From NCBI GenBank assembly GCA_021324175.1, contig JAJPJP010000422.1:1-64000 (forward strand): a DNA stretch of 64,000 nucleotides, read 5' to 3'. This DNA comes from Chitinophagia bacterium (GTDB taxonomy: Bacteria; Bacteroidota; Bacteroidia; Chitinophagales; Chitinophagaceae). The notes below the pieces were generated by a model that was not told where the DNA came from, did not search any database, and saw nothing but the letters and a program-made list of their open reading frames with translations. The number at the start of each line of letters is the position of its first letter. Positions within the stretch are counted from its first letter, which is position 1. Positions 1-64,000 of the stretch are shown here, piece after piece. The position numbers and the translations under genes were made by a program.

Positions 1-671
1 ATAGAAGCAGCTTGAAATACTACGATGGGCCAGGCTTGAAAAACGGCATGAAAATGCTCGCCAGGGTAAAGGAAGAATTCGGGTTTCCGGTACTCACCGA
101 TATACACTACCCTGAGCAGGCTGCCGGAGCAGCAGAAGTATGTGAGGTTTTGCAAATACCGGCCTATCTCTGCATGCAAACCGAGCTGATGGTCGCGGCG
201 GCAAAAACGGGGAAAGTCATTAATATCAAACACGGGCAATTCCTGGCCCCCGATAACATGAAGCACCCCGTAGCAAAATGCGAGGAGGCAGGAAACTTCA
301 ACATCATATTGACGGAGCGTGGGTATACGATGGGCTATAATGACCTGGTCGTCGATCCAAGGAGCTTTTATCACATGGGGCGTTTGAATTATCCCGTCGT
401 TTTTGACATCACGCATTCTATTCGGAAATATGGAATCCCCAGTGCTGATTCCAAAGGCGGAGCCCGTGAGTTTCTTCCCGTTCTGAGCCGGGCTGGCGTT
501 GCATCCGGCGTCGACGGTGTTTTTATCGAAACCCATCCTGAACCTGAGAAAGCCCTTTGTGACGCGGCAAGTCAACTTTGTGTTTATGACCTGGAGGAAT
601 TCATGAAGCCGATTCTCGACCTGCACAGCGTGGAGGTTAAATACAGGAAAAACCAGCTCACCGACGTTTGA
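1..671 (+). CDS. kdsA: 3-deoxy-8-phosphooctulonate synthase (KdsA), 5' truncated by window edge
   Basis: Frame is open to the window edge (R-S-S before the TTG at 12); motifs GFPVLTDIHYPEQA, QTELMVAAAKTG, NIKHGQFLAPDNM, GVDGVFIETHPEPEKALCD. Confidence 0.93.
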   Translation, partial: RSSLKYYDGPGLKNGMKMLARVKEEFGFPVLTDIHYPEQAAGAAEVCEVLQIPAYLCMQTELMVAAAKTGKVINIKHGQFLAPDNMKHPVAKCEEAGNFNIILTERGYTMGYNDLVVDPRSFYHMGRLNYPVVFDITHSIRKYGIPSADSKGGAREFLPVLSRAGVASGVDGVFIETHPEPEKALCDAASQLCVYDLEEFMKPILDLHSVEVKYRKNQLTDV

Positions 672-694
672 ATAATAAATAGGAAAATCTAAAA

Positions 695-702
695 TACATT
701 TG
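695..702 (+). promoter_or_regulatory. Bacteroidota-type -7 box TACATTTG upstream of transaldolase-CBS gene
   Basis: Matches TAnnTTTG; 20 bp upstream of ATG 723; no well-spaced -33 TTTG seen. Confidence 0.4.
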
Positions 703-722
703 CGGGAATAAACAAAACAAAC

Positions 723-1736
723 ATGGAATTATATCTTGACTCGGCCAATTTAGGGGAAATCGAAGAAGGATTTAAGCTTGGTTTCCTCGATGGTCTGACA
801 ACGACGCCAACCTTTATGCAAAGGGAAGGTATCACGGACATTGATGGAACGATCGTCAAGCTATCCAAGATGGTGCCTGTCCTTCAGATAGAAGCGCTGG
901 GCGGCTCGGCCGAAGAAGTAGTTAAGGAAGCCCAACGGCAGCTCGATCTTGGATTGGATTCAAAACGGACGGTTTTTAAACTCCCTGTTTCTCTCGAAGC
1001 TGTGCGTGCATGCTATCTCCTTCGCAAAAAGGGCCTGCTGGTCAACATCCACCTGGTATATACCCTGCAGCAGGCCTATATGGCCATGCACGCGGGCGCA
1101 AACTATGTTTGCCCCTTAATCGGCCGCTTGCAAGACCAGGGTCATGACGCACTTGCGCTCGTCGAACAGTGTGTCAATGCCGTTAACCGCTATCATTATG
1201 AAACCAAAGTGATGTTCAGCTCTGTTCGACACAATGAGCACGTCCGCAATGCCATCAACCTGGGCGTACATACCATTACGGTTCCCCTTAAAGTCCTGAA
1301 ATCACTGACAGATAATAACTTCACCGCGATCGGCACCGAACAGTTCCTGCGCGATACCAGGCTGATGACGGTCAGGGTGAAAGACGCGATGAACCGGATC
1401 AATCCGGTTGTGGATTCGAAAACTGATTTGAAGCACGCGATTGTGAAAATGACCGAATATGGTTTTGGTGCCGTAACCGTGGTCAACAACGGTTCTGTAT
1501 CCGGCGTATTCACCGATGGCGACCTCAGGCGCCTGCTGCAAAAAGACGGCGAACATATCCTGGATAAAAAACTTCAGGAGCTTTCATTTAAGTCACCCGT
1601 CAGCATCGATTCGAACGCCCTGCTGAATGATGCCGCCGGCTTGTTCAAACAAACAAATGTTGACACGATCCTGGTAACGGAAAATGGAAAGCCGGTCGGC
1701 ATGCTGGACATCCAGGACCTGAAAAGCGAGGAATAA
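723..1736 (+). CDS. Transaldolase/fructose-6-phosphate aldolase-like protein fused to C-terminal CBS-domain pair
   Basis: N-terminus MELYLDSANLGE..GLTTTPTF and VFKLPV (Schiff-base Lys) are FSA/TalC-like; C-terminus VKDAMNRINPVVDSKTDLKHAIVKMTEYGFGAVTVVNNGSVSGVFTDGDLRRLL is KdsD-like CBS. Confidence 0.85.
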   Translation: MELYLDSANLGEIEEGFKLGFLDGLTTTPTFMQREGITDIDGTIVKLSKMVPVLQIEALGGSAEEVVKEAQRQLDLGLDSKRTVFKLPVSLEAVRACYLLRKKGLLVNIHLVYTLQQAYMAMHAGANYVCPLIGRLQDQGHDALALVEQCVNAVNRYHYETKVMFSSVRHNEHVRNAINLGVHTITVPLKVLKSLTDNNFTAIGTEQFLRDTRLMTVRVKDAMNRINPVVDSKTDLKHAIVKMTEYGFGAVTVVNNGSVSGVFTDGDLRRLLQKDGEHILDKKLQELSFKSPVSIDSNALLNDAAGLFKQTNVDTILVTENGKPVGMLDIQDLKSEE

Positions 1737-1784
1737 TCAAATGGCAAACCTCAATTTCCTGTCAGCCTTTCTCCAGCGAAATCC

Positions 1785-2495
1785 ATGAATGACGATATCA
1801 GTCAAATAGCCCAGATGTTCCGCGGCCGGTTCCTGGAATCGCCGGAATCCCTGCGTCAAAAGGTCATTAGGATACGGGCCATTGTGTTTGATTGGGATGG
1901 GGTATTTAATGGCGGCATTAAGGACGAGAGTGGCTCAAGCACTTTTAGCGAGATTGACGCGATGGGAACAAATCTTCTTCGATTCAGCCATTTCATCGCC
2001 ACAAACCAAAGCCTGTTTACCGCCATTATTTCCGGCGAAAAAAATCCATTGGCTTTCAAATTCGCCAAGCGCGAACATTTTCATGAGGTCTATTTTAAGA
2101 TTAGGCATAAATCGGAAGCCGTCCTTCATTTCTGCCGCCGTAATGAAATTGATCCGCAGGAAGTAGCTTTTGTTTTTGATGACGTGCTTGACTTTTCAGC
2201 CGCGCGAATATGCGGGCTACGGGTGATGGTTGGCAGGACAGTCAATCCGTTCTTAACAGGGTACGCCACCCAAAAAGGCCTGGCCGACTATATCACATCC
2301 GTCGACGGTGGCAGTCATGCGGTGAGAGAAGCTGTCGAATTGATGATGGCCATACGGGGCAATATTATGGATACAATAGAAAAACGAACGGAGTTTGGAG
2401 AAACCTACCAGCGCTACTGGCAATTTCGGAATGCGATTGATCCGGCTTTTTATACGACCGAAGATTATATCAATTTTCAACTGACCCCGCAATGA
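1785..2495 (+). CDS. KdsC/YrbI-like HAD-family hydrolase with N- and C-terminal extensions
   Basis: HAD motif I FDWDGVFNGG; later FVFDDVLDFSAARICGLRVMVG; located between aldolase-CBS and kdsB. Confidence 0.7.
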   Translation: MNDDISQIAQMFRGRFLESPESLRQKVIRIRAIVFDWDGVFNGGIKDESGSSTFSEIDAMGTNLLRFSHFIATNQSLFTAIISGEKNPLAFKFAKREHFHEVYFKIRHKSEAVLHFCRRNEIDPQEVAFVFDDVLDFSAARICGLRVMVGRTVNPFLTGYATQKGLADYITSVDGGSHAVREAVELMMAIRGNIMDTIEKRTEFGETYQRYWQFRNAIDPAFYTTEDYINFQLTPQ

Positions 2496-3238
2496 TCATT
2501 GGAATTATTCCGGCCCGGTTTGCATCTACGAGGTTTCCCGGGAAACCCCTGATTGATATCTGGGGGAAATCCATGATTCAGCGGGTATATGAAAGGTCAG
2601 CACGGGCCAAAACCTTAAACCGGTTAATTGTCGCGACGGATGATGAAAGAATACGAGATCACGTCCAGGGCTTCGGCGGCGAGGCGGTAATGACCAGGCA
2701 ATTCCATGCGAGCGGGACAGACCGTTGTTTCGAAGCCCTGGGACTTCTTGCCGAAACTTATCGCTGGGTAATCAACATCCAGGGCGACGAACCATTCATC
2801 CGGCATGAGCAAATTGACGAACTCACCGAAGCCTTTGACGAGGAAGCCGAGATCCTCACGCAAATGATTGCGGTTTCATCAAGCGAACAACTCTTTGATC
2901 CGGGCGAGGCTAAAATCGTGCTCAACGAAAAAAACGAGGCTTTGTATTTCAGTCGGTCCCCGATCCCATTTGTCAGGAATGTGGCAGAAAAAGAATGGCA
3001 TTTGCATCATCTCTTTTATCGTCAGGTCGGTATGTACGCATACAGGAGCGATATTTTGCGAAAGCTAACCAGCCTCGCAGTGACCCCGTTGGAAAAAGCT
3101 GAATCCTTGGAGCAGCTGCGCTGGTTACAAAACGGATTCAGGATAAAATGTGTTCTTACGCGGTATGAAAGTCACTGCGTCGACGTGCCCGATGATATCG
3201 AACGCATTCTGCGAATAACCGGCGAAATCGATCCGTAA
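2492..3238 (+). CDS. kdsB: 3-deoxy-manno-octulosonate cytidylyltransferase (KdsB)
   Basis: GIIPARFASTRFPGKPL, VATDDERI, INIQGDEPFI, YFSRSPIPF; ATGA overlap with the preceding gene. Confidence 0.95.
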   Translation: MIIGIIPARFASTRFPGKPLIDIWGKSMIQRVYERSARAKTLNRLIVATDDERIRDHVQGFGGEAVMTRQFHASGTDRCFEALGLLAETYRWVINIQGDEPFIRHEQIDELTEAFDEEAEILTQMIAVSSSEQLFDPGEAKIVLNEKNEALYFSRSPIPFVRNVAEKEWHLHHLFYRQVGMYAYRSDILRKLTSLAVTPLEKAESLEQLRWLQNGFRIKCVLTRYESHCVDVPDDIERILRITGEIDP

Positions 3239-3281
3239 ATATATTGAACGATCAAAAATCAGCACCCAAATCAATCGAACT

Positions 3282-4223
3282 ATGGTGAAGGAAAAAATTC
3301 TGGTCATCGGCGCCTCAGGGCAGATCGGAGTGGAGCTTACACTCGCCCTGAGAAAAATTTACGGCAACGCGCATGTGGTGGCCTCAGATCTCCGGGAAGA
3401 AAACGAGCTGCTCAAAGGTACCGGGCCCTACGTTTCCCTTGACGTCATGAACAAAGAAATGCTGCATGTCCAGGTTATACGGCAAAATATTACCCAGATC
3501 TACCTGCTGGCCGCGATACTTTCTGCGACCGGCGAAAAAAATCCCGGCCTCGCATGGCACCTCAATATGCAGGGGTTGCTCCATGTTCTCGACATTGCCC
3601 GTGAAGAAAAATTGCAAAAAGTCTATTGGCCAAGCAGCATCGCGGTTTTCGGTCCCACTTCACCTAAAAAAAATTGTCCGCAGCAGACAATCATCGAACC
3701 GATCACCGTATATGGGATTAGTAAATATGCGGGGGAATTCTGGTGCAATTATTTCAACCGCCGGTTCGGTGTGGACGTGAGAAGCATCCGCTATCCGGGT
3801 CTGATCAGCTATAAATCCGCGCCGGGCGGCGGGACGACTGACTACGCGATTGAAATTTTCCATGAGGCCCTTGAGCAAGGCAAATACACCTGTTTTCTCA
3901 ACGAAGACACGCTTTTACCGATGATGTATATGCCGGACGCGATTCGCGCTACCGTCGAACTGATGGAAGCTCCTCGCGAGAGGATTTCGGTCCATACCTC
4001 TTACAATGTTGCGGCGATTACTTTTTCGCCAAAAGAAATCGGCGCCGAAATCAAGAAGCATATTCCCGGCTTTGAAATCTCTTTTACGCCTGATTACAGG
4101 CAGGCGATTGCAGAAAGCTGGCCCCAAAGCATCGATGATTCAACCGCTCGCCAAGATTGGGGTTGGAAGCATGAGTTTGACTTGTCGAGAATGACCTCGG
4201 ATATGCTGGCCAATCTCCAATGA
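3282..4223 (+). CDS. SDR-type L-threonine 3-dehydrogenase / NAD-dependent epimerase family
   Basis: Rossmann GASGQIG; LLAAILSATGEKNP, PSSIAVFGPTSP, TVYGISKYAGE, RYPGLISYKSAPGGGTTDYA, LPMMYMPDAIRATVELMEA. Confidence 0.85.
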   Translation: MVKEKILVIGASGQIGVELTLALRKIYGNAHVVASDLREENELLKGTGPYVSLDVMNKEMLHVQVIRQNITQIYLLAAILSATGEKNPGLAWHLNMQGLLHVLDIAREEKLQKVYWPSSIAVFGPTSPKKNCPQQTIIEPITVYGISKYAGEFWCNYFNRRFGVDVRSIRYPGLISYKSAPGGGTTDYAIEIFHEALEQGKYTCFLNEDTLLPMMYMPDAIRATVELMEAPRERISVHTSYNVAAITFSPKEIGAEIKKHIPGFEISFTPDYRQAIAESWPQSIDDSTARQDWGWKHEFDLSRMTSDMLANLQ

Positions 4224-4258
4224 ACATAATCGTTTTGGACCTGTTTTATAAAGGCAGC

Positions 4259-5542
4259 ATGAAATCATTATCAATATTGACAAAATTTGTTTTCGTTGTT
4301 GGTCTGGCCTTTGTACAGCTCGTCGCTTTCGGCCAGAAAATAGACCTGGGAAATGGCGAATACCGCGCGCTGCTGGAAAGATCTGATGGCAATGACATTG
4401 TTTTTAATTTCCTGGTGATAGATAGGAAAATCGGCAATAAGCGCCTCTTTATTCAAAATGCGGGTGAATTAATCCAGGTCGACAACATAAGCCAATCAGG
4501 CGACTCCATAATCATTGAAATGCCTTTTTTTGAAGCACAGCTACACCTCCGCCGGGCAGCACCGGGGCAGTTGTCCGGGTATTACTATAAGCATTTGCAA
4601 AACAGCTACCAAGTTATACCGATGGAAGCGAACCAACTAACAGTTAAACATGGGGAAGCGAATCGAAACGAATACATGCGCTTTCCGCTTGCCAGCGTCG
4701 CAGCGCCATCGAAGGTGGCCGGACGCTGGGCTGTCACTTTCCGTGACGACAGCACGGGTGTCACAACGGCCGACGTGGGTGAATTCGTTCAGCATGGGAA
4801 CAAGGTAACGGGCACTTTTCTCGATCCTACCGGTGATTACCGATACCTCGAAGGCGTAGTGGACGGCGATTCCCTGAAACTGTCGTGCTTTGACGGAAGC
4901 CACGCCTATCTGTTTACTGCCAGGATAAAAGGTGATAAAATGACCGGAAGACATTATGCTGGTCCGACATTTAAGAATAGCTGGACCGCAAGAAGAGATG
5001 AGCAGGCAAAATTAGCCGACGAGTTCACACTGACTAAAATGCGCCCGGGAAATTCTTCTCTTCATTTTCGATTCAGGGACCTGAATGGGAAATTTGTTTC
5101 CCTGAAGGCCAAACGATACCAGAATAAAGTTGTCGTCGTGCAGCTTATGGGTTCATGGTGCCCGAATTGCATGGACGAAACAGCTGTATTGGCTAAGATG
5201 TATGACCATTATCACCGCAAGGGCCTGGAGGTTATCGGGCTGGCATACGAACGCAGCACGAACTTCGAACGATCCAGGACCAGCCTGGAAAATTTTCACA
5301 AGCACCTGGGTGTCCATTACGAAATGCTGATCACAGGCGTATCCGTTTACGACTCCCTGAAGACGCAAAAGACACTTCCCGAACTATCCAACATCGAAGG
5401 ATTTCCCACGACCATTTTTTTAGGCAAAGACCACCAGGTTGAAAGAATTCACACTGGGTTCAATGGCCCGGGTACAGGAGAGCATTACGAAGAGCAGAAA
5501 AAAGAATTTTACAACATTGTAGATGGCCTGCTCGCGCAATAA
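4259..5542 (+). CDS. TlpA-like thioredoxin-fold secreted protein
   Basis: Signal peptide from internal Met at 4259 (MKSLSILTKFVFVVGLAFVQLVAFG); CxxC motif LMGSWCPNCMDE; GFPTTIFLGKD. Confidence 0.8.
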   Translation: MKSLSILTKFVFVVGLAFVQLVAFGQKIDLGNGEYRALLERSDGNDIVFNFLVIDRKIGNKRLFIQNAGELIQVDNISQSGDSIIIEMPFFEAQLHLRRAAPGQLSGYYYKHLQNSYQVIPMEANQLTVKHGEANRNEYMRFPLASVAAPSKVAGRWAVTFRDDSTGVTTADVGEFVQHGNKVTGTFLDPTGDYRYLEGVVDGDSLKLSCFDGSHAYLFTARIKGDKMTGRHYAGPTFKNSWTARRDEQAKLADEFTLTKMRPGNSSLHFRFRDLNGKFVSLKAKRYQNKVVVVQLMGSWCPNCMDETAVLAKMYDHYHRKGLEVIGLAYERSTNFERSRTSLENFHKHLGVHYEMLITGVSVYDSLKTQKTLPELSNIEGFPTTIFLGKDHQVERIHTGFNGPGTGEHYEEQKKEFYNIVDGLLAQ

Positions 5543-5650
5543 CGCGTCGTTAGCGCGATTAACCGTATTGCTGACACTTCTATCGATTAAATTTTGCACA
5601 GCCCGTTATTTTGATACCTTATTTCGTAATTTCAGTGAAACGAAATTGCC

Positions 5651-6577
5651 ATGACAACAACACGTCGATCATTTTTGCAACAGGCGTCCCTGGCAACGGG
5701 CGCGCTGTTTGTCCCTGCAAAAGGGCTGTTCGCAGCCAAGCAACTTATCGGTTTACAGCTTTATACTTTGCGCAATGAAATATTCAAGGTGAAAACCGGC
5801 CCGGCTGACCAGGCTGCCAATCTCAAGAGCATCCTCGAAAAAGTTGCAGCGATCGGATATAATTCGGTGGAAGCATTTGGTTTTGGCAACGGAAAATATT
5901 TTGGACTGAGTGTGGAAGAATTTGCAAACATCATCAAACAAAATAGTCTCGTCTCTCCAAGCGGTCACTATGGCCTCAATGCTTTCCTCATGAAGGAGGA
6001 CGAACAGGACCTTGACTCGACCATCGAGGCGGGCAAGAAAATGTCTCATGCCTTTATCACGATCCCATTCCTGGCCGACGCGTTGCGTGGGAATGCGGAT
6101 GCCTACAAATCGTTGTCGCAAAAAATGAATAAGGCAGGCGAAAAGATCAATGCTGCCGGGATGAAGTTGGCATATCATAATCATAATTTTGAATTCAAGG
6201 ATCTGGGCGACGGCAAGACTGGAATGAGCGTTATGCTGGCCGAAACGGACCCGAAACTGGTCAGTTTTGAAATGGACATGTACTGGGTCACGCGAGCGGG
6301 TGCTAACCCTGAGGACTTGATCAAAGCGCATCCGGGCAGATTTAAAATGTGGCATATAAAGGATATGGAGACAAAAAAAAGTGCTTCGACCGACCTGAAC
6401 GCCGATCAGGCTTTCACCGAAGTAGGAACCGGCGTCATTGCCTACAAAGATTTATTTAAGCTGAAGAAACTTTCGGGGATGGAATATTTCTTCGTAGAGC
6501 AGGACCAGGTAAAATTGCCCGTTTACGAAAGCATCAGCAAAAGTTATCAAAACCTCAAAAATAATATCCTTGCCTGA
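5651..6577 (+). CDS. Sugar phosphate isomerase/epimerase (xylose isomerase-like TIM barrel) with Tat signal
   Basis: Twin-arginine start TTTRRSFLQQASLATGALF; GLQLYTLRNE, LAYHNHNFEF, MWHIKDME. Confidence 0.85.
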   Translation: MTTTRRSFLQQASLATGALFVPAKGLFAAKQLIGLQLYTLRNEIFKVKTGPADQAANLKSILEKVAAIGYNSVEAFGFGNGKYFGLSVEEFANIIKQNSLVSPSGHYGLNAFLMKEDEQDLDSTIEAGKKMSHAFITIPFLADALRGNADAYKSLSQKMNKAGEKINAAGMKLAYHNHNFEFKDLGDGKTGMSVMLAETDPKLVSFEMDMYWVTRAGANPEDLIKAHPGRFKMWHIKDMETKKSASTDLNADQAFTEVGTGVIAYKDLFKLKKLSGMEYFFVEQDQVKLPVYESISKSYQNLKNNILA

Positions 6578-6606
6578 CGGACCAGGCACGCTACACTTTT
6601 TTCCAT

Positions 6607-7935
6607 ATGCATAGCCGTCGTGTTTTTCTTCAACAATCGCTTGCGCTTGCAAGCGGGACCGCGATCATTCATCCGGTCAGCAGCACTTTGGGAATTTTTA
6701 AGTCGCGGATTTCCCCAAGCGATCAAATCAAGATTGGTGCCGTTGGGCTCAACGGCATGGGCTGGTCGGATCTTGAAGCAGCGCTAAAAGTGCCAGGCGT
6801 CAATGTCGTTGCGATCTGCGATATAGACCAGTCAGTCCTTGACCGGAGGATGAAAGACCTGCAAAAAAAAGGAATCGACACCGGCAGGATTAAGACATAC
6901 GGTGACTACAGGCATATCATCGACCGGAAGGATGTCGATGTTGTCCTTATCGGTACGCCCGACCACTGGCATGCGCTCATTATGACGGAGGCCTGCGCAG
7001 CTGGCAAAGATGTTTACGTGGAAAAACCTGTCGGGAACTCCATCGGGGAATGCCGCGCCATGGTAGCGGCGCGGGACAGGTATAAGCGTATCGTTCAGTG
7101 TGGCCAATGGCAGCGAAGCGAGCAGCATTTCCATGACGCAGTCGAATTTGTTTATTCCGGCCAGCTCGGCAACATCCGCACCGTGAAAGTCTGGTGTTAC
7201 CAGGGATGGATGAAGCCGATGGCTGTTCAACCTGACTCGGCTCCGCCACCCGGAGTCGATTTCGCCATGTGGCTCGGGCCCGCTCCTCAGCGTTCGTTTA
7301 ATGCCAGCCGTTTTCATTTTAACTTTCGCTGGTTCTGGGATTATGCCGGCGGCCTGATGACGGACTGGGGCGTTCACCTGCTCGATTATGGATTGCTGGG
7401 AATGAAAGCAGACGTCCCAAAAAGCATTTCGGCTCTAGGTGGAAAATTTGCCTACCCGGAACTCGCCGAAGAAACTCCGGATACGCTTACAGCGCTTTAT
7501 GAATTTGACACCTTTAACCTTGTATGGGACCATGCCATGGGCATAGACAACGGTTCATACGGCAGGGATCACGGGATCGCTTATATCGGTAACAACGCCA
7601 CGCTCGTGCTCGACAGGAATGGTTGGGAAGTCATTGAAGAAAAACAGAGCAAAAACCAAGTGAGTAAACCGCTCGCGCGAGTGACCGATGACGGCATCGC
7701 CAGGCACTGGGTAAATTTCATCGATGCCGTGCGTTCCAGGAAAACAGAGGACCTCAATTGCCCAATCGAAGCAGGCGCGCACGTTGCAACAGTTGCTCAA
7801 ATGGGCAATATCGCGTTTCGCAGCGGGAAAAAGTTAACATGGGATAAAGCCGCCGCAAAATTCTCAGATTTGGCGGTCGATGACCAGTACTTGATGAAGG
7901 AATATCACAATGGTTACAAGCTCGCGATAACCTAA
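6607..7935 (+). CDS. Gfo/Idh/MocA family oxidoreductase with Tat signal
   Basis: HSRRVFLQQSLALASG; IGAVGLNGMGWSDL, DVVLIGTPDHWHALI, GKDVYVEKPVGNSIGECRAMV. Confidence 0.9.
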   Translation: MHSRRVFLQQSLALASGTAIIHPVSSTLGIFKSRISPSDQIKIGAVGLNGMGWSDLEAALKVPGVNVVAICDIDQSVLDRRMKDLQKKGIDTGRIKTYGDYRHIIDRKDVDVVLIGTPDHWHALIMTEACAAGKDVYVEKPVGNSIGECRAMVAARDRYKRIVQCGQWQRSEQHFHDAVEFVYSGQLGNIRTVKVWCYQGWMKPMAVQPDSAPPPGVDFAMWLGPAPQRSFNASRFHFNFRWFWDYAGGLMTDWGVHLLDYGLLGMKADVPKSISALGGKFAYPELAEETPDTLTALYEFDTFNLVWDHAMGIDNGSYGRDHGIAYIGNNATLVLDRNGWEVIEEKQSKNQVSKPLARVTDDGIARHWVNFIDAVRSRKTEDLNCPIEAGAHVATVAQMGNIAFRSGKKLTWDKAAAKFSDLAVDDQYLMKEYHNGYKLAIT

Positions 7936-7951
7936 AAAGCGGCCGCCGGAA

Positions 7952-9277
7952 TTAATCGCCCCAAATCTCATCTTTACCCTGCAGCCAAGCCTTGACCAAT
8001 TCCGTCGTAACTGATTTGGGCCTTTCCAGCGGAAAACCCAACGCCCTGTCCCAGCAAAGACTCGCCATAACACCAAGAGCCCTGCTTACCCCGAATAACA
8101 CGGTATAGAACTCATACTCGACAAGGCCGTAGTGGACAAGGAGCGCACCGCTATGCGCATCGACGTTCGGCCATGGGTTTTTTATTTTCCCCAATGACTG
8201 CAGGATCGGGGGGACCGTATCATAAACATTCCATACTGTCTGAACAATCGGGTCGTCGGGCATATGTTTTTTTCCAAATTCCATCTGTGCAGAAAACCTC
8301 GGATCAGTTTTGCGCAACACCGCGTGGCCATACCCTGGAACTACTTTGCCTGCCTGAAGCGTCCGCTGAACGTATTCGGCGATCTGTTCCTTTGATGGCA
8401 GTTCCGTCTTGAGTTCATTCCGCATTTCCAAAATCCATTTGATAACTTCCTGGTTAGCGAGGCCATGAAGTGGACCCGCGAGGCCATTCATTCCCGCTGC
8501 AAAGCAGAGGTAAGGATCAGCCAGTGCCGATCCCACCAAATGAGTCGCATGCGCACTCACATTTCCGCCCTCATGGTCGGCATGTATCGTCATGTAAAGC
8601 CGCATCAGTTCTTTGAAGGTTTCATCTTCATACCCGAGCATGTGAGCGAAATTTCCAGCCCAGTCCAGGAGGCCATTTGGGTGAATGTGATCGCCGAATT
8701 TGTACTTCCGGCGATAAATGTAAGCGGCCACCCGGGGCAGGCGCGCGATCAAATCCATCGCGTCATCAAAAACAGCTTCCCAGTAATCTTTTTTATTCAT
8801 GCCCTCCGCATATTTTTTGGCGAACTGGCTTTCCGTTTGGAGGGCCATGATGGCAACCACAAACTGGGTCATGGGGTGTGTAGATAGAGGCAAAGCTTCA
8901 ATAGCCGCAAAAACATGATTTGGCACATGGCTCCTTCGTTGCAATAGCGATGTGATATGATGGACATCCTCCTCGGACGGCAATTCGCCGATCAGCATTA
9001 AATAAAAAAGTCCTTCGGGCAAAGGTTCATCTCCTTTCAGCGCCTTCGGTAATTTCTTCTGCAAATCGGGAATGGAATAGCCGCGAAAGCGGATACCTTC
9101 CTTAGCATCAAGAAGGGACGTTTCTGTGACCAGGCCGGTCATGCCGCGCATTCCCTGGTAAATTTGTGAAAGTGTGACCTCGCCGATTTTTTTATTACCA
9201 TTCTCTTTGATCATTTCCTTTATTTCCGCTGCCATTGCGTCGGACTTTGCTTTAAACCTGTCTTTTAAGATACCCAT
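7952..9277 (-). CDS. gltA: Citrate synthase, eukaryotic/mitochondrial-like subtype
   Basis: RLYMTIHADHEGGNVSAHATHLVGSALADPYLCFAAGMNGLAGPLHGLANQEV, VVPGYGHAVLRKTDPR, NPWPNVDAHSGALL, ALGFPLERPKS. Confidence 0.93.
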   Translation of the reverse strand: MGILKDRFKAKSDAMAAEIKEMIKENGNKKIGEVTLSQIYQGMRGMTGLVTETSLLDAKEGIRFRGYSIPDLQKKLPKALKGDEPLPEGLFYLMLIGELPSEEDVHHITSLLQRRSHVPNHVFAAIEALPLSTHPMTQFVVAIMALQTESQFAKKYAEGMNKKDYWEAVFDDAMDLIARLPRVAAYIYRRKYKFGDHIHPNGLLDWAGNFAHMLGYEDETFKELMRLYMTIHADHEGGNVSAHATHLVGSALADPYLCFAAGMNGLAGPLHGLANQEVIKWILEMRNELKTELPSKEQIAEYVQRTLQAGKVVPGYGHAVLRKTDPRFSAQMEFGKKHMPDDPIVQTVWNVYDTVPPILQSLGKIKNPWPNVDAHSGALLVHYGLVEYEFYTVLFGVSRALGVMASLCWDRALGFPLERPKSVTTELVKAWLQGKDEIWGD

Positions 9278-9421
9278 GAAGCCAATATTTAGATGATATG
9301 ATCCCGAACAAAAAGTAGTAAAGGGAATTGTCGAATAAAGTTAGGGCAATGCAGACAATATGCAAATTCGAAAAACAACGACAAACGTTCTTCTCTAGCG
9401 CGCCGATTGATCCTGTTAATT

Positions 9422-10513
9422 TTATTTGGGTGCCTTTTTGTAAAGAATAAGCGTTACGCCACTGAAGATAATGTTGGGGACCCATGCCGCCAGGATCGGC
9501 GGAAAATTTCCCTTGGTGGAAAATGTGATCGCAAACTTATCCATAACGACAAAAAGAGCCGCTGCAACAATGCCGAGCGCAAGATGCAGCCCGCTTCCGC
9601 CCCTCACCTTCCTGGAAGAAATTACGGCTCCCATGATTGTTAGTATCAGGATGGAAAACGGCGTCGAATCGCGATGATACCGCTCCACTTTGTAAATATT
9701 GAGTCCTTCGTTACCCCTGATCTCTTCTCTTTCGATATACTCCCTCAACTGGCTGGAAGTTAATTTGTCCTTCAGGTATTCGTCGTGGCCCAGCTCGTTT
9801 GGACGGATGTTAAGATTGACGCTCGAGTCCCTGGACTTCCATGCAGACTCGCGGGACCCATTCATCGTATGAGCGACAAGGTTATATAGTTTCCAATCTT
9901 TTTTTGCCGTATCCCACTGTATTCTGTCGGCGCGCAGATTAAGATAGATCTTGTTGTCCCTGACTTTCTCCATGGTGAAGCCCCCGGCCGATTTATTGGA
10001 TGTATCATAATATAGCAAGGCAACATATGTATTTGAATCTGAGCGCATGTAATAATTATCGGTCTGGCGCAGGTTCGGCTGGTAGGAACTGTTGCGGTCA
10101 ACATAGTAAGCCTGGAAATCGGTCCGGATCTTGTTTGCTTTGGGTATCCAGGTCTGGCTTGCCAGCCAGAAAATCACGGTGAGGAAAAGAGCGCCGACAA
10201 AATAAGGTTTCAGTACCCGATTGAAACGAACTCCCCCTGCAAGAATTGCAACCATTTCGGATCTGGCGGCCATTCGTGATGTAAAATAGATGACCGCGAT
10301 AAAATTCATCAACGGGAAAATCATGGAAATGATGAACGGCACAAAGCCGACATAATAGTTGGTAATGATCTTCCATGTACTCAGGCCGGAATTGACGAAG
10401 TCATCGGCTTTCTCGCTGGTATCGATGACCACGGCAATCGTTGTAATGGTAAGGATGGTAAAGAAAAAAGTAACAAAATACTTTTTCAGTATGTACCAGT
10501 CGATTATTTTCAT
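9422..10513 (-). CDS. LptF/LptG (YjgP/YjgQ) family permease
   Basis: N-terminal IIDWYILKKYFVTFFFTI, FVPFIISMIFPLMNFIAVIY, C-terminal TM block; LptG-like topology. Confidence 0.85.
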   Translation of the reverse strand: MKIIDWYILKKYFVTFFFTILTITTIAVVIDTSEKADDFVNSGLSTWKIITNYYVGFVPFIISMIFPLMNFIAVIYFTSRMAARSEMVAILAGGVRFNRVLKPYFVGALFLTVIFWLASQTWIPKANKIRTDFQAYYVDRNSSYQPNLRQTDNYYMRSDSNTYVALLYYDTSNKSAGGFTMEKVRDNKIYLNLRADRIQWDTAKKDWKLYNLVAHTMNGSRESAWKSRDSSVNLNIRPNELGHDEYLKDKLTSSQLREYIEREEIRGNEGLNIYKVERYHRDSTPFSILILTIMGAVISSRKVRGGSGLHLALGIVAAALFVVMDKFAITFSTKGNFPPILAAWVPNIIFSGVTLILYKKAPK

Positions 10514-10664
10514 TTCTAATGCGATCGCAAAGCTAAAAAGAAATCGCCAGAGGTTCCTTGTAGAATTAACAAAGGAAATGTTTAAATCGCCCCCATCTAA
10601 GCCCGATCACTGATTTTGGCTTTCCTTTTATCAAATTCCTTACGTTAAAATTACCTTCTCACAA

Positions 10665-10672
10665 TATCTTTG
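10665..10672 (+). promoter_or_regulatory. -7 box TATCTTTG upstream of M1 peptidase
   Basis: TAnnTTTG match about 46 bp before ATG 10719. Confidence 0.3.
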
Positions 10673-10718
10673 CTCTTTTTGCGACGATTGACCGGCCGAT
10701 GCCCCAAATTTATGTAAC

Positions 10719-12656
10719 ATGACAAAGCTTTTTTTAATTCCCATTGCCATTCTCTTATTTGGTGTTCGCCTTTATGCACAAGGAAATTATGACCAGCATG
10801 AAGCATTCGCACCGATATTTTATCCTTCCTATGGTGATGATGTTCGCTCGGCCGCTGGGAGTGCCGGGCCAAAATACTGGCAAAACAGCGCAGACTACAA
10901 GATTATTGCTTCGCTTGATACCACTAATAAGTCCCTCACCGGAGCAGTAACCATTAACTACAAGAACAACAGTCCCGAAAAGCTCCCATTCGTCTGGCTT
11001 CAGCTTGACCAGAATATTTATCGTCAGGATTCGCGCTCAGTCGCAGCGACTGCAATCAGCGGCGGTCGTTGGGCTAATCGGAACTTTGACGGCGGTTATA
11101 CTATTAAATCAGTAAAAGTGATATATGGAGGAAAGGAAACCGATGCGGACTACCTGGTCAGTGACACGCGCATGGAAATTAAACTAAGCAGGCCGATCCG
11201 CGCATATGGCGACTCTATGGAATTCAAGATTGAATATTCATTTCAGATCCCCGAATATGGAACGGATCGCATGGGCAGGCAAAATACCAAAAATGGCTTG
11301 ATCTATGAGATCGCCCAGTGGTACCCGAGGATGTGCGTCTTTGATAACGTCATGGGATGGAACACTCTCCCCTATCTGGGCCAGGGAGAATTTTACCTGG
11401 AATACGGCAACCTGGAGTACAGCATTACGGCACCTGCGGACATGATCGTTGTGGGTTCCGGTGAGCTTCTAAATCCGTCTGAAGTACTCACTTCGCAGCA
11501 AATCGCCAGGCTCAAAGAAGCCCGGGAAAGCGATAAAACCGTTACGATTCGTTCCGAATCAGAAGTCAACGACAAGAATTCCCGACCCGCAAAAGATAAG
11601 CTGACCTGGAGATTCAAAATAGTTAATGCCCGTGACGTGGCGTTTGCAGCGTCTACCGCGTTCGTATGGGACGCAGCGCGCATCAATCTGCCCAGCGGAA
11701 AAAAATCGCTGGCCATGTCGGTTTACCCCGTAGAATCGGCTAAGGAAAAAGGTTGGAAGCGCGCCACGGAATTTGTCAAAGGCGCTATTGAGCACTATTC
11801 AAAACAATGGTACGAGTTCCCTTACCCTGCTGCAACAAACGTTGCAGGCATTGTTAATGGAATGGAGTACCCAGGCATTGTTTTTTGTTCCTCCCGCGCG
11901 CAGGGCGGCGGCCTTTGGGGCGTGACAAGCCATGAATTCGGTCATACTTGGTTTCCGATGATTGTGGGCAGCAACGAACGTAAATACCCCTGGATGGATG
12001 AAGGTTTTAATACGTTCATCAATTCGGTGGCAGATAAAGCATTCAATAATGGAGAATTTGAAAACAAGAACAATAATCTCCACCAGGCGGCGGGGTTCAT
12101 ATTCGGCGCCAACAGCGAGAGTATTATGACAATACCCGACGTCACTTCTCCAAATAACCTGGGCCTCGACGCATACTTCAAGCCTTCAGTCGGGCTGCAA
12201 TTACTTCGATACGAAATCCTTGGACAGGACAGGTTCGACGCTGCATTTAGGTATTACATCAACAACTGGGCTTACAAACATCCAACGCCCTGGGATTTTT
12301 TCCACGCAATAGAAAATGCAAGTGGGGAAACCCTGGATTGGTTCTGGCGCGGATGGTTCCTGTATAACTGGAAACTCGACCAGGCTGTAAAGGGGGTGGA
12401 ATACAAGGGCAACGACTCCACAAATGGAGCAATCATCACCATTGCGAACCTAGAAAAGCTGCCCATGCCCGTTACGATTGAAGTGAAGCAGGCAAACGGT
12501 AAGGACGACCGCATCAAGCTGCCTGTTGAAATTTGGGAACATGGCAGCACCTGGAAGTTCCATTACCCATCGACGGACAAAATTACCGAGGTGATCATCG
12601 ATCCCGACAAAGTTCTGCCGGATATTGATGAGTCCAACAATACCTGGAAGCCATAA
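10719..12656 (+). CDS. M1-family metallopeptidase (secreted)
   Basis: Signal peptide; HEFGHTW...[11 protein letters not shown] (HExxH-x18-E type). Confidence 0.9.
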
Positions 12657-12677
12657 CTTGATTGAATGGATTTGCGT

Positions 12678-13829
12678 TTAAAGCCTTTGTTGAAGGATGC
12701 TGATTTGATCTTTCTTCCACTGGGAAAAGTCGCCGTAAAATATGTGGGCGCGAGCGGCTGCCATCAGGTGGCTATAAAACGCAAGGTTGTGGACGCTGGC
12801 GATCGTCAGGCCAAGGATTTCCCCTGACTTCAGCAGGTGCCGCAGGTAGGCTTTGGAGTATTTATTGCTGAACACGCATTCAATTCCTTCATCTATTGGA
12901 GAAAAATCGCTTTCCCATTTTTTATTATCAACGTTGATCACGCCCTTCGACGTAAACAACATGGCATTTCTTCCATTCCGGGTAGGCATAACGCAGTCAA
13001 ACATGTCGATGCCCAACGCGACGCATTCCAGCAGGTTCCAGGGCGTGCCCACTCCCATTAAATAACGCGGCTTGTTTGCAGGAAGAATGCGGCAACAGAT
13101 GTCGCACATCTCGTACATGATTTCTGCAGGTTCCCCAACGCTTAACCCGCCAATAGCGTTTCCCGGGGCATCCAGAGACGACACAAATTGGGCGGAAGCA
13201 TTTCGAAGGTCACGGTATGTGCTTCCCTGTACGATCGGGAATAAATTTTGGCTGTAACCATAGGGGCTTTGTGTTTGATTGAATTGTGCAAGGCAACGCT
13301 GAAGCCACCGGTGCGTAAGATGCAACGAAGCGGCTGCCTGGTCATATTCACAGGGATAAGGCGTGCATTCGTCAAATGCCATCATGATGTCAGCGCCGAT
13401 AATCCGCTGGATATCCACAACTTTTTCGGGCGTAAAAATATGTTTGGATCCGTCGATATGGGACTGGAATGTCACCCCTTCTTCCTGAAGTTTTCGGCTC
13501 CCCGATAGTGAAAAAACCTGGTATCCGCCGCTGTCTGTTAGTAAAGGCCGGTCCCAACCCATAAAACGATGCAGCCCCCCCACAACCGACAGCACTTCGG
13601 TCCCCGGTCGCAGGAATAGATGATAGGCGTTGGCGAGAATGATTTGCGCGTGAACATATTCAGCCAGCTGTTGCTGAGTTACTGCTTTTACGCTTCCCAC
13701 TGTCCCAACGGGCATGAATACCGGTGTATCAAACGCGCCGTGATCTGTCAGTACCCGGCCCGCCCTGGCGTTGGATTTCGCGTCGCTGTGCTCCAATTCA
13801 AATTGCAAAACTGCCATCGTTGAAGACAA
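12678..13829 (-). CDS. tgt: Queuine tRNA-ribosyltransferase
   Basis: TPVFMPVGTVGSVKAVT, ILANAYHLFLRPGTE, LTDSGGYQVFSLS, AFDECTPYP, GGLSVGEP, YLMGVGTPWNLLECVALGIDMFDCVMPTRNGRNA. Confidence 0.97.
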   Translation of the reverse strand: MSSTMAVLQFELEHSDAKSNARAGRVLTDHGAFDTPVFMPVGTVGSVKAVTQQQLAEYVHAQIILANAYHLFLRPGTEVLSVVGGLHRFMGWDRPLLTDSGGYQVFSLSGSRKLQEEGVTFQSHIDGSKHIFTPEKVVDIQRIIGADIMMAFDECTPYPCEYDQAAASLHLTHRWLQRCLAQFNQTQSPYGYSQNLFPIVQGSTYRDLRNASAQFVSSLDAPGNAIGGLSVGEPAEIMYEMCDICCRILPANKPRYLMGVGTPWNLLECVALGIDMFDCVMPTRNGRNAMLFTSKGVINVDNKKWESDFSPIDEGIECVFSNKYSKAYLRHLLKSGEILGLTIASVHNLAFYSHLMAAARAHIFYGDFSQWKKDQISILQQRL

Positions 13830-13971
13830 TTAAACCGACGCAAGATACACTCGATGCGAATATCCCGAATCCCCGTCTTAATTGACATTTGTGCATATGT
13901 GCTTAAATATTAGCCCTGCGTTTTCATTATTTTCGCGAATCCATCAACCCCAAGCACCTGAACAAACAATT

Positions 13972-15105
13972 ATGGAAACGTTTTTCGCTCGTGTGACATG
14001 GCAGGAAATCCTATTTGGCGCGTTCTGTTTTGTAATCCTGATTCAACTCTTCTATTACGGCTGGTTTTTCAGTCGCCTTGCTTTTTTTAAGTCCGCTCCA
14101 AAGGAAAAATCGCAGCAACATCCGGTCAGCGTAATTATTTGCGCCAAGGACGAAGCCGGAAAACTCGCAGCGAACCTCCCCGGGTCACTGGTACAGTCTT
14201 ATCCGTCTACCCATGAGATTATCGTCGTCAACCATACCAGCCAGGATGACACAAGGTATTTACTCGAAGAACTGAAAAAGACGTTCAAAGATCTGCACAT
14301 CGTTAACCTCCAGCAGGATGCCATAGGTATTCCCGGAAAGAAATATCCATTGTCAGTCGGAATTAAAGAGGCGAAATACGAGATCGTCTTGCTTACAGAC
14401 GCTGATTGCGTGCCGGCAAGCGAGTTCTGGATCGAAAAAATGCAGGAAGCGTACCGGGACGGTATTGAAGTGGTGCTCGGCTATGGGGCCTATCATAAGA
14501 AACCCGGCATCCTCAATAAACTGATTCGGTTTGAAACATTCCACGCGGCACTGCAATATTTTTCCTATGCGCTCGCCGGAACGCCCTACATGGGCGTGGG
14601 AAGAAATCTCTCTTATAAAAAGGAGTTGTTCTTCCGGAATAAAGGATTTTCGTCGATTAACCACCTCCCCGGCGGGGACGACGATCTCTTTATTAACAAA
14701 GTCGCCAATCACAAGAATACGGCCATCGTCGTCGACCCGGAAACCTTTACATTGTCGGAAGCGAAAAAGACATTTGGCGCCTGGTTTAACCAGAAAGCCC
14801 GTCACTACAGCGCTGCCAGGTTTTATAAATTCAAGCACAAATTCCTGCTTGGGCTCTATTCATTCACGCAGTTCTGCCTTTATCCACTTTTCGTGTTGTC
14901 CATCTTATATTACAATTGGGCATTTGCACTCATTGCATTCGCAGTCCGATTTCTGGCCCAGGCCCTCATTTATTTCAAAACCATGAAAAAACTGAATGAA
15001 AAAGACCTCTTTGCGTGGTGGTGGCTGCTTGATCTCTGGATGTTTCTTTACTACCTGATTTTTGTGCCTGCACTATGGAAAAAACCCCGCCCCAGTTGGA
15101 ATTGA
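13972..15105 (+). CDS. Glycosyltransferase family 2, membrane anchored
   Basis: VSVIICAKDEAGKLAANLPGSL, LTDADCVP, PGGDDDLF, C-terminal TM segments; ATG at 13972 preferred over ORF-track start 13882. Confidence 0.85.
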   Translation: METFFARVTWQEILFGAFCFVILIQLFYYGWFFSRLAFFKSAPKEKSQQHPVSVIICAKDEAGKLAANLPGSLVQSYPSTHEIIVVNHTSQDDTRYLLEELKKTFKDLHIVNLQQDAIGIPGKKYPLSVGIKEAKYEIVLLTDADCVPASEFWIEKMQEAYRDGIEVVLGYGAYHKKPGILNKLIRFETFHAALQYFSYALAGTPYMGVGRNLSYKKELFFRNKGFSSINHLPGGDDDLFINKVANHKNTAIVVDPETFTLSEAKKTFGAWFNQKARHYSAARFYKFKHKFLLGLYSFTQFCLYPLFVLSILYYNWAFALIAFAVRFLAQALIYFKTMKKLNEKDLFAWWWLLDLWMFLYYLIFVPALWKKPRPSWN

Positions 15106-15725
15106 TCAACCGGTTCCTCCCGGACCTGTCGGCGAGACAAAAGGAGCAATTTGCCTCTTTGGGCAGGCTCTATGAAATTTGGAACGCCAGGATAAATCTG
15201 GTTTCACGGGCAGATATTTCCAACCTTTACGAAAAGCATGTTCTCCATTCTCTGGGCATCGCCATGACGTTTAAGATTCCGGCCGGGTATCGCGTCATCG
15301 ACATCGGGACTGGTGGCGGCTTCCCCGGCATACCTCTCGCGATTTTTTTTCCTGACGCCAACTTTCTTCTGGTTGACAGCATCGGTAAAAAGATTCGGGC
15401 GGTCTCGGAAATTTCGGAATCGATAGGCTTGACAAATGTAACCACTATGCAGACCAGGGTCGAGCACATTCAAAAGCAATACTTTGACCTGGCCGTGTCC
15501 CGGGCAGTCGCATCCCTGAAGACGCTTTGGCTATGGACAAAGCCGCTCTTACACCGCACCCAGTTCAATGCCGGAAAAGGCCGTACACCCGCTCTCATTT
15601 GCCTGAAGGGCGGAAACCTTGATAATGAAATCCGGGAAAGTCGTCTTGATCCTGACATAACGCCGCTGGAAAGGTTTATCCCCCTGGCCTATTTCCACGA
15701 CAAATTTGTATTGTCAATCATTTAA
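15075..15725 (+). CDS. rsmG: 16S rRNA (guanine527-N7)-methyltransferase RsmG
   Basis: YEIWNARINLVSR, EKHVLHSLG, VIDIGTGGGFPGIPLAI; overlaps the upstream GT2 gene by 31 bp. Confidence 0.92.
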   Translation: MEKTPPQLELINRFLPDLSARQKEQFASLGRLYEIWNARINLVSRADISNLYEKHVLHSLGIAMTFKIPAGYRVIDIGTGGGFPGIPLAIFFPDANFLLVDSIGKKIRAVSEISESIGLTNVTTMQTRVEHIQKQYFDLAVSRAVASLKTLWLWTKPLLHRTQFNAGKGRTPALICLKGGNLDNEIRESRLDPDITPLERFIPLAYFHDKFVLSII

Positions 15726-15749
15726 CCGAGCATCGTTTTTTGCCCGAAG

Positions 15750-15764
15750 TACCACAAAGTGGTA
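15750..15764. promoter_or_regulatory. Palindrome TACCAC-AAA-GTGGTA (candidate operator)
   Basis: Perfect 6-bp arms; 35 bp upstream of ATG 15800; second copy at 16334-16353. Confidence 0.5.
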
Positions 15765-15799
15765 TTTTTTTTAAGCCAAATGATCCTCAACTTTGCCCG

Positions 15800-16313
15800 A
15801 TGGCTATACAAGTCTGCATTGTCGACGACAACCAGGACATTCGCTCGGCGCTTGAAGAACTCATTTCGATGTCGGATGGATACCGCCTGTGCGGAAGTTT
15901 TTCTTCATCGGAAGAAGCTGTTCAAAAAATTCCGCTTTTGAATCCGAGCGTTGTCCTGATGGACATCAACCTGGGCGAAAGCGGCAATGGCATTGATTGC
16001 GTGAAAAAGCTCAAAGAAAAGAATCCCGAAATTCTAATTATGATGGAGCAGCCAGATCGCGCGAAAAGTTGTTGCCGCCTTCCGTAACAGGCCGGCACCG
16101 CAAGAGGAAATCGCTCCGAGAAAGCCGTTGAGCATCCTTTCGAAAAGGGAAAACGAAATCCTTGAGCTACTATCCAAGGGATTGATCTAAAAAGAAATTG
16201 CTGCAAAGCTCTACATTGATTCGGAAACGGTGCGCAAGCACGTCTATCATATATATGAAAAGCTCCACGTCAACAATAAGGTAGAAGCAATCAACAAATT
16301 CTATGGTCGCTAA
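15800..16313 (+). pseudogene. LuxR/NarL-type response regulator, disrupted
   Basis: REC start MAIQVCIVDDNQDIRSALEEL..VVLMDINLGESGNGIDCVKKLKEKNPEILIMM joins +1-shifted SSQIARKVVAAFRN..LSKRENEILELLSKGLI*KEIAAKLYIDSETVRKHVYHIYEKLHVNNKVEAINKFYGR*, with in-frame TAA at 16188-16190. Confidence 0.85.
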
Positions 16314-16333
16314 AAAGCCTTATTCGGAGACAA

Positions 16334-16353
16334 AATACCACAAAAGTGGTATT
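16334..16353. promoter_or_regulatory. Palindrome AATACCAC-AAAA-GTGGTATT
   Basis: Perfect 8-bp arms; same core as the 15750 element. Confidence 0.5.
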
Positions 16354-16477
16354 GCAAGTGATGGTCGTCCATTCTAACTTCGTTGTGTTGTTTATTTCAA
16401 ATCAATCATCCGACTTTACCGAAAACACTGTGCCTGGGACAAATCGCAGCATCTAGTCCTTATCTTTAGCAATATAA

Positions 16478-16508
16478 ATAAGGTCACGCCGAGAGGGAGT
16501 GACTTTAT
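16478..16508 (-). terminator. Hairpin downstream of M1 peptidase (minus strand)
   Basis: Arms ATAAGGTCAC / GTGACTTTAT (10 bp, one G-U), T-rich 3' side on minus strand; 11 bp beyond the stop. Confidence 0.55.
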
Positions 16509-16518
16509 GATTTGTGGG

Positions 16519-18477
16519 CTAGTTACCTCCCGGCGGCGAGACGCCTTCCCAATTTAATTCAAGTTTATTATTTTTTCGATCCAGGTCGGCCATCCTTTGC
16601 GAAGGATCAATTTCCATCACCTTCAAATCGGTCAATTTGTGATTCACTTCGAAAGTATAGGTTGGGTGAGTCCACTTCCAGGGATCGTATTCGGTGCGTG
16701 GGATCGAACTGTCTTCGACCGGTTTGGAGCCGAACATCAAGTATTGTGGAATATAAGCGATCATCTTGCTTCCATCTTTAAACTGAAGCAAAACATCGAT
16801 CGGCATTGGCATTTTTCCGATCATCTTTAGCCTGATCTTGGTTTTGCCACCATCTTCCCACAGGGAGTCGATGCCATAATCGATCGTCTTGGTGGTATAA
16901 ATCCAGTATTCCTTAAACCAGTCGAGCTGAAGGCCGCTGACTTTTTCTGCTACCCTGACAAAATCGCTCGCGTTGGGGTGCTTGAATCGCCACAGCCGAT
17001 AATATTCCAGAAGAATTTTGTCTCTGACCTGTGCCCCGACGATATAGCCCAGTTGTTCCAGGAACATTTCTCCCATCGAATAGGATGCAATACCGTAGGC
17101 CAAATTGGTATTGAAATGATCTGCATGGGTTGAAAGCGGCTCCTGGAATCCGCTTTTGACAAAGAAGAAATAAGAATTGTAAGCAGCAGAATGGTTGGAA
17201 GGCAGTTCCTGTTTTTCCTGGTTGACGATTTTCTGCAGGCCGGCGTTGTCCGGGTGCTTTTTCAGCTGGTAAGTGTAATAATAATTTTCAATTAACGCGG
17301 TAGCGTAACTCGTAAATCCTTCGTCCATCCAAGCGTACAGGGACTCATTGGTGCCAAGCATTCCCTGGTACCAGCTGTGCGTCCACTCATGGAACGCTGC
17401 TCCCAAGCTGGGCCCGATAATCAGTGTACTCATCGGGTATTCCATACCGCCATCACCGCCGTGAACGAACGAATACTGGCGATAAGGATACTTGCCAAAA
17501 CTTTTTTCCATAAAAGGCATAACAATGACGGCTGCGTCGGCGAGCGTTTTCCATGCGGTATCCATTCTTGGATCATTGTCCTTGTTTTTGTAAAGAACGT
17601 TGATGACTCTGCCGTCTGGAAGATTCCTCACGAGGTGTTTGTACTGCGGATCCGCTGCCCACATGAAATCGTGGACATTGGGAGCCGAGAAATGCCAGCT
17701 GAGTTTTTCCCCTGCGGGCCTTGAGACCCTGGTGCCCGCTGTCTCATAGCCATATCCGATCTCGTTCGCGTTGAGTAAATAGCCAGTGCCCCCGAGCACG
17801 TAATTCTTATCTATTGCGATGGTTACATCATAGTCTCCCCAGACTCCGTAGAATTCGCGGGCTACATAAGGAGTAGGGTGCCATCCTTCATAATCGTATT
17901 CGCACATTTTAGGGTACCATTGACTCATTGAATAACGCACACCCGTTTGCGGGTTATCTCTTCCGCTGCGCCTGATCTGGATCGGCACCTGCGCTTCAAA
18001 GTCCATCGTAAAAACAACGGTGGCATGGGGAGGGATCGGCTTGCCGAGTTTGACTTGCAGAATAGTTTCTTGTTCCTTGAAACTTTGCGAGACGCCGTTC
18101 ATTTTCAGGGACAAGACCTTCTCGTAACCAATTTCATCGGGCTTCAAGTTCAATATTCTATCCCTTATGCGGGTATCCCAGTCCGGTTGGCCTTCGCCTC
18201 GTCTTCCGCCGATTAAGACCTTTCCAAGTTCACGACTTCGGGAGTCCATCATGCTGTTGGGCTGAAAAGCGTTCCAGTACAAATGATAGAATACCTGGTA
18301 CAATGTATCCGGGGAATTATTTGTATAATCCAGATGTTGCTTGCCGGTGAACCGGTTATTTTCTACGTTCATGTCAATATCCATCTGGTATTTGACACGC
18401 TGTTGCCACCGGCTCGGTTGGGAAAAGAGGGCCTGCGCGGAAAATACCGCGACAAAAAGAATAGCAAATCTGCTCAT
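16519..18477 (-). CDS. M1-family metallopeptidase (secreted), second paralogue
   Basis: Signal peptide MSRFAILFVAVFSAQALFSQ; HEWTHSWYQGMLGTNESLYAWMDEGFTSYA. Confidence 0.88.
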   Translation of the reverse strand: MSRFAILFVAVFSAQALFSQPSRWQQRVKYQMDIDMNVENNRFTGKQHLDYTNNSPDTLYQVFYHLYWNAFQPNSMMDSRSRELGKVLIGGRRGEGQPDWDTRIRDRILNLKPDEIGYEKVLSLKMNGVSQSFKEQETILQVKLGKPIPPHATVVFTMDFEAQVPIQIRRSGRDNPQTGVRYSMSQWYPKMCEYDYEGWHPTPYVAREFYGVWGDYDVTIAIDKNYVLGGTGYLLNANEIGYGYETAGTRVSRPAGEKLSWHFSAPNVHDFMWAADPQYKHLVRNLPDGRVINVLYKNKDNDPRMDTAWKTLADAAVIVMPFMEKSFGKYPYRQYSFVHGGDGGMEYPMSTLIIGPSLGAAFHEWTHSWYQGMLGTNESLYAWMDEGFTSYATALIENYYYTYQLKKHPDNAGLQKIVNQEKQELPSNHSAAYNSYFFFVKSGFQEPLSTHADHFNTNLAYGIASYSMGEMFLEQLGYIVGAQVRDKILLEYYRLWRFKHPNASDFVRVAEKVSGLQLDWFKEYWIYTTKTIDYGIDSLWEDGGKTKIRLKMIGKMPMPIDVLLQFKDGSKMIAYIPQYLMFGSKPVEDSSIPRTEYDPWKWTHPTYTFEVNHKLTDLKVMEIDPSQRMADLDRKNNKLELNWEGVSPPGGN

Positions 18478-18588
18478 GATATGAGGAAAGTCTATGATCG
18501 GCGAAAATATAGAAATCAAATAAAGTTCAAAAGAAAAATAAACATTGTTCCGTGAGCGGTAGGTCCTTTGAACATGCGGCCACGCATT

Positions 18589-19041
18589 CTATAATGTGAT
18601 ATTATCCCTCAACAACTTTCCGTCGCTGTTGAAAAGAAGATTCTTTTTTTGAACATCACTTTTCGACACTTGCAGGCGATATTGCATTACATTGTCGGGC
18701 AGTTCGATACTGTAAACGTTGTTCAGATTCCAGTCGGCATATTTACTTTTTTCCCATCCGTCCTTGATATTTTCCGGAAGCTCATCTTTGGTAATTTCCT
18801 TTTCGGTACTCTTCCATTCACCATTTTCGTCGAACCGCGCCTGGTATTTCCCATTTCCCATATCAAAGCTGGCGACGAAAACGGATATCTTATCTTTCCA
18901 CGACACGTTAGAGGCGCCGGGGTATCGGGATTTCAATGCCTCGGTAACCTCAGCCGGTATTTTTCGGAATTGTCCAAAAGAATTGCTGATAAATCCAAAA
19001 CTGCAAGCGAATAAAATCGAAAGGGTCATTAATTTTTTCAT
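18589..19041 (-). CDS. Secreted PepSY-like / DUF2874-type small protein
   Basis: Signal peptide MKKLMTLSILFACSFGFISNSFGQ; repeated VTEALKSRYPGASNVSWKDK-type motif; internal Met start. Confidence 0.6.
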   Translation of the reverse strand: MKKLMTLSILFACSFGFISNSFGQFRKIPAEVTEALKSRYPGASNVSWKDKISVFVASFDMGNGKYQARFDENGEWKSTEKEITKDELPENIKDGWEKSKYADWNLNNVYSIELPDNVMQYRLQVSKSDVQKKNLLFNSDGKLLRDNITL

Positions 19042-19146
19042 AAATGGTCTATAATGTTCCAGGATCCAGGAGTCTCGCCTGGCGGCGAAACCCATATTTA
19101 CTTTGCAAAGTTCCGGCATAATTCTTCAACATTTTGAATCCAAAAG

Positions 19147-19818
19147 TTAAATTTTGTCCGCGCCATCAATCACGATAACAATCTCGCCCTTTGCGGCCTG
19201 GGCTTCAAAATGGACAAGAACTTCCTCGAGTGTCCCGCGCTTGTTCTCTTCATATATTTTCGTCAACTCCCTGCTGACGCAACATTTCCTGGAGCTCCCG
19301 AAATATTGGATAAAATCCGCGAGTGTCTTCGTCAGTCTTAAAGGTGACTCATAAAAGATCATCGTTCTGTCTTCCAGCGCAAGTTTTTCGAGCAGTGTCT
19401 TTCGCCCTTTCTTTTGTGGCAGAAACCCCTCAAATGCAAAGCGATTCGCTGGAATTCCGCTGTTGATCAGCGCCGGCACGAATGCCGTTGGTCCCGGCAG
19501 GCATTCAACGGGAATTCCTACGCGGATACATTCTCTGACAAGGAGAAATGCGGGATCAGAAATGCCAGGCGTTCCCGCGTCAGTCAGGAGCGCCATCTGT
19601 TTGCCATCGATCAGCTGGTTGGTCAGGTGGCGAAGCACCTGGTGTTCATTATGCTGATGATAAGGTGACAGCGGTTTCAGAATAGCGTAATGATTAAGCA
19701 ACTTGATGGATACGCGGGTATCTTCTGCCAGGATCAGATCGACTTTTTTGAGGACCTCAACGGCGCGAAAACTCATGTCTTTCAGGTTGCCGATCGGTGA
19801 GGGAACAATATACAGCAT
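19147..19818 (-). CDS. rsmI: 16S rRNA (cytidine1402-2'-O)-methyltransferase RsmI
   Basis: LYIVPSPIGNLKDMSFRAVEVLKKVDLILAEDTR, LLTDAGTPGISDP, PGPTAFVPALINSG, FYESPLRL. Confidence 0.95.
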   Translation of the reverse strand: MLYIVPSPIGNLKDMSFRAVEVLKKVDLILAEDTRVSIKLLNHYAILKPLSPYHQHNEHQVLRHLTNQLIDGKQMALLTDAGTPGISDPAFLLVRECIRVGIPVECLPGPTAFVPALINSGIPANRFAFEGFLPQKKGRKTLLEKLALEDRTMIFYESPLRLTKTLADFIQYFGSSRKCCVSRELTKIYEENKRGTLEEVLVHFEAQAAKGEIVIVIDGADKI

Positions 19819-19856
19819 GAGCTTGAAATAAGGAGGCTATCCGGGATTGGAATTCC

Positions 19857-20102
19857 CTAGTTGAAGGAGATTTCAAAATACTCCATGACGGGATTGGCCA
19901 AAAGTTTCCTGCTGGCCTCTTCAGCGATTTGTTTTGCCTGTGATTCCGAATCTGCCTCGATCTGCAATGAAATGTTTTTGCCGATCCTGACATCGTTGAT
20001 TTTTTTTAACCCAAGGTTTTGCAATCCGCCAATGACTGCCTTTCCTTGCGGGTCCAGCAGCTCCTTCAAAGGCATCACCTTCACTTGAACGGAAAAGATC
20101 AT
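19857..20102 (-). CDS. purS: Phosphoribosylformylglycinamidine synthase subunit PurS
   Basis: MIFSVQVKVMPLKELLDPQGKAVIGGLQNLGLKKINDVRIGKNISLQIEA...NPVMEYFEI; about 81 aa. Confidence 0.88.
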   Translation of the reverse strand: MIFSVQVKVMPLKELLDPQGKAVIGGLQNLGLKKINDVRIGKNISLQIEADSESQAKQIAEEASRKLLANPVMEYFEISFN

Positions 20103-20863
20103 GTCGTTCGATTTTTGAAAGCCAAAGATAATATAATGTAAAAGACGAAGACGATCGGTACGGCGAGCCATCTGAATAGTAAGGCGGCCATGACCCCAAC
20201 AGCAAGCAGTACTAGCTTCGGCATGTTTTTTCCCATCGAATAATCCTTGAATTTAAGCGCCATTAATGGCAGGTTGGAAACCATCAGGTAACTCAACAGG
20301 ATAATCAATGCATACAAAAACCACTTGCTAAGCAAAACGGTGAAGACCGTTTCATTGGTGTTTTGCCAGATAATAAACGGCAGCGACGCGATAAGCAGCG
20401 CGTTGGCAGGCGTTGGGACTCCCCTAAAGCCGTATTGCTGTGTACTGTCTATATTAAACTTCGCCAGCCGGTAAGCCGCGGCGCAGGGTATGAGAATAGC
20501 GGGTATCAGCCAGAGCATGGAAACATCCAGGCCATCGGGCTGTCTGGCAAAACTCATGCGAAGAAATTGGTAGAGAATCATGCCCGGTGCGACTCCGAAG
20601 CTGACCACATCGGCCAGCGAATCCAGTTCCTTACCCAACGGCGACGTCGCTTTGCAGAGTCTTGCGACAAGCCCGTCGCAAAAATCAACCACCGCGGCAA
20701 TGCCGATGCAGAGTGACCCCAGCCATACTTTTTCAGGCAAATTTATGCTGAGGGTATCCTCATTCAACGTCACCAGCGTTTGTCCGCTTTGTAGAATAAA
20801 AATAACCGCCAGGGTGCCGAAAAGCAGGTTGATTAAAGTAAACAGGTTAGGCAGATGCTTCAT
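20099..20863 (-). CDS. pssA: CDP-diacylglycerol-serine O-phosphatidyltransferase
   Basis: CDP-alcohol phosphotransferase motif DFCDGLVARLCKATSPLGKELDSLADVVSFGVAPG. Confidence 0.93.
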   Translation of the reverse strand: MKHLPNLFTLINLLFGTLAVIFILQSGQTLVTLNEDTLSINLPEKVWLGSLCIGIAAVVDFCDGLVARLCKATSPLGKELDSLADVVSFGVAPGMILYQFLRMSFARQPDGLDVSMLWLIPAILIPCAAAYRLAKFNIDSTQQYGFRGVPTPANALLIASLPFIIWQNTNETVFTVLLSKWFLYALIILLSYLMVSNLPLMALKFKDYSMGKNMPKLVLLAVGVMAALLFRWLAVPIVFVFYIILSLAFKNRTT

Positions 20864-20948
20864 GCAAATCGCAGTTGAGCGTGCGTTGATTTAAAAATGA
20901 ATGTACGGGAATTTTCATTGTTACTTTTTTAATTCGCCTGTTAACTAT

Positions 20949-22238
20949 TCATTTTTTCATAAATGCTTCAATCTCTTCGGTTGTAATTGGAATATTTGCC
21001 GTCAGATCTTTGTTTCCGTCGCGCGTAATCCAAACATCGTTTTCGATGCGGATGCCAAGCTGCTCCTCTTCGATATAGATGCCCGGCTCAACCGTCAATA
21101 CCATTCCCGCTTTAATCGGTTCGGTCTTTGTACCTAGGTCATGTACATCGATACCGAGATGATGCGAAACCCCGTGATACATGTATTTATAATAGGCCGG
21201 ATTTTCTGGAGTCTCATTTTTCAATTCTGTTTTCTTTAGCAGGCCCAGTTTGAAGAAAACCTGATTGGCTTCCTGGCCGACTTTTTTATGGTATTCACTA
21301 ATAGTAATGCCTGGTTTGAGCAGGTTCTTGGCAAAACGATGAAGGTGCAGGCAGGCATCGTACACTCTTTTTTGCCTGCGCGTGAATTTTCCACCGACCG
21401 GAACGGTGCGTGTCAGGTCAGCGCAATACCCCCCATATTCTGCTCCAAAATCCATCAATATCAATTCACCGCTTTTGCATTCCGCGCTGTTGGATACATA
21501 ATGCAGTGTCCTCGCCCTGTCTCCTCCGGCAATAATACTTCCGTATGCGGGACCCGTTGCGCGCTGCGAAAGAAACGAATGACAGATCTCGGCTTCTATT
21601 TCATATTCCATCACGCCCGGCTTGATAAACCTAAGCAGCCGTTCGAAGGCCCGATGGGTAATATCCACTGCTTGTTGCAGCACTTCGATTTCCAGCGGTG
21701 TCTTGATCGTGCGAAGTCTTTTCATGATCTTTGCTGCCCGGTGATAATGGTGAAGTGGATAACGGGCTCGCATGTCATTAGCAAATCGATAATCGGCAGT
21801 TTGAAGCAGGCTGGCCTTTCGGTCATTTTCATTGGAATTCAGATAAATATTTTCGGCCAGGTGAATCCAGGTTTGCAATTGAGCGTCAAGCACATCCAGC
21901 CACACAATCGTTTCAATTCCTGAACTGGCCTTTGCCTCCCCGGCTCCAAGCCTTTTGCCATCCCATTTTTCTTTGAGTTCATTGGGGCGTACCAGGGCCA
22001 GCACCTCCCTGTATCTCGGGTCCGGGTGATCGGGGAACAGGATGACCATGCTTCCCTCCTGCGTGACCCCACTAAGCCAGAACTGGTCGCTATTTTGCTT
22101 AAACGGGTATAAAGCGTCTCCGTTCGAGGGTACTTCGTCATTGCTGACAAAAATCGCTATCGAATTGGGTAGCATTTCCCGGACGAAGCGGCGGCGATTC
22201 TCGACAAAAATCGCAGGGTTCAGTGGAAGGTATTTCAT
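20949..22238 (-). CDS. pepP: Xaa-Pro aminopeptidase P (M24B)
   Basis: MDFGAEYGGYCADLTRTVPVGGKFT, HGVSHHLGIDVHD, LTVEPGIYIEEEQLGIRIENDVWIT. Confidence 0.93.
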   Translation of the reverse strand: MKYLPLNPAIFVENRRRFVREMLPNSIAIFVSNDEVPSNGDALYPFKQNSDQFWLSGVTQEGSMVILFPDHPDPRYREVLALVRPNELKEKWDGKRLGAGEAKASSGIETIVWLDVLDAQLQTWIHLAENIYLNSNENDRKASLLQTADYRFANDMRARYPLHHYHRAAKIMKRLRTIKTPLEIEVLQQAVDITHRAFERLLRFIKPGVMEYEIEAEICHSFLSQRATGPAYGSIIAGGDRARTLHYVSNSAECKSGELILMDFGAEYGGYCADLTRTVPVGGKFTRRQKRVYDACLHLHRFAKNLLKPGITISEYHKKVGQEANQVFFKLGLLKKTELKNETPENPAYYKYMYHGVSHHLGIDVHDLGTKTEPIKAGMVLTVEPGIYIEEEQLGIRIENDVWITRDGNKDLTANIPITTEEIEAFMKK

Positions 22239-22381
22239 GTCGGCTCATTTTTACAGGCGTGTAAAAATAAGGAGGAATTGATTCCCGTCGCCTCGGGTAT
22301 ATTTTTCCATGATCATTGCGAGCAATTTTCGAAATTTTTCGCTGACGTTCACCAAAGCAATTGTACGTCTAGACAATCTAT

Positions 22382-22401
22382 AAACTAACAGTCGTTAGTT
22401 T
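22382..22401. promoter_or_regulatory. Inverted repeat AAACTAAC-AGTC-GTTAGTTT, candidate operator in pepP/pckA divergent region
   Basis: Perfect 8-bp arms, spacer 4; 62 bp upstream of the putative pckA -33. Confidence 0.5.
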
Positions 22402-22463
22402 TACAAAATCTAAAAATTTGTCATATTAATTGATTTCTTTCAAATTTTGAGTCATTTGGCACG

Positions 22464-22495
22464 CTTGTATTAGAGGAAATATAATTTTACCTTTG
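22464..22495 (+). promoter_or_regulatory. pckA promoter: CTTG-N20-TACCTTTG
   Basis: Matches Bacteroidota -33 TTG / -7 TAnnTTTG spacing; 23 bp upstream of ATG. Confidence 0.55.
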
Positions 22496-22518
22496 TCGTC
22501 TAATAATAATAGGGCCTT

Positions 22519-24123
22519 ATGTCATCTCCGTCGATAGCTTTGCCTCCCCTCAAATTGTTGAGACTTGGACTGAAGTCTACGGATTTTATTCACTACCAGG
22601 AGACACCTGCCAAACTCATCCGCGAATCCATTCGCAGAAGTCAGGGGCAACTTTGTGATTTAGAAGCCCTTGTGATCAGCACTGGGAAATATACGGGCCG
22701 CTGCCCCAAAGATCGGTTTATCGTACGCGACGTGGTGACCGCTGAATCCGTAAACTGGAATGAAGTCAACCAGCCATTGGACGAAGCCTATTTCGATGTC
22801 ATTTTCAAACGGTCTATCGAACATCTTAATAAGCTTTCCGATATCTGGGTGAGGGACGCACAGGCCTGTGCTGATCCGTCCTTTCGGATGAATATCCGCG
22901 TAATCACGGAATCTCCCTCCATGAATCTTTTCGCGCACAACATGTTCATCCGGCCGACCGAAGATGAATTGGAGGACTTCGAGCCAGGCTGGCATATCAT
23001 TTCCGTTCCGGGTCTTTCACTAAATCCGGCTGAATGCGGCATCAGAAATTCTAACGCGACGGTCATATCATTCAAACGCAAGATGGTTTTGATTTCGGGT
23101 TCCGGCTACACCGGCGAACTCAAGAAAGCGATCTTCAGCGTTCTCAATTTTGTCCTTCCCAATGACTACGGGGTCTTGTCGATGCATTGCTCAGCTAACG
23201 AAGGCCGTGATGGCAATACTGCCCTGTTTTTTGGACTAAGCGGTACGGGCAAGACCACTCTCAGCGCGGACCCGCAAAGAAAGCTTATCGGCGATGACGA
23301 ACATGGTTGGTCGGATGAAGGCATCTTTAACTTCGAAGGAGGATGCTACGCAAAATGCATTAATCTCAGTGAAAATAAGGAGCCCGATATCTATCATGCT
23401 ATCCGCTTTGGATCGATGGTGGAAAATGTGACATTTTATCCTGCTACCAACCGGATCAATTTTGACGACAGCAGCATTACGGAAAACACCAGGGTATCCT
23501 ATCCGCTAAACTTTATTTCAAATGCGCTTGAACCATCGGTTGCCGATGCGCCGGAAAATATTTTCCTGCTTACCTGCGACGCTTATGGCGTCTTGCCGCC
23601 CGTGTCGCGACTGACAGTCGGCCAGGCCATGTACCAGTTCATTTCGGGTTATACAGCAAAGATTGCCGGTACCGAATCGGGTATAAATGAACCGAAGCCG
23701 ACATTTAGCGCCTGTTTCGGCGCGCCATTTATGCCCCTGCATCCGGGCCGTTATGCTTCAATGTTTGGCGACAGGGTCAGGAAGGGTTCCGTCCGTGTGT
23801 GGTTTATCAATACTGGGTGGTCGGGAGGCATTTATGGGAAGGGCAATCGGATCAAATTGAACTATACCAGGGCCATTGTTTCAGCGGTACTCAGCGGCCA
23901 GCTTGACCATGCTGATTACGAGCAATTCCCGTTATTTAATTTTTCCATCCCCACCAGCTGCCCGGGAGTGCCTAATGAGATCCTTAATCCTGCAAACACC
24001 TGGGGAAACAAGGAAGCTTACCGCATGCAGGCCCTCAAGCTAGCGGGTTTGTTTGCCTCAAATTTCAAACAATATGCTGAGGGCGTAACTAAAGATGTTC
24101 TCGATGCCGCCCCGGTTTTTTAA
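22519..24123 (+). CDS. pckA: Phosphoenolpyruvate carboxykinase (ATP)
   Basis: STGKYTGRCPKDRFIV, SANEGRDGNTALFFGLSGTGKTTLSADPQRKLIGDDEHGW, NTGWSGG. Confidence 0.98.
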   Translation: MSSPSIALPPLKLLRLGLKSTDFIHYQETPAKLIRESIRRSQGQLCDLEALVISTGKYTGRCPKDRFIVRDVVTAESVNWNEVNQPLDEAYFDVIFKRSIEHLNKLSDIWVRDAQACADPSFRMNIRVITESPSMNLFAHNMFIRPTEDELEDFEPGWHIISVPGLSLNPAECGIRNSNATVISFKRKMVLISGSGYTGELKKAIFSVLNFVLPNDYGVLSMHCSANEGRDGNTALFFGLSGTGKTTLSADPQRKLIGDDEHGWSDEGIFNFEGGCYAKCINLSENKEPDIYHAIRFGSMVENVTFYPATNRINFDDSSITENTRVSYPLNFISNALEPSVADAPENIFLLTCDAYGVLPPVSRLTVGQAMYQFISGYTAKIAGTESGINEPKPTFSACFGAPFMPLHPGRYASMFGDRVRKGSVRVWFINTGWSGGIYGKGNRIKLNYTRAIVSAVLSGQLDHADYEQFPLFNFSIPTSCPGVPNEILNPANTWGNKEAYRMQALKLAGLFASNFKQYAEGVTKDVLDAAPVF

Positions 24124-24222
24124 AAAATTTTTTAACAAATAGTGTATTAATCTAAATAATTTCCTGATATTGGCAAATAGAATTTAACTGTTTTATTGAG
24201 TCTCTAAGATTGTTTGCCAAAC

Positions 24223-24257
24223 AGAACTCCATCAATGAATGATTTTGATGGAGTTCT
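24223..24257 (+). terminator. Intrinsic terminator downstream of pckA
   Basis: Perfect 13-bp arms AGAACTCCATCAA / TTGATGGAGTTCT followed by TATTTTAG. Confidence 0.65.
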
Positions 24258-24317
24258 TATTTTAGAGATTTTGACAAAATATTTGCAATTAATTTTGGCC
24301 ACCGGAGTTTAATAACC

Positions 24318-24851
24318 GTGAGCAATATTTTTTTTTCGGTTTCGATCGCCTTATTGACATTGACCCGATTTCATTCGCGGGATGATCAGATCGAATGGAG
24401 CGCAGTCCGGAAACTGACCTGGACGGATTTTAAACAACGCCCCGATCCTTCTTCGCCCAATGCCGCACTGACCAGTTCCATCATCAAATACGATTTCGGG
24501 TACAACGATGTAGACGGGCTTAGTTTTCATATTCACTGCGAATTCGATCCCGAAGCGTCATGGGGCAGAACCAAAACAGATTATATCCTTTCGCATGAGC
24601 AGGGTCATTTCGACATTACGGAAATATACGCCAGGAAACTGGATAAAGCGTTCAAGGAATATAAGCCCACCCCGGACATCAAAAAGAAAATCAACAAGAT
24701 TTATATGGGGTTAATGGCCGAACTGCACGAGTATCAGGAAAAATACGATGCCGCGACCAACTTCTCGTTAAACCACGACAAGCAACAGGAATGGCTGCAA
24801 AAGATCAGCAACCAGTTAAAGGAACTGGAGCCTTACTCGAATTATCATTAG
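24318..24851 (+). CDS. DUF922-like secreted putative Zn-dependent protein
   Basis: WTDFKQRPDP, HIHCEFDPEASW, LSHEQGHFDITEIYARKL (HExxH-like). Confidence 0.65.
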   Translation: MSNIFFSVSIALLTLTRFHSRDDQIEWSAVRKLTWTDFKQRPDPSSPNAALTSSIIKYDFGYNDVDGLSFHIHCEFDPEASWGRTKTDYILSHEQGHFDITEIYARKLDKAFKEYKPTPDIKKKINKIYMGLMAELHEYQEKYDAATNFSLNHDKQQEWLQKISNQLKELEPYSNYH

Positions 24852-25486
24852 AAAAGACCATATAACTGAGAATCTATGCGGTTGATGATATCTCCAAGGT
24901 GCTCCTCATTTTCCGGGAATTTGTTTTTGTCAATATTAACTACGAGCAGTGGCCCCTCCCGATATTGGTCGATCCATTTTGTGTAGTACTCGTTGAGTCG
25001 CTTTAAATAATCCAGCCGGATATTTTCTTCGTATTCCCTGCCTCTCTTTTGAATCTGGGCGACGAGGGTCGGAACCGATCCCTGCAGATAGATCAGCAGG
25101 TCCGGAGGTTGAACCATCCGTTTCAATGTCTGGAAAAACTGGAAATAATTGTTGTAGTCCCTTTTACTCATCAGGCCCATTTCATGCAGGTTTGGCGCAA
25201 AAATATGAGCGTCTTCATAGATCGTTCTGTCCTGCACGACTGTTTCCATGCCGCTTTGAATTTCCAGGAGCTGATTCAGTCGGCTGTTTAGAAAATATAC
25301 CTGGAGATTAAAACTCCACCTCGGCATGTCTTCATAAAAATCATTCAGGTAAGGGTTATGGTCTACGTCTTCAAATTGTGGGATCCACCTGTAGTGTTTG
25401 CTCAATAACTGCGTCAACGTCGTCTTCCCTGCGCCAATATTTCCAGCAACTGCAATGTGTTTTGGTTTCTTGCTTTTTGCCATCAC
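24848..25486 (-). CDS. Deoxynucleoside kinase
   Basis: IAVAGNIGAGKTTLTQLLSKHY, FLNSRLNQ, QDRTIYEDAHIFA. Confidence 0.9.
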   Translation of the reverse strand: MMAKSKKPKHIAVAGNIGAGKTTLTQLLSKHYRWIPQFEDVDHNPYLNDFYEDMPRWSFNLQVYFLNSRLNQLLEIQSGMETVVQDRTIYEDAHIFAPNLHEMGLMSKRDYNNYFQFFQTLKRMVQPPDLLIYLQGSVPTLVAQIQKRGREYEENIRLDYLKRLNEYYTKWIDQYREGPLLVVNIDKNKFPENEEHLGDIINRIDSQLYGLF

Positions 25487-25582
25487 CTAAATGTAAATTC
25501 TTAATTCTTAAATCAAAAAATATTTTTGGTCTCAACTGATTCTTCTCTCAAAGCGTGAGAATTTCGTTCCTTGCGATTGTAA

Positions 25583-26584
25583 TTAGTAGTATTGAAGGCC
25601 AATGGCTTCCCGAACCAACTGCATGGTCTGCCGGGCACTGTTCCTTGCTTTTTCTGCACCTTTTTCCATAATGTCGGCCAGGTATTTTTCATCTTCAAGG
25701 ATGGCATTAGTCTTCTCACGGATCGGCCGGACAAAAGCTACCACGTCTTCGGCAAGCTGCTTTTTCAAGTCGCCGTACCGGACCGTGCAATTGTTGTATT
25801 CAATTTCAAACTGGTCGACGATTGTCGGGTCGCTGAATAATCGCATCAGCAGGAAAAGATTCTCGATATAAACTGACTTGGGCGAGTTCAATTTGGTGGG
25901 GCCCTGGTCGGTCGTTGCGCCCATTATTTTTTTCCTGATCCTGTCGTCATCATCGGAGAGGTAAACAGTCGCCATTTGGTTTTCGCTCTTGCTCATTTTT
26001 CCTGATCCGTCAAGGCTGGGAACTTTGGCCAACGTTTCGCCGAAATTAAAAGCAAAAGGTTCGGGAAAAACTTCGCCATAACGGTGATTAAACCTGTTGA
26101 CGAAATTACGGGCCATTTCGAGGTGTTGCTCCTGGTCTTTACCAACCGGAACGAGCTTCGCGCGGTGAATGATGATGTCTGCGGTTTGCAGAACAGGGTA
26201 GGTGAGAAGTCCGGCATTGACGTTATCAGGCTGTAGTCTGACCTTTTCTTTAAAGGTGGGGGTCTTTTCTAATTCGCCCTTGTAGGCAAGCATATTCAGG
26301 TACAGATATAACTCGCCAGTTTCATGCACATGGCTCTGGCAGTACAGGGCAACCTTTTCAGGGTCGAGGCCGCAGGCGATATTCTCAGCAAGCACACGCC
26401 GCACATGCTGTTTTAACTCACGGGTATCGGGATGAGTGGTCAGGGAGTGCAAGTCGGCCACCATAAAAAAACAATCATATTCATCCTGCATCCTGACATA
26501 ATTCTTTACGGCGCCGAAATAATTGCCCAGGTGCAAAAACCCCGTAGGCCGTATACCGCTCATGACGATTTCTTTTTTGTTCAT
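25583..26584 (-). CDS. trpS: Tryptophanyl-tRNA synthetase
   Basis: SGIRPTGFLHLGNYFGAVKN, GKMSKS, LLTYPVLQTADII. Confidence 0.97.
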   Translation of the reverse strand: MNKKEIVMSGIRPTGFLHLGNYFGAVKNYVRMQDEYDCFFMVADLHSLTTHPDTRELKQHVRRVLAENIACGLDPEKVALYCQSHVHETGELYLYLNMLAYKGELEKTPTFKEKVRLQPDNVNAGLLTYPVLQTADIIIHRAKLVPVGKDQEQHLEMARNFVNRFNHRYGEVFPEPFAFNFGETLAKVPSLDGSGKMSKSENQMATVYLSDDDDRIRKKIMGATTDQGPTKLNSPKSVYIENLFLLMRLFSDPTIVDQFEIEYNNCTVRYGDLKKQLAEDVVAFVRPIREKTNAILEDEKYLADIMEKGAEKARNSARQTMQLVREAIGLQYY

Positions 26585-26746
26585 AGCACGGCGAAGATAA
26601 GAACCTGTCGGGAGTTTTACTTTATCAATAGGCCGCCGATGTGTGATGCATTCTAGGGATTTTTTAGTCCTTTTAGCGCCTTTAAGAAAACTATAACGCG
26701 CGATTTTACACGGGTTCTTTACAAACTCCCATTTTTACATGAGCGC

Positions 26747-26778
26747 ATTGCAAAGTATAGGTGAATCCGTTATTTTTG
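26747..26778 (+). promoter_or_regulatory. gatC promoter: ATTG-N20-TATTTTTG
   Basis: Bacteroidota -33/-7 match; 16 bp upstream of ATG 26795. Confidence 0.5.
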
Positions 26779-26794
26779 TTTATTACCGAACGCG

Positions 26795-27121
26795 ATGGAC
26801 GTAAATGAAAAGCTGATAGACAACCTGGCCGAACTCGCCCGTCTCGAATTCAGTGTGACCGAAAAAGTGGAGATAAAAAAGGACTTGCAGAGAATGATTG
26901 CCTTTATCGACAAGCTGAATGAACTGGATACGGCGGGAGTCGAACCGCAATTGTCGATGAGCGAAGAAGTCGATGTATTGCGTGAAGACGTTCCGGGCGG
27001 TACAGTGAGCCGTAACGAAGCGCTGCGCAATGCGCCGATGACAGACGGTGTTTATTTCAAGGTTCCCAAAATCATCGCAAATCGTCACGACGAGCGGAAA
27101 AAACCAGGAGAAAACTTATGA
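26795..27121 (+). CDS. gatC: Asp/Glu-tRNA(Asn/Gln) amidotransferase subunit C
   Basis: [63 protein letters not shown]. Confidence 0.93.
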
Positions 27122-27825
27122 GCACTTCCATCATCCATCTCGAGGATATTCAAAAGAGTTATTTTATGGGGAAGCAGGAATTGAAGGTGCTCAAAGGTGT
27201 ATCGCTCGGTATTGAACAAAATGAATACGTAGCCCTGATGGGCCCTTCAGGCTCGGGAAAAAGCACGCTGATGAATATACTGGGTTGCCTGGACTCTCCA
27301 ACCAGCGGAACTTACATACTCAATGGACAGGACGTAAGCAAAATGCCAGATAACGACCTTGCCGATGTGCGAAACCAAGAGATCGGCTTCGTATTCCAAC
27401 AATTCAACCTGATGCCTAGGCTGACCGCGCTCGAGAATGTGGCTCTCCCGCTTGTCTATGCCGGAATTTCCCGCAGGCAACGTAATGAAATTGCCATGTC
27501 GATGCTTGAAAAAGTCAGCCTCCACGATCGAAGCCACCACAAGCCAAACGAATTGTCGGGCGGCCAATGCCAACGAGTTGCCATAGCTCGTGCTCTGGTC
27601 AATAATCCGTCGCTCATCCTTGCTGACGAACCGACGGGTAATCTCGATACTAAGACCTCGATTGAAATCATGGATATTTTCGGCGCAATCCAGGCGGCAG
27701 GCAATACGGTGGTGCTCGTAACGCATGAAGAAGATATATCCAAATACGCGCACCGCGTGGTACGCCTCAGGGACGGTGTGATCGAAAGTGACAAACGAAA
27801 GGTGCAAGCCTATCAACCCGCGTAA
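27118..27825 (+). CDS. ABC transporter ATP-binding protein (MacB/LolD type)
   Basis: Walker [10 protein letters not shown], signature LSGGQCQR, Walker [17 protein letters not shown] overlap with gatC. Confidence 0.93.
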
Positions 27826-27826
27826 T

Positions 27827-28387
27827 ATGGCGGTTAAAATTTATACCAAGACAGGAGACAGGGGAAAAACCAGCCTGATCGGTGGCACGAAAGTTCCCAA
27901 AAGCGATCTTCGCATCGAATCCTACGGAACAGTGGACGAATTAAATTCATTCATCGGGCTACTATATGACCAATGTCCCGACGAACACGCGAAAGCCTCG
28001 CTTCGGTTCATCCAGGAACAGCTGTTTACTATTGGCTCTTCCTTGGCCTGCGACCCTCAAAAAAAACCTTCTTTAAAGATTCCCGACCTCAAAGAATCGG
28101 ATGTCACATTTCTTGAAAAGGAGATTGATGCAATGAATGCCGGTCTCCCTCCTATGAAGAACTTTATCCTTCCCGGCGGCCACACCACGGTATCCACTGC
28201 CCATATTTGTCGTTGCGTCTGCAGGCGTGCCGAAAGAAAATGCGTCGGTCTCTTGGAAGAAGGGTCTTCTGTAGATGCCTTCGTCGTCAAATATCTGAAC
28301 AGGCTGAGCGATTATTTTTTTGTCCTCGCGCGCTTTCTCGGCCAGGCGCTTCACGCTGAGGAAATTCCATGGAAGCCGAAGGGTTAA
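27827..28387 (+). CDS. Cob(I)yrinic acid a,c-diamide adenosyltransferase (PduO type)
   Basis: MAVKIYTKTGDRGKTSLIGGTKVPKSDLRIESYGTVDELNSFIG, FILPGGHTTVSTAHICRCVCRRAER. Confidence 0.93.
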   Translation: MAVKIYTKTGDRGKTSLIGGTKVPKSDLRIESYGTVDELNSFIGLLYDQCPDEHAKASLRFIQEQLFTIGSSLACDPQKKPSLKIPDLKESDVTFLEKEIDAMNAGLPPMKNFILPGGHTTVSTAHICRCVCRRAERKCVGLLEEGSSVDAFVVKYLNRLSDYFFVLARFLGQALHAEEIPWKPKG

Positions 28388-28392
28388 TACAG

Positions 28393-29046
28393 TCAGGAGA
28401 TAATTCTTCCATCCTTCATATGGAGTATCCTGTCGCTCATTTGGGCCAGTTCCTCATTATGGGTAACAATCAAAAAGGTCTGGTTGAACAATTTCCGGAG
28501 CTCAAGAAAAAGAAGGTGTAGCTCCCTGGCATTTTCGGAATCCAGGTTGCCTGTCGGTTCGTCGGCAAACACGATGTCAGGCTTATTGATCAATGCCCTG
28601 GCCACCGAAACCCTTTGCTGCTCTCCCCCCGAGAGTGCATTTGGTTTATTCTCCAGCCGCTCACCAACGCCAAGGGACTTAAGCAACGCAGCCGCCTCCA
28701 TTTCCACATCTTTTCTATTCCTGCCGGCCAGCCAGCCCGGGATACATACATTTTCCAGTGCATTGAATTCGGGCAGGAGGTGATGAAACTGAAATACAAA
28801 GCCAATATGCCTGTTGCGAAACGCAGCCAGCTTTTTTCCACGCAGGTCACTGATTTTTTTCCCCTGGAGATATACATCGCCGTTACTGGGATCGTCCAAG
28901 GTGCCAAGAATATGAAGCAGAGTACTTTTCCCCGAACCTGAAGGCCCGGCGATTGTCGCGATTTCTCCCTTGCTGATTTCCAGGTCTACGCCCTTTAATA
29001 CCCACAAGTGGCCGTAATATTTATGAATTCCCTTTGCAGACAGCAT
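28393..29046 (-). CDS. ABC transporter ATP-binding protein (LolD-like)
   Basis: [30 protein letters not shown]. Confidence 0.92.
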   Translation of the reverse strand: MLSAKGIHKYYGHLWVLKGVDLEISKGEIATIAGPSGSGKSTLLHILGTLDDPSNGDVYLQGKKISDLRGKKLAAFRNRHIGFVFQFHHLLPEFNALENVCIPGWLAGRNRKDVEMEAAALLKSLGVGERLENKPNALSGGEQQRVSVARALINKPDIVFADEPTGNLDSENARELHLLFLELRKLFNQTFLIVTHNEELAQMSDRILHMKDGRIIS

Positions 29047-29207
29047 TTGCCAAATTTAGAGTTTGAGGACATTTTCGCAAACCTAATGGTTCCCTGGGGA
29101 TAATCTGCCCCGCAAATCTAAAAATGCCGGAATGATTCGCAAAACATTAGAAAATGGCAGGCAACCTTTTACATGCTCCCCCGATACGTGTGCAAAAACA
29201 CCCCGAC

Positions 29208-29432
29208 ATGAAATCTTATCTACTTGGCCTCTTTATAGTGGCGATTGTCCCGGCATTTGCCCTGAATACTATTCCTCCCCGTCACAGCCACAAATTCATC
29301 CTGATCAATCCGCTGAAAGAACGCCAGCTTTATTATAAGGGGCATGGCACAGTGGGACTGATCCTGGGCCTGGTTTTAGGCCCTGTCGGCTGGGGCGCCG
29401 CGCATCTTTTTACCCACAATAAGGCTTTCTGA
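29208..29432 (+). CDS. Small membrane-associated hypothetical protein
   Basis: MKSYLLGLFIVAIVPAFALN...GTVGLILGLVLGPVGWGAAHLFTHNKAF; hydrophobic, Gly-rich. Confidence 0.5.
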   Translation: MKSYLLGLFIVAIVPAFALNTIPPRHSHKFILINPLKERQLYYKGHGTVGLILGLVLGPVGWGAAHLFTHNKAF

Positions 29433-29607
29433 GACAAAGCAGCACTTGGATCCGGATATGGTTATGCGCCGCATTTGTAGGTTTTATAGTATATGAATCA
29501 ATCGTCAACCCCAGTCAATTGCTTTATTACACACTTGAGGCGATATTACAGGGCTTAACATCTTAAAAACGTTAGAAAAATACTTTAAGGCCGCGCAAAA
29601 CAATTGA

Positions 29608-29638
29608 TTTGGAATTTTCGTTTTAACAGCTACTTTTG
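29608..29638 (+). promoter_or_regulatory. Consensus Bacteroidota promoter TTTG-N19-TACTTTTG
   Basis: Exact -33 and -7 boxes at ideal spacing, upstream of 29733. Confidence 0.7.
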
Positions 29639-29732
29639 CGAAAAAATCGGGGTATACCACCCAAGCACAAAGTACTGATGAATACAGCCGTGAACAATCT
29701 TTCCGGACTTAATAAAACTAAATTTCGAACAG

Positions 29733-29954
29733 ATGTTTTGGACACTTGAACTAGCCAGCTACCTGGAAGATGCTCCCTGGCCGGCTACCAAAGATGAATT
29801 GATCGACTATGCTATTCGCTCCGGCGCACCCATTGAAGTAGTTGAAAACCTGCAAGAACTCGAGGATGAAGGCGAAATCTATGAAGGAATAGATGACATT
29901 TGGCCCGATTACCCTTCGCAGGCAGACTTCTTTTTTAACGAAGATGAATACTAA
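29733..29954 (+). CDS. DUF2795-like conserved acidic small protein
   Basis: MFWTLELASYLEDAPWPATKDELIDYAIRSGAPIEVVENLQELEDEGEIYEGIDDIWPDYPS; recognised as a conserved Bacteroidota family. Confidence 0.75.
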   Translation: MFWTLELASYLEDAPWPATKDELIDYAIRSGAPIEVVENLQELEDEGEIYEGIDDIWPDYPSQADFFFNEDEY

Positions 29955-30027
29955 AAAATCCACAAAGGTCGAAAGGTCGCAGATTGCAACCTTTTCTATT
30001 TTATGGCCTATCCTATCAAATTGTAAC

Positions 30028-30840
30028 TTATTTTTCCATCTGATGTATAACGGCCTCGGTCACGCCGGTAAATGAGAAACCGCCGTCATGGAATAGGTTC
30101 TGCATGGTAACCATCCGAGTGAGATCGCTGAAAAGTGTAACGCAGTAGTCCGCGCATTGATCGCCAGTGGCATTGCCCAAGGGGCTCATCTTTTCTGCGT
30201 AAGTAATAAAACCATCAAAACCCTTGACCCCGCTGCCAGCGGTTGTGCGGGTAGGCGACTGCGAGACCGTGTTGACCCTGACTTTTTTCTTCAGCGCGTA
30301 ATGATAGCCAAAGTTCCTGGTGATTCCTTCGAGTAGCGTTTTGGCATCCGCCATTTCGTTGTAATCAGGGAATACGCGCTGCGCGGCGATATACGTAAGG
30401 GCTATAACACTACACCATTCATTGAGCGCGTCCATATCCCAGGCGGTACGCAAAAGTCGGTGCAGAGAGATGGCAGAAATATCCATGGTTTTTTGGTTAA
30501 AGCCATAATCGATGGCCGTGTAATGCCGGTTCTTCCGCATATTGAGGCTCATGCCGATTGAGTGAAGGACAAAGTCGATACCACCGCCAAAATGTTTCAT
30601 GGATTCTTCGAACAATTTTTTCAGGTCATCCATATTGGTCACATCGGCTCCGATCACTGGGGCCTCCACCGCCGTTGCCAACTTATTGATTTCGCCCATG
30701 CGGAGAGCGACCGGGGCATTCGAAAGAACCAGTTCTGCTCCTTCTTCCCTACAACGCAACGCCGTTCGCCAGGCGATTGACTTTTCGTCGAGTGCACCGA
30801 AAATGATTCCTTTTTTACCTTTTAGAAGATTGTAAGCCAT
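30028..30840 (-). CDS. fabI: Enoyl-[acyl-carrier-protein] reductase (FabI-like)
   Basis: LLKGKKGIIFGALDEKSIAWRTALRCREEGAELVLSN, FVLHSIGMS, MDISAISLHRLL, NTVSQSPTRTTAGSGVKGF. Confidence 0.92.
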   Translation of the reverse strand: MAYNLLKGKKGIIFGALDEKSIAWRTALRCREEGAELVLSNAPVALRMGEINKLATAVEAPVIGADVTNMDDLKKLFEESMKHFGGGIDFVLHSIGMSLNMRKNRHYTAIDYGFNQKTMDISAISLHRLLRTAWDMDALNEWCSVIALTYIAAQRVFPDYNEMADAKTLLEGITRNFGYHYALKKKVRVNTVSQSPTRTTAGSGVKGFDGFITYAEKMSPLGNATGDQCADYCVTLFSDLTRMVTMQNLFHDGGFSFTGVTEAVIHQMEK

Positions 30841-30874
30841 ACACTTCAAAATTTTGAGGTCGTAAAAATAAGGG

Positions 30875-31087
30875 TTAATTATTTGGTAAGGGGAATATGC
30901 GCGCAATGACCCATACCACCAGGAACGTATACCCAAACACTAAGGCAAAGGCGCTGACAATATAGAGAAAAAGGCGCGACAGGGACTTTCGCGGATTGAG
31001 CACGCGTTTTAGCAGCATGTTTATATAAAAGGCCCCGCCGAGGGAAGCGAGGATAATCAGGAGAATGGTAATGGAACGCAGTTTCAT
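30875..31087 (-). CDS. Small hypothetical membrane protein
   Basis: Two hydrophobic segments in about 70 aa, in the same orientation as recN. Confidence 0.5.
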   Translation of the reverse strand: MKLRSITILLIILASLGGAFYINMLLKRVLNPRKSLSRLFLYIVSAFALVFGYTFLVVWVIARIFPLPNN

Positions 31088-31097
31088 GGGGAGTGGG

Positions 31098-32750
31098 TTA
31101 ACAGACCATTTCCCTGGCATTCGCTAGTGCAGCCGCGGTCGGCTTTTCCCCGCTAAGCATTTTCGCGATGGCCATCACTCTTTCTTCAAGCGTCAACTGC
31201 CTGATTCCCGTTTTGACTCCAGTTCCCTTCGCGTCCTTGTAGACGAGAAAATGAGCATCCGCTTTGCCTGCTATTTGTGGCTGATGAGTTATACTGATAA
31301 TTTGGCGGCTTAATGAAAGCTTTTTCAGGATGATCCCAACCTGTTTTGCGGCCTCTCCCGAAATTCCACTGTCAATTTCGTCAAAGATCATGGTTGGGAG
31401 ATCCACTGTTTCTGCGACCAGTGATTTAATGGAAAGCATGAGCCGGCTTAACTCACCCCCCGAAGCGACCTTGCTGAGATTTTCGAATTTTTGGCTGTTA
31501 TTCGCATCGAATAGAAACTGGACCATATCCATCCCATTTTCATTTAATGGAATGTCCTGTATCATGATCTTCAATCTGGCATTTGGCATCCCCATTTTTT
31601 TGAGTAGCCGGTTCACCTCTTCCCCGATTGGTTCAACCTGGCTGTGCCTCTTTCGTGAAAGTTCTTTCGCGCATGCGGCCGCCTGGTCAAGCAGGCGACG
31701 CTCCTGGGACTCTTTATTTTCTATTTCTTCGTCAATGTGGAGGACCGCCTGAAGTTTATCTGAGATCGCATGTTCAACGCCCTTCAGCTCGCGTGTAGTT
31801 TTCACTCCATGTTTTTTGAGGAGCCGTTGCCCGGTTTGTAGCTGTTGGTTAATCTCGTCGATCCTTCCGGGGTCAATGGTAATCTCGTCGCTCATCGATT
31901 CGATTTCTGACGCAATATCTTGCAATTCGATATGGGCTGAACGCAATCGCTCCAACACGCCTCGGAGATTCGGATAAATCGCGACAAAGCCCTGCAATTG
32001 GTTGACCAGCGATTTCAGTTTTTGCACGAGTGGTTGTTCACTTTCTTTTAGCTGGTAGCATGCACCAGCCAACGCATTTTTGATTCCGTCAGCATGAGTG
32101 AGCAGTTCTAATTCTGCCTCGAGATTTTCTAACTCGTCGCCCTGGTAATTTTCTTTTTCCAGCTCTTCGAAGAGAAACTGGTTATAGTCGTATTCTTTCG
32201 AGAATGCAGCCTTTCTGCCCAGCAGTTCCTGCAATTGCCGGCGCGTGTCCCTGAGTTGGTTGAAGGCTCTTCCATATTCTGAAAGCAGTTGCTCATTGCC
32301 AGCGATTGCGTCGATAACATCCAACTGGAAGGATGAACTGCCTAGTTCCAGGCTGTCAAACTGTCGATGAAGATCGACGAGCATTGAACTGAGAATCCTC
32401 AGCTTGTCGAGATTGACCGGCGAATCATTCACAAAAGCGCGCGACTTGCCCTGCGGGCTGATTTCGCGGCGGATTATGAGCTCTTCATCATATTCGAGGT
32501 CATTTGCGCCCAGGAATTTTTTTAAACCCGAGGAATCCGAATCCAGGAAGACACCTTCGACAATACATTTTCTTTTGTCCTCAAAAAGGACGGCCGAATC
32601 CGCGCGGTCACCCAAGATCAGGGACAGCGCGCCGACCAGGATAGATTTTCCCGCTCCGGTCTCACCGGTAATGATATTGAGGCCTTGGGAAAATTCGATC
32701 GAAAGCTCGTCGATGATGGCATAGTTGGAGATTTCCAATTTCCTAAGCAT
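31098..32750 (-). CDS. recN: DNA repair protein RecN
   Basis: MLRKLEISNYAIIDELSIEFSQGLNIITGETGAGKSILVGALSLILGDRAD, FDEIDSGISGEAAKQVG. Confidence 0.97.
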   Translation of the reverse strand: MLRKLEISNYAIIDELSIEFSQGLNIITGETGAGKSILVGALSLILGDRADSAVLFEDKRKCIVEGVFLDSDSSGLKKFLGANDLEYDEELIIRREISPQGKSRAFVNDSPVNLDKLRILSSMLVDLHRQFDSLELGSSSFQLDVIDAIAGNEQLLSEYGRAFNQLRDTRRQLQELLGRKAAFSKEYDYNQFLFEELEKENYQGDELENLEAELELLTHADGIKNALAGACYQLKESEQPLVQKLKSLVNQLQGFVAIYPNLRGVLERLRSAHIELQDIASEIESMSDEITIDPGRIDEINQQLQTGQRLLKKHGVKTTRELKGVEHAISDKLQAVLHIDEEIENKESQERRLLDQAAACAKELSRKRHSQVEPIGEEVNRLLKKMGMPNARLKIMIQDIPLNENGMDMVQFLFDANNSQKFENLSKVASGGELSRLMLSIKSLVAETVDLPTMIFDEIDSGISGEAAKQVGIILKKLSLSRQIISITHQPQIAGKADAHFLVYKDAKGTGVKTGIRQLTLEERVMAIAKMLSGEKPTAAALANAREMVC

Positions 32751-32784
32751 ATGTATCTGGATGGGGCAATTTACTAATAAACAA

Positions 32785-34299
32785 TCACTCGGAGCAGCGC
32801 GCGATACCAGCCTTGGCCTTTTGATCGAGGGAATTTTTGTACTCGTGATCTTTCAGATCGAGACATTGCTGGTAATAGCTGATTGCCTGGCTCTTATCGC
32901 CTTTTGCTTCGTATATGTAGCCAATTTGCAATGCCGACCGGGCGGCAAAATATTGTGGCGCATCAGCCCCTTCACTGAGGGTCAAAAGGTATTTGGCAAT
33001 CGCTTCATCTTTACGGTTGAGATCATCATAAATTCTCCCGAGGCGATAGCTGAATTCGAGTTTATCTGCCGGCCGGTTAAAATCCGCTTCGGTTTTCCCT
33101 TCGAGCTGCTGAAGCGCCTTGCGGTGATAGCCACCATCATTCAGCAACCGTGCCCTCAGCAGCGTCTTATCGGGCCAGTAACCGGACAAAGCCTCTTGCT
33201 GCGCTTGCTTTTCGGATTCGGTTTCGGCGCTGCCTTTTTGGAGGATCATTTTTCGGACCGACTCTGCGCGCTTTTGGTCATTTTCGAGATAATAGAACCA
33301 GCTGAGTTTCTGCAACACGTCTTTCATATAGAACCTGCCCTGGAAATTATTGACAAATCGATTGAGATAAACTGCGGCATCTGGTTCCATGCCGTCCAGC
33401 TTGGCATATCCCATTTCCATATCCCAAGCTGGCATAATCAGGTATTCCGGTCCTTCACTTTTCTGCGATAGTACTTTGATTGTATAGGCAGCCTGTTGGT
33501 CATTGATACCCAAATTTGCCGCGAGATAGGTGAACAGATGATTATTTCTGACGTCCAGATGTTCATCGTTGATAAATCTAAAAACATCATCCTTTTTGTT
33601 CTCGATGTAAAATTTAAGGTATAAATAGTAGAATACAGCTTCATCATGGAAAAGAAGAGCCCATTCATTCTTCTGGTTAAGGAATAGTTCAAGCTTCGTC
33701 ATTCCTTCCCGAATGGATCCTTTAATACCAAGCAAATTCCCCAGCCATTTATAACCATCAGGGATCGTACCGGCTGCCACCTGCATCGGACCATAAAGCA
33801 TATCGTTGGGGCTAAAGTCACCGAATTTCCTGAGGTTCGATTTGCTCTCCAAAAATGATCGTCGAAATTCCCAGCCTGCTTCCCAGTTGTTTCCAAATTT
33901 GACATTCACGGCTGCCCATTGAAAATGAATAATCGATTTGGTGAACAGGTAAAGAGGAGAGTTTGAAGGGCCATGGTCGATGAGCTTGAGGCGTTTCTCA
34001 CCATTGGACGCACGGAGTTTGAACTCTGCAGGGTCCTCGTTAAAAAAGAGTATAAAAAAATCAATGTAGTTCTCGAGATAAATAGGGATCAAGTTATCGG
34101 GATGTTTCCTCTTTTCGCTGTCGAGAATTTTCTGGCCCCTGTCCAGTCTCAGCATGATGATTTGCTGGTAGGCCCGCCGGCACTCGTCATTAAAGTCGAA
34201 GACCGGCTGCGCAGCGGTACGAAGGCATGTCAGGACAAAGCATCCAATGATCAGCGAGCGACAGATGGTTCGCGGAAACGACTTCCCAAATCCGGTCAC
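32785..34299 (-). CDS. Secreted TPR-containing hypothetical protein (GTG start proposed)
   Basis: C-terminal TPR-like LEFSYRLGRIYDDLNRKDEAIAKY, FAARSALQIGYIYEAKGDKSQAISYYQQCL; the ORF-track start at 34377 lies on the far side of a terminator hairpin, so GTG at 34299 is preferred. Confidence 0.65.
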   Translation of the reverse strand: MTGFGKSFPRTICRSLIIGCFVLTCLRTAAQPVFDFNDECRRAYQQIIMLRLDRGQKILDSEKRKHPDNLIPIYLENYIDFFILFFNEDPAEFKLRASNGEKRLKLIDHGPSNSPLYLFTKSIIHFQWAAVNVKFGNNWEAGWEFRRSFLESKSNLRKFGDFSPNDMLYGPMQVAAGTIPDGYKWLGNLLGIKGSIREGMTKLELFLNQKNEWALLFHDEAVFYYLYLKFYIENKKDDVFRFINDEHLDVRNNHLFTYLAANLGINDQQAAYTIKVLSQKSEGPEYLIMPAWDMEMGYAKLDGMEPDAAVYLNRFVNNFQGRFYMKDVLQKLSWFYYLENDQKRAESVRKMILQKGSAETESEKQAQQEALSGYWPDKTLLRARLLNDGGYHRKALQQLEGKTEADFNRPADKLEFSYRLGRIYDDLNRKDEAIAKYLLTLSEGADAPQYFAARSALQIGYIYEAKGDKSQAISYYQQCLDLKDHEYKNSLDQKAKAGIARCSE

Positions 34300-34338
34300 C
34301 CCCCGGGGGTTTGAATAACTTCTTAACAACAAACACAA

Positions 34339-34360
34339 AAGGCGCGTGGGTGTGCGCCTT
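34339..34360 (-). terminator. Intrinsic terminator after zinc-ribbon gene
   Basis: AAGGCGC / GCGCCTT arms with TTTTGTGTTT on the minus-strand 3' side. Confidence 0.6.
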
Positions 34361-34389
34361 AATATATTCTGCATCAAAAAATGATCTTG

Positions 34390-35145
34390 CTACTTTACTT
34401 CAACGGAATCATTGAGGTCGTTGTCGACCAAGATCCTGCCGCAATTCTCGCAAACGATGATTTTCTTTCGCTGCCTGATTTCACTCTGGCGCTGGGGCGG
34501 GATGGCATTAAAGCAACCACCGCAGGCATCGCGGACAACGGGAACAACGGCGAGGCCGTTACGGTAATTCTTCCGGATGCGGTCGTACGAATGCAGGATG
34601 CGTGGCTCGACTTTTTCTCTCGCTTCCGTTGCCAGTTTACCAAAATGCTTTTCCTCCTTTTCAGTCGTCGCAATGATCTTGTCGAGCTCTTCCTTTTTAT
34701 TTTTCAAAACGTTTTCTTTAGCGCCGATATTCTTTTTTGCCCGATCAAGGAGTGCCACTTTTTCTGCAACCTCTTCGTTGGCATCTTTGATGTGTTTTTC
34801 GGCCAGTTTCACTTCGAGCTGCTGCATTTCAATTTCTTTATTGATTGCTTCGAACTCGCGGCTGTTTTTTACATTCTCACTTTGCTTCTCATATTTCTTT
34901 ATAAGCGCTTCCGAATCTTTGATCAGTTGTTTCTTTTGATTCATGAATTCCTGGATTCCGTTAATCTCCTCCTCAATGCGTGTTTGCCTGGAATGCAGGC
35001 CCTGGATTTCGTCTTCAAGATCGCTGACTTCCATTGGCAATTCGCCCTTCAATATCTTGTACTCATCCAATTTGGATTCGATTTTTTGAAGAGCAAGCAA
35101 GGAAGCCAGTTTTTCTTCCACTGAAAATTCTTTGACGTTAGACAT
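34390..35145 (-). CDS. Coiled-coil protein with C-terminal C4-type zinc ribbon
   Basis: Long heptad-rich coiled coil, then CGGCFNAIPPQRQSEIRQRKKIIVCENCGRILVD. Confidence 0.85.
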   Translation of the reverse strand: MSNVKEFSVEEKLASLLALQKIESKLDEYKILKGELPMEVSDLEDEIQGLHSRQTRIEEEINGIQEFMNQKKQLIKDSEALIKKYEKQSENVKNSREFEAINKEIEMQQLEVKLAEKHIKDANEEVAEKVALLDRAKKNIGAKENVLKNKKEELDKIIATTEKEEKHFGKLATEAREKVEPRILHSYDRIRKNYRNGLAVVPVVRDACGGCFNAIPPQRQSEIRQRKKIIVCENCGRILVDNDLNDSVEVK

Positions 35146-35173
35146 ATTTGGCTGAATGTTTATTGATTTCTCG

Positions 35174-36271
35174 CTATACGAAATAATTAACCGGGTTTGT
35201 AGAGATCTCAGTTTTAAGGACCGCAAAGGTAGTAAATTTTTCCAGCAATTTCTCGACCAGGAGATCTATCGTAAACTGCTCACTTTCAAAGTGTCCGATA
35301 TCTGCAAGTAGGATCCTATCCTCGGCATCGAAAAATTCATGGTACTTGATATCGGCGGTCAAAAAGGCATCGGCGCCTAATTCCATAGCCCTTGCCAATA
35401 GAAAGATACCCGCACCCCCACACAATGCGACCAGTCTCACGGGTTTATGAAGGATTGCGGAATGCCGAATAACGGGGACATGGAAGGCGTCCCTTACCTG
35501 TACCAGGAATTCCCTTTCTTCAATGGGACCCGGGAGCTTACCGATGAGCCCAGAACCGACAAGTTCGTTGGCATTGGCCATATCCACGACGTCAAATGCC
35601 ACTTCCTGATAAGGATGAGCCTTGCGTAAGGCCGAAACGACATGTTCCTGCAGGTGGGATGGGAAAACTGTTTCGAAGCGTACTTCTTTTTCATAGTGGC
35701 GAGTGCCGATTTCACCCACGTAAGGATTCGCTCCCTGCTCCGCTTTGAAGCATCCTTCGCCGGGCGAAGAAAACGCTGCTTCGCTATAATCGCCGATGCT
35801 TCCCGCGCCGGCGATAAATACAGCGGACCGGACTTTTTCAAGATCGGCTGGCGGAACAAAAGTGTACAGCTTTTTTAACGTCGAAGGTTTTGGAAGAAGT
35901 ACTTTTCGGTTGACAAGCCCGAGCCGGTCGGCGATCTTACCGTTCACTCCGTTGGGTACATTGTCCAAGTTCGTGTGGATGGCGTATATGGCGACATCAT
36001 TTTTGATCGCTGCAATCACCGTCTTTTCGACATAGTTCTTTCCGTTGAGTCGTTTAAGCCCCTTAAAAATGATCGGGTGGTGCGCTACAACTAGGTTGCA
36101 TTTTTTTGTCACAGCCTCGCTTACAACTCCTGGCGTGACGTCAAGCGAAACCAGTACGCCGCTGCATTCGGTATTTGCGCTGCCCGTAAGCAAACCCGCA
36201 TTATCATATCCTTCCTGGTATGGCGGCGGGGCAAGCGACTCCAGGTGGGTGACGACGTCTCGAATCTTCAT
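35174..36271 (-). CDS. Nif3-like dinuclear metal centre protein (DUF34) with PII/CutA-like insert
   Basis: LESLAPPPYQEGYDNAGLLTG, LVVAHHPIIFKGLKRL, YAIHTNLDNVPNGVN, LCGGAG, ADIGHFESEQF. Confidence 0.9.
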   Translation of the reverse strand: MKIRDVVTHLESLAPPPYQEGYDNAGLLTGSANTECSGVLVSLDVTPGVVSEAVTKKCNLVVAHHPIIFKGLKRLNGKNYVEKTVIAAIKNDVAIYAIHTNLDNVPNGVNGKIADRLGLVNRKVLLPKPSTLKKLYTFVPPADLEKVRSAVFIAGAGSIGDYSEAAFSSPGEGCFKAEQGANPYVGEIGTRHYEKEVRFETVFPSHLQEHVVSALRKAHPYQEVAFDVVDMANANELVGSGLIGKLPGPIEEREFLVQVRDAFHVPVIRHSAILHKPVRLVALCGGAGIFLLARAMELGADAFLTADIKYHEFFDAEDRILLADIGHFESEQFTIDLLVEKLLEKFTTFAVLKTEISTNPVNYFV

Positions 36272-36320
36272 GAGATAAAGGTACATGCTTGCTCATTGCA
36301 AATTTTCAAACCAGATTGTC

Positions 36321-36350
36321 AAAAAAAATCCCCTGGAGAAACCAGGGGAT
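36321..36350 (-). terminator. Strong intrinsic terminator downstream of ftsZ
   Basis: Perfect 9-bp arms ATCCCCTGG / CCAGGGGAT, loop AGAAA, followed on minus strand by a run of T. Confidence 0.85.
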
Positions 36351-36397
36351 ACCAAAAACAACTAAAAACAAACTGTAAACTTGACTAAACGTAATAC

Positions 36398-38287
36398 CTA
36401 GTCTGGCTTTTTACCATCCAGGAATGTATTGATCGTGCTGATCGAGGAACTGTTCGTATCCTCGGACGCTTTTACCTCGTAATTGCTGTAGAAATTCTCG
36501 ACGTTTGAAGACGGATTGTGCAATTCCAAATTACGGCGGACATAGGCCGGCACAGTTTCAAACTCGTTATTCGGATCGGCAGCATTGATATTGAATGACA
36601 AGTTGCGCAACTTGTGTATTCTCTCCGCTGCCCGGCGTTTTTGGTCCTCTGCCACGTCCTGCATTGCAGGTTCCTCAGCAGGTTTATCCGCCACCGGAAT
36701 AGGTTGGGTTTGATGGGCCCAAGGCTCGTCCGCCGCTGGAATTTCTTCTTTAAATACCAACTGCATATCTGTGGTTTCATCGTTTCCGGGAATAATCGGA
36801 TTATTTGCATTGGTACTTAAGATCGGTTCCTTCACAGGTATGTGTTCGGGGGTGGATTGCTGTTCTAACCCTGGTTCTTCTGAGTAAATATTGGCTGGCC
36901 TTGCAAGGTATCCTCCGGACGCTGCAGACGCCGGAAAACTCGTTTCAATCTTTTTTTCGGAGTTCGAATCTTTTTGTGAAGATGAAGTAGGTTCCTGCGA
37001 AAATATCCATTCTATCTTTTCTCTTGATTCTTTTCTTTCCACAGGTTTGTCCACCGTGTTTTTACTAGGCTCAATCGTAGAAAGTACGAGCCTCAGCGGT
37101 GTTTCTTCAATTTTTTCTTCAACAAGAACTGGCGCCATGGATTCCGAAAGTTCCACAACATTCGCAACGATTGCCGGCTCCTGATTTGTTTCTTCAATTA
37201 TGGAGGTAAGCACAGGCCGGGCGTCTGCCTGTTTTTGTTCGACAGGCATACTTAAGCTCATTAGAATCTTATCGTCCTTCTTAGGTTCGAGTTTTCGGTT
37301 TTCGGCTTTGACAAAAGGATCCTTGTATTCAAATCCTGTGGCAATTATGGTAATGCTCAGCTTTTCGTTGAGGTTATTATCATAGCCGAGACCCAGGATG
37401 ATATCGGTATCTTCTCCTGCTTGGCTGAGAAGATGGTTTTGGATCACTTCAACTTCGTCCATTGTGAATTCGTGTTCTCCTTCTGCTGAATTAATATTAA
37501 TGAGAATCCATTTCGCTCCGCTGATATCATTGTCATTGAGCAATGGTGAATTGAGCGCTTCTTCAATGGCTTGCTGTGCGCGCTTTTCACCTTTGGCCTG
37601 CGCGCTTCCCAGTATCGCTACGCCGCCACTTCTCATCACGGTGCAAACGTCCGCAAAATCAACATTGATCTGGCCGGTGCTGTTGATCACGTCGGTGATG
37701 CACTTGGCAGCCGTCGCGAGGACGTTGTCTGCTTTGGAAAAAGCTTCCTTCATTTTTAGGTTGCCGAACTGATGACGCAGCTTATCATTGCTGATCACCA
37801 GCAGCGTGTCAACATATTGTTTCATCACCCTGATGCCGTCTTCGGCCTGCAACTGTCTCTTCTTTCCCTCATAGGAAAAAGGCGTCGTTACGATACCCAC
37901 CGTGAGTATCCCGAGATCCCGGCAAATCTTCGCGATGATCGGGGCGCCCCCGGTACCTGTACCGCCACCCATGCCGGCGGTAATGAATACCATTTTCGTA
38001 TTCACTTCGAGAATGCGCTTGATTTCTTCAAGACTTTCTTCCGTGGCTTGACGACCGATGTCGGGATTGGCTCCCGCACCAAGCCCCTGGGTCAGGTGTG
38101 GCCCCAATTGGATCCTGTTGGGCACACGGCTTTGGGCGATGGCTTGTGCATCCGTATTGCAAATAATAAAATTTACGCCCTCGATGCTTTGGCTGTACAT
38201 ATAGTTGACAGCATTGCTCCCACCGCCCCCGATGCCAATCACTTTGATGATTGACGACTGTTCTTTCGGTAGATCAAAATGAATCAT
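36398..38287 (-). CDS. ftsZ: Cell division GTPase FtsZ with very long C-terminal linker
   Basis: IKVIGIGGGGSNAVNYMY, GMGGGTGTGGAPIIA; CTP-like VPAYVRRNLEL at 36521-36553. Confidence 0.97.
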   Translation of the reverse strand: MIHFDLPKEQSSIIKVIGIGGGGSNAVNYMYSQSIEGVNFIICNTDAQAIAQSRVPNRIQLGPHLTQGLGAGANPDIGRQATEESLEEIKRILEVNTKMVFITAGMGGGTGTGGAPIIAKICRDLGILTVGIVTTPFSYEGKKRQLQAEDGIRVMKQYVDTLLVISNDKLRHQFGNLKMKEAFSKADNVLATAAKCITDVINSTGQINVDFADVCTVMRSGGVAILGSAQAKGEKRAQQAIEEALNSPLLNDNDISGAKWILININSAEGEHEFTMDEVEVIQNHLLSQAGEDTDIILGLGYDNNLNEKLSITIIATGFEYKDPFVKAENRKLEPKKDDKILMSLSMPVEQKQADARPVLTSIIEETNQEPAIVANVVELSESMAPVLVEEKIEETPLRLVLSTIEPSKNTVDKPVERKESREKIEWIFSQEPTSSSQKDSNSEKKIETSFPASAASGGYLARPANIYSEEPGLEQQSTPEHIPVKEPILSTNANNPIIPGNDETTDMQLVFKEEIPAADEPWAHQTQPIPVADKPAEEPAMQDVAEDQKRRAAERIHKLRNLSFNINAADPNNEFETVPAYVRRNLELHNPSSNVENFYSNYEVKASEDTNSSSISTINTFLDGKKPD

Positions 38288-38361
38288 TGTGAATTTTTTT
38301 GGATTAGTAAATGTGTAGCGCGAAGAACTGGCAGCAAACACGCAGCGTCAGTTTCAACGGT

Positions 38362-39735
38362 CTACAAGGCATGGTCTTCCTCCTCTTTAAATAAGTCTAT
38401 AATTCCGTCTTTGAATTTGCCCCAGAAATCCTTGATGCCTTTACGGTTTTTCATTTTTTCTCTTGCCACTGATTCCTCGGCAGCGACTGGCTCGGGATCC
38501 ATGGGTTTTTCCTTTAGAATTTCGGGTACGTCAACTTGCACATATTGTGTTTCGAATTGTTTTCTGTTATGTTCGTAATCGCTGTATCCTTTCAGGATTA
38601 GCCCGATACAGGTCGAGTATGTAGGTTTGGCCAGTTCCTCGATGTGTCCCGCTGCCAGGTGTTCGGTGGGGAAACCGATTCTTGCATTCAGCCCAGTGAC
38701 GTATTCAGTAAGCTGGATGAGGTGCTTGAGCTGGGAGCCTCCGCCCGTAAGTACAATTCCTCCATTGAGCATCTTGTTGTCCAGGCCAACCTGCTTGAGA
38801 TGGTAAATCACGAAATCCATGATTTCGCTCATGCGCGCCTGAATGATATTAGCCAGGTTTTTCACACTGATTTCCTTGGCCGGCATGCCACGAAGGCCGG
38901 GGATCGTAATAAATGCATTTGTCTTGGCCTCGTTGGAAAGCGCGGACCCGAACTGCACTTTCATTTGCTCCGCCTGTGTTTTTAAGACGCCAAGGCCGGT
39001 CTTAATGTCGTTGCTGATATTTTCGCCTCCAAACGGAATGACCGCTGTATGCTTCAATATCCCTTCGTAGAACACCGCCAGGTCCGTAGTGCCTCCGCCG
39101 ATGTCTACGATGGCCACGCCGGCTTCAAGATCTTCCTGTCCCATGACTGCGGCGGCGGAAGCGAGAGGCTGGAGAACGAGGTCTTTGGTGATCAGGCCGC
39201 TTTTTTCAACAGAGCGGTTGATGTTCCGGATAGCGTTCTTGTCGCCGGTAATGATGTGAAAATTGGCGCCGACCTTGACTCCGCCGTAGCCGATCGGGTT
39301 TGGAATATTCTGGAAGTTGTCAACCGTAAACTCCTGGGGGATGACATCGATGATCTGGTCACCGGCGGGGATATATGTTTTGTACTGGTCGGCAACCAGT
39401 TGGTCGATTTCGCGCTGCGTTATTTCGTCGTCTGTGTTTTGACGGACAATATCGCCGCGCGTCTGAAGGCTTTTGATATGGTGGCCAGCAATGCCAACAT
39501 AGACTTCCGTAAGCGGTACCGTTGGATTGGAAGAATGGCAGTTGTCCAGCGCCATTTTGATTGCCTTGATTGTTTCGTCAATGTTTAGGACTTGTCCATG
39601 CTTAACCCCATTGGAGTTTGCGCGGCCAAATCCCAGGATCTCGAGTTTGCCGAATTCATTTTTTCGTCCGGCAATAGCAGCAATTTTTGTGGTGCCAATG
39701 TCAAGTCCTACAATAATGGGTTGTTCGTGCATCAT
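38362..39735 (-). CDS. ftsA: Cell division protein FtsA
   Basis: IIVGLDIGTTKIAAIAG, VDIGGGTTDLAVFYEG, GGIVLTGGGSQLKHL. Confidence 0.96.
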   Translation of the reverse strand: MMHEQPIIVGLDIGTTKIAAIAGRKNEFGKLEILGFGRANSNGVKHGQVLNIDETIKAIKMALDNCHSSNPTVPLTEVYVGIAGHHIKSLQTRGDIVRQNTDDEITQREIDQLVADQYKTYIPAGDQIIDVIPQEFTVDNFQNIPNPIGYGGVKVGANFHIITGDKNAIRNINRSVEKSGLITKDLVLQPLASAAAVMGQEDLEAGVAIVDIGGGTTDLAVFYEGILKHTAVIPFGGENISNDIKTGLGVLKTQAEQMKVQFGSALSNEAKTNAFITIPGLRGMPAKEISVKNLANIIQARMSEIMDFVIYHLKQVGLDNKMLNGGIVLTGGGSQLKHLIQLTEYVTGLNARIGFPTEHLAAGHIEELAKPTYSTCIGLILKGYSDYEHNRKQFETQYVQVDVPEILKEKPMDPEPVAAEESVAREKMKNRKGIKDFWGKFKDGIIDLFKEEEDHAL

Positions 39736-39782
39736 AGCATTTTTTGTTTTTGTTGTTTATAGTAAGGATAATTGTGGCATCG

Positions 39783-40832
39783 TCATTCGGGTTTCTTCTT
39801 CGCGCTGATTTTTTGCGTTTGGTTCTTATTCGGCATGCTGGCAATGATTTTGACGGTACCCTGTTTTACATCCGGTTTGTTGTCTTTTGCATTCGCGTTG
39901 CTTTCTTCATCTCCGCCCGGCTGGTCGGAAGGTGCCGTATTTTCCAGTGGTTTCGTATTTTGCCTTGCGGTGTCGGCCTGCATTTGCTGCGCCGACAGGA
40001 TCATTTGCTGAACATTCTTGATAAATTTGATCGAATCCGCTTTTCCCGATTCGGCTATTCTTCTTGTCCCTATTACCTGTCCCCTGTATTGTATCTTGAT
40101 CCGGCTGTACTTGTTGAAACCCGTCTTGCTCAGCACGTCTTTATAAAAAAGGTAGAGTCTTCCGAATTTGTCGAGGCAATCGCCTCCGTCACCGAATTCG
40201 ATTATTTGGTTTCCGATGAGTGGCACCAGTTCAAATTCAAAGTTCCTGTTAATGTCGACCTGGTCGATTTGAGCCATCCAGAAAGAATCCCTCAAGATGT
40301 AAGCGCCGATTGATCGCATCCCGTTAAGCAACACGCTGTCCTTACCGTGGGTCTGCAATTTTTCATGCGGGTAGCCGGTAATCACCGGCAGTTTGACCGG
40401 CGGACCCGGCAGAACAGGAAGTTGAACGCCCATGCTGTCTAGGAAAAAAGTAGTGCCTTGAGTGGAGAACACCCGCGCTACGGGTTGTCTTTCCCAGACA
40501 TACACCTGCATTACTTCGTTGTTGTCGAAAAAGAGTTCAGCGTTTCTGATCCAGATATTTTTTTTCAGGCTGTCTTCAATTTTTTTCAGATCAATGCCTG
40601 CGATTGGCTGTCCTTCCAGTTGCCTTGTATGATTCAGTGTTATGATGGCCTCCACTGTTTTCACTTCTACGAACGGGCGGCTTCCCGCACCAATAATGGA
40701 AATGCTAAAAGCCTTGCATGCTTTGCTGTTGCGCTTGTTAATGGCTGCAATCAGGAGCACGACAACACCGGCGCCTGCAACGCACCAGGTAGTTATGAAA
40801 GCTATTTTCCTGATTTTTTCTTTAAAGCTCAT
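39783..40832 (-). CDS. ftsQ: Cell division protein FtsQ-like
   Basis: Single N-terminal TM, POTRA-like WIRNAELFFDNNEVMQVYVWERQPVARVF; between ftsA and murC. Confidence 0.85.
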   Translation of the reverse strand: MSFKEKIRKIAFITTWCVAGAGVVVLLIAAINKRNSKACKAFSISIIGAGSRPFVEVKTVEAIITLNHTRQLEGQPIAGIDLKKIEDSLKKNIWIRNAELFFDNNEVMQVYVWERQPVARVFSTQGTTFFLDSMGVQLPVLPGPPVKLPVITGYPHEKLQTHGKDSVLLNGMRSIGAYILRDSFWMAQIDQVDINRNFEFELVPLIGNQIIEFGDGGDCLDKFGRLYLFYKDVLSKTGFNKYSRIKIQYRGQVIGTRRIAESGKADSIKFIKNVQQMILSAQQMQADTARQNTKPLENTAPSDQPGGDEESNANAKDNKPDVKQGTVKIIASMPNKNQTQKISAKKKPE

Positions 40833-40960
40833 CTTTTACTTTTTTCTTCCCGGCGAGAATTACCCGCGCCGGGAAGGCTTCTGAGACCCACCCAACGGCC
40901 CCGTTTTGACCGTCAGATGGGTACAATATGCCCAGGTGAAAGTCCTGGACACAATTTGGG

Positions 40961-42328
40961 TCAGTATTTTTCTGTCAATATTTTTTTAATTGGTTCTATC
41001 ATATTGTCGATGTCCCCCGCTCCTGCCGTCACAAGCAGTCGCGGATCTTCACGGTTAATCCATTCCATCAATTGATCTTTGCTCATCAAGTGCCGGTCGA
41101 CAAGGCGCATTTTTTCCAGGATCAAATTGCTACTGATCCCTTCGATGGCTAATTCCCTCGCTGGGTATATCGGCAGCAGAATTACCTGGTCAGCGAGATC
41201 CAAACTCCGGGCGAAATCATCCGCCAGGTCCCTGGTTCTCGAATACAAGTGCGGCTGGAAAACTATCGTGCACCGCAAACCGGGAAACAATTCCTTTGCA
41301 CCCCTGATCAGCGCGCTAAGTTCATTGGGATGATGGGCATAATCGTCGATGAGTACATGACGCTCATCACGCAGAATGTATTCAAACCGCCTTTTTACGC
41401 CCCGGAAAGTCGCAATGGCCTTCCTGATTTTTTCTTCTTCGATGTCGAGTCCGTGCGCGACCGTGATAGCTGCCACGGCATTTTCGACATTGTGCGTTCC
41501 GCCCATATGCAACACCACATCGCCAATCGATGCGCGCCCAATCACAACGTCGAACCGGTAACCACCGCTGGATGTCCGGACGCGCGCCGCATGCGCGTCG
41601 GCGTCCGGCTTGTCCAGGCTGTAGGTGATGTGGTTCTCGTCTCCAAACTCTCTTTCTTTTTGCAGCCCCTTTTTGGTAAGCAACAGGCCATTTTTTTTCA
41701 CCTTCTTTGCGAATTCGACAAAAGCATCCTGCATAGTCTCTGTTGTCCCGTAAATATCGAGGTGATCAGGGTCCATCGCCGTGATAACCGCCCGGTCGGG
41801 ACTAAGTTTCAAGAAACTCCTGTCGTATTCGTCGGCTTCGACCACACAGACATCTCTCTCGCTGGACCAGAAGTTCGTATCATAGTTGACCGAAATTCCC
41901 CCCAGGAATGCGTTACAACCGTAATCACTATCTCTGAGAATATGTGCAATCATCGTCGTTATAGTTGTTTTGCCGTGTGTACCGGCGACGCATATGTTAA
42001 ATGCGTTCTTGGTTATTTCACCCAACACTTCGCTTCGTTTCCATACAGGGTATTCATGCGACCGGTAATAATTCAACTCTGCATGGTCTTCCGGTATAGC
42101 CGGAGTATAAACCACCAGTTCGGCATCCATAGGTATGAGTTCCAGATTATCATGATAGTGAATCGAAATCCCTTCCATCACCAGTGTCTTTGTCAATGCT
42201 GACTCCGTCTTGTCATATCCGCTCACGGTGCAGCCTCTCGACTTAAAATACCGGGCGAGGGCGCTCATGCCGATTCCGCCGATCCCGACAAAATATATGG
42301 TTCGTATTTTACTGATGTCTACTTTCAT
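40961..42328 (-). CDS. murC: UDP-N-acetylmuramate-L-alanine ligase
   Basis: YFVGIGGIGMSALARYF, VAGTHGKTTITTMIAH, DDYAHHPNELSALI. Confidence 0.97.
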   Translation of the reverse strand: MKVDISKIRTIYFVGIGGIGMSALARYFKSRGCTVSGYDKTESALTKTLVMEGISIHYHDNLELIPMDAELVVYTPAIPEDHAELNYYRSHEYPVWKRSEVLGEITKNAFNICVAGTHGKTTITTMIAHILRDSDYGCNAFLGGISVNYDTNFWSSERDVCVVEADEYDRSFLKLSPDRAVITAMDPDHLDIYGTTETMQDAFVEFAKKVKKNGLLLTKKGLQKEREFGDENHITYSLDKPDADAHAARVRTSSGGYRFDVVIGRASIGDVVLHMGGTHNVENAVAAITVAHGLDIEEEKIRKAIATFRGVKRRFEYILRDERHVLIDDYAHHPNELSALIRGAKELFPGLRCTIVFQPHLYSRTRDLADDFARSLDLADQVILLPIYPARELAIEGISSNLILEKMRLVDRHLMSKDQLMEWINREDPRLLVTAGAGDIDNMIEPIKKILTEKY

Positions 42329-42338
42329 TCAAGTCAAT

Positions 42339-43436
42339 TCATCCAATCGTTTCTAAAATTTTTTTGGCGATCACCTCATCAGCATCTGCTACACCCAGCT
42401 TTCGAATCTCCGCGCTCAAATGTGCCTGCAGCTCGATGTCTTTCGAAAGTGAGACAGTGGTCGAAACCAGCTTCTCGTTCGCTTCGGCATCGTTGACCAT
42501 CAGCGCTGCTCCCTTGTTCACCAGGCTCTTGGCATTGGCAGTCTGGTGATCTTCTGCTGCAAAAGGAAAGGGGACAAAAACAACCGGCTTTCCAACCAGG
42601 CAGAGTTCCGCAATAGACATGGCGCCCGATCTGGAAATCACGACATCCGCCGCAGCATACCCGTATTGCATTTGCGTAAGAAAGTCGTTGGTCCATATAT
42701 TCTTCCTCCCTTCCGCGGCTTGCCGCGCTTTCTCTGCAAAAGGCTTCCCGGTTTGCCATACGAGTTGCAGGTTATTTTTTTCGAATTCTCCAAGATGCCG
42801 TGCAATGGCTTCATTGATTCCTTTTGCCCCGAGGCTACCCCCCGTCGAGAACACCGTTTTTCTTGTCAAATCGAGTCCAAAGAACTTGACTGCTTCATCG
42901 CGCGGCGGCCGGTTCCGGACGATATCGGTCCGCACCGGGTTCCCCGTGTATACGATCCTGGAAGCTGGAAAAAAAATTTCCATCCCGTCGCTCGCTACGA
43001 AAATCATGGTCGCTTTTTTGGCGAGCCAGATATTGGATTTCCCAGCAAACGAATTGGACTCGTGGATGAACGTTGGTATTCTTCTCGCCTGCGCAAACCG
43101 CAGAACCGGGAAAGACGAATAACCTCCCACGCCCACCACTGCGTCGGGTCCGAAATCGCTCACGATGGTCCTCACCTGGAAAAAACTTTTCAGGAGCTTC
43201 CATGGTAATCCGATATTTTTTATCAAAGAACTTCTGTTAAAACTGGTAATGTCAATCCCCTTTATCGCGTAACCGGCTTGCGGAACCTTCTCCATCTCCA
43301 TCTTGCCTTTCGCTCCCACGAAAAGGATCTTTATGTTCCCGTCGATTCTCCTGAGCGCATTGGCAATTGCTATTGCCGGAAATATGTGCCCACCGGTCCC
43401 TCCGCCGGCGATTATTATTTTCAAACTAGCTTTCAT
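42339..43436 (-). CDS. murG: UDP-GlcNAc:undecaprenyl-PP-MurNAc-pentapeptide GlcNAc transferase
   Basis: IIIAGGGTGGHIFPAIAIANAL, GVGGYSSFPVLRFAQ, HESNSFAGKSN, SRSGAMSIAEL. Confidence 0.96.
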   Translation of the reverse strand: MKASLKIIIAGGGTGGHIFPAIAIANALRRIDGNIKILFVGAKGKMEMEKVPQAGYAIKGIDITSFNRSSLIKNIGLPWKLLKSFFQVRTIVSDFGPDAVVGVGGYSSFPVLRFAQARRIPTFIHESNSFAGKSNIWLAKKATMIFVASDGMEIFFPASRIVYTGNPVRTDIVRNRPPRDEAVKFFGLDLTRKTVFSTGGSLGAKGINEAIARHLGEFEKNNLQLVWQTGKPFAEKARQAAEGRKNIWTNDFLTQMQYGYAAADVVISRSGAMSIAELCLVGKPVVFVPFPFAAEDHQTANAKSLVNKGAALMVNDAEANEKLVSTTVSLSKDIELQAHLSAEIRKLGVADADEVIAKKILETIG

Positions 43437-44709
43437 CCTGTATTTGCTTTTTCCCTTCCAACTGCTCAACATTACGTGCGACACTCAGAATGATCCCAAT
43501 GGCGAGGCATGTAAACAAAAACGAACTCCCTCCCATACTGATCAGCGGAAGCGTCACGCCGGTCACCGGGAAGAGGTTTACATTCACCGCCATATTTGCC
43601 AAGGCCTGTATGGCAAGCGTGAAACTCAGCCCCAGAGCCAAAAAGGCACCAAAAGCAAATGGGCATCTCTTAAAAATCCGGATGCTCCTGAACAGGAATA
43701 ATAGGTAAATGAAAATCACAAAAGCAGCGCCGGCCAAACCATATTCCTCGATGATGATCGCATAAATAAAATCGGAATAGGGGTGGGGCAGAAAGTTTCG
43801 CTGTTGGCTGTTGCCCGGGCCAAGCCCGATCCAGCCGCCTTTGGCGATCGCTATTTTCGCCTGGTTTACCTGGTAAGCGTCTTCATCGTTCATTACCTTG
43901 CTTCCATAGATAAATGTCTCCACGCGATTGATCCAGGTGTCGACCCGGATAAAGAGGTGGGACCTGCCCTCCGTCTTCACTACTTCTGTGATGCCGTCAC
44001 TCGATCCGTGCCGGACTACTGCTGCACAAATCAGGATAATAACAGGCACGAGTGCAATACCGATCGTAATCAGCAGGTGTTTTGTGCTTACGCGCCCGAT
44101 AAACATAAGCATCATGCTTGTAGCTCCGACGAGTAGCGCCGTTGACAAGTTCGCAGGCGCGATCAATAAGCAAACGATCGCTACAGGCGCCATGACTGGC
44201 AAAAAGCCCTGGTAAAAATCCTTGATGACTTCCTGCTTCTTGCTCAGCAGCCTGCTGAGATACATAAACAACGCCAGCTTCGCCAAATCAGAAGTCTGGA
44301 AAGTCAGGTTGATGATTGGCAGACGTATCCAGCGGCTTCCTTCGTTCAACTTGACGCCGAAGAAAAGCGTGTAGATCAGCAGCGGGATGGAAACCAGGAA
44401 AAGGATCTTAGCCACCTTGGAATAAATGATATAGTTTACCTGGTGTGCGAAATATATAATGAGCACACCGACCACGATAAATGCGAATTGCTTGAACAGG
44501 TAGATTTCCGTATTGCCCTTGTACATTTTATACGCGAGTAGTCCGGTGGAACTATAAACAGCAAGTAGTGACACCAGGGCAAGCAGGATCACGCTGGTCC
44601 AAATGATTTTGTCTCCCCTGGTCTTCGAACCCAGGCGCTGAAAATGGTTTTTGTCTAAAGTGAGAAAATCGGCCATTTGATTCATGTTCTGTTTAACGGG
44701 TTGTTCCAA
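43426..44709 (-). CDS. ftsW: FtsW/RodA/SEDS-family protein (FtsW)
   Basis: Multi-TM; YAIIIEEYGLAGAAFVIF, GVTLPLISMGGSSFLFTCLAIGIILSV. Confidence 0.95.
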   Translation of the reverse strand: MEQPVKQNMNQMADFLTLDKNHFQRLGSKTRGDKIIWTSVILLALVSLLAVYSSTGLLAYKMYKGNTEIYLFKQFAFIVVGVLIIYFAHQVNYIIYSKVAKILFLVSIPLLIYTLFFGVKLNEGSRWIRLPIINLTFQTSDLAKLALFMYLSRLLSKKQEVIKDFYQGFLPVMAPVAIVCLLIAPANLSTALLVGATSMMLMFIGRVSTKHLLITIGIALVPVIILICAAVVRHGSSDGITEVVKTEGRSHLFIRVDTWINRVETFIYGSKVMNDEDAYQVNQAKIAIAKGGWIGLGPGNSQQRNFLPHPYSDFIYAIIIEEYGLAGAAFVIFIYLLFLFRSIRIFKRCPFAFGAFLALGLSFTLAIQALANMAVNVNLFPVTGVTLPLISMGGSSFLFTCLAIGIILSVARNVEQLEGKKQIQDES

Positions 44710-44720
44710 CGCTAAAAACC

Positions 44721-46061
44721 TCAGAGATCCCTGACGGCTTCTTTGAATTGCCTGCCCCTGTCTTCATAATTTTTAAATAAGTCAAAACTGGCACAGGCCG
44801 GGCTCAGCAATACCACATCGCCTTTATTGGCAAAATGGAACGAGGCCTGCACGGCTTCCTGCGCGCTCCTGGTATCCACCATCACCGGCACGTCGTTTTT
44901 GAATGCCTCGTGCAGTTTTCGGTTATCCACACCCATGCATACGATCGCTTTTACTTTTTCCTTGACTAAGTCGCGGATCAGGGAATAATCGTTTCCTTTA
45001 TCAACCCCGCCGAGAATCAGGATCGTGGGCTTTGTCATCGTTTCAAGCGCAAACCAGACGGAGTTGACATTGGTCGCTTTGCTGTCGTTGATAAATTCGA
45101 TGCCGCGCACCGTCGCCACATATTCCATTCGGTGTTCGAGAGCTTCAAAACTCTGAATCGCCTCCCGGATTTTTTCCTTGCGTATACCCACAGTCGCTGC
45201 AGCCAGGCTGGCAGCCATCGTGTTATACTGGTTGTGAATCCCTTTTAGCGCAAAGTCATAAATGCTCATTTGCATCTTCTCGCTGCCCGTGACGAGCGTC
45301 ATTTGCCCGTTGCGGATAAAGCCGCCTTTTTTTGGTTCATTAAACATGGTAATTGGAAGTGGGTTAGTATGATGGGTATAATTATCGACGTATTGTTTAG
45401 TTACGGGATCGTCTTCGCAATAGATGAATGAGTCATTTGGTCCCTGGTTCATGACTATGCGAAACTTGCTCCGGATGTAATTTTCAAACTTGTACTCGTA
45501 CCTGTCCAGGTGGTCTTCTGTGATATTGGTTAATATCGCGACGTCCGCTTTAAAATCCCTGATATCATCGAGCTGAAAGCTGCTGATCTCAGCGACATAC
45601 CACTGGCGCGGACTTTCAGCCACCTCTTTGGCAAACGAGTACCCTATGTTGCCCACGAGTGCGCAATCATATCCTGCGTGGCGAAAAATATGATAGGTCA
45701 TGGCAGTCGTCGTTGATTTGCCGTTGCTGCCCGTGATTCCTACAATCCTGGAATCGCCCTTGTATCTGTAGGCCAATTCGACTTCGCTGACGACCGGAAT
45801 ATTTTTTTTCCTGACTTGCACGACCATTTCATTTTTTTCCGATATGCCGGGGCTCTTCATGACTTCATCAGCTTGCAGGATTTTCCCGGCGGAATGCTGG
45901 CCTTCCTCGAATTCGATATTGTGCGCCAACAATTCAGTTTTATATTTCGGCTGGAGAAGACTGCTGTCCGATACAAACACGTCATAGCCATTCAGCTTTG
46001 CCAGCAAAGCCGCGCCAACACCGCTTTCTCCGCCTCCGAGAATGACCATGCGTCTTCCCAT
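44721..46061 (-). CDS. murD: UDP-N-acetylmuramoylalanine-D-glutamate ligase
   Basis: GGGESGVGAALLAKLNGYDVFVSD, GITGSNGKSTTTAMTYHI, FINDSKATNVNSVWFAL. Confidence 0.96.
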   Translation of the reverse strand: MGRRMVILGGGESGVGAALLAKLNGYDVFVSDSSLLQPKYKTELLAHNIEFEEGQHSAGKILQADEVMKSPGISEKNEMVVQVRKKNIPVVSEVELAYRYKGDSRIVGITGSNGKSTTTAMTYHIFRHAGYDCALVGNIGYSFAKEVAESPRQWYVAEISSFQLDDIRDFKADVAILTNITEDHLDRYEYKFENYIRSKFRIVMNQGPNDSFIYCEDDPVTKQYVDNYTHHTNPLPITMFNEPKKGGFIRNGQMTLVTGSEKMQMSIYDFALKGIHNQYNTMAASLAAATVGIRKEKIREAIQSFEALEHRMEYVATVRGIEFINDSKATNVNSVWFALETMTKPTILILGGVDKGNDYSLIRDLVKEKVKAIVCMGVDNRKLHEAFKNDVPVMVDTRSAQEAVQASFHFANKGDVVLLSPACASFDLFKNYEDRGRQFKEAVRDL

Positions 46062-46170
46062 TTTTTAATGAATAGAATTTTATCTCCGGTTAGGTTGAAG
46101 AGGTAAATAGGAAATTGGATCTGGCGTTTTAGTTTTCAGGGTTGCAGCCTTGTTCACATGACCGGCAGCC

Positions 46171-47451
46171 TCATCTTATTTTTAAAGTCACGATCGTAAA
46201 CATCACGCAGAGGATGGTCACGATCCAGAATCTTGTCACAATCTTGCTTTCATTATATCCCAGCTTTTGGTAATGATGGTGCAGAGGGCTCATCAGGAAT
46301 ATCCTCCTGCCCTCGCCGAATTTTTTCCTTGTGTATTTGAAATAAGACACCTGTATTAGCACGCTGGCGCTCTCCACGAGAAACACGGCGCAAAAAATCG
46401 GGATCAGCAATTCTTTGCGCACAATAATCGCCAATGCGGCGATGATGCCACCGAGGGCGAGGCTCCCCGTATCTCCCATGAAAACCTGTGCGGGATAGGC
46501 GTTATACCACAAAAAGCCGATACAGGCTCCTATGAGCGCGCCGATGAATATGGACAGTTCGCCCAGATTCGGGATGTACATGATGTTCAGGTATTCGGCA
46601 AAACGGAGATTCCCGCTGGCGTAAGCGAAGACGCCAAGACAGGCGCCGATGATCGCGCTGACTCCGGTAGCGAGGCCGTCAAGACCATCGGTGATATTCG
46701 CTCCATTTGAAACTGCCGTAACGATAAAAATGACGATGATGATGTATAAAATCCATGTCGCGCCGCGCAGTGCCGGCGGTAGCAGCTTCGAATAGTTGAA
46801 CTCATGGTTTTTGACAAAGGGAATCGTGGCAATCGGCTCTTTTGCCTCGGCAAAATATTTCTCCTTGCCTTCCAGTACCACAGTTTTGAGACCTATCGTA
46901 TCAACGGGCTTTTTGTCACCCACATATTCGCGCCACGCTTTTGTATTGCTGTTAAAATAAAGCGTTGTTGCGACAACAAAACCGAGCACAACCTGGCCGA
47001 GCACCTTAAACCAGCCCGCAAGTCCGTCTTTGTCGCCCTTTTTATAAGGCACGCCCATCTGTTGGGCGATACGTTTTGCGCGCAGTTTCAGGAAGTCGTC
47101 GATAAAACCAATTATTCCAAGCCAAATTGTACAAAAGATCATCAGCCTGATGTAAGCTTTGGTCAGGTTGGCAAGCAGCAGTGTCGGGATCAGGATAGCA
47201 AGAATAATAATGATGCCTCCCATCGTTGGCGTTCCTTTCTTTTGCTGCTCACCTGCGAGACCAAGGTCTCTCACACTCTCTCCGACCTGTTTGGTTAGTA
47301 GTATGGTAATCAGTCTTTTTCCATATACCGTCGTAATAATAAGTGAAAGGATCACTGCAAGCAGCACGCGGAAGGTGATAAATTGGAATAGGCTTCCGCC
47401 GGGTATTTTTGCACCGTTTTGCCTCAACCAATCAAACAAATGATACAACAT
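46171..47451 (-). CDS. mraY: Phospho-N-acetylmuramoyl-pentapeptide transferase
   Basis: KKGTPTMGGIIII, FIDDFLKL, NGANITDGLDGLATG, FMGDTGSLALGG. Confidence 0.97.
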   Translation of the reverse strand: MLYHLFDWLRQNGAKIPGGSLFQFITFRVLLAVILSLIITTVYGKRLITILLTKQVGESVRDLGLAGEQQKKGTPTMGGIIIILAILIPTLLLANLTKAYIRLMIFCTIWLGIIGFIDDFLKLRAKRIAQQMGVPYKKGDKDGLAGWFKVLGQVVLGFVVATTLYFNSNTKAWREYVGDKKPVDTIGLKTVVLEGKEKYFAEAKEPIATIPFVKNHEFNYSKLLPPALRGATWILYIIIVIFIVTAVSNGANITDGLDGLATGVSAIIGACLGVFAYASGNLRFAEYLNIMYIPNLGELSIFIGALIGACIGFLWYNAYPAQVFMGDTGSLALGGIIAALAIIVRKELLIPIFCAVFLVESASVLIQVSYFKYTRKKFGEGRRIFLMSPLHHHYQKLGYNESKIVTRFWIVTILCVMFTIVTLKIR

Positions 47452-47491
47452 GCAGTAACTATTTCAATTTTCTCAATCCTCAATTCGGTTT

Positions 47492-48958
47492 CTACCTGTC
47501 CAGCGTCACAAAAACCTGCTGGAGCACTTCCTTGTCATCAAATGGATATTTCACTCCCTTGACGTCCTGGTATTTTTCATGACCCTTCCCCGCAACGAGC
47601 ACGATATCCTCGGGTTGCGCAAGGCTGACCGCTGTTTTGATCGCCTCTCTGCGGTCAGTCATCGCGATGAATTTTTTTTTCGACGTCCCCGTCAAACCCG
47701 TCTCCATATCCCGGATAATATCCTCGGGAACTTCGCTCCTGGGATTGTCCGAAGTGAAAATTGCCCGGTCGCTGTACTTGCAGGCGACTTCGCCCATAAT
47801 CGGTCTCTTGGTTTTATCCCGGTCCCCTCCGCACCCCACGACAGTGATGATTTGTTCATTTCGTTTGCGTAGATTCTGTATTGTGGAAAGCACATTGACG
47901 AGTGCATCCGGCGTATGGGCGTAGTCGACGATTCCGATAATTCGGTCCTTTGGAGAAACCAGATAGTCAAACCTTCCGTCCGCTCCGGTGAGCACGCTTA
48001 ATTGCCTCAATACTTCCTGCTTTTCTGCTCCTATGCAAATCGACGCGCCAAACACAGCAAGCAGATTATAGGCGTTGAACTCACCGATAAGCCTGAAATG
48101 AACCTCCTGGTCATTGACCATCATGTTCAGGCCAGTGATGTCATTTTCTAGGATTCTGCCTTTGAAATCGGCCATGGTTTTCAAGCTGTAGAAATATTTT
48201 TTTGCGTTGGTGTTTTGCAGCATCACGCGCCCGCGCTTATCGTCTGCATTGGAAATCGCAAATGCAGACGAAGGAAGCGAATCAAAGAATGACTTTTTCA
48301 CGCGGACGTATTCGTCGAAACTCTTGTGGTAATCAAGGTGGTCGTGAGTAATATTGGTAAAGAGCGCGCCAGTGTATTTTAATCCCGCGATCCGTTGCTG
48401 ATGAATGGCGTGCGAGCTTGTCTCCATGAATGCGTGCGAGCAGCCTTCGTCCACCATTTGCTTGAGAAGCGCATTGAGACTGACAGCGTCCGGCGTCGTA
48501 TGGGTAGCGTCGAGTTTTAGTCCCGCGATCTGGTTTTGAACGGTGCTGAGCAGGCCGCATTTATATCCCATCGACGTATACAGCTTAAATAGCAGCGTCG
48601 CGACCGTAGTCTTTCCATTTGTGCCGGTGACGCCTACGAGCTTTAGCTTTTCGGAAGGCTGGCCATAAAAATTGTGGGAGATGATTCCGGCTGCAGTAGC
48701 GCTGTTTTCAACCTGCACATAAGATACACCTTCCTTCATTTGCCCAGGGTCGTTCTCATAAACGACGGTCCTTGCGCCCCCTGCGATCGCCGCATCGATA
48801 AATTGATGGCCGTTTGCTTTGACGCCTTCGACTGCGATGAACAGGCTTCCCTCCGTAGACTTTCTGGAATCCATCTGCACGTCGGTGACTTCAACACCAA
48901 GTGCTCCCTGGGTCGCTCTGATCTTTACCTTATATAATATATCTTGCAACGTTTGCAT
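47492..48958 (-). CDS. murE: UDP-N-acetylmuramyl-tripeptide synthetase
   Basis: DSRKSTEGSLFIAVEGVKANGHQF, GVTGTNGKTTVATLL, FTSDNPRSEVPEDIIRDM, AGKGHEKYQ. Confidence 0.97.
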   Translation of the reverse strand: MQTLQDILYKVKIRATQGALGVEVTDVQMDSRKSTEGSLFIAVEGVKANGHQFIDAAIAGGARTVVYENDPGQMKEGVSYVQVENSATAAGIISHNFYGQPSEKLKLVGVTGTNGKTTVATLLFKLYTSMGYKCGLLSTVQNQIAGLKLDATHTTPDAVSLNALLKQMVDEGCSHAFMETSSHAIHQQRIAGLKYTGALFTNITHDHLDYHKSFDEYVRVKKSFFDSLPSSAFAISNADDKRGRVMLQNTNAKKYFYSLKTMADFKGRILENDITGLNMMVNDQEVHFRLIGEFNAYNLLAVFGASICIGAEKQEVLRQLSVLTGADGRFDYLVSPKDRIIGIVDYAHTPDALVNVLSTIQNLRKRNEQIITVVGCGGDRDKTKRPIMGEVACKYSDRAIFTSDNPRSEVPEDIIRDMETGLTGTSKKKFIAMTDRREAIKTAVSLAQPEDIVLVAGKGHEKYQDVKGVKYPFDDKEVLQQVFVTLDR

Positions 48959-51081
48959 TAGTTCAATTCCAGCGTGATGTTTTGATTTTTGGTTAGTGCG
49001 GCGCCGGGCTGGATCGACTGGGTTTTTACTTTGCCCTTCCCCCTGGTGTTTACTTTTATCTCCATTCCCTCGAGTAAATAGAGTGCGTCTTTCAAACCGA
49101 GCCCTCTTACATCAGGCACCATTTTCCCCGCGATCGGCTGTTTTTTTAGCACGACCTGGTGACTGGCGGTATAAAGCCGGGACCAGGAATTGCTCGCTGA
49201 TGAATCACTGTATACCAGCTCGAATTCGCCCAGCACTTTCTTGATGTCGCGAGTTTCGCCAGCGTAATAAAACTGGCTGCTGTCTTTCTTCAGCTCCGGG
49301 ACGCCTTCGGACTCGGCATGAGGATTGTCCCGCGCAAAAAGTTTATCTGCCACTTCGCGAAACACGGGGGCCGCCACTTCGCCGCCCATGTGCTTTGCCG
49401 GATGAGCCTTCGTGCGGATCACCACGATGCAACTGTATTTGGGATGGGCAAAAGGAAAATAACCGACAAATGAAGCCTGGTAGATGCCGTCGTCATACTT
49501 GATCTTTGCACCTGTAGATGTTCTCCCTGCGACGTGCGCCGTTCCTGTCTTGCCCCCCGCGTCATATAGCGCCGTTTCGAATGCTTTTTTCCCCGTTCCG
49601 ATTTTTGTCACTGCAAGCATGCATTCCTGCGCATCTTTGATGATGCGGCTATCGGCGACGCGCTCCTCGAGCACCTGGGGTTGAATGACTTTTAATGTCA
49701 CACCATTGCTTTGAATGCGGCTGACGAGGTAGGGCTTCATCATTTTGCCATCATTGGCGATAGCATTGTAAAGCATCAGTGTTTGTAATGGAGTTACTTC
49801 GATCGCGTATCCAAAGCTCATAGTGATCATTGCATGCAAGCCCTCATTTCCCTTGATTTTTGGCAGCACCGGCGACTCCTCGCCCATGAGGTCAACCCCC
49901 GTTTTTGCATCGAGATGAAATTTGTGCAAGTATTGAATAAAATGCCTGGGTTGTGAACCAAAACTCTGATAAGCAAGTTTGCTCATCCCGACGTTCGAGC
50001 TATGCGCAAAACATTCTTTGACGGTTTCGATCGGCTTCGGTTGGCGTTCTGCGTCGTTCACCATGCGGACTCCCACAAATTCTCGGCCTTCAGAACCAAC
50101 GTTGACTTCATCATTCAACGTTGTATGTCCTTCGCTCAATACTGACAGGAGCGTAACCATCTTGATCGTCGAGCCAGGTTCAGTGGCTCGAAGTGCGTAA
50201 TTATAATCTTCCCAATAACTTCCATTGCGCTGCCGGCTTAGGTTGGCAATTGCCTTGATTTTACCGGTCGAGGCTTCCATGACTACGCAGGTCCCCTGCT
50301 CGGCTTCATTTTCTGACATGCCTTTTGATAGCGCATTTTCTGCCAGATCCTGGATATCTACATCGATGTTGGTAACAACATCCTTCCCGTTTTCGGGCTC
50401 GATCTCGTAGCCCTCAACTGGTACATAATTGCCCGCCGCGATATAGCGGACCAGTTGCTTCCCGTTTTGGCCCTTCAGTGCCGTATCGTAGGTGCGTTCG
50501 AGCCCGACATTCTGGGAATTCTCACGGGCTAGGCCAATGGTTCGATTGGCCAATAGCCCAAAAGGATTGAGTCTTTTGTAGTTGGTCCTGACGATAAACC
50601 CGCTCCGGTTTCTTCCAAGCCTGACCAGCGGAAAATTCCTAAGAACTTTGTACTGTTCGAACGAAATATTTTGTTGCAGTGCAAAGTACCGGTCATCAGT
50701 CTTGTACCCCCGGAGTAATTCCTTTCTGTATGTCGCGGCTGACTGGTCCCTGAACAACCCTGCCAGGCAAATCGCAAGAGAGTCAACATTATCTTTAAAT
50801 CTCTTCCCGTTTTTCTCTCTGAGGCCGTCAGCTTCAAAATCAATGTAGATGTCAAAATAGGGAATCGAAGTACTCAGCATGTTTTCATCGTCGCTGTATA
50901 TCGTCCCGCGGTCGGCATCCAGTTCGGACCAGCGCTGGTGAACGCTGTCGCTCAGCTTTTTCCAGTATATCCCCTGGAAATTCTGAATGTAGAATGCTTT
51001 ACCCAAAACAAGAAAGCAGAGAATGCCTATGCCGATGAAGCATAAATATACACGCCATAATATGTCTCTTTTTATTTCCAA
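48958..51081 (-). CDS. ftsI: FtsI-type penicillin-binding protein with C-terminal PASTA domain
   Basis: SxxK in EPGSTIKMVTLLS, SSNVGMSKL, GKTGTAHV; C-terminal VPDVRGLGLKDALYLLEGMEIKV PASTA. Confidence 0.95.
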   Translation of the reverse strand: MEIKRDILWRVYLCFIGIGILCFLVLGKAFYIQNFQGIYWKKLSDSVHQRWSELDADRGTIYSDDENMLSTSIPYFDIYIDFEADGLREKNGKRFKDNVDSLAICLAGLFRDQSAATYRKELLRGYKTDDRYFALQQNISFEQYKVLRNFPLVRLGRNRSGFIVRTNYKRLNPFGLLANRTIGLARENSQNVGLERTYDTALKGQNGKQLVRYIAAGNYVPVEGYEIEPENGKDVVTNIDVDIQDLAENALSKGMSENEAEQGTCVVMEASTGKIKAIANLSRQRNGSYWEDYNYALRATEPGSTIKMVTLLSVLSEGHTTLNDEVNVGSEGREFVGVRMVNDAERQPKPIETVKECFAHSSNVGMSKLAYQSFGSQPRHFIQYLHKFHLDAKTGVDLMGEESPVLPKIKGNEGLHAMITMSFGYAIEVTPLQTLMLYNAIANDGKMMKPYLVSRIQSNGVTLKVIQPQVLEERVADSRIIKDAQECMLAVTKIGTGKKAFETALYDAGGKTGTAHVAGRTSTGAKIKYDDGIYQASFVGYFPFAHPKYSCIVVIRTKAHPAKHMGGEVAAPVFREVADKLFARDNPHAESEGVPELKKDSSQFYYAGETRDIKKVLGEFELVYSDSSASNSWSRLYTASHQVVLKKQPIAGKMVPDVRGLGLKDALYLLEGMEIKVNTRGKGKVKTQSIQPGAALTKNQNITLELN

Positions 51082-51095
51082 CTTACCCTGGTTTG

Positions 51096-51431
51096 TTATG
51101 GTTTTTTCAGCGTATCCGGCAGCGCCACCGCGGGTGCCGTCAATTCACGGAGCCCGAGAACTTCCACTGCTTTCGCCAATTCACTTTCTTTGCTCCGGAA
51201 CATCACCTCGCTCCTTAACGTTTTATATTCATATTGCAACTCTTTGAGCTGCGTTTGTGCCCTTCCGATTTCACGAATGCTCTTGTCTGCATAATGCCCA
51301 TTGTATATATAGATGATTGCCAGTAGTGCCAGGAACAGAAAAAAGGGGACATTTTTCACCATCCAGCGGTGCGTGTAGCGTCTTTTTAATTCGCTTTTGC
51401 TGGATTCGGCCACCTGGCTCTCTTCGCTCAT
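51096..51431 (-). CDS. FtsL-like single-TM division protein
   Basis: One TM (FFLFLALLAIIYIYNGHY) then short coiled coil; located between rsmH and ftsI. Confidence 0.8.
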   Translation of the reverse strand: MSEESQVAESSKSELKRRYTHRWMVKNVPFFLFLALLAIIYIYNGHYADKSIREIGRAQTQLKELQYEYKTLRSEVMFRSKESELAKAVEVLGLRELTAPAVALPDTLKKP

Positions 51432-51506
51432 GAAATGAAATTTTCCGGTATTTTAAAAAGTTCCAACCAGTATTTGGATTGATTGATTTAGTCTATTTTT
51501 CTACAG

Positions 51507-52487
51507 TTAGCGTTTTTCGGCTATTCTCAGTTTTGCGCTTCTCGCTCTTGGGTTATTTTTCAACTCAGCTTCCGATGGTCCGATCGGCTTTTTAGTCACC
51601 AGTTCGAAGGGCGGTCGTGCCCTTGCCCCAAAGAGATCACCATCTGCTAAAGAATCATCCCGGTTTCCGTGTTTGAAAAAGTTCTTTACGATTTTGTCCT
51701 CGAGCGAATGAAAGGTGATGATCACTATCCTGCCTCCGGGCTTGAGAATGCCGACCGAATCGCGCAATATGTCTTTAAGGGCATTCAGCTCGTCATTGAC
51801 CTCTATCCTTAAGCTCTGGAAAACCTGTGCAGCATATTTGTTCGGATTCCCTTTGGAAACTGAATTCAGCAGGCTCGTCAAATCGCTCGTCGTTTTGACC
51901 GGCGCTTTCTTTCTTTCCTCCACGATTTTCCTCGCCAGCGTTTTTGAATTGGTCACTTGCCCGTACTGCTCAAAAATCCGGTGCAGGTCCTTTTCGTCGT
52001 AGTTGTTGATGATTTCTGCCGCGCTGAGAACTTGCTGAATATTCATCCTCATATCCAAGGGCCCGTCAAACCGAATGGAAAAACCTCTACCTGCCTCGTC
52101 AAACTGGTGACTGCTGACCCCAAGATCGGCGACGATACCGTCGACTGCAGTCACCTCGTAAAGACGCAAAAAGCGCTGGAGATGACGAAAATTCTGGCCA
52201 ATAAACACAATTCGCTCATCATCTGGCAAGTTTCGAGTGGCATCGGCATCCTGGTCAAAAGCGTAAAGCCTACCTTCTTTTCCAAGCTGGCTAAGAATCG
52301 CCCTTGTATGGCCCGCACCGCCGAGTGTACAATCGACGTAGATCCCGCCCGGTTTGATCTGCAGACCCGACAACACTTCAGGAGTCATGATCGGCACATG
52401 ATAAGCTCCGGACTGTTCTTGTGGTTCAGATTGGGAGTTCCTCTTTTTCATAAGCCAATCCTTAAATGATTCCTCGTCAAGCCTCAC
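51507..52487 (-). CDS. rsmH: 16S rRNA (cytosine1402-N4)-methyltransferase RsmH (MraW)
   Basis: YHVPIMTPEVLSGL, YVDCTLGGAGHTRAIL, VDGIVADLGVSSHQFDEAGRGFSIRFDGPLDMRM, IITFHSLEDKIVKNFF. Confidence 0.97.
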   Translation of the reverse strand: MRLDEESFKDWLMKKRNSQSEPQEQSGAYHVPIMTPEVLSGLQIKPGGIYVDCTLGGAGHTRAILSQLGKEGRLYAFDQDADATRNLPDDERIVFIGQNFRHLQRFLRLYEVTAVDGIVADLGVSSHQFDEAGRGFSIRFDGPLDMRMNIQQVLSAAEIINNYDEKDLHRIFEQYGQVTNSKTLARKIVEERKKAPVKTTSDLTSLLNSVSKGNPNKYAAQVFQSLRIEVNDELNALKDILRDSVGILKPGGRIVIITFHSLEDKIVKNFFKHGNRDDSLADGDLFGARARPPFELVTKKPIGPSEAELKNNPRARSAKLRIAEKR

Positions 52488-52947
52488 CGGGCATCATAAA
52501 CTTCTTGTTCAGGAGCTTATTGGCCATGCTGCTTACTGATTCCGTTGGAAATTCTGCAAAGAACTTGGTGTACTTACTTTTATCCCAGATTTCTATGATT
52601 CTGCCAGTGGCAAGGAGAACGATGTCCTTTTCCAGTTCGGCATGAGGTTTCAGGTTTGGAGGCACCAAAAGTCGCCCTGCGGAGTCCAGTTCAAGTATAG
52701 TCGCCCCGTTCAGGAAAAACCGTTTGAATTGTCTAATTTCAGGATCAAAATCACTTAGGTTATTTAAATCATTGAAAATGACCTCCCAAGTCTTCCATGG
52801 GTACAAGCTGAGGTATTTTTCCATGCCACGATTGACAACAAATCTGCTATCACTTTCATCTTCCATCTGCTTTTTGAAGCCGACAGGGAGAAGGAAGCGA
52901 CCTTTTGTGTCCAAAGTAGCTTCATATTCACCAAGAAAACCAGCCAT
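52477..52947 (-). CDS. mraZ: Division/cell wall cluster regulator MraZ
   Basis: FLGEYEATLDTKGRFLLPVGFKKQM; FFLNGATILELDSAGRLLVPPNLKPHAEL (two AbrB-like repeats). Confidence 0.95.
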   Translation of the reverse strand: MAGFLGEYEATLDTKGRFLLPVGFKKQMEDESDSRFVVNRGMEKYLSLYPWKTWEVIFNDLNNLSDFDPEIRQFKRFFLNGATILELDSAGRLLVPPNLKPHAELEKDIVLLATGRIIEIWDKSKYTKFFAEFPTESVSSMANKLLNKKFMMPGEA

Positions 52948-52970
52948 TTATGAAAGGATTTGTTCAAAAT

Positions 52971-52992
52971 TTCCCTTAATTCCTACAATTCC
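52971..52992 (-). promoter_or_regulatory. Three GGAA repeats at 9-bp period upstream of mraZ (candidate MraZ box)
   Basis: TTCC at 52971, 52980 and 52989 on the plus strand; minus strand reads GTGGAATTGTAGGAATTAAGGGAAATT. Confidence 0.35.
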
Positions 52993-53116
52993 ACACAAAA
53001 TAACCTTTTTTACCACAAATAATGGTAATTTGCGAAATTTAATTTTTTCCACAGCGTCTTTTTTGCATGAAATATAGACTGGTACAGGCTTTCAAGAGAA
53101 TTATTATTCAACAGTA

Positions 53117-53156
53117 TGTGAATTGCCTGTGAATAACTGTGGATATTTGTGAATAA
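53117..53156. promoter_or_regulatory. DnaA-box-like tandem array
   Basis: TGTGAATAA (53128-53136), TGTGGATAT (53138-53146), TGTGAATAA (53148-53156), weaker TGTGAATTG (53117-53125); opposite-strand TTTTCCACA at 53045-53053. Confidence 0.55.
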
Positions 53157-53172
53157 CACTAAAATCGTAGCT

Positions 53173-53583
53173 ATGGCGACCGTAGGTTACTCGGGTAAAC
53201 CCCTGTTTAATAAGCTGGGTATCAAGGAGGATATGAGGGTTTTGCTGATCGGTCAGCCCCAGGATTATTTTTCGATTCTTGAAGTCGATATTTCTAATCA
53301 AATTGTCCCTCCTCATATGAATCCGGATTTCGTCCATATTTTTGCCCGCACACAACATGAATATGAGGTCGCATTGTCAAGGCTCAAAAACAAATATGCG
53401 GCAAATCCGAAGATGATTATATGGGTTTCCTGGCATAAGAAATCAGCGAAAATACCCACTGACCTAACCGAGGATACCATTCGGAATTACGCATTAAAAA
53501 ATGACCTCGTGGATATTAAGGTTTGTGCTGTCAGCGAGCAATGGAGCGGCCTGAAGCTGGTCGTTTCAAAGTCAAAACGCTAG
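53173..53583 (+). CDS. DUF3052-like conserved protein
   Basis: ATVGYSGKPLFNKLGIKEDMRVLLIGQPQDYFSIL; HIFARTQHEYEVALSRLK; WVSWHKKSAKIPTDLTEDTIRNYALKNDLVDIKVCAVSEQWSGLKLV. Confidence 0.75.
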   Translation: MATVGYSGKPLFNKLGIKEDMRVLLIGQPQDYFSILEVDISNQIVPPHMNPDFVHIFARTQHEYEVALSRLKNKYAANPKMIIWVSWHKKSAKIPTDLTEDTIRNYALKNDLVDIKVCAVSEQWSGLKLVVSKSKR

Positions 53584-53624
53584 TTCAAAAACTACCTTAA
53601 TGGCAGCAGTTGGCTGTTTTTCAT

Positions 53625-54860
53625 ATGCATCCGAAAGATATACGCATCGCCGAATTCGATTACTTACTTCCTGATGAATTAATTTCTCGCTATCCCCTCC
53701 CTGAAAGAGATGCGTCACGGATCCTCGCTTACGACCATGCACATATTGAGACCGATGTTTTCCGCAATCTGGCGTCGCGGATTCCGGCTGCATCACTCAT
53801 GATCTTCAATGACACTCGCGTCTTTGCAGCGAGGGTAAAATTTCAAAAGCCTTCAGGAGGCATCATTGAAATCTTTTGTCTTGAACCCGTCGGGCATTCC
53901 ATGAGTCTTTCGCAGTCCATGCATGAGGGCGCACCCGTTGAATGGAAATGCCTTGTTGGAGGCGCCTCCAAATGGAAGCATGGCATGATCCTGTCAAAAT
54001 CAGTGATCGACAATGGAAAATCTTATTCCTTGCGCGCATCATTCGTCGCAAAACTGGAAGACTGTTTTGTGATTCGCTTTGATTGGACGCCCGGCGCAAT
54101 TCCATTTTCGGAGATTATCCGTTATTTCGGCGAAACGCCCCTCCCTCCCTATATCCGAAGGAATGTGGAGATCAGCGATCGCGAAAGATACCAAACGATT
54201 TATGCTTCTGCGGAAGGATCGGTCGCAGCCCCAACAGCAGGATTGCACTTTACCAAAAATGTTATTCAATCGTTGGACGAAAAAAAAATTATTAGGGATT
54301 TTGTCACGCTCCATGTAGGAGCAGGGACCTTCAAGCCGGTTAAATCAGCCTTGCTCGCCGGTCATGAGATGCACGAAGAATATATGGAAGTTAGCATTCA
54401 TTGCATTCGGTCTGTCATAGACCATTGCAGCCGCGAAGTAGTCGCCGTAGGCACCACTTCACTGAGAACGCTTGAAAGCGTTTATTGGATTGGACAAAAA
54501 TTGGTCGCAGGTATTCCGTTCGATCCTGAAGAAATTGCCGTCGAACAATGGTATCCTTATGAGCCGCGATCCAAAGAGCCAACGTTGTGGGAATCGCTCG
54601 AAGCTCTTGCGGGCTGGATGAAATCAAGAAATAAAGAGCGGCTGATTACGCGAACACGGCTGCTTATAGCTCCTCCATACCGTTTCAGGATCGTAAATCG
54701 GTTGATCACTAATTTTCATCAGCCAAATTCGACGTTGCTGATCCTGGTCGCCGCTTTCGTCGGGAAGGACTGGAAAAAAATTTACGAGTATGCCGTGCGG
54801 GAAAAATTCAGATTTCTAAGCTATGGCGACGCTTGTTTGTTGTCTTCCGTCAATTCGTGA
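53625..54860 (+). CDS. queA: S-adenosylmethionine:tRNA ribosyltransferase-isomerase
   Basis: DYLLPDELISRYPLPERDASRIL, FNDTRVFAARV, TAGLHFTKNVI, LHVGAGTFKPVK, TSLRTLES, NFHQPNSTLLILVAAFVG. Confidence 0.95.
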   Translation: MHPKDIRIAEFDYLLPDELISRYPLPERDASRILAYDHAHIETDVFRNLASRIPAASLMIFNDTRVFAARVKFQKPSGGIIEIFCLEPVGHSMSLSQSMHEGAPVEWKCLVGGASKWKHGMILSKSVIDNGKSYSLRASFVAKLEDCFVIRFDWTPGAIPFSEIIRYFGETPLPPYIRRNVEISDRERYQTIYASAEGSVAAPTAGLHFTKNVIQSLDEKKIIRDFVTLHVGAGTFKPVKSALLAGHEMHEEYMEVSIHCIRSVIDHCSREVVAVGTTSLRTLESVYWIGQKLVAGIPFDPEEIAVEQWYPYEPRSKEPTLWESLEALAGWMKSRNKERLITRTRLLIAPPYRFRIVNRLITNFHQPNSTLLILVAAFVGKDWKKIYEYAVREKFRFLSYGDACLLSSVNS

Positions 54861-56233
54861 TTCGTTCGGAAGGGAAAATCAAGTGTAAAGGTGGTCCCCT
54901 TGCCGATGGTGCTTTCGACGCGAATTTTTCCATGGTGCGCATCGACCATCGTCTTGACGTAACTCAAACCAAGCCCGAATCCTTTTACATTATGAAGATT
55001 TCCGGTGTGCGCGCGATAGAATTTTTCGAAAATGCGCCGTTGGGTTTCTTTATTCATTCCAATCCCGTTGTCTTCGATGCGAAGAACGAAATTCTTATTG
55101 CTGCTGTGCGTCGTTACCGCGATGTGGACGTGGTCCCTTGAATATTTTACGGCGTTGTCAATAAGGTTGGAAACGAGGCTGGTGAAATGCACTTCATCGA
55201 CCATGAGCTGGTCGTTGGAAGCATTCAGATGCAGTTCCGCTTTGCCGTGTTTGTCCTCCAATTGCAGCTTAAAATTATCGACGACGTCTTTTATTATTTC
55301 GTGGACATGGACGGGAAAGAGATTCATTTGCATCTCGTTGCGATCTAATAGCGCCGCCTGCAGGATAGTTTCCACCTGCTTATTCATGCGTTTGTTTTCT
55401 TCCTTGATAATGCTGCTGAAATAATTTGATTTTTGCTTGTCCTGCGAGACTTTCTCATTACGTAAGGCGTCAACTGCCAATGAAATCGTGGCCAGAGGAG
55501 TCTTGAACTCATGCGTCATGTTGTTGATGAAGTCATTTTTAATCTCGCTGATTTTCTTTTGCTGCAATAGTGTGCGCACCGTGAGGTAAAATGCAGCGAT
55601 GATGACCAGCGTAAAGAAAATCGCAAACATGATCATCACGCGCAGGTCCTTAAGCACGATGCTTTTAAAATTCGGCACAACTACGCAAAGGGCCTCTTCG
55701 GGAGTCAGGTTGTTTATCAGCGTGCCGCTCGCTTCCTGCAGAAGATAAACCGTTGCCGAATTATGGATCGTATCCTCGGCTACCTGGATAAAATTGGGTG
55801 AATGCAATTCGTAGGTGATCAAATTAAAGTCTGAACTGATGCCGAATTCAAAGCGCGTATTTTTCAGCCCGACATTGTTGAACGCTTTCTGGAGTTTTTC
55901 CGCGATTTCGTTTACTGTAAACCGTTGGGCGATCGTCGTTGGTTTAAGCAACTCATTGAAAATTTGGTCCGTCGGATGAAATGCTTCGCCCGGTTTAAAA
56001 CGGAAATTCTTGATGCTTGGGAAAGTCGCTTTTTGTTGTGCCAGTTCCACGCCCACGCTCGCAATCGCATTGGAGACTTTTTCTCTGAGCTGTTCTTCCT
56101 TGTTCTCCACCATCGTTCGAACCCAATTGACCTGGATATAGATGATTCCAATAAGGGACAGCGTGATGAGTAAGATAATGACAGGAAAAATTTTTTTCAC
56201 CGGCTGCTTTTTTTGTTCGCTGCCCGCTCGCAC
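54821..56233 (-). CDS. Membrane sensor histidine kinase (orphan)
   Basis: Two TMs; H-box FINNMTHEFKTPLATISLAVDAL; N/G boxes LVSNLIDNAVKYS, LRIEDNGIGM, GFGLGLSYVK. Confidence 0.93.
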   Translation of the reverse strand: MRAGSEQKKQPVKKIFPVIILLITLSLIGIIYIQVNWVRTMVENKEEQLREKVSNAIASVGVELAQQKATFPSIKNFRFKPGEAFHPTDQIFNELLKPTTIAQRFTVNEIAEKLQKAFNNVGLKNTRFEFGISSDFNLITYELHSPNFIQVAEDTIHNSATVYLLQEASGTLINNLTPEEALCVVVPNFKSIVLKDLRVMIMFAIFFTLVIIAAFYLTVRTLLQQKKISEIKNDFINNMTHEFKTPLATISLAVDALRNEKVSQDKQKSNYFSSIIKEENKRMNKQVETILQAALLDRNEMQMNLFPVHVHEIIKDVVDNFKLQLEDKHGKAELHLNASNDQLMVDEVHFTSLVSNLIDNAVKYSRDHVHIAVTTHSSNKNFVLRIEDNGIGMNKETQRRIFEKFYRAHTGNLHNVKGFGLGLSYVKTMVDAHHGKIRVESTIGKGTTFTLDFPFRTNHELTEDNKQASP

Positions 56234-56446
56234 CCGTACCGGGCCCTAACGGTATTTCGACTGTTTGCAAAATTATTGAATTGGCAGATTGTTTGTCTTT
56301 TTTTATGCAGGCGGCCGATGCCTATTTAACGAAGGTTTCACAGAAAAATCCTGCTCTGAAACAAACCTGCATGACCCCGGCCAATGCCCGTCAGCAACTG
56401 CTCATTTCCATAGTCATAATTGAAGAAGTTTGACTAATTTACGGGC

Positions 56447-56998
56447 ATGGAAAGTCCTGGAGCTGGTATATTACTGATCGCCGATCCGTTTTTAAAAGAT
56501 CCAAACTTTAAAAGGACCGTAGTGTTCCTTTGTGAGCATAAAGAGGAAGGTAGTTTCGGGTTTGTGCTAAATAAAAGTTATAATCACAAACTGGATGAAT
56601 TGGTCAGCGGAGCCGAAGACCTGAAAATTGACGTGTATTTCGGCGGCCCCGTTCAGATGGACACCATACATTTTTTGCATACCTATCCTGACAAGATTCC
56701 GGGGAGTTACGAAATAACTAATGGCGTTCATTGGGGAGGTGATTTTGAAATGGCCATATCGCTGCTCCGCGCTGGCGAAATCGACCGAAACAGAATTCGC
56801 TTTTTTATAGGTTATTCGGGCTGGGGAGTCGGCCAGCTTGATGATGAGCTAAAGGAAAAATCCTGGCTGACGGTTCAGGCTACCCGAAAACTCGTCTTCC
56901 ACAAACAAATGGATGAAATCTGGAAAGAAGCGCTGAGGATGCTCGGTGGCGACTATGAGGTCCTGATCAATTATCCTACTGACCCCACGCTGAATTAG
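56447..56998 (+). CDS. YqgE/AlgH family protein
   Basis: AGILLIADPFLKDPNFKRTVVFLCEHKEEGSFGFVLNK, YFGGPVQMDTIHFLH, FIGYSGWGVGQLDDEL. Confidence 0.93.
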   Translation: MESPGAGILLIADPFLKDPNFKRTVVFLCEHKEEGSFGFVLNKSYNHKLDELVSGAEDLKIDVYFGGPVQMDTIHFLHTYPDKIPGSYEITNGVHWGGDFEMAISLLRAGEIDRNRIRFFIGYSGWGVGQLDDELKEKSWLTVQATRKLVFHKQMDEIWKEALRMLGGDYEVLINYPTDPTLN

Positions 56999-57005
56999 AC
57001 GATCA

Positions 57006-57269
57006 TCAGGTCGTTTCTGGTTCCTTTGCGCTTTCGACCAGCACTGTTACGCGATTGTTGATAACTTCGACAAACCCGTTTTGAATGTCGTAAAGAGCCA
57101 GGTGGTTGCTCTTGTCCTTAAGAACTTTCAGGCGGCCGGCCTTCAAGGCGCTTATTAGCGGCGCATGTTTGTCAAGTACTTCGAAAAATCCGCCGATGCC
57201 CGGGAGTTGGACCCCATAAACATCACCGCTGAATAATTTTTTTTCCGGAGTAAGTATTTCTAGGTTCAT
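57006..57269 (-). CDS. atpC: F1F0 ATP synthase subunit epsilon
   Basis: MNLEILTPEKKLFSGDVYGVQLPGIGGFFEVLDKHAPLISAL; directly follows atpD. Confidence 0.92.
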   Translation of the reverse strand: MNLEILTPEKKLFSGDVYGVQLPGIGGFFEVLDKHAPLISALKAGRLKVLKDKSNHLALYDIQNGFVEVINNRVTVLVESAKEPETT

Positions 57270-57315
57270 CTTGGTTGATCGTCTTTTGGCTTGTTAATCC
57301 GTATTGCCGCAGCAT

Positions 57316-58911
<1,596 letters not shown>

Positions 58912-58949
58912 TCATTTGCAGTTATCTCGTTATTTTTGCCCTTTTACTC

Positions 58950-60113
58950 ATGGAATTAATTGAAGTAAATGATAGCAAATCCGCGAGAGATTTTCTCCGT
59001 GTAAATGTTGAGCTGAACAGCATTGATCCCAACTATATCCGGCCGTTGGACAAAGACATCAACGAAGTATTTGATCGCAGAAAAAACAAGGCGTTTCGTT
59101 TTGGCGAATGCGCGCGCTGGATATTGAGAAATGATGAAGGAAAAATGATCGGACGCATCGCGGCTTTTGTCAACACAAAATACAAGAATAAAGGTGACGA
59201 TGTGCCGGTTGGTGGCATTGGTTTTTTTGACTGCATCAATAACCAGGATGCTGCAGATAAGTTGTTCGACGTTGCGAGACATTGGTTGACAGCCAGGGGC
59301 ATGGAGGCTATGGACGGACCCATCAATTTTGGCGAGAGAGACCGCTGGTGGGGTCTTGTTGTCCAGGGTTTCGACCCGCCGCTCTATTGCATGAATTATA
59401 ACCCTCCATTTTACCAGGTGCTTTTTGAGACTTATGGTTTCAAAAACTTTTTCAACCAGGTTTGTTTTGGATTGCGAGTCGCTGACCGTGTTGCCCAAAA
59501 GTTCTACGACAGGCACCAGGCATGTGCCAAAGATCCCAATTTCTCATCAAAACATATCCGCAAGAGGGAATTGAAGCAGTTTGCGAAGGATTTTACCATC
59601 ATCTATAACAAGTCTTTCGCGGGCCACGGCGGCATGAAAGAGTTGGCAGAACCGGTTGTCCAGAAAATGTTCCAGTCCATGAAAGCGGTTATCGATGAAA
59701 AGATCAGCTGGTTTGCATATTATAAAGGTGAGCCGGTTGCGATGTGGATCAATCTCCCGGACCTGAACCAGTGGTTCAAGTACCTGGACGGCAATTTCGA
59801 TGCGTTGCACAAATTGCAGTTCTTTTGGCTGAAAATGACCAAGAAGTGTAGCAAGTTCGTCGGACTCGCCTTCGGGCTTGTTCCTGAATTTCAGGGTAAA
59901 GGCGTCGACAGCTACCTGATCATGGAAGGCGCTGAGGTTATCCAATCTGAAGCCCTTTATGACTCATATGAAATGCAATGGATTGGTGAGTTCAACCCCA
60001 AAATGATCAATATCGCCGAAAACCTGCCGACCCACCGCAGCCGGATCCTGACGACCTACCGGTATCATTTTGACCAAACAAAAGAGTTCAAGCGGCACCC
60101 CTTTCTTGCTTAA
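58950..60113 (+). CDS. Conserved hypothetical protein, GNAT-like
   Basis: MIGRIAAFVNTKYKN..GGIGFFDCINNQDAADKLFDVARHWLTARGMEAMDGPINFGERDRWWGLVVQGF; acetyltransferase-like fold inferred. Confidence 0.6.
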   Translation: MELIEVNDSKSARDFLRVNVELNSIDPNYIRPLDKDINEVFDRRKNKAFRFGECARWILRNDEGKMIGRIAAFVNTKYKNKGDDVPVGGIGFFDCINNQDAADKLFDVARHWLTARGMEAMDGPINFGERDRWWGLVVQGFDPPLYCMNYNPPFYQVLFETYGFKNFFNQVCFGLRVADRVAQKFYDRHQACAKDPNFSSKHIRKRELKQFAKDFTIIYNKSFAGHGGMKELAEPVVQKMFQSMKAVIDEKISWFAYYKGEPVAMWINLPDLNQWFKYLDGNFDALHKLQFFWLKMTKKCSKFVGLAFGLVPEFQGKGVDSYLIMEGAEVIQSEALYDSYEMQWIGEFNPKMINIAENLPTHRSRILTTYRYHFDQTKEFKRHPFLA

Positions 60114-60206
60114 ATGTTTTGAATAAACAATCAGGCAGGCAGGGAAATCTTTGCTATTATTGCAATCCCGGAAAACTGGTTCGGCTTTCCGCATGTTATA
60201 CTCACT

Positions 60207-61997
60207 ATGGAGAAATTTGTCGTTTCAGCGAGAAAGTACCGGCCGCAGAATTTTTCAACGGTTGTCGGGCAGCGTCATATAACCACCACGTTAAAAAACG
60301 CCATCAAAAACGGGCAGCTTGCTCATGCCTTTCTTTTTTGCGGCCCGCGTGGTGTCGGAAAGACTACCTGCGCGCGGATCCTTGCCAAGACCATAAACTG
60401 CACGAACCCCACGCCCGACGGGGAAGCCTGCAATGCGTGTGCTTCCTGCCTCTCCTTTAATGAAGGCACCTCACTGAATATTCATGAACTTGATGCGGCG
60501 TCGAACAACTCAGTCGATGATATCCGGACGCTGGTGGAGCAGATTCGATTTACTCCCCAGGCCGGTAAGTACAAGGTTTATATAATCGACGAAGTGCATA
60601 TGCTGAGTTCATCGGCTTTTAACGCTTTTCTAAAGACCCTCGAAGAACCGCCGGCATACGCCATTTTTATCCTGGCTACCACGGAAAAGCATAAGATTCT
60701 ACCGACGATCCTTAGCCGCTGTCAGATATTTGATTTCAAAAGAATTACGCTGTCCGACACAGTGAAGCATCTCGCGGAAATCTGTGAGGTCGAGAGCATC
60801 ACTGCGCAACCGGATGCACTGCAGGTTATTGCGCAGAAGAGTGAAGGATGCATGCGGGATGCTTTGAGTATCCTGGACAAGATTGTCAGCTTTACCAACG
60901 GGGAGGTAACCTATCAGAACACCCTGGAGCAACTGAATATCCTTGACGACGAATACTATTTCAAGCTCGTTGAAGCGATGCTCAACCAGAAGCTCGCCGA
61001 TGCGCTTCTTTTATATGATGACATCAACAGGAAAGGTTTTGAAGGTGACCTTGTCGTCAACGGCCTCAGCGAGTTCCTGCGGAACCTCCTTATTTGTAAA
61101 GACGAAAAAGTAGCAAGGCTTCTTGAAGTGGTGGAAAGCTACCGGGAAAAATACGCCGAAGTCGCTGCATCGACTGACGGGGAATATTTGGTTACCGCTT
61201 TGAACGTCCTGAATGAAACGGAAATCAACTACAAGGCTGCGAGAAACAAACGTCTGCACGTCGAGCTCGCCTTGATCAAACTTTGTTACCTCCGGCAGGT
61301 ACTTGACCTTACAAAATACTCCGATGTCGCCGGTCGAAAAAAGCCCGCTGAACCGGTTCGCCCCGTCTCCTTCAGGATCATTCGACCAATTGAAATCGCG
61401 CAACAAAAACCCGCGACAAAGAGAAGCAGACCGCCAACGGTAGAATCTGATTCGCCGAAACTTATAATCGAGGAGGAGAGACCTGCACCCCCACCCGTCC
61501 GGGATAGTGAACCCGTACTGGTCGAGGCGCATAAGCCCGCCGTGGCCACGATGGGGGCGCTGAATAAGATTCGCGAGCAGCTGGCTAATCGTAAGGTGGC
61601 TGCTGGTGGAGAAGTGTCAAAACCCCTTGACCACGAGACACTGCTTGAAACTTGGAATCAGTACACTGCGCAACTTGTGCAGGCCAAAAGTTCGGCGGCG
61701 AAAAGTTTTGAACTCGCGGAGCTTGTCATCAAAAATGAGACCCTTGTTGAAATCATCAGCAATAACAGCCTTGAACAAAAGTTTATTGAACAGGAAAAAC
61801 GCAGTTTTTCGGACTTCATCCAAAAAGGTTTCAACAACAAAAAGCTAGTTTTCAGTGTGAGTGTCAGGGAATCTGCAGCCCAGGCAGAAAAAGAACCCCT
61901 CATACTCAGCAAACGTGACCAGTACGAGAAAATAATAGAAAAATACCCCCTGGTCGAAGAATTGAGAAACCGGCTTAGATTGGAACTCGATTACTGA
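60207..61997 (+). CDS. dnaX: DNA polymerase III subunit gamma/tau
   Basis: SARKYRPQNFSTVVGQRHITTTLKNAI, FCGPRGVGKTTCARILAK, CNACASCLSF, VYIIDEVHMLSSSAFNAFLKTLEEPP. Confidence 0.97.
   Translation: MEKFVVSARKYRPQNFSTVVGQRHITTTLKNAIKNGQLAHAFLFCGPRGVGKTTCARILAKTINCTNPTPDGEACNACASCLSFNEGTSLNIHELDAASNNSVDDIRTLVEQIRFTPQAGKYKVYIIDEVHMLSSSAFNAFLKTLEEPPAYAIFILATTEKHKILPTILSRCQIFDFKRITLSDTVKHLAEICEVESITAQPDALQVIAQKSEGCMRDALSILDKIVSFTNGEVTYQNTLEQLNILDDEYYFKLVEAMLNQKLADALLLYDDINRKGFEGDLVVNGLSEFLRNLLICKDEKVARLLEVVESYREKYAEVAASTDGEYLVTALNVLNETEINYKAARNKRLHVELALIKLCYLRQVLDLTKYSDVAGRKKPAEPVRPVSFRIIRPIEIAQQKPATKRSRPPTVESDSPKLIIEEERPAPPPVRDSEPVLVEAHKPAVATMGALNKIREQLANRKVAAGGEVSKPLDHETLLETWNQYTAQLVQAKSSAAKSFELAELVIKNETLVEIISNNSLEQKFIEQEKRSFSDFIQKGFNNKKLVFSVSVRESAAQAEKEPLILSKRDQYEKIIEKYPLVEELRNRLRLELDY
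61337..61351 (+). promoter_or_regulatory. Candidate programmed -1 frameshift site A_AAA_AAG in dnaX with nearby -1 frame stop
   Basis: Zero-frame CGA AAA AAG; -1 frame reads AAA AAA GCC CGC TGA (stop 61349-61351). Confidence 0.55.
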
Positions 61998-62096
61998 TTA
62001 CTAACTTCCTTGGAAATAGCTTCATTTGTGTTAAATCGGACCCTCCTGTTTTGAGATACACATAAATGGTTGGAAATTTGCACTTCGAAAAACGCC

Positions 62097-64000
62097 ATGG
62101 CGGGTAACTCTACATATCAGGTCTTTCAGACGAGCTCTACGGGAAGATGGCAACGGTTTAAATGGGCAGGAAGATTCATTCTTTTTTTGCTCATCATGGG
62201 TGTTGCTGTCATTGTCATCACGCTTTCCCGGACCAACATTCCCGACCTTCCGCGATTCGCCAATGCGCAGGAAAAACAGGTTCTGCTAGATACGAACAGC
62301 AGCTGGCTAAACAAGAAAAGCCGAATCCTAAAACAATACGACGGATTCAGAAAATATATCACAGAAAAGGAGGCTTACAAATCAGGAGCATATCCAATTC
62401 CGCGTCGCTTTCGGAAAAAGAATGGCGTCCTTGTCCAGGCCGACTCAAGCTTTTACTCTTTTAAGAAATTTACGACCGGCATTCGTGCCGCTTTTTATGT
62501 CAACTGGACGCCGGAGTCTTTTGTTTCGCTGCAACAAAACATCTCGCACCTGAACATGGTGATGCCCGAATGGCTTTTCCTGGACCCGAATGCGGATACC
62601 CTGACCACTGACATTGATAAAAAAGCCTACGAAGTGATGAACAAGTCCGGTGTTAAGATTCTCCCCCTGCTTACCAATAATGCAAAGGGCGTGTTTCACG
62701 GTGAAGTGGTGCACAGGATTATTACTGACCAGAAAAAAAAGGAGCGATTGATCAACGATATTATCGCCGTCCTGAAGAAGGATAGTCTCGATGGGATCAA
62801 TATAGACTTTGAGGAATTGCAGGAAAAACAAAACGAAACCCTGGTACTGTTCGAGCGCGAACTATACCAAAAGCTACATGCGAAAGGCTTCCTGGTAACA
62901 CAGGACATTGAACCATTCAATGACGATTACAATCTTTCGGAGCTGGCCAAATACAATGATTATTTATGCCTCATGGCCTATGACCAGTATTCGGAAAGTA
63001 CGCAACCCGGCCCCATTTGCCACCAGAAGTGGATTGAAGCTGCCGTTGACCAGGCAGCCAGGAAGGTCCCGCCGCAAAAAATGATCCTGGCTCTCGCAGC
63101 CTTCGGCTATGACTGGAAACTTGACGCGGAACAAAAAGCGATTCCCGGCGCAGCCAGGCCCGTTAGTTACCAGGAAGCGCTCAGCATTGCCACCAGCTTT
63201 GACGCGCAGAAAGACATCGATTTTGATAACGATTCCTACAACCTGCACTTCCCTTATGGCGACGACCGGGGTGACGATCACGAAATTCACTTCACCGACG
63301 CCGCAACAACTTTCAATACCTTAAGATTCGCGGTGGAATATGGCCTGGCCGGTGTTTCACTCTGGCGTCTGGGTTCCGAAGATTCAAGAACATGGGAATT
63401 CTATGACCACGACATGGGAAAGGATAGCATTAAGCATTTTGATTTCTCTAACCTGAGTATTATCAAATCGTTCAACAAAGGTGAAGTGCCTGCATATCAT
63501 GGTGAAGGCGAAGTCCTGGATATCGTCGGTGGGCCGCTCAGCGGACGCATTACGCCTGAAGTAGACACAAGCGAATTGCTCATAAGTGAAGAACAATATG
63601 ACAGCCTGCCATCCAAGTGGGTAGCGAGGAAGTATGGAACCAAGGATAAGAAAAAACTGGTTCTCACCTTCGACGACGGTCCTGATCAAAAGTATACGCC
63701 GCGCATCCTGGACATTCTTGCCAAAGAAAAAGTGCCTGCTGCCTTCTTTCTGGTAGGCATAAATGCCGAAAATAATATCCCGCTCGTCAAAAGGATTTAC
63801 CGTGAGGGGCATGAAATCGGGGATCACACTTTTACGCACCCGAACATCGCCAAGGTTGGACGAAAACGCGCCATCCTGGAAATGGAATCGACCCGCCTGC
63901 TGATCGAATGCATTACGGGGCATTCGACGATCATGTTCCGCGCGCCGTTTAACGCGGACTTTGAACCTCAGACCTCCGAAGAACTCGTTCCTGTGGCGAT
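62097..64000 (+). CDS. Membrane-anchored GH18-like + polysaccharide deacetylase (CE4) multidomain protein, 3' truncated by window edge
   Basis: Open frame from ATG 62097 to the window end (not in ORF track); TM FILFLLIMGVAVIVITL; GH18 DGINIDFEEL; CE4 KLVLTFDDGPDQKYTPRIL and HEIGDHTFTHPN. Confidence 0.88.
   Translation, partial: MAGNSTYQVFQTSSTGRWQRFKWAGRFILFLLIMGVAVIVITLSRTNIPDLPRFANAQEKQVLLDTNSSWLNKKSRILKQYDGFRKYITEKEAYKSGAYPIPRRFRKKNGVLVQADSSFYSFKKFTTGIRAAFYVNWTPESFVSLQQNISHLNMVMPEWLFLDPNADTLTTDIDKKAYEVMNKSGVKILPLLTNNAKGVFHGEVVHRIITDQKKKERLINDIIAVLKKDSLDGINIDFEELQEKQNETLVLFERELYQKLHAKGFLVTQDIEPFNDDYNLSELAKYNDYLCLMAYDQYSESTQPGPICHQKWIEAAVDQAARKVPPQKMILALAAFGYDWKLDAEQKAIPGAARPVSYQEALSIATSFDAQKDIDFDNDSYNLHFPYGDDRGDDHEIHFTDAATTFNTLRFAVEYGLAGVSLWRLGSEDSRTWEFYDHDMGKDSIKHFDFSNLSIIKSFNKGEVPAYHGEGEVLDIVGGPLSGRITPEVDTSELLISEEQYDSLPSKWVARKYGTKDKKKLVLTFDDGPDQKYTPRILDILAKEKVPAAFFLVGINAENNIPLVKRIYREGHEIGDHTFTHPNIAKVGRKRAILEMESTRLLIECITGHSTIMFRAPFNADFEPQTSEELVPVA

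Follow-up and report, generated by a model that had tools for sequence, protein, structure and literature searches.

A transaldolase-family aldolase joined to a KdsD-type CBS pair as a candidate arabinose 5-phosphate synthase in Kdo operons of Bacteroidota

Can an aldolase stand in for the isomerase KdsD in supplying arabinose 5-phosphate (A5P) for Kdo synthesis? The question is raised by a gene cluster at the beginning of the window, the stretch of 64,000 nucleotides analysed here (contig JAJPJP010000422.1 of assembly GCA_021324175.1, from a Chitinophagia bacterium), in which a transaldolase-like domain is joined to a pair of CBS domains within a Kdo operon. Kdo synthesis has A5P formation as its committed step, and most Gram-negative outer membranes rely on Kdo; to our knowledge, no enzymes other than SIS isomerases are known to form A5P. 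In one group of Bacteroidota, KdsD is missing and the fusion lies in the Kdo operon instead, which points to a second natural route to A5P.

Architecture of the fusion and its gene cluster

The original prediction of an aldolase joined to a KdsD-style CBS pair was borne out, as both halves lie in a single open reading frame (Table 1), in which Pfam recognised TAL_FSA at residues 3-223 (E 2.7e-31), two CBS stretches (E 8.3e-18) and nothing else. Among the CBS-bearing NCBIfam models, kpsF/KdsD ranked first for the C-terminal part (60 bits, query 214-328), and the top match of a PDB search with this half was 4o9k, the CBS pair of a KdsD, which we take to bind CMP-Kdo. In a tree of 40 CBS modules, drawn from 16 fusions, 19 KdsD proteins and 5 other CBS proteins, the fusions and KdsD together were split from this small outgroup of five at 100/100. 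The fusion therefore resembles KdsD/KpsF/GutQ (SIS + CBS) in its C-terminal CBS pair, and it also holds the same pathway position; unlike these proteins, it has no N-terminal SIS domain detectable by Pfam or TIGR00393 (KdsD/KpsF), the latter aligning with the CBS half alone (152-267 of 268). Because a class I aldolase barrel forms its catalytic half, the chemistry must differ from that of KdsD. An AlphaFold2 model comprises the barrel and the CBS pair (mean pLDDT 87, pTM 0.58), and the best Foldseek matches of the barrel were the transaldolases 1vpx, 3s0c and 3r8r (target TM 0.82-0.88). A frameshift or an assembly join as the origin of the fusion is ruled out by about 80 named, full-length orthologues with 75-88% identity and by the most divergent carriers, which belong to other families and show 59-60% identity; we regard the fusion as a conserved protein family.

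Table 1. Features of the Kdo cassette in the window, with codons of the aligned active-site residues
Feature	Position	Strand	Basis
kdsA, Kdo-8-phosphate synthase, 3' part, 222 codons	1..671	+	PRK05198 E 1.1e-82, TIGR01362 E 4.3e-80
TAL/FSA-CBS fusion, proposed A5P-forming enzyme	723..1736	+	ATG at 723, stop at 1736, 337 aa
Class I aldolase domain, residues 1-213	723..1361	+	alignment, AF2 model, Foldseek
T28 codon	804-806	+	alignment
Schiff-base Lys86 codon	978-980	+	alignment
H110 codon	1050-1052	+	alignment
C130 codon	1110-1112	+	alignment
L132 codon	1116-1118	+	alignment
S166 codon	1218-1220	+	alignment
KdsD-type CBS pair, residues 214-333	1362..1721	+	NCBIfam kpsF, PDB 4o9k, CBS tree
Divergent KdsC-like HAD phosphatase, 236 aa	1785..2495	+	NCBIfam 51 bits, below cut-off
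kdsB, CMP-Kdo synthetase	2492..3238	+	NCBIfam kdsB above cut-off

The proposed gene order, kdsA followed by the fusion, a KdsC-like HAD gene and kdsB, was recovered in the window by NCBIfam and Pfam, and kdnA and kdnB could be added to it further upstream. The window is the start of its contig (C371), where the 5' end of kdsA is truncated; kdnA and kdnB lie on contig C246 of this genome, followed by the first 50 codons of kdsA up to the contig end, which leaves a gap of about 10 kdsA codons between the two contigs. Relatives show the order kdnA, kdnB, kdsA, fusion, KdsC-like HAD, kdsB, and this six-gene cassette is whole in 34 of 79 loci. The start of kdsB overlaps the HAD stop by 4 bases in the window, which is also the median across loci; a WaaA-like Kdo transferase gene lies upstream in 23 of 80 loci, and a few carriers, G248 among them, have kdsA away from the cassette.

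KdnA and KdnB match the solved 8-amino-Kdo enzymes of Shewanella (E 1.5e-125 and 5.5e-122), among which KdnB has a described role in 8-amino-Kdo synthesis (PMC5125639). As in the Shewanella Kdo8N pathway, orthologues of both are encoded here, directly upstream of the cassette kdsA, and the combination that marks a Kdo8N cluster, KdnA and KdnB together with kdsA and kdsB, is present. We identify the cluster by these matches as an 8-amino-Kdo cassette, of which the contig break had concealed kdnA and kdnB.

The HAD protein of the window has a longer C-terminus than KdsC. Canonical KdsC was absent from 7 of 10 carriers tested, where the divergent HAD of the cassette was the sole match, and it was present in eight non-carriers; since the HAD is the only KdsC-like protein in those seven genomes, the phosphatase step seems to have been exchanged together with the isomerase step.

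Two further observations concern the neighbouring genes. The gene after kdsB in the window (3282-4223), and likewise in seven named loci, encodes an SDR dehydrogenase similar to D-erythronate dehydrogenase, and in about 15 loci (L083, L084, L128 and others) kdsA and the fusion are separated by an extra ORF, either PIN-domain-like (about 138 aa) or four-helix-like (122 aa).

KdsD in genomes with and without the fusion

The survey of genomes supports the original proposal of a replacement or bypass of KdsD by the fusion. A whole-genome search for an SIS-type KdsD in the window's own genome (88% complete) returned matches to CBS domains only. The first set of carriers, that is, genomes with the fusion, consisted of 56 entries representing 53 distinct genomes, and SIS-type KdsD was absent from 51 of these, the exceptions being G027 and G481; a kdsD gene is thus far from present in all genomes with the fusion. 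Among the carriers without KdsD, one is a complete chromosome (CP075895.1) and six are drafts with a completeness rating of 99-100%.

In a sample of 299 genomes of the family, partly overlapping the 53-genome set, KdsD was missing from 27 of 30 carriers as against 19 of 269 non-carriers, the other 250 having it (Fisher p about 7e-23, with relatedness ignored). Among genomes with a completeness of 90% or more and a contamination of 5% or less, the corresponding values were 25 of 28 and 6 of 225 (p 1e-25, relatedness again ignored). Most of the genomes surveyed are metagenome drafts, and related genomes are not independent; comparison within genera is the check that takes relatedness into account. 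Six genera (g1, g31, g203, g214, g227 and g278) contain carriers without KdsD alongside non-carriers that have it, and in g217 and g269 the sampled carrier holds both the fusion and KdsD. In all, KdsD accompanies the fusion in G027, G481, G573 and G726, and it looks intact where inspected. A sample of the phylum (396 genomes) yielded no genome with both; in its same-class part, six genomes were devoid of KdsD, namely all five carriers and G099, a non-carrier in which no true kdsA was found.

The fusion and KdsD are accordingly nearly exclusive across genomes, and the substrate requirement persists, with one true kdsA per genome in 24 of 24 carriers checked. The SIS proteins of nine carriers, classified by reading their sequences and not by family-model scores, resemble GlmS, MurQ, GmhA, PGI/PMI and RpiR types; no KdsD-like candidate appeared among them, and the idea that another SIS protein acts as KdsD was rejected. 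With KdsD gone, kdsA kept and no KdsD-like SIS protein at hand, KdsA needs A5P for which no known source is left. We consider it very likely that the role of the fusion is to supply A5P in place of KdsD.

One genome stands apart from this pattern. G082, rated 100% complete, has a strong kdsA (G082:C1:171431-172189; L154, L188), and searches in it found neither the fusion nor a KdsD (E up to 1e-35); its SIS proteins are of GlmS, GmhA and MurQ types by appearance. It may possess a third source of A5P or an unrecognised KdsD.

Active site and candidate reactions

The assignment of the catalytic half to the FSA/TalC-type class I aldolases held only in part: the fold and the Schiff-base lysine stand, but the protein departs from both the standard FSA and the standard transaldolase, because five active-site positions are altered in all carriers. 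We aligned 84 fusions with 54 transaldolase-family relatives and E. coli FsaA. All 84 fusions retain the Schiff-base K86 and D6, E57, N108, R135, S167 and R169, among them the acid/base and phosphate-binding residues, and transaldolases nearly always have these too, so that the fusion shares with FSA/TalC (PF00923, TIGR00875) the fold, the lysine, Asp6 and the phosphate-binding Arg/Ser residues; Glu57 is likewise common to the family, with Gln in FsaA. In contrast, the substitutions N28T, T110H, S130C, F132L and A166S are uniform in the 84 fusions, at positions that are invariant or nearly so in the 54 relatives (equivalent to N28, T109, A129, Y131 and A165 of FsaA and to N35, T156, S176, F178 and A225 of TalB). 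Asn28 and Thr110 occur in all 54 relatives and FsaA, and Thr28 and His110 in every fusion; ordinary FSA chemistry therefore cannot be assumed. The active site is thus different from that of an ordinary transaldolase. With residues assigned to the phosphate side or the donor side as is usual for the family, the alignment reads as a phosphate side that is retained and a donor side that is remade.

Family models agree with this distinction. Against the FSA/TalC equivalog TIGR00875, the fusion scored 154.5 bits and did not reach the cut-off of 245.95, whereas a separate, ordinary TalC in the window's genome scored 248.9 bits and passed; the CBS pair and the location in a Kdo operon further set the fusion apart from FSA/TalC. 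Also noted was a third TAL_FSA protein (G000:C241:7590-8168; L251), divergent and lacking CBS domains, with 134.7 bits to fsa_talC_mipB, below the cut-off.

E. coli FsaA has been shown in vitro to carry out the chemistry behind the original prediction, namely the formation of A5P from glycolaldehyde and glyceraldehyde 3-phosphate (G3P) by FSA (PMC9947464, PMC6298115). Position 130, equivalent to Ala129 of FSA, is Cys in the fusions and Ser in transaldolases; the A129S change of FSA is reported, in a study cited by PMC6298115, to improve dihydroxyacetone affinity, and a residue other than Ser at this position thus fits a donor other than dihydroxyacetone. Given the retained phosphate side, the remade donor side and the FsaA precedent, the simplest model is an A5P aldolase. 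We assign a probability of roughly 0.6 to the reading that the fusion took over from KdsD as a class I enzyme dedicated to A5P synthesis from glycolaldehyde and G3P.

The sequence shows a class I aldolase barrel in the place of the SIS isomerase domain, with the KdsD-type CBS pair retained, and the cassette contains the remaining genes from A5P to CMP-Kdo as well as the 8-amino-Kdo genes kdnA and kdnB. According to the model, Lys86 would form a Schiff base with the C2 aldehyde donor, glycolaldehyde, and the enamine would add to G3P held by Arg135, Ser167 and Arg169, yielding A5P that would feed KdsA. The CBS pair may sense the end product, CMP-Kdo or CMP-8-amino-Kdo, and thereby restrain the committed step.

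This route is weakest in its supply of glycolaldehyde, which is scarce in its free form and for which no producing gene could be recognised in the vicinity of the fusion across 80 loci. The reaction is probably the condensation of glycolaldehyde with G3P, possibly the conversion of R5P through an enzyme-bound C2 unit, which would dispense with the free aldehyde. In the latter case, the fusion would be a non-SIS A5P enzyme and in effect an R5P 2-epimerase, binding R5P as a Lys86 imine at C1 and inverting C2, either by retro-aldol cleavage and re-addition of the Lys-bound glycolaldehyde enamine to G3P or by C2 proton exchange using His110/Glu57, with the CBS pair again sensing CMP-Kdo or CMP-8-amino-Kdo. 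TalB F178Y is reported to yield R5P beside A5P and FsaA only A5P (PMC9947464), indicating that the C2 face is adjustable in the transaldolase fold. All 84 fusions have Leu132 at the position of TalB F178, and T110 has become His. Aldolase-type epimerases exist, L-ribulose-5-P 4-epimerase being one. However, the G3P-binding residues would be needed equally by a simple aldolase, and we know of no epimerase in the TAL family; we hold the R5P route to be rather unlikely, if worth keeping in mind.

A more conservative proposal, which we judge improbable, is that an ordinary transaldolase or FSA has come under KdsD-type control and that another, unrecognised enzyme isomerises Ru5P to A5P. The protein is indeed a PF00923 member with the catalytic lysine, and G082, having kdsA without KdsD or the fusion, implies that other A5P sources can exist. 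Yet this proposal is at odds with the invariant changes at N28, T110, S130, F132 and A166 and with the equivalog score (154 of 246 bits) in a genome whose separate TalC passes, and it leaves the loss of KdsD upon gain of the fusion unexplained. That the fusion supplies a different aldose for condensation with PEP by KdsA, as the extra sugar-modifying genes kdnA and kdnB might suggest, is hardly credible, since a full-length cassette KdsA (G024/L066) exceeds the Kdo-8-P synthase equivalog cut-off and KdsB its own, Kdo itself is the substrate of KdnA and KdnB, and KdsD-bearing relatives commonly have KdnB genes as well.

If the fusion is indeed an A5P synthase, an unrelated second A5P enzyme would account for a step now missing from the pathway in many Bacteroidota genomes, an FSA-type aldolase would gain a defined natural role, and a regulatory domain would have been retained while the catalytic domain was swapped. 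It would also provide a natural A5P aldolase for glycolaldehyde-assimilation pathways, for which an enzyme with higher glycolaldehyde affinity is wanted (PMC9947464). In the open-access literature, outside which most subscription journals lie, we found neither a description of a transaldolase-CBS protein nor an account of KdsD being replaced in this way.

Spread of the cassette

An association of the fusion with 8-amino-Kdo as such was rejected, because KdnB is encoded in 190 of the 299 family genomes, mainly in non-carriers. KdnB proteins more than 70% identical to that of the cassette were confined to carriers (26 genomes of the family sample), and those of the other genomes listed were near 50% identity, even inside one genus; the cassette thus seems to travel as a unit. 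These distributions suggest that it moves as such and displaces scattered canonical genes, and the four genomes with both the fusion and KdsD may represent intermediate states. Beyond Bacteroidota, plasmid records were covered: no match spanned more than 80% of the query, and the best ones were confined to the aldolase half. At one locus (L094), a record titled Azovibrio restrictus, a betaproteobacterium, contains the Bacteroidota cassette at 80% identity; it is probably a mislabelled or mixed metagenome bin.

Follow-up and report, generated by a model that had tools for sequence, protein, structure and literature searches.

What does a row of DnaA-like boxes do in front of mraZ, the first gene of the dcw cluster, in Chitinophagaceae? 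The window, by which we mean the whole stretch of 64,000 nucleotides that was analyzed, is contig C371 of a draft genome of 5.1 Mb in 450 contigs, the relatives of which are Chitinophagaceae (Puia, Flavitalea, Chitinophaga, Ferruginibacter, Niastella and Pinibacter). Upstream of mraZ, four TGTGNATAA-like boxes lie on one strand at positions 53117-53156, at steps of 11, 10 and 10 bp, and a further box faces them (Table 1). Re-reading of the window sequence reproduced the positions, strands and steps of these four same-orientation boxes and the opposed one as given in an earlier note on this DNA, which had offered three readings: part of oriC, a titration site, or DnaA control of the division cluster.

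Table 1. Features of the mraZ upstream region in the window, and related sites in other genomes
Feature	Position	Strand	Description
Array unit 1	53148..53156	-	Window letters TGTGAATAA; mraZ sense TTATTCACA; -209 from mraZ start codon; exact DnaA-box consensus TTATNCACA
Array unit 2	53138..53146	-	Window letters TGTGGATAT; mraZ sense ATATCCACA; -199; 1 mismatch to TTATNCACA
Array unit 3	53128..53136	-	Window letters TGTGAATAA; mraZ sense TTATTCACA; -189; exact consensus
Array unit 4	53117..53125	-	Window letters TGTGAATTG; mraZ sense CAATTCACA; -178; 2 mismatches
Opposed box TTTTCCACA	53045..53053	+	Opposite to array units; -106 from mraZ start codon; fits TTWTNCACA
Putative MraZ-type operator	52987..53018	-	GTG repeats at 10-bp steps, mraZ sense: TGTGGTAAAA AAGGTTATTT TGTGTGGAAT; middle repeat degenerate
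mraZ	52477..52947	-	First dcw-cluster gene; PF02381 3.7e-30, TIGR00242 above cut-off
rsmH (mraW)	51507..52487	-	Second dcw gene; PF01795 9.4e-98
Further dcw genes	to about 47492		ftsL-like, penicillin-binding protein, murE; names by sequence inspection only
Divergent small gene	53173..53583	+	Reading frame; called DUF3052 in the earlier note
Order-level loci with a single TTWTNCACA box			L036, L041, L043, L045, L056, L057
zapA double DnaA-type boxes			Genus members L132, L133, L135, L137, L139, L143, L080
dnaB box rows	about 200-370 bp before the start codon used		L080, L143, L141

Single exact boxes mean little in the window, because TGTGNATAA was found four times against 1.68 expected, in agreement with the point already made in the note that such boxes are near chance level. 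The signal is the phased triple rather than the single boxes: TGTG-N6-TGTG-N6-TGTG occurs once in the window against 0.00 expected from 100 shuffles, and three TGTGNA units at 10- or 11-bp steps gave no match in 200 simulated 64-kb sequences. The AT-rich stretch noticed at 52995-53050 was also recovered, with 77% A+T against 52% for the window, and it covers the putative MraZ-type operator and a conserved AT-rich sequence beside the opposed box.

The array lies between two genes, and the question of which of them it serves could be addressed by comparison. The identity of mraZ was borne out by PF02381 and TIGR00242; the name DUF3052 for the divergent gene was not, as this gene had no family match in Pfam or NCBIfam. 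A homologue search found the divergent gene absent, broken or relocated in many members of the genus and family, which suggests that it has been lost repeatedly in the genus; in many genus members it is missing, split by stop codons or fragmentary (for example, relatives L125, L126, L130 and L131). The array comprises 3.5 units in 13 loci with the divergent gene and 3.6 units in 17 loci where that gene is absent, broken or elsewhere, and because it is equally large without this neighbour, it belongs to mraZ. A role as promoter element of the divergent gene was accordingly rejected. The array is thus tied to one transcription unit and not to the other neighbour, as would be expected of a DnaA-regulated promoter.

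Upstream regions of mraZ were assembled from members of the genus and order identified through their MraZ domain, from 80 named loci and from pattern matches, and after removal of duplicates, 110 distinct regions of Chitinophagaceae were retained. Nearly all family members share a common plan relative to the mraZ start codon: a row of TTATNCACA-like 9-mers on one strand at about -155 to -230, then, near -95, TTTTCCACA or TTATCCACA in the opposed orientation, and, between about -60 and -35, GTG repeats. The opposed box is kept in 105 of the 110 loci and reads TTWTCCACA in 98 (TTTTCCACA in 80 and TTATCCACA in 18), lying at -92 to -98 in most relatives compared with -106 in the window. In the 105 loci with an opposed box, there are 3.38 array units per locus on the array strand and 0.35 on the other strand, the steps are 10 bp (82), 11 bp (100) and 21 bp (29), and the period is 10.55-10.6 bp. 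The array stands in fixed helical phase with the opposed box in these loci (R = 0.66, a Rayleigh figure that is not a strict probability, because the loci are related by descent and phase statistics overstate their independence). In 81 representatives sharing few 8-mers, the phase lock was R = 0.67; the units numbered 271, where shuffled sequences averaged 42, and the 10- or 11-bp steps numbered 136, where shuffling gave 0.29. The array and its opposed box are not due to chance and are conserved across the family Chitinophagaceae.

The row is also close to specific for mraZ. A search with exact box pairs was too strict for the array in most genomes, and a three-unit pattern was therefore used, which gave 51 matches in 149 family genomes as compared with 4 for the reversed control. 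Comparison of the pattern positions with the MraZ search, together with inspection of the loci for MraZ, assigned 37 of the 51 to mraZ upstream regions, all in one orientation, and 13 to other places, with 1 not placed. Only 43 genomes carried a three-unit match because the pattern is strict; a looser unit measure shows the row to be far more general. Of 14 order-level relatives outside the family, 6 carry a TTWTNCACA box between -83 and -119 of mraZ that is oriented like the -95 box, and none of the 14 has the row. By this distribution, the opposed box predates the array.

Which protein is most likely to bind these boxes? A matrix anchored on CAC alone, a procedure that presumes nothing about the remaining positions, returned TTATNCACA; position 5 and the positions flanking the 9-mer carried no information, and the published DnaA-box consensus TTWTNCACA covers both forms of the opposed box (PMC12371093). 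The 9-mers of the array, in the CAC-anchored matrix, and 98 of the 110 opposed boxes fit TTATNCACA or TTWTNCACA, and the steps of 10, 11 and 21 bp correspond to the tandem spacing of about one helical turn that characterizes DnaA-box arrays. The DnaA of the window genome has an intact HTH domain with GGRDHTTVIHS. The spacing speaks against DnaA: the usual array step of 10 or 11 bp leaves 1 or 2 bp between neighbouring boxes, and the preference of E. coli DnaA is for 2 or 3 bp (PMC11317965). The earlier note had suggested conservation in related genomes as a check, and the retention of both the opposed box and the phased row throughout the family, together with the DnaA-like matrix and the helical phasing, supports its assignment of these sequences as probable DnaA boxes and, among its three readings, that of DnaA control of the division cluster. 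We consider it likely that the array is a cis-regulatory DnaA-binding element, predicted from these features, and that it belongs to the promoter of mraZ and the dcw cluster in this family.

The main rival binder is MraZ, the GTG core of which resembles a DnaA box. MraZ operators consist of seven-nucleotide repeats with three-nucleotide spacers and a GTG core (PMC7761207), with AAAGTG[T/G] repeats in Mollicutes (PMC8475190), and our first guess, that the array is simply the MraZ operator, was dropped after a separate MraZ-type operator with strict 10-bp steps was found nearer to mraZ in the same promoters. The family consensus of these mraZ-proximal GTG repeats is AAGTGGGAAAAAGTGTTATTTTGTG, their pairwise distances are mainly exactly 10 and 20 bp, and they appear to constitute a conserved MraZ-type operator separate from the array. 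Whereas the proximal repeats keep the exact 10-bp steps of an MraZ operator, the array does not (period of 10.55 bp; steps of 10, 11 and 21 bp). It might still be argued that the distal array serves MraZ as a second operator in inverted orientation and that MraZ, by binding GTG repeats on both sides of the promoter, represses its own cluster; MraZ boxes do, after all, repeat a GTG every 10 bp in front of mraZ, the array is found mostly at that gene, and the E. coli MraZ site overlaps the mioC DnaA box, over which MraZ binds (PMC4446571). However, a clear MraZ-type operator, its steps strictly 10/20/30 bp, is already present in the same promoters, the array differs from it in period, in matrix (T at position 4, A at position 3) and by its opposite orientation, and array-type boxes also occur before zapA and dnaB, which together make a second MraZ operator unlikely.

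The boxes at these two other promoters came from the exact-pair search. Exact pairs are rare in the genus, numbering 20 among the matches listed in 32 genomes as compared with 1 for the control. Seven exact pairs consist of TGTGNATAAGGTGTGNATAA, with an 11-bp step, about 20-25 bp upstream of zapA (PF05164), and three lie upstream of dnaB within same-strand rows of TGTGGATAG, TGTGTATAA or TGTGCATAA, and TGTGGATAA at 21-bp steps (two helical turns), although these cases are not an unbiased sample because they were found by searching for box pairs. That zapA and dnaB also have such boxes in the genus favours DnaA over MraZ. DnaA is favoured, in sum, by the matrix, the two forms of the opposed box, the 10.55-bp period as opposed to the strict 10 bp of the MraZ repeats, and these other promoters. 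The upstream regions of dnaA itself contain only single, scattered boxes. As a separate observation, exact TTATNCACA boxes are about twice as frequent genome-wide in Chitinophaga arvensicola (G060) as in the reversed control (465 versus 207), and among the matches listed they give the impression, and no more than that, of being denser at C2 about 2.7-3.03 Mb and C3 about 1.7-2.7 Mb.

The array might instead be a datA- or DARS-like site of DnaA titration or nucleotide exchange, seated here by chance and acting on replication rather than on mraZ. Such a site would consist of clustered DnaA-type boxes away from the origin, as seen here, but the place, orientation and helical phase of the array relative to the mraZ promoter are fixed in diverse genera and there are only 3-4 units per locus, so that we regard a titration site as improbable. 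About as little credit can be given to another regulator, of mraZ or of the divergent gene, as the binder of the array: in the window, 17 bp separate the end of the array from the start codon of the divergent gene, but the size of the array is the same with and without that neighbour, and its 9-mer is the one known for DnaA.

The position of the origin was examined by GC skew, computed also at third codon positions in the complete genomes, which removes gene-orientation effects. In complete genome G089, the skew flip is about 0.55 Mb from mraZ, and in complete genome G163 it is beyond mraZ, the 20-kb block past mraZ being still negative; these flips are placed only roughly because the sampling took one 20-kb block per 165-205 kb of these genomes. 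Three further relatives with long contigs (G060, G009 and G007) likewise have no skew flip at mraZ. The oriC option of the earlier note, for which the row of DnaA-type boxes beside an AT-rich stretch and the distance of 60-80 kb between mraZ and dnaA in several genus members could be cited, is rejected as highly improbable by the GC-skew test that the note itself proposed, because the array is not at the skew minimum in these five relatives and the AT-rich stretch corresponds to the putative MraZ-type operator and conserved promoter sequence. When the true oriC was sought through exact box pairs, the zapA and dnaB promoters were found and no origin, and the box pair near the skew flip of G089 lies inside a gene. 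In the window genome, dnaA is on another contig, and its distance to mraZ varies elsewhere; in both G089 and G163, dnaA is near the skew maximum, that is, nearer to the terminus than to the origin.

How might a DnaA-binding element at this place work? We infer that DnaA would nucleate at the opposed TTWTCCACA box near -95 and that DnaA oligomers would then fill the mostly weaker same-strand row about 60-130 bp further upstream, the boxes of which share a face of the helix and keep phase with the opposed one. The resulting complex may gate the promoter that MraZ, from its own operator between about -35 and -60, is expected to control; dcw transcription would thereby respond to how much DnaA is present or to its ATP state, and through this to replication initiation. 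In this way, the array probably ties division-gene expression to chromosome replication. Activation of mraZ transcription is slightly favoured over repression, as a guess, because the array is far upstream of the presumed promoter. We more tentatively put forward, at somewhat less than even confidence, that DnaA directly times divisome expression in Chitinophagaceae and that the oriC-like phased dcw array and the boxes at zapA and dnaB make up a dedicated initiation-division circuit. The family-wide, phase-locked array at the dcw promoter offers a concrete, mutable element for testing the coupling of replication and division in Bacteroidota.

Comparison with known systems places the array among several precedents. 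It resembles the double DnaA boxes of E. coli (nrdA, mioC, polA, purH and mutH/DARS2), which are tandem DnaA-type 9-mers about one helical turn apart in promoter regions and bind cooperatively as pairs (PMC11317965); unlike these, the present, predicted array usually has 3-5 units with 1- or 2-bp gaps and an opposed box in fixed phase, and lies at the dcw promoter. The low-affinity arrays of E. coli oriC similarly consist of mostly weak, equally oriented boxes in a row beside stronger boxes, which nucleate DnaA oligomers over the weak-box rows (PMC4285127), but the Chitinophagaceae array is not at the origin. The MraZ operators of E. coli, Mollicutes and Burkholderia share with the array a GTG core, steps of about 10 bp and a place upstream of mraZ; the array differs in matrix, period and orientation, and the family has its own strict-10-bp operator closer to mraZ. 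DnaA control of division genes has been proposed for B. subtilis ftsL, Caulobacter ftsZ and E. coli mioC (PMC8203912), and our proposal is of the same kind, but it concerns another phylum and the promoter of mraZ itself, where the phased row is extended and shared by a whole family. DnaA is already known as a transcription factor and at division genes, whereas a family-conserved, extended row of helically phased boxes at the dcw promoter is new as far as the open-access literature shows.
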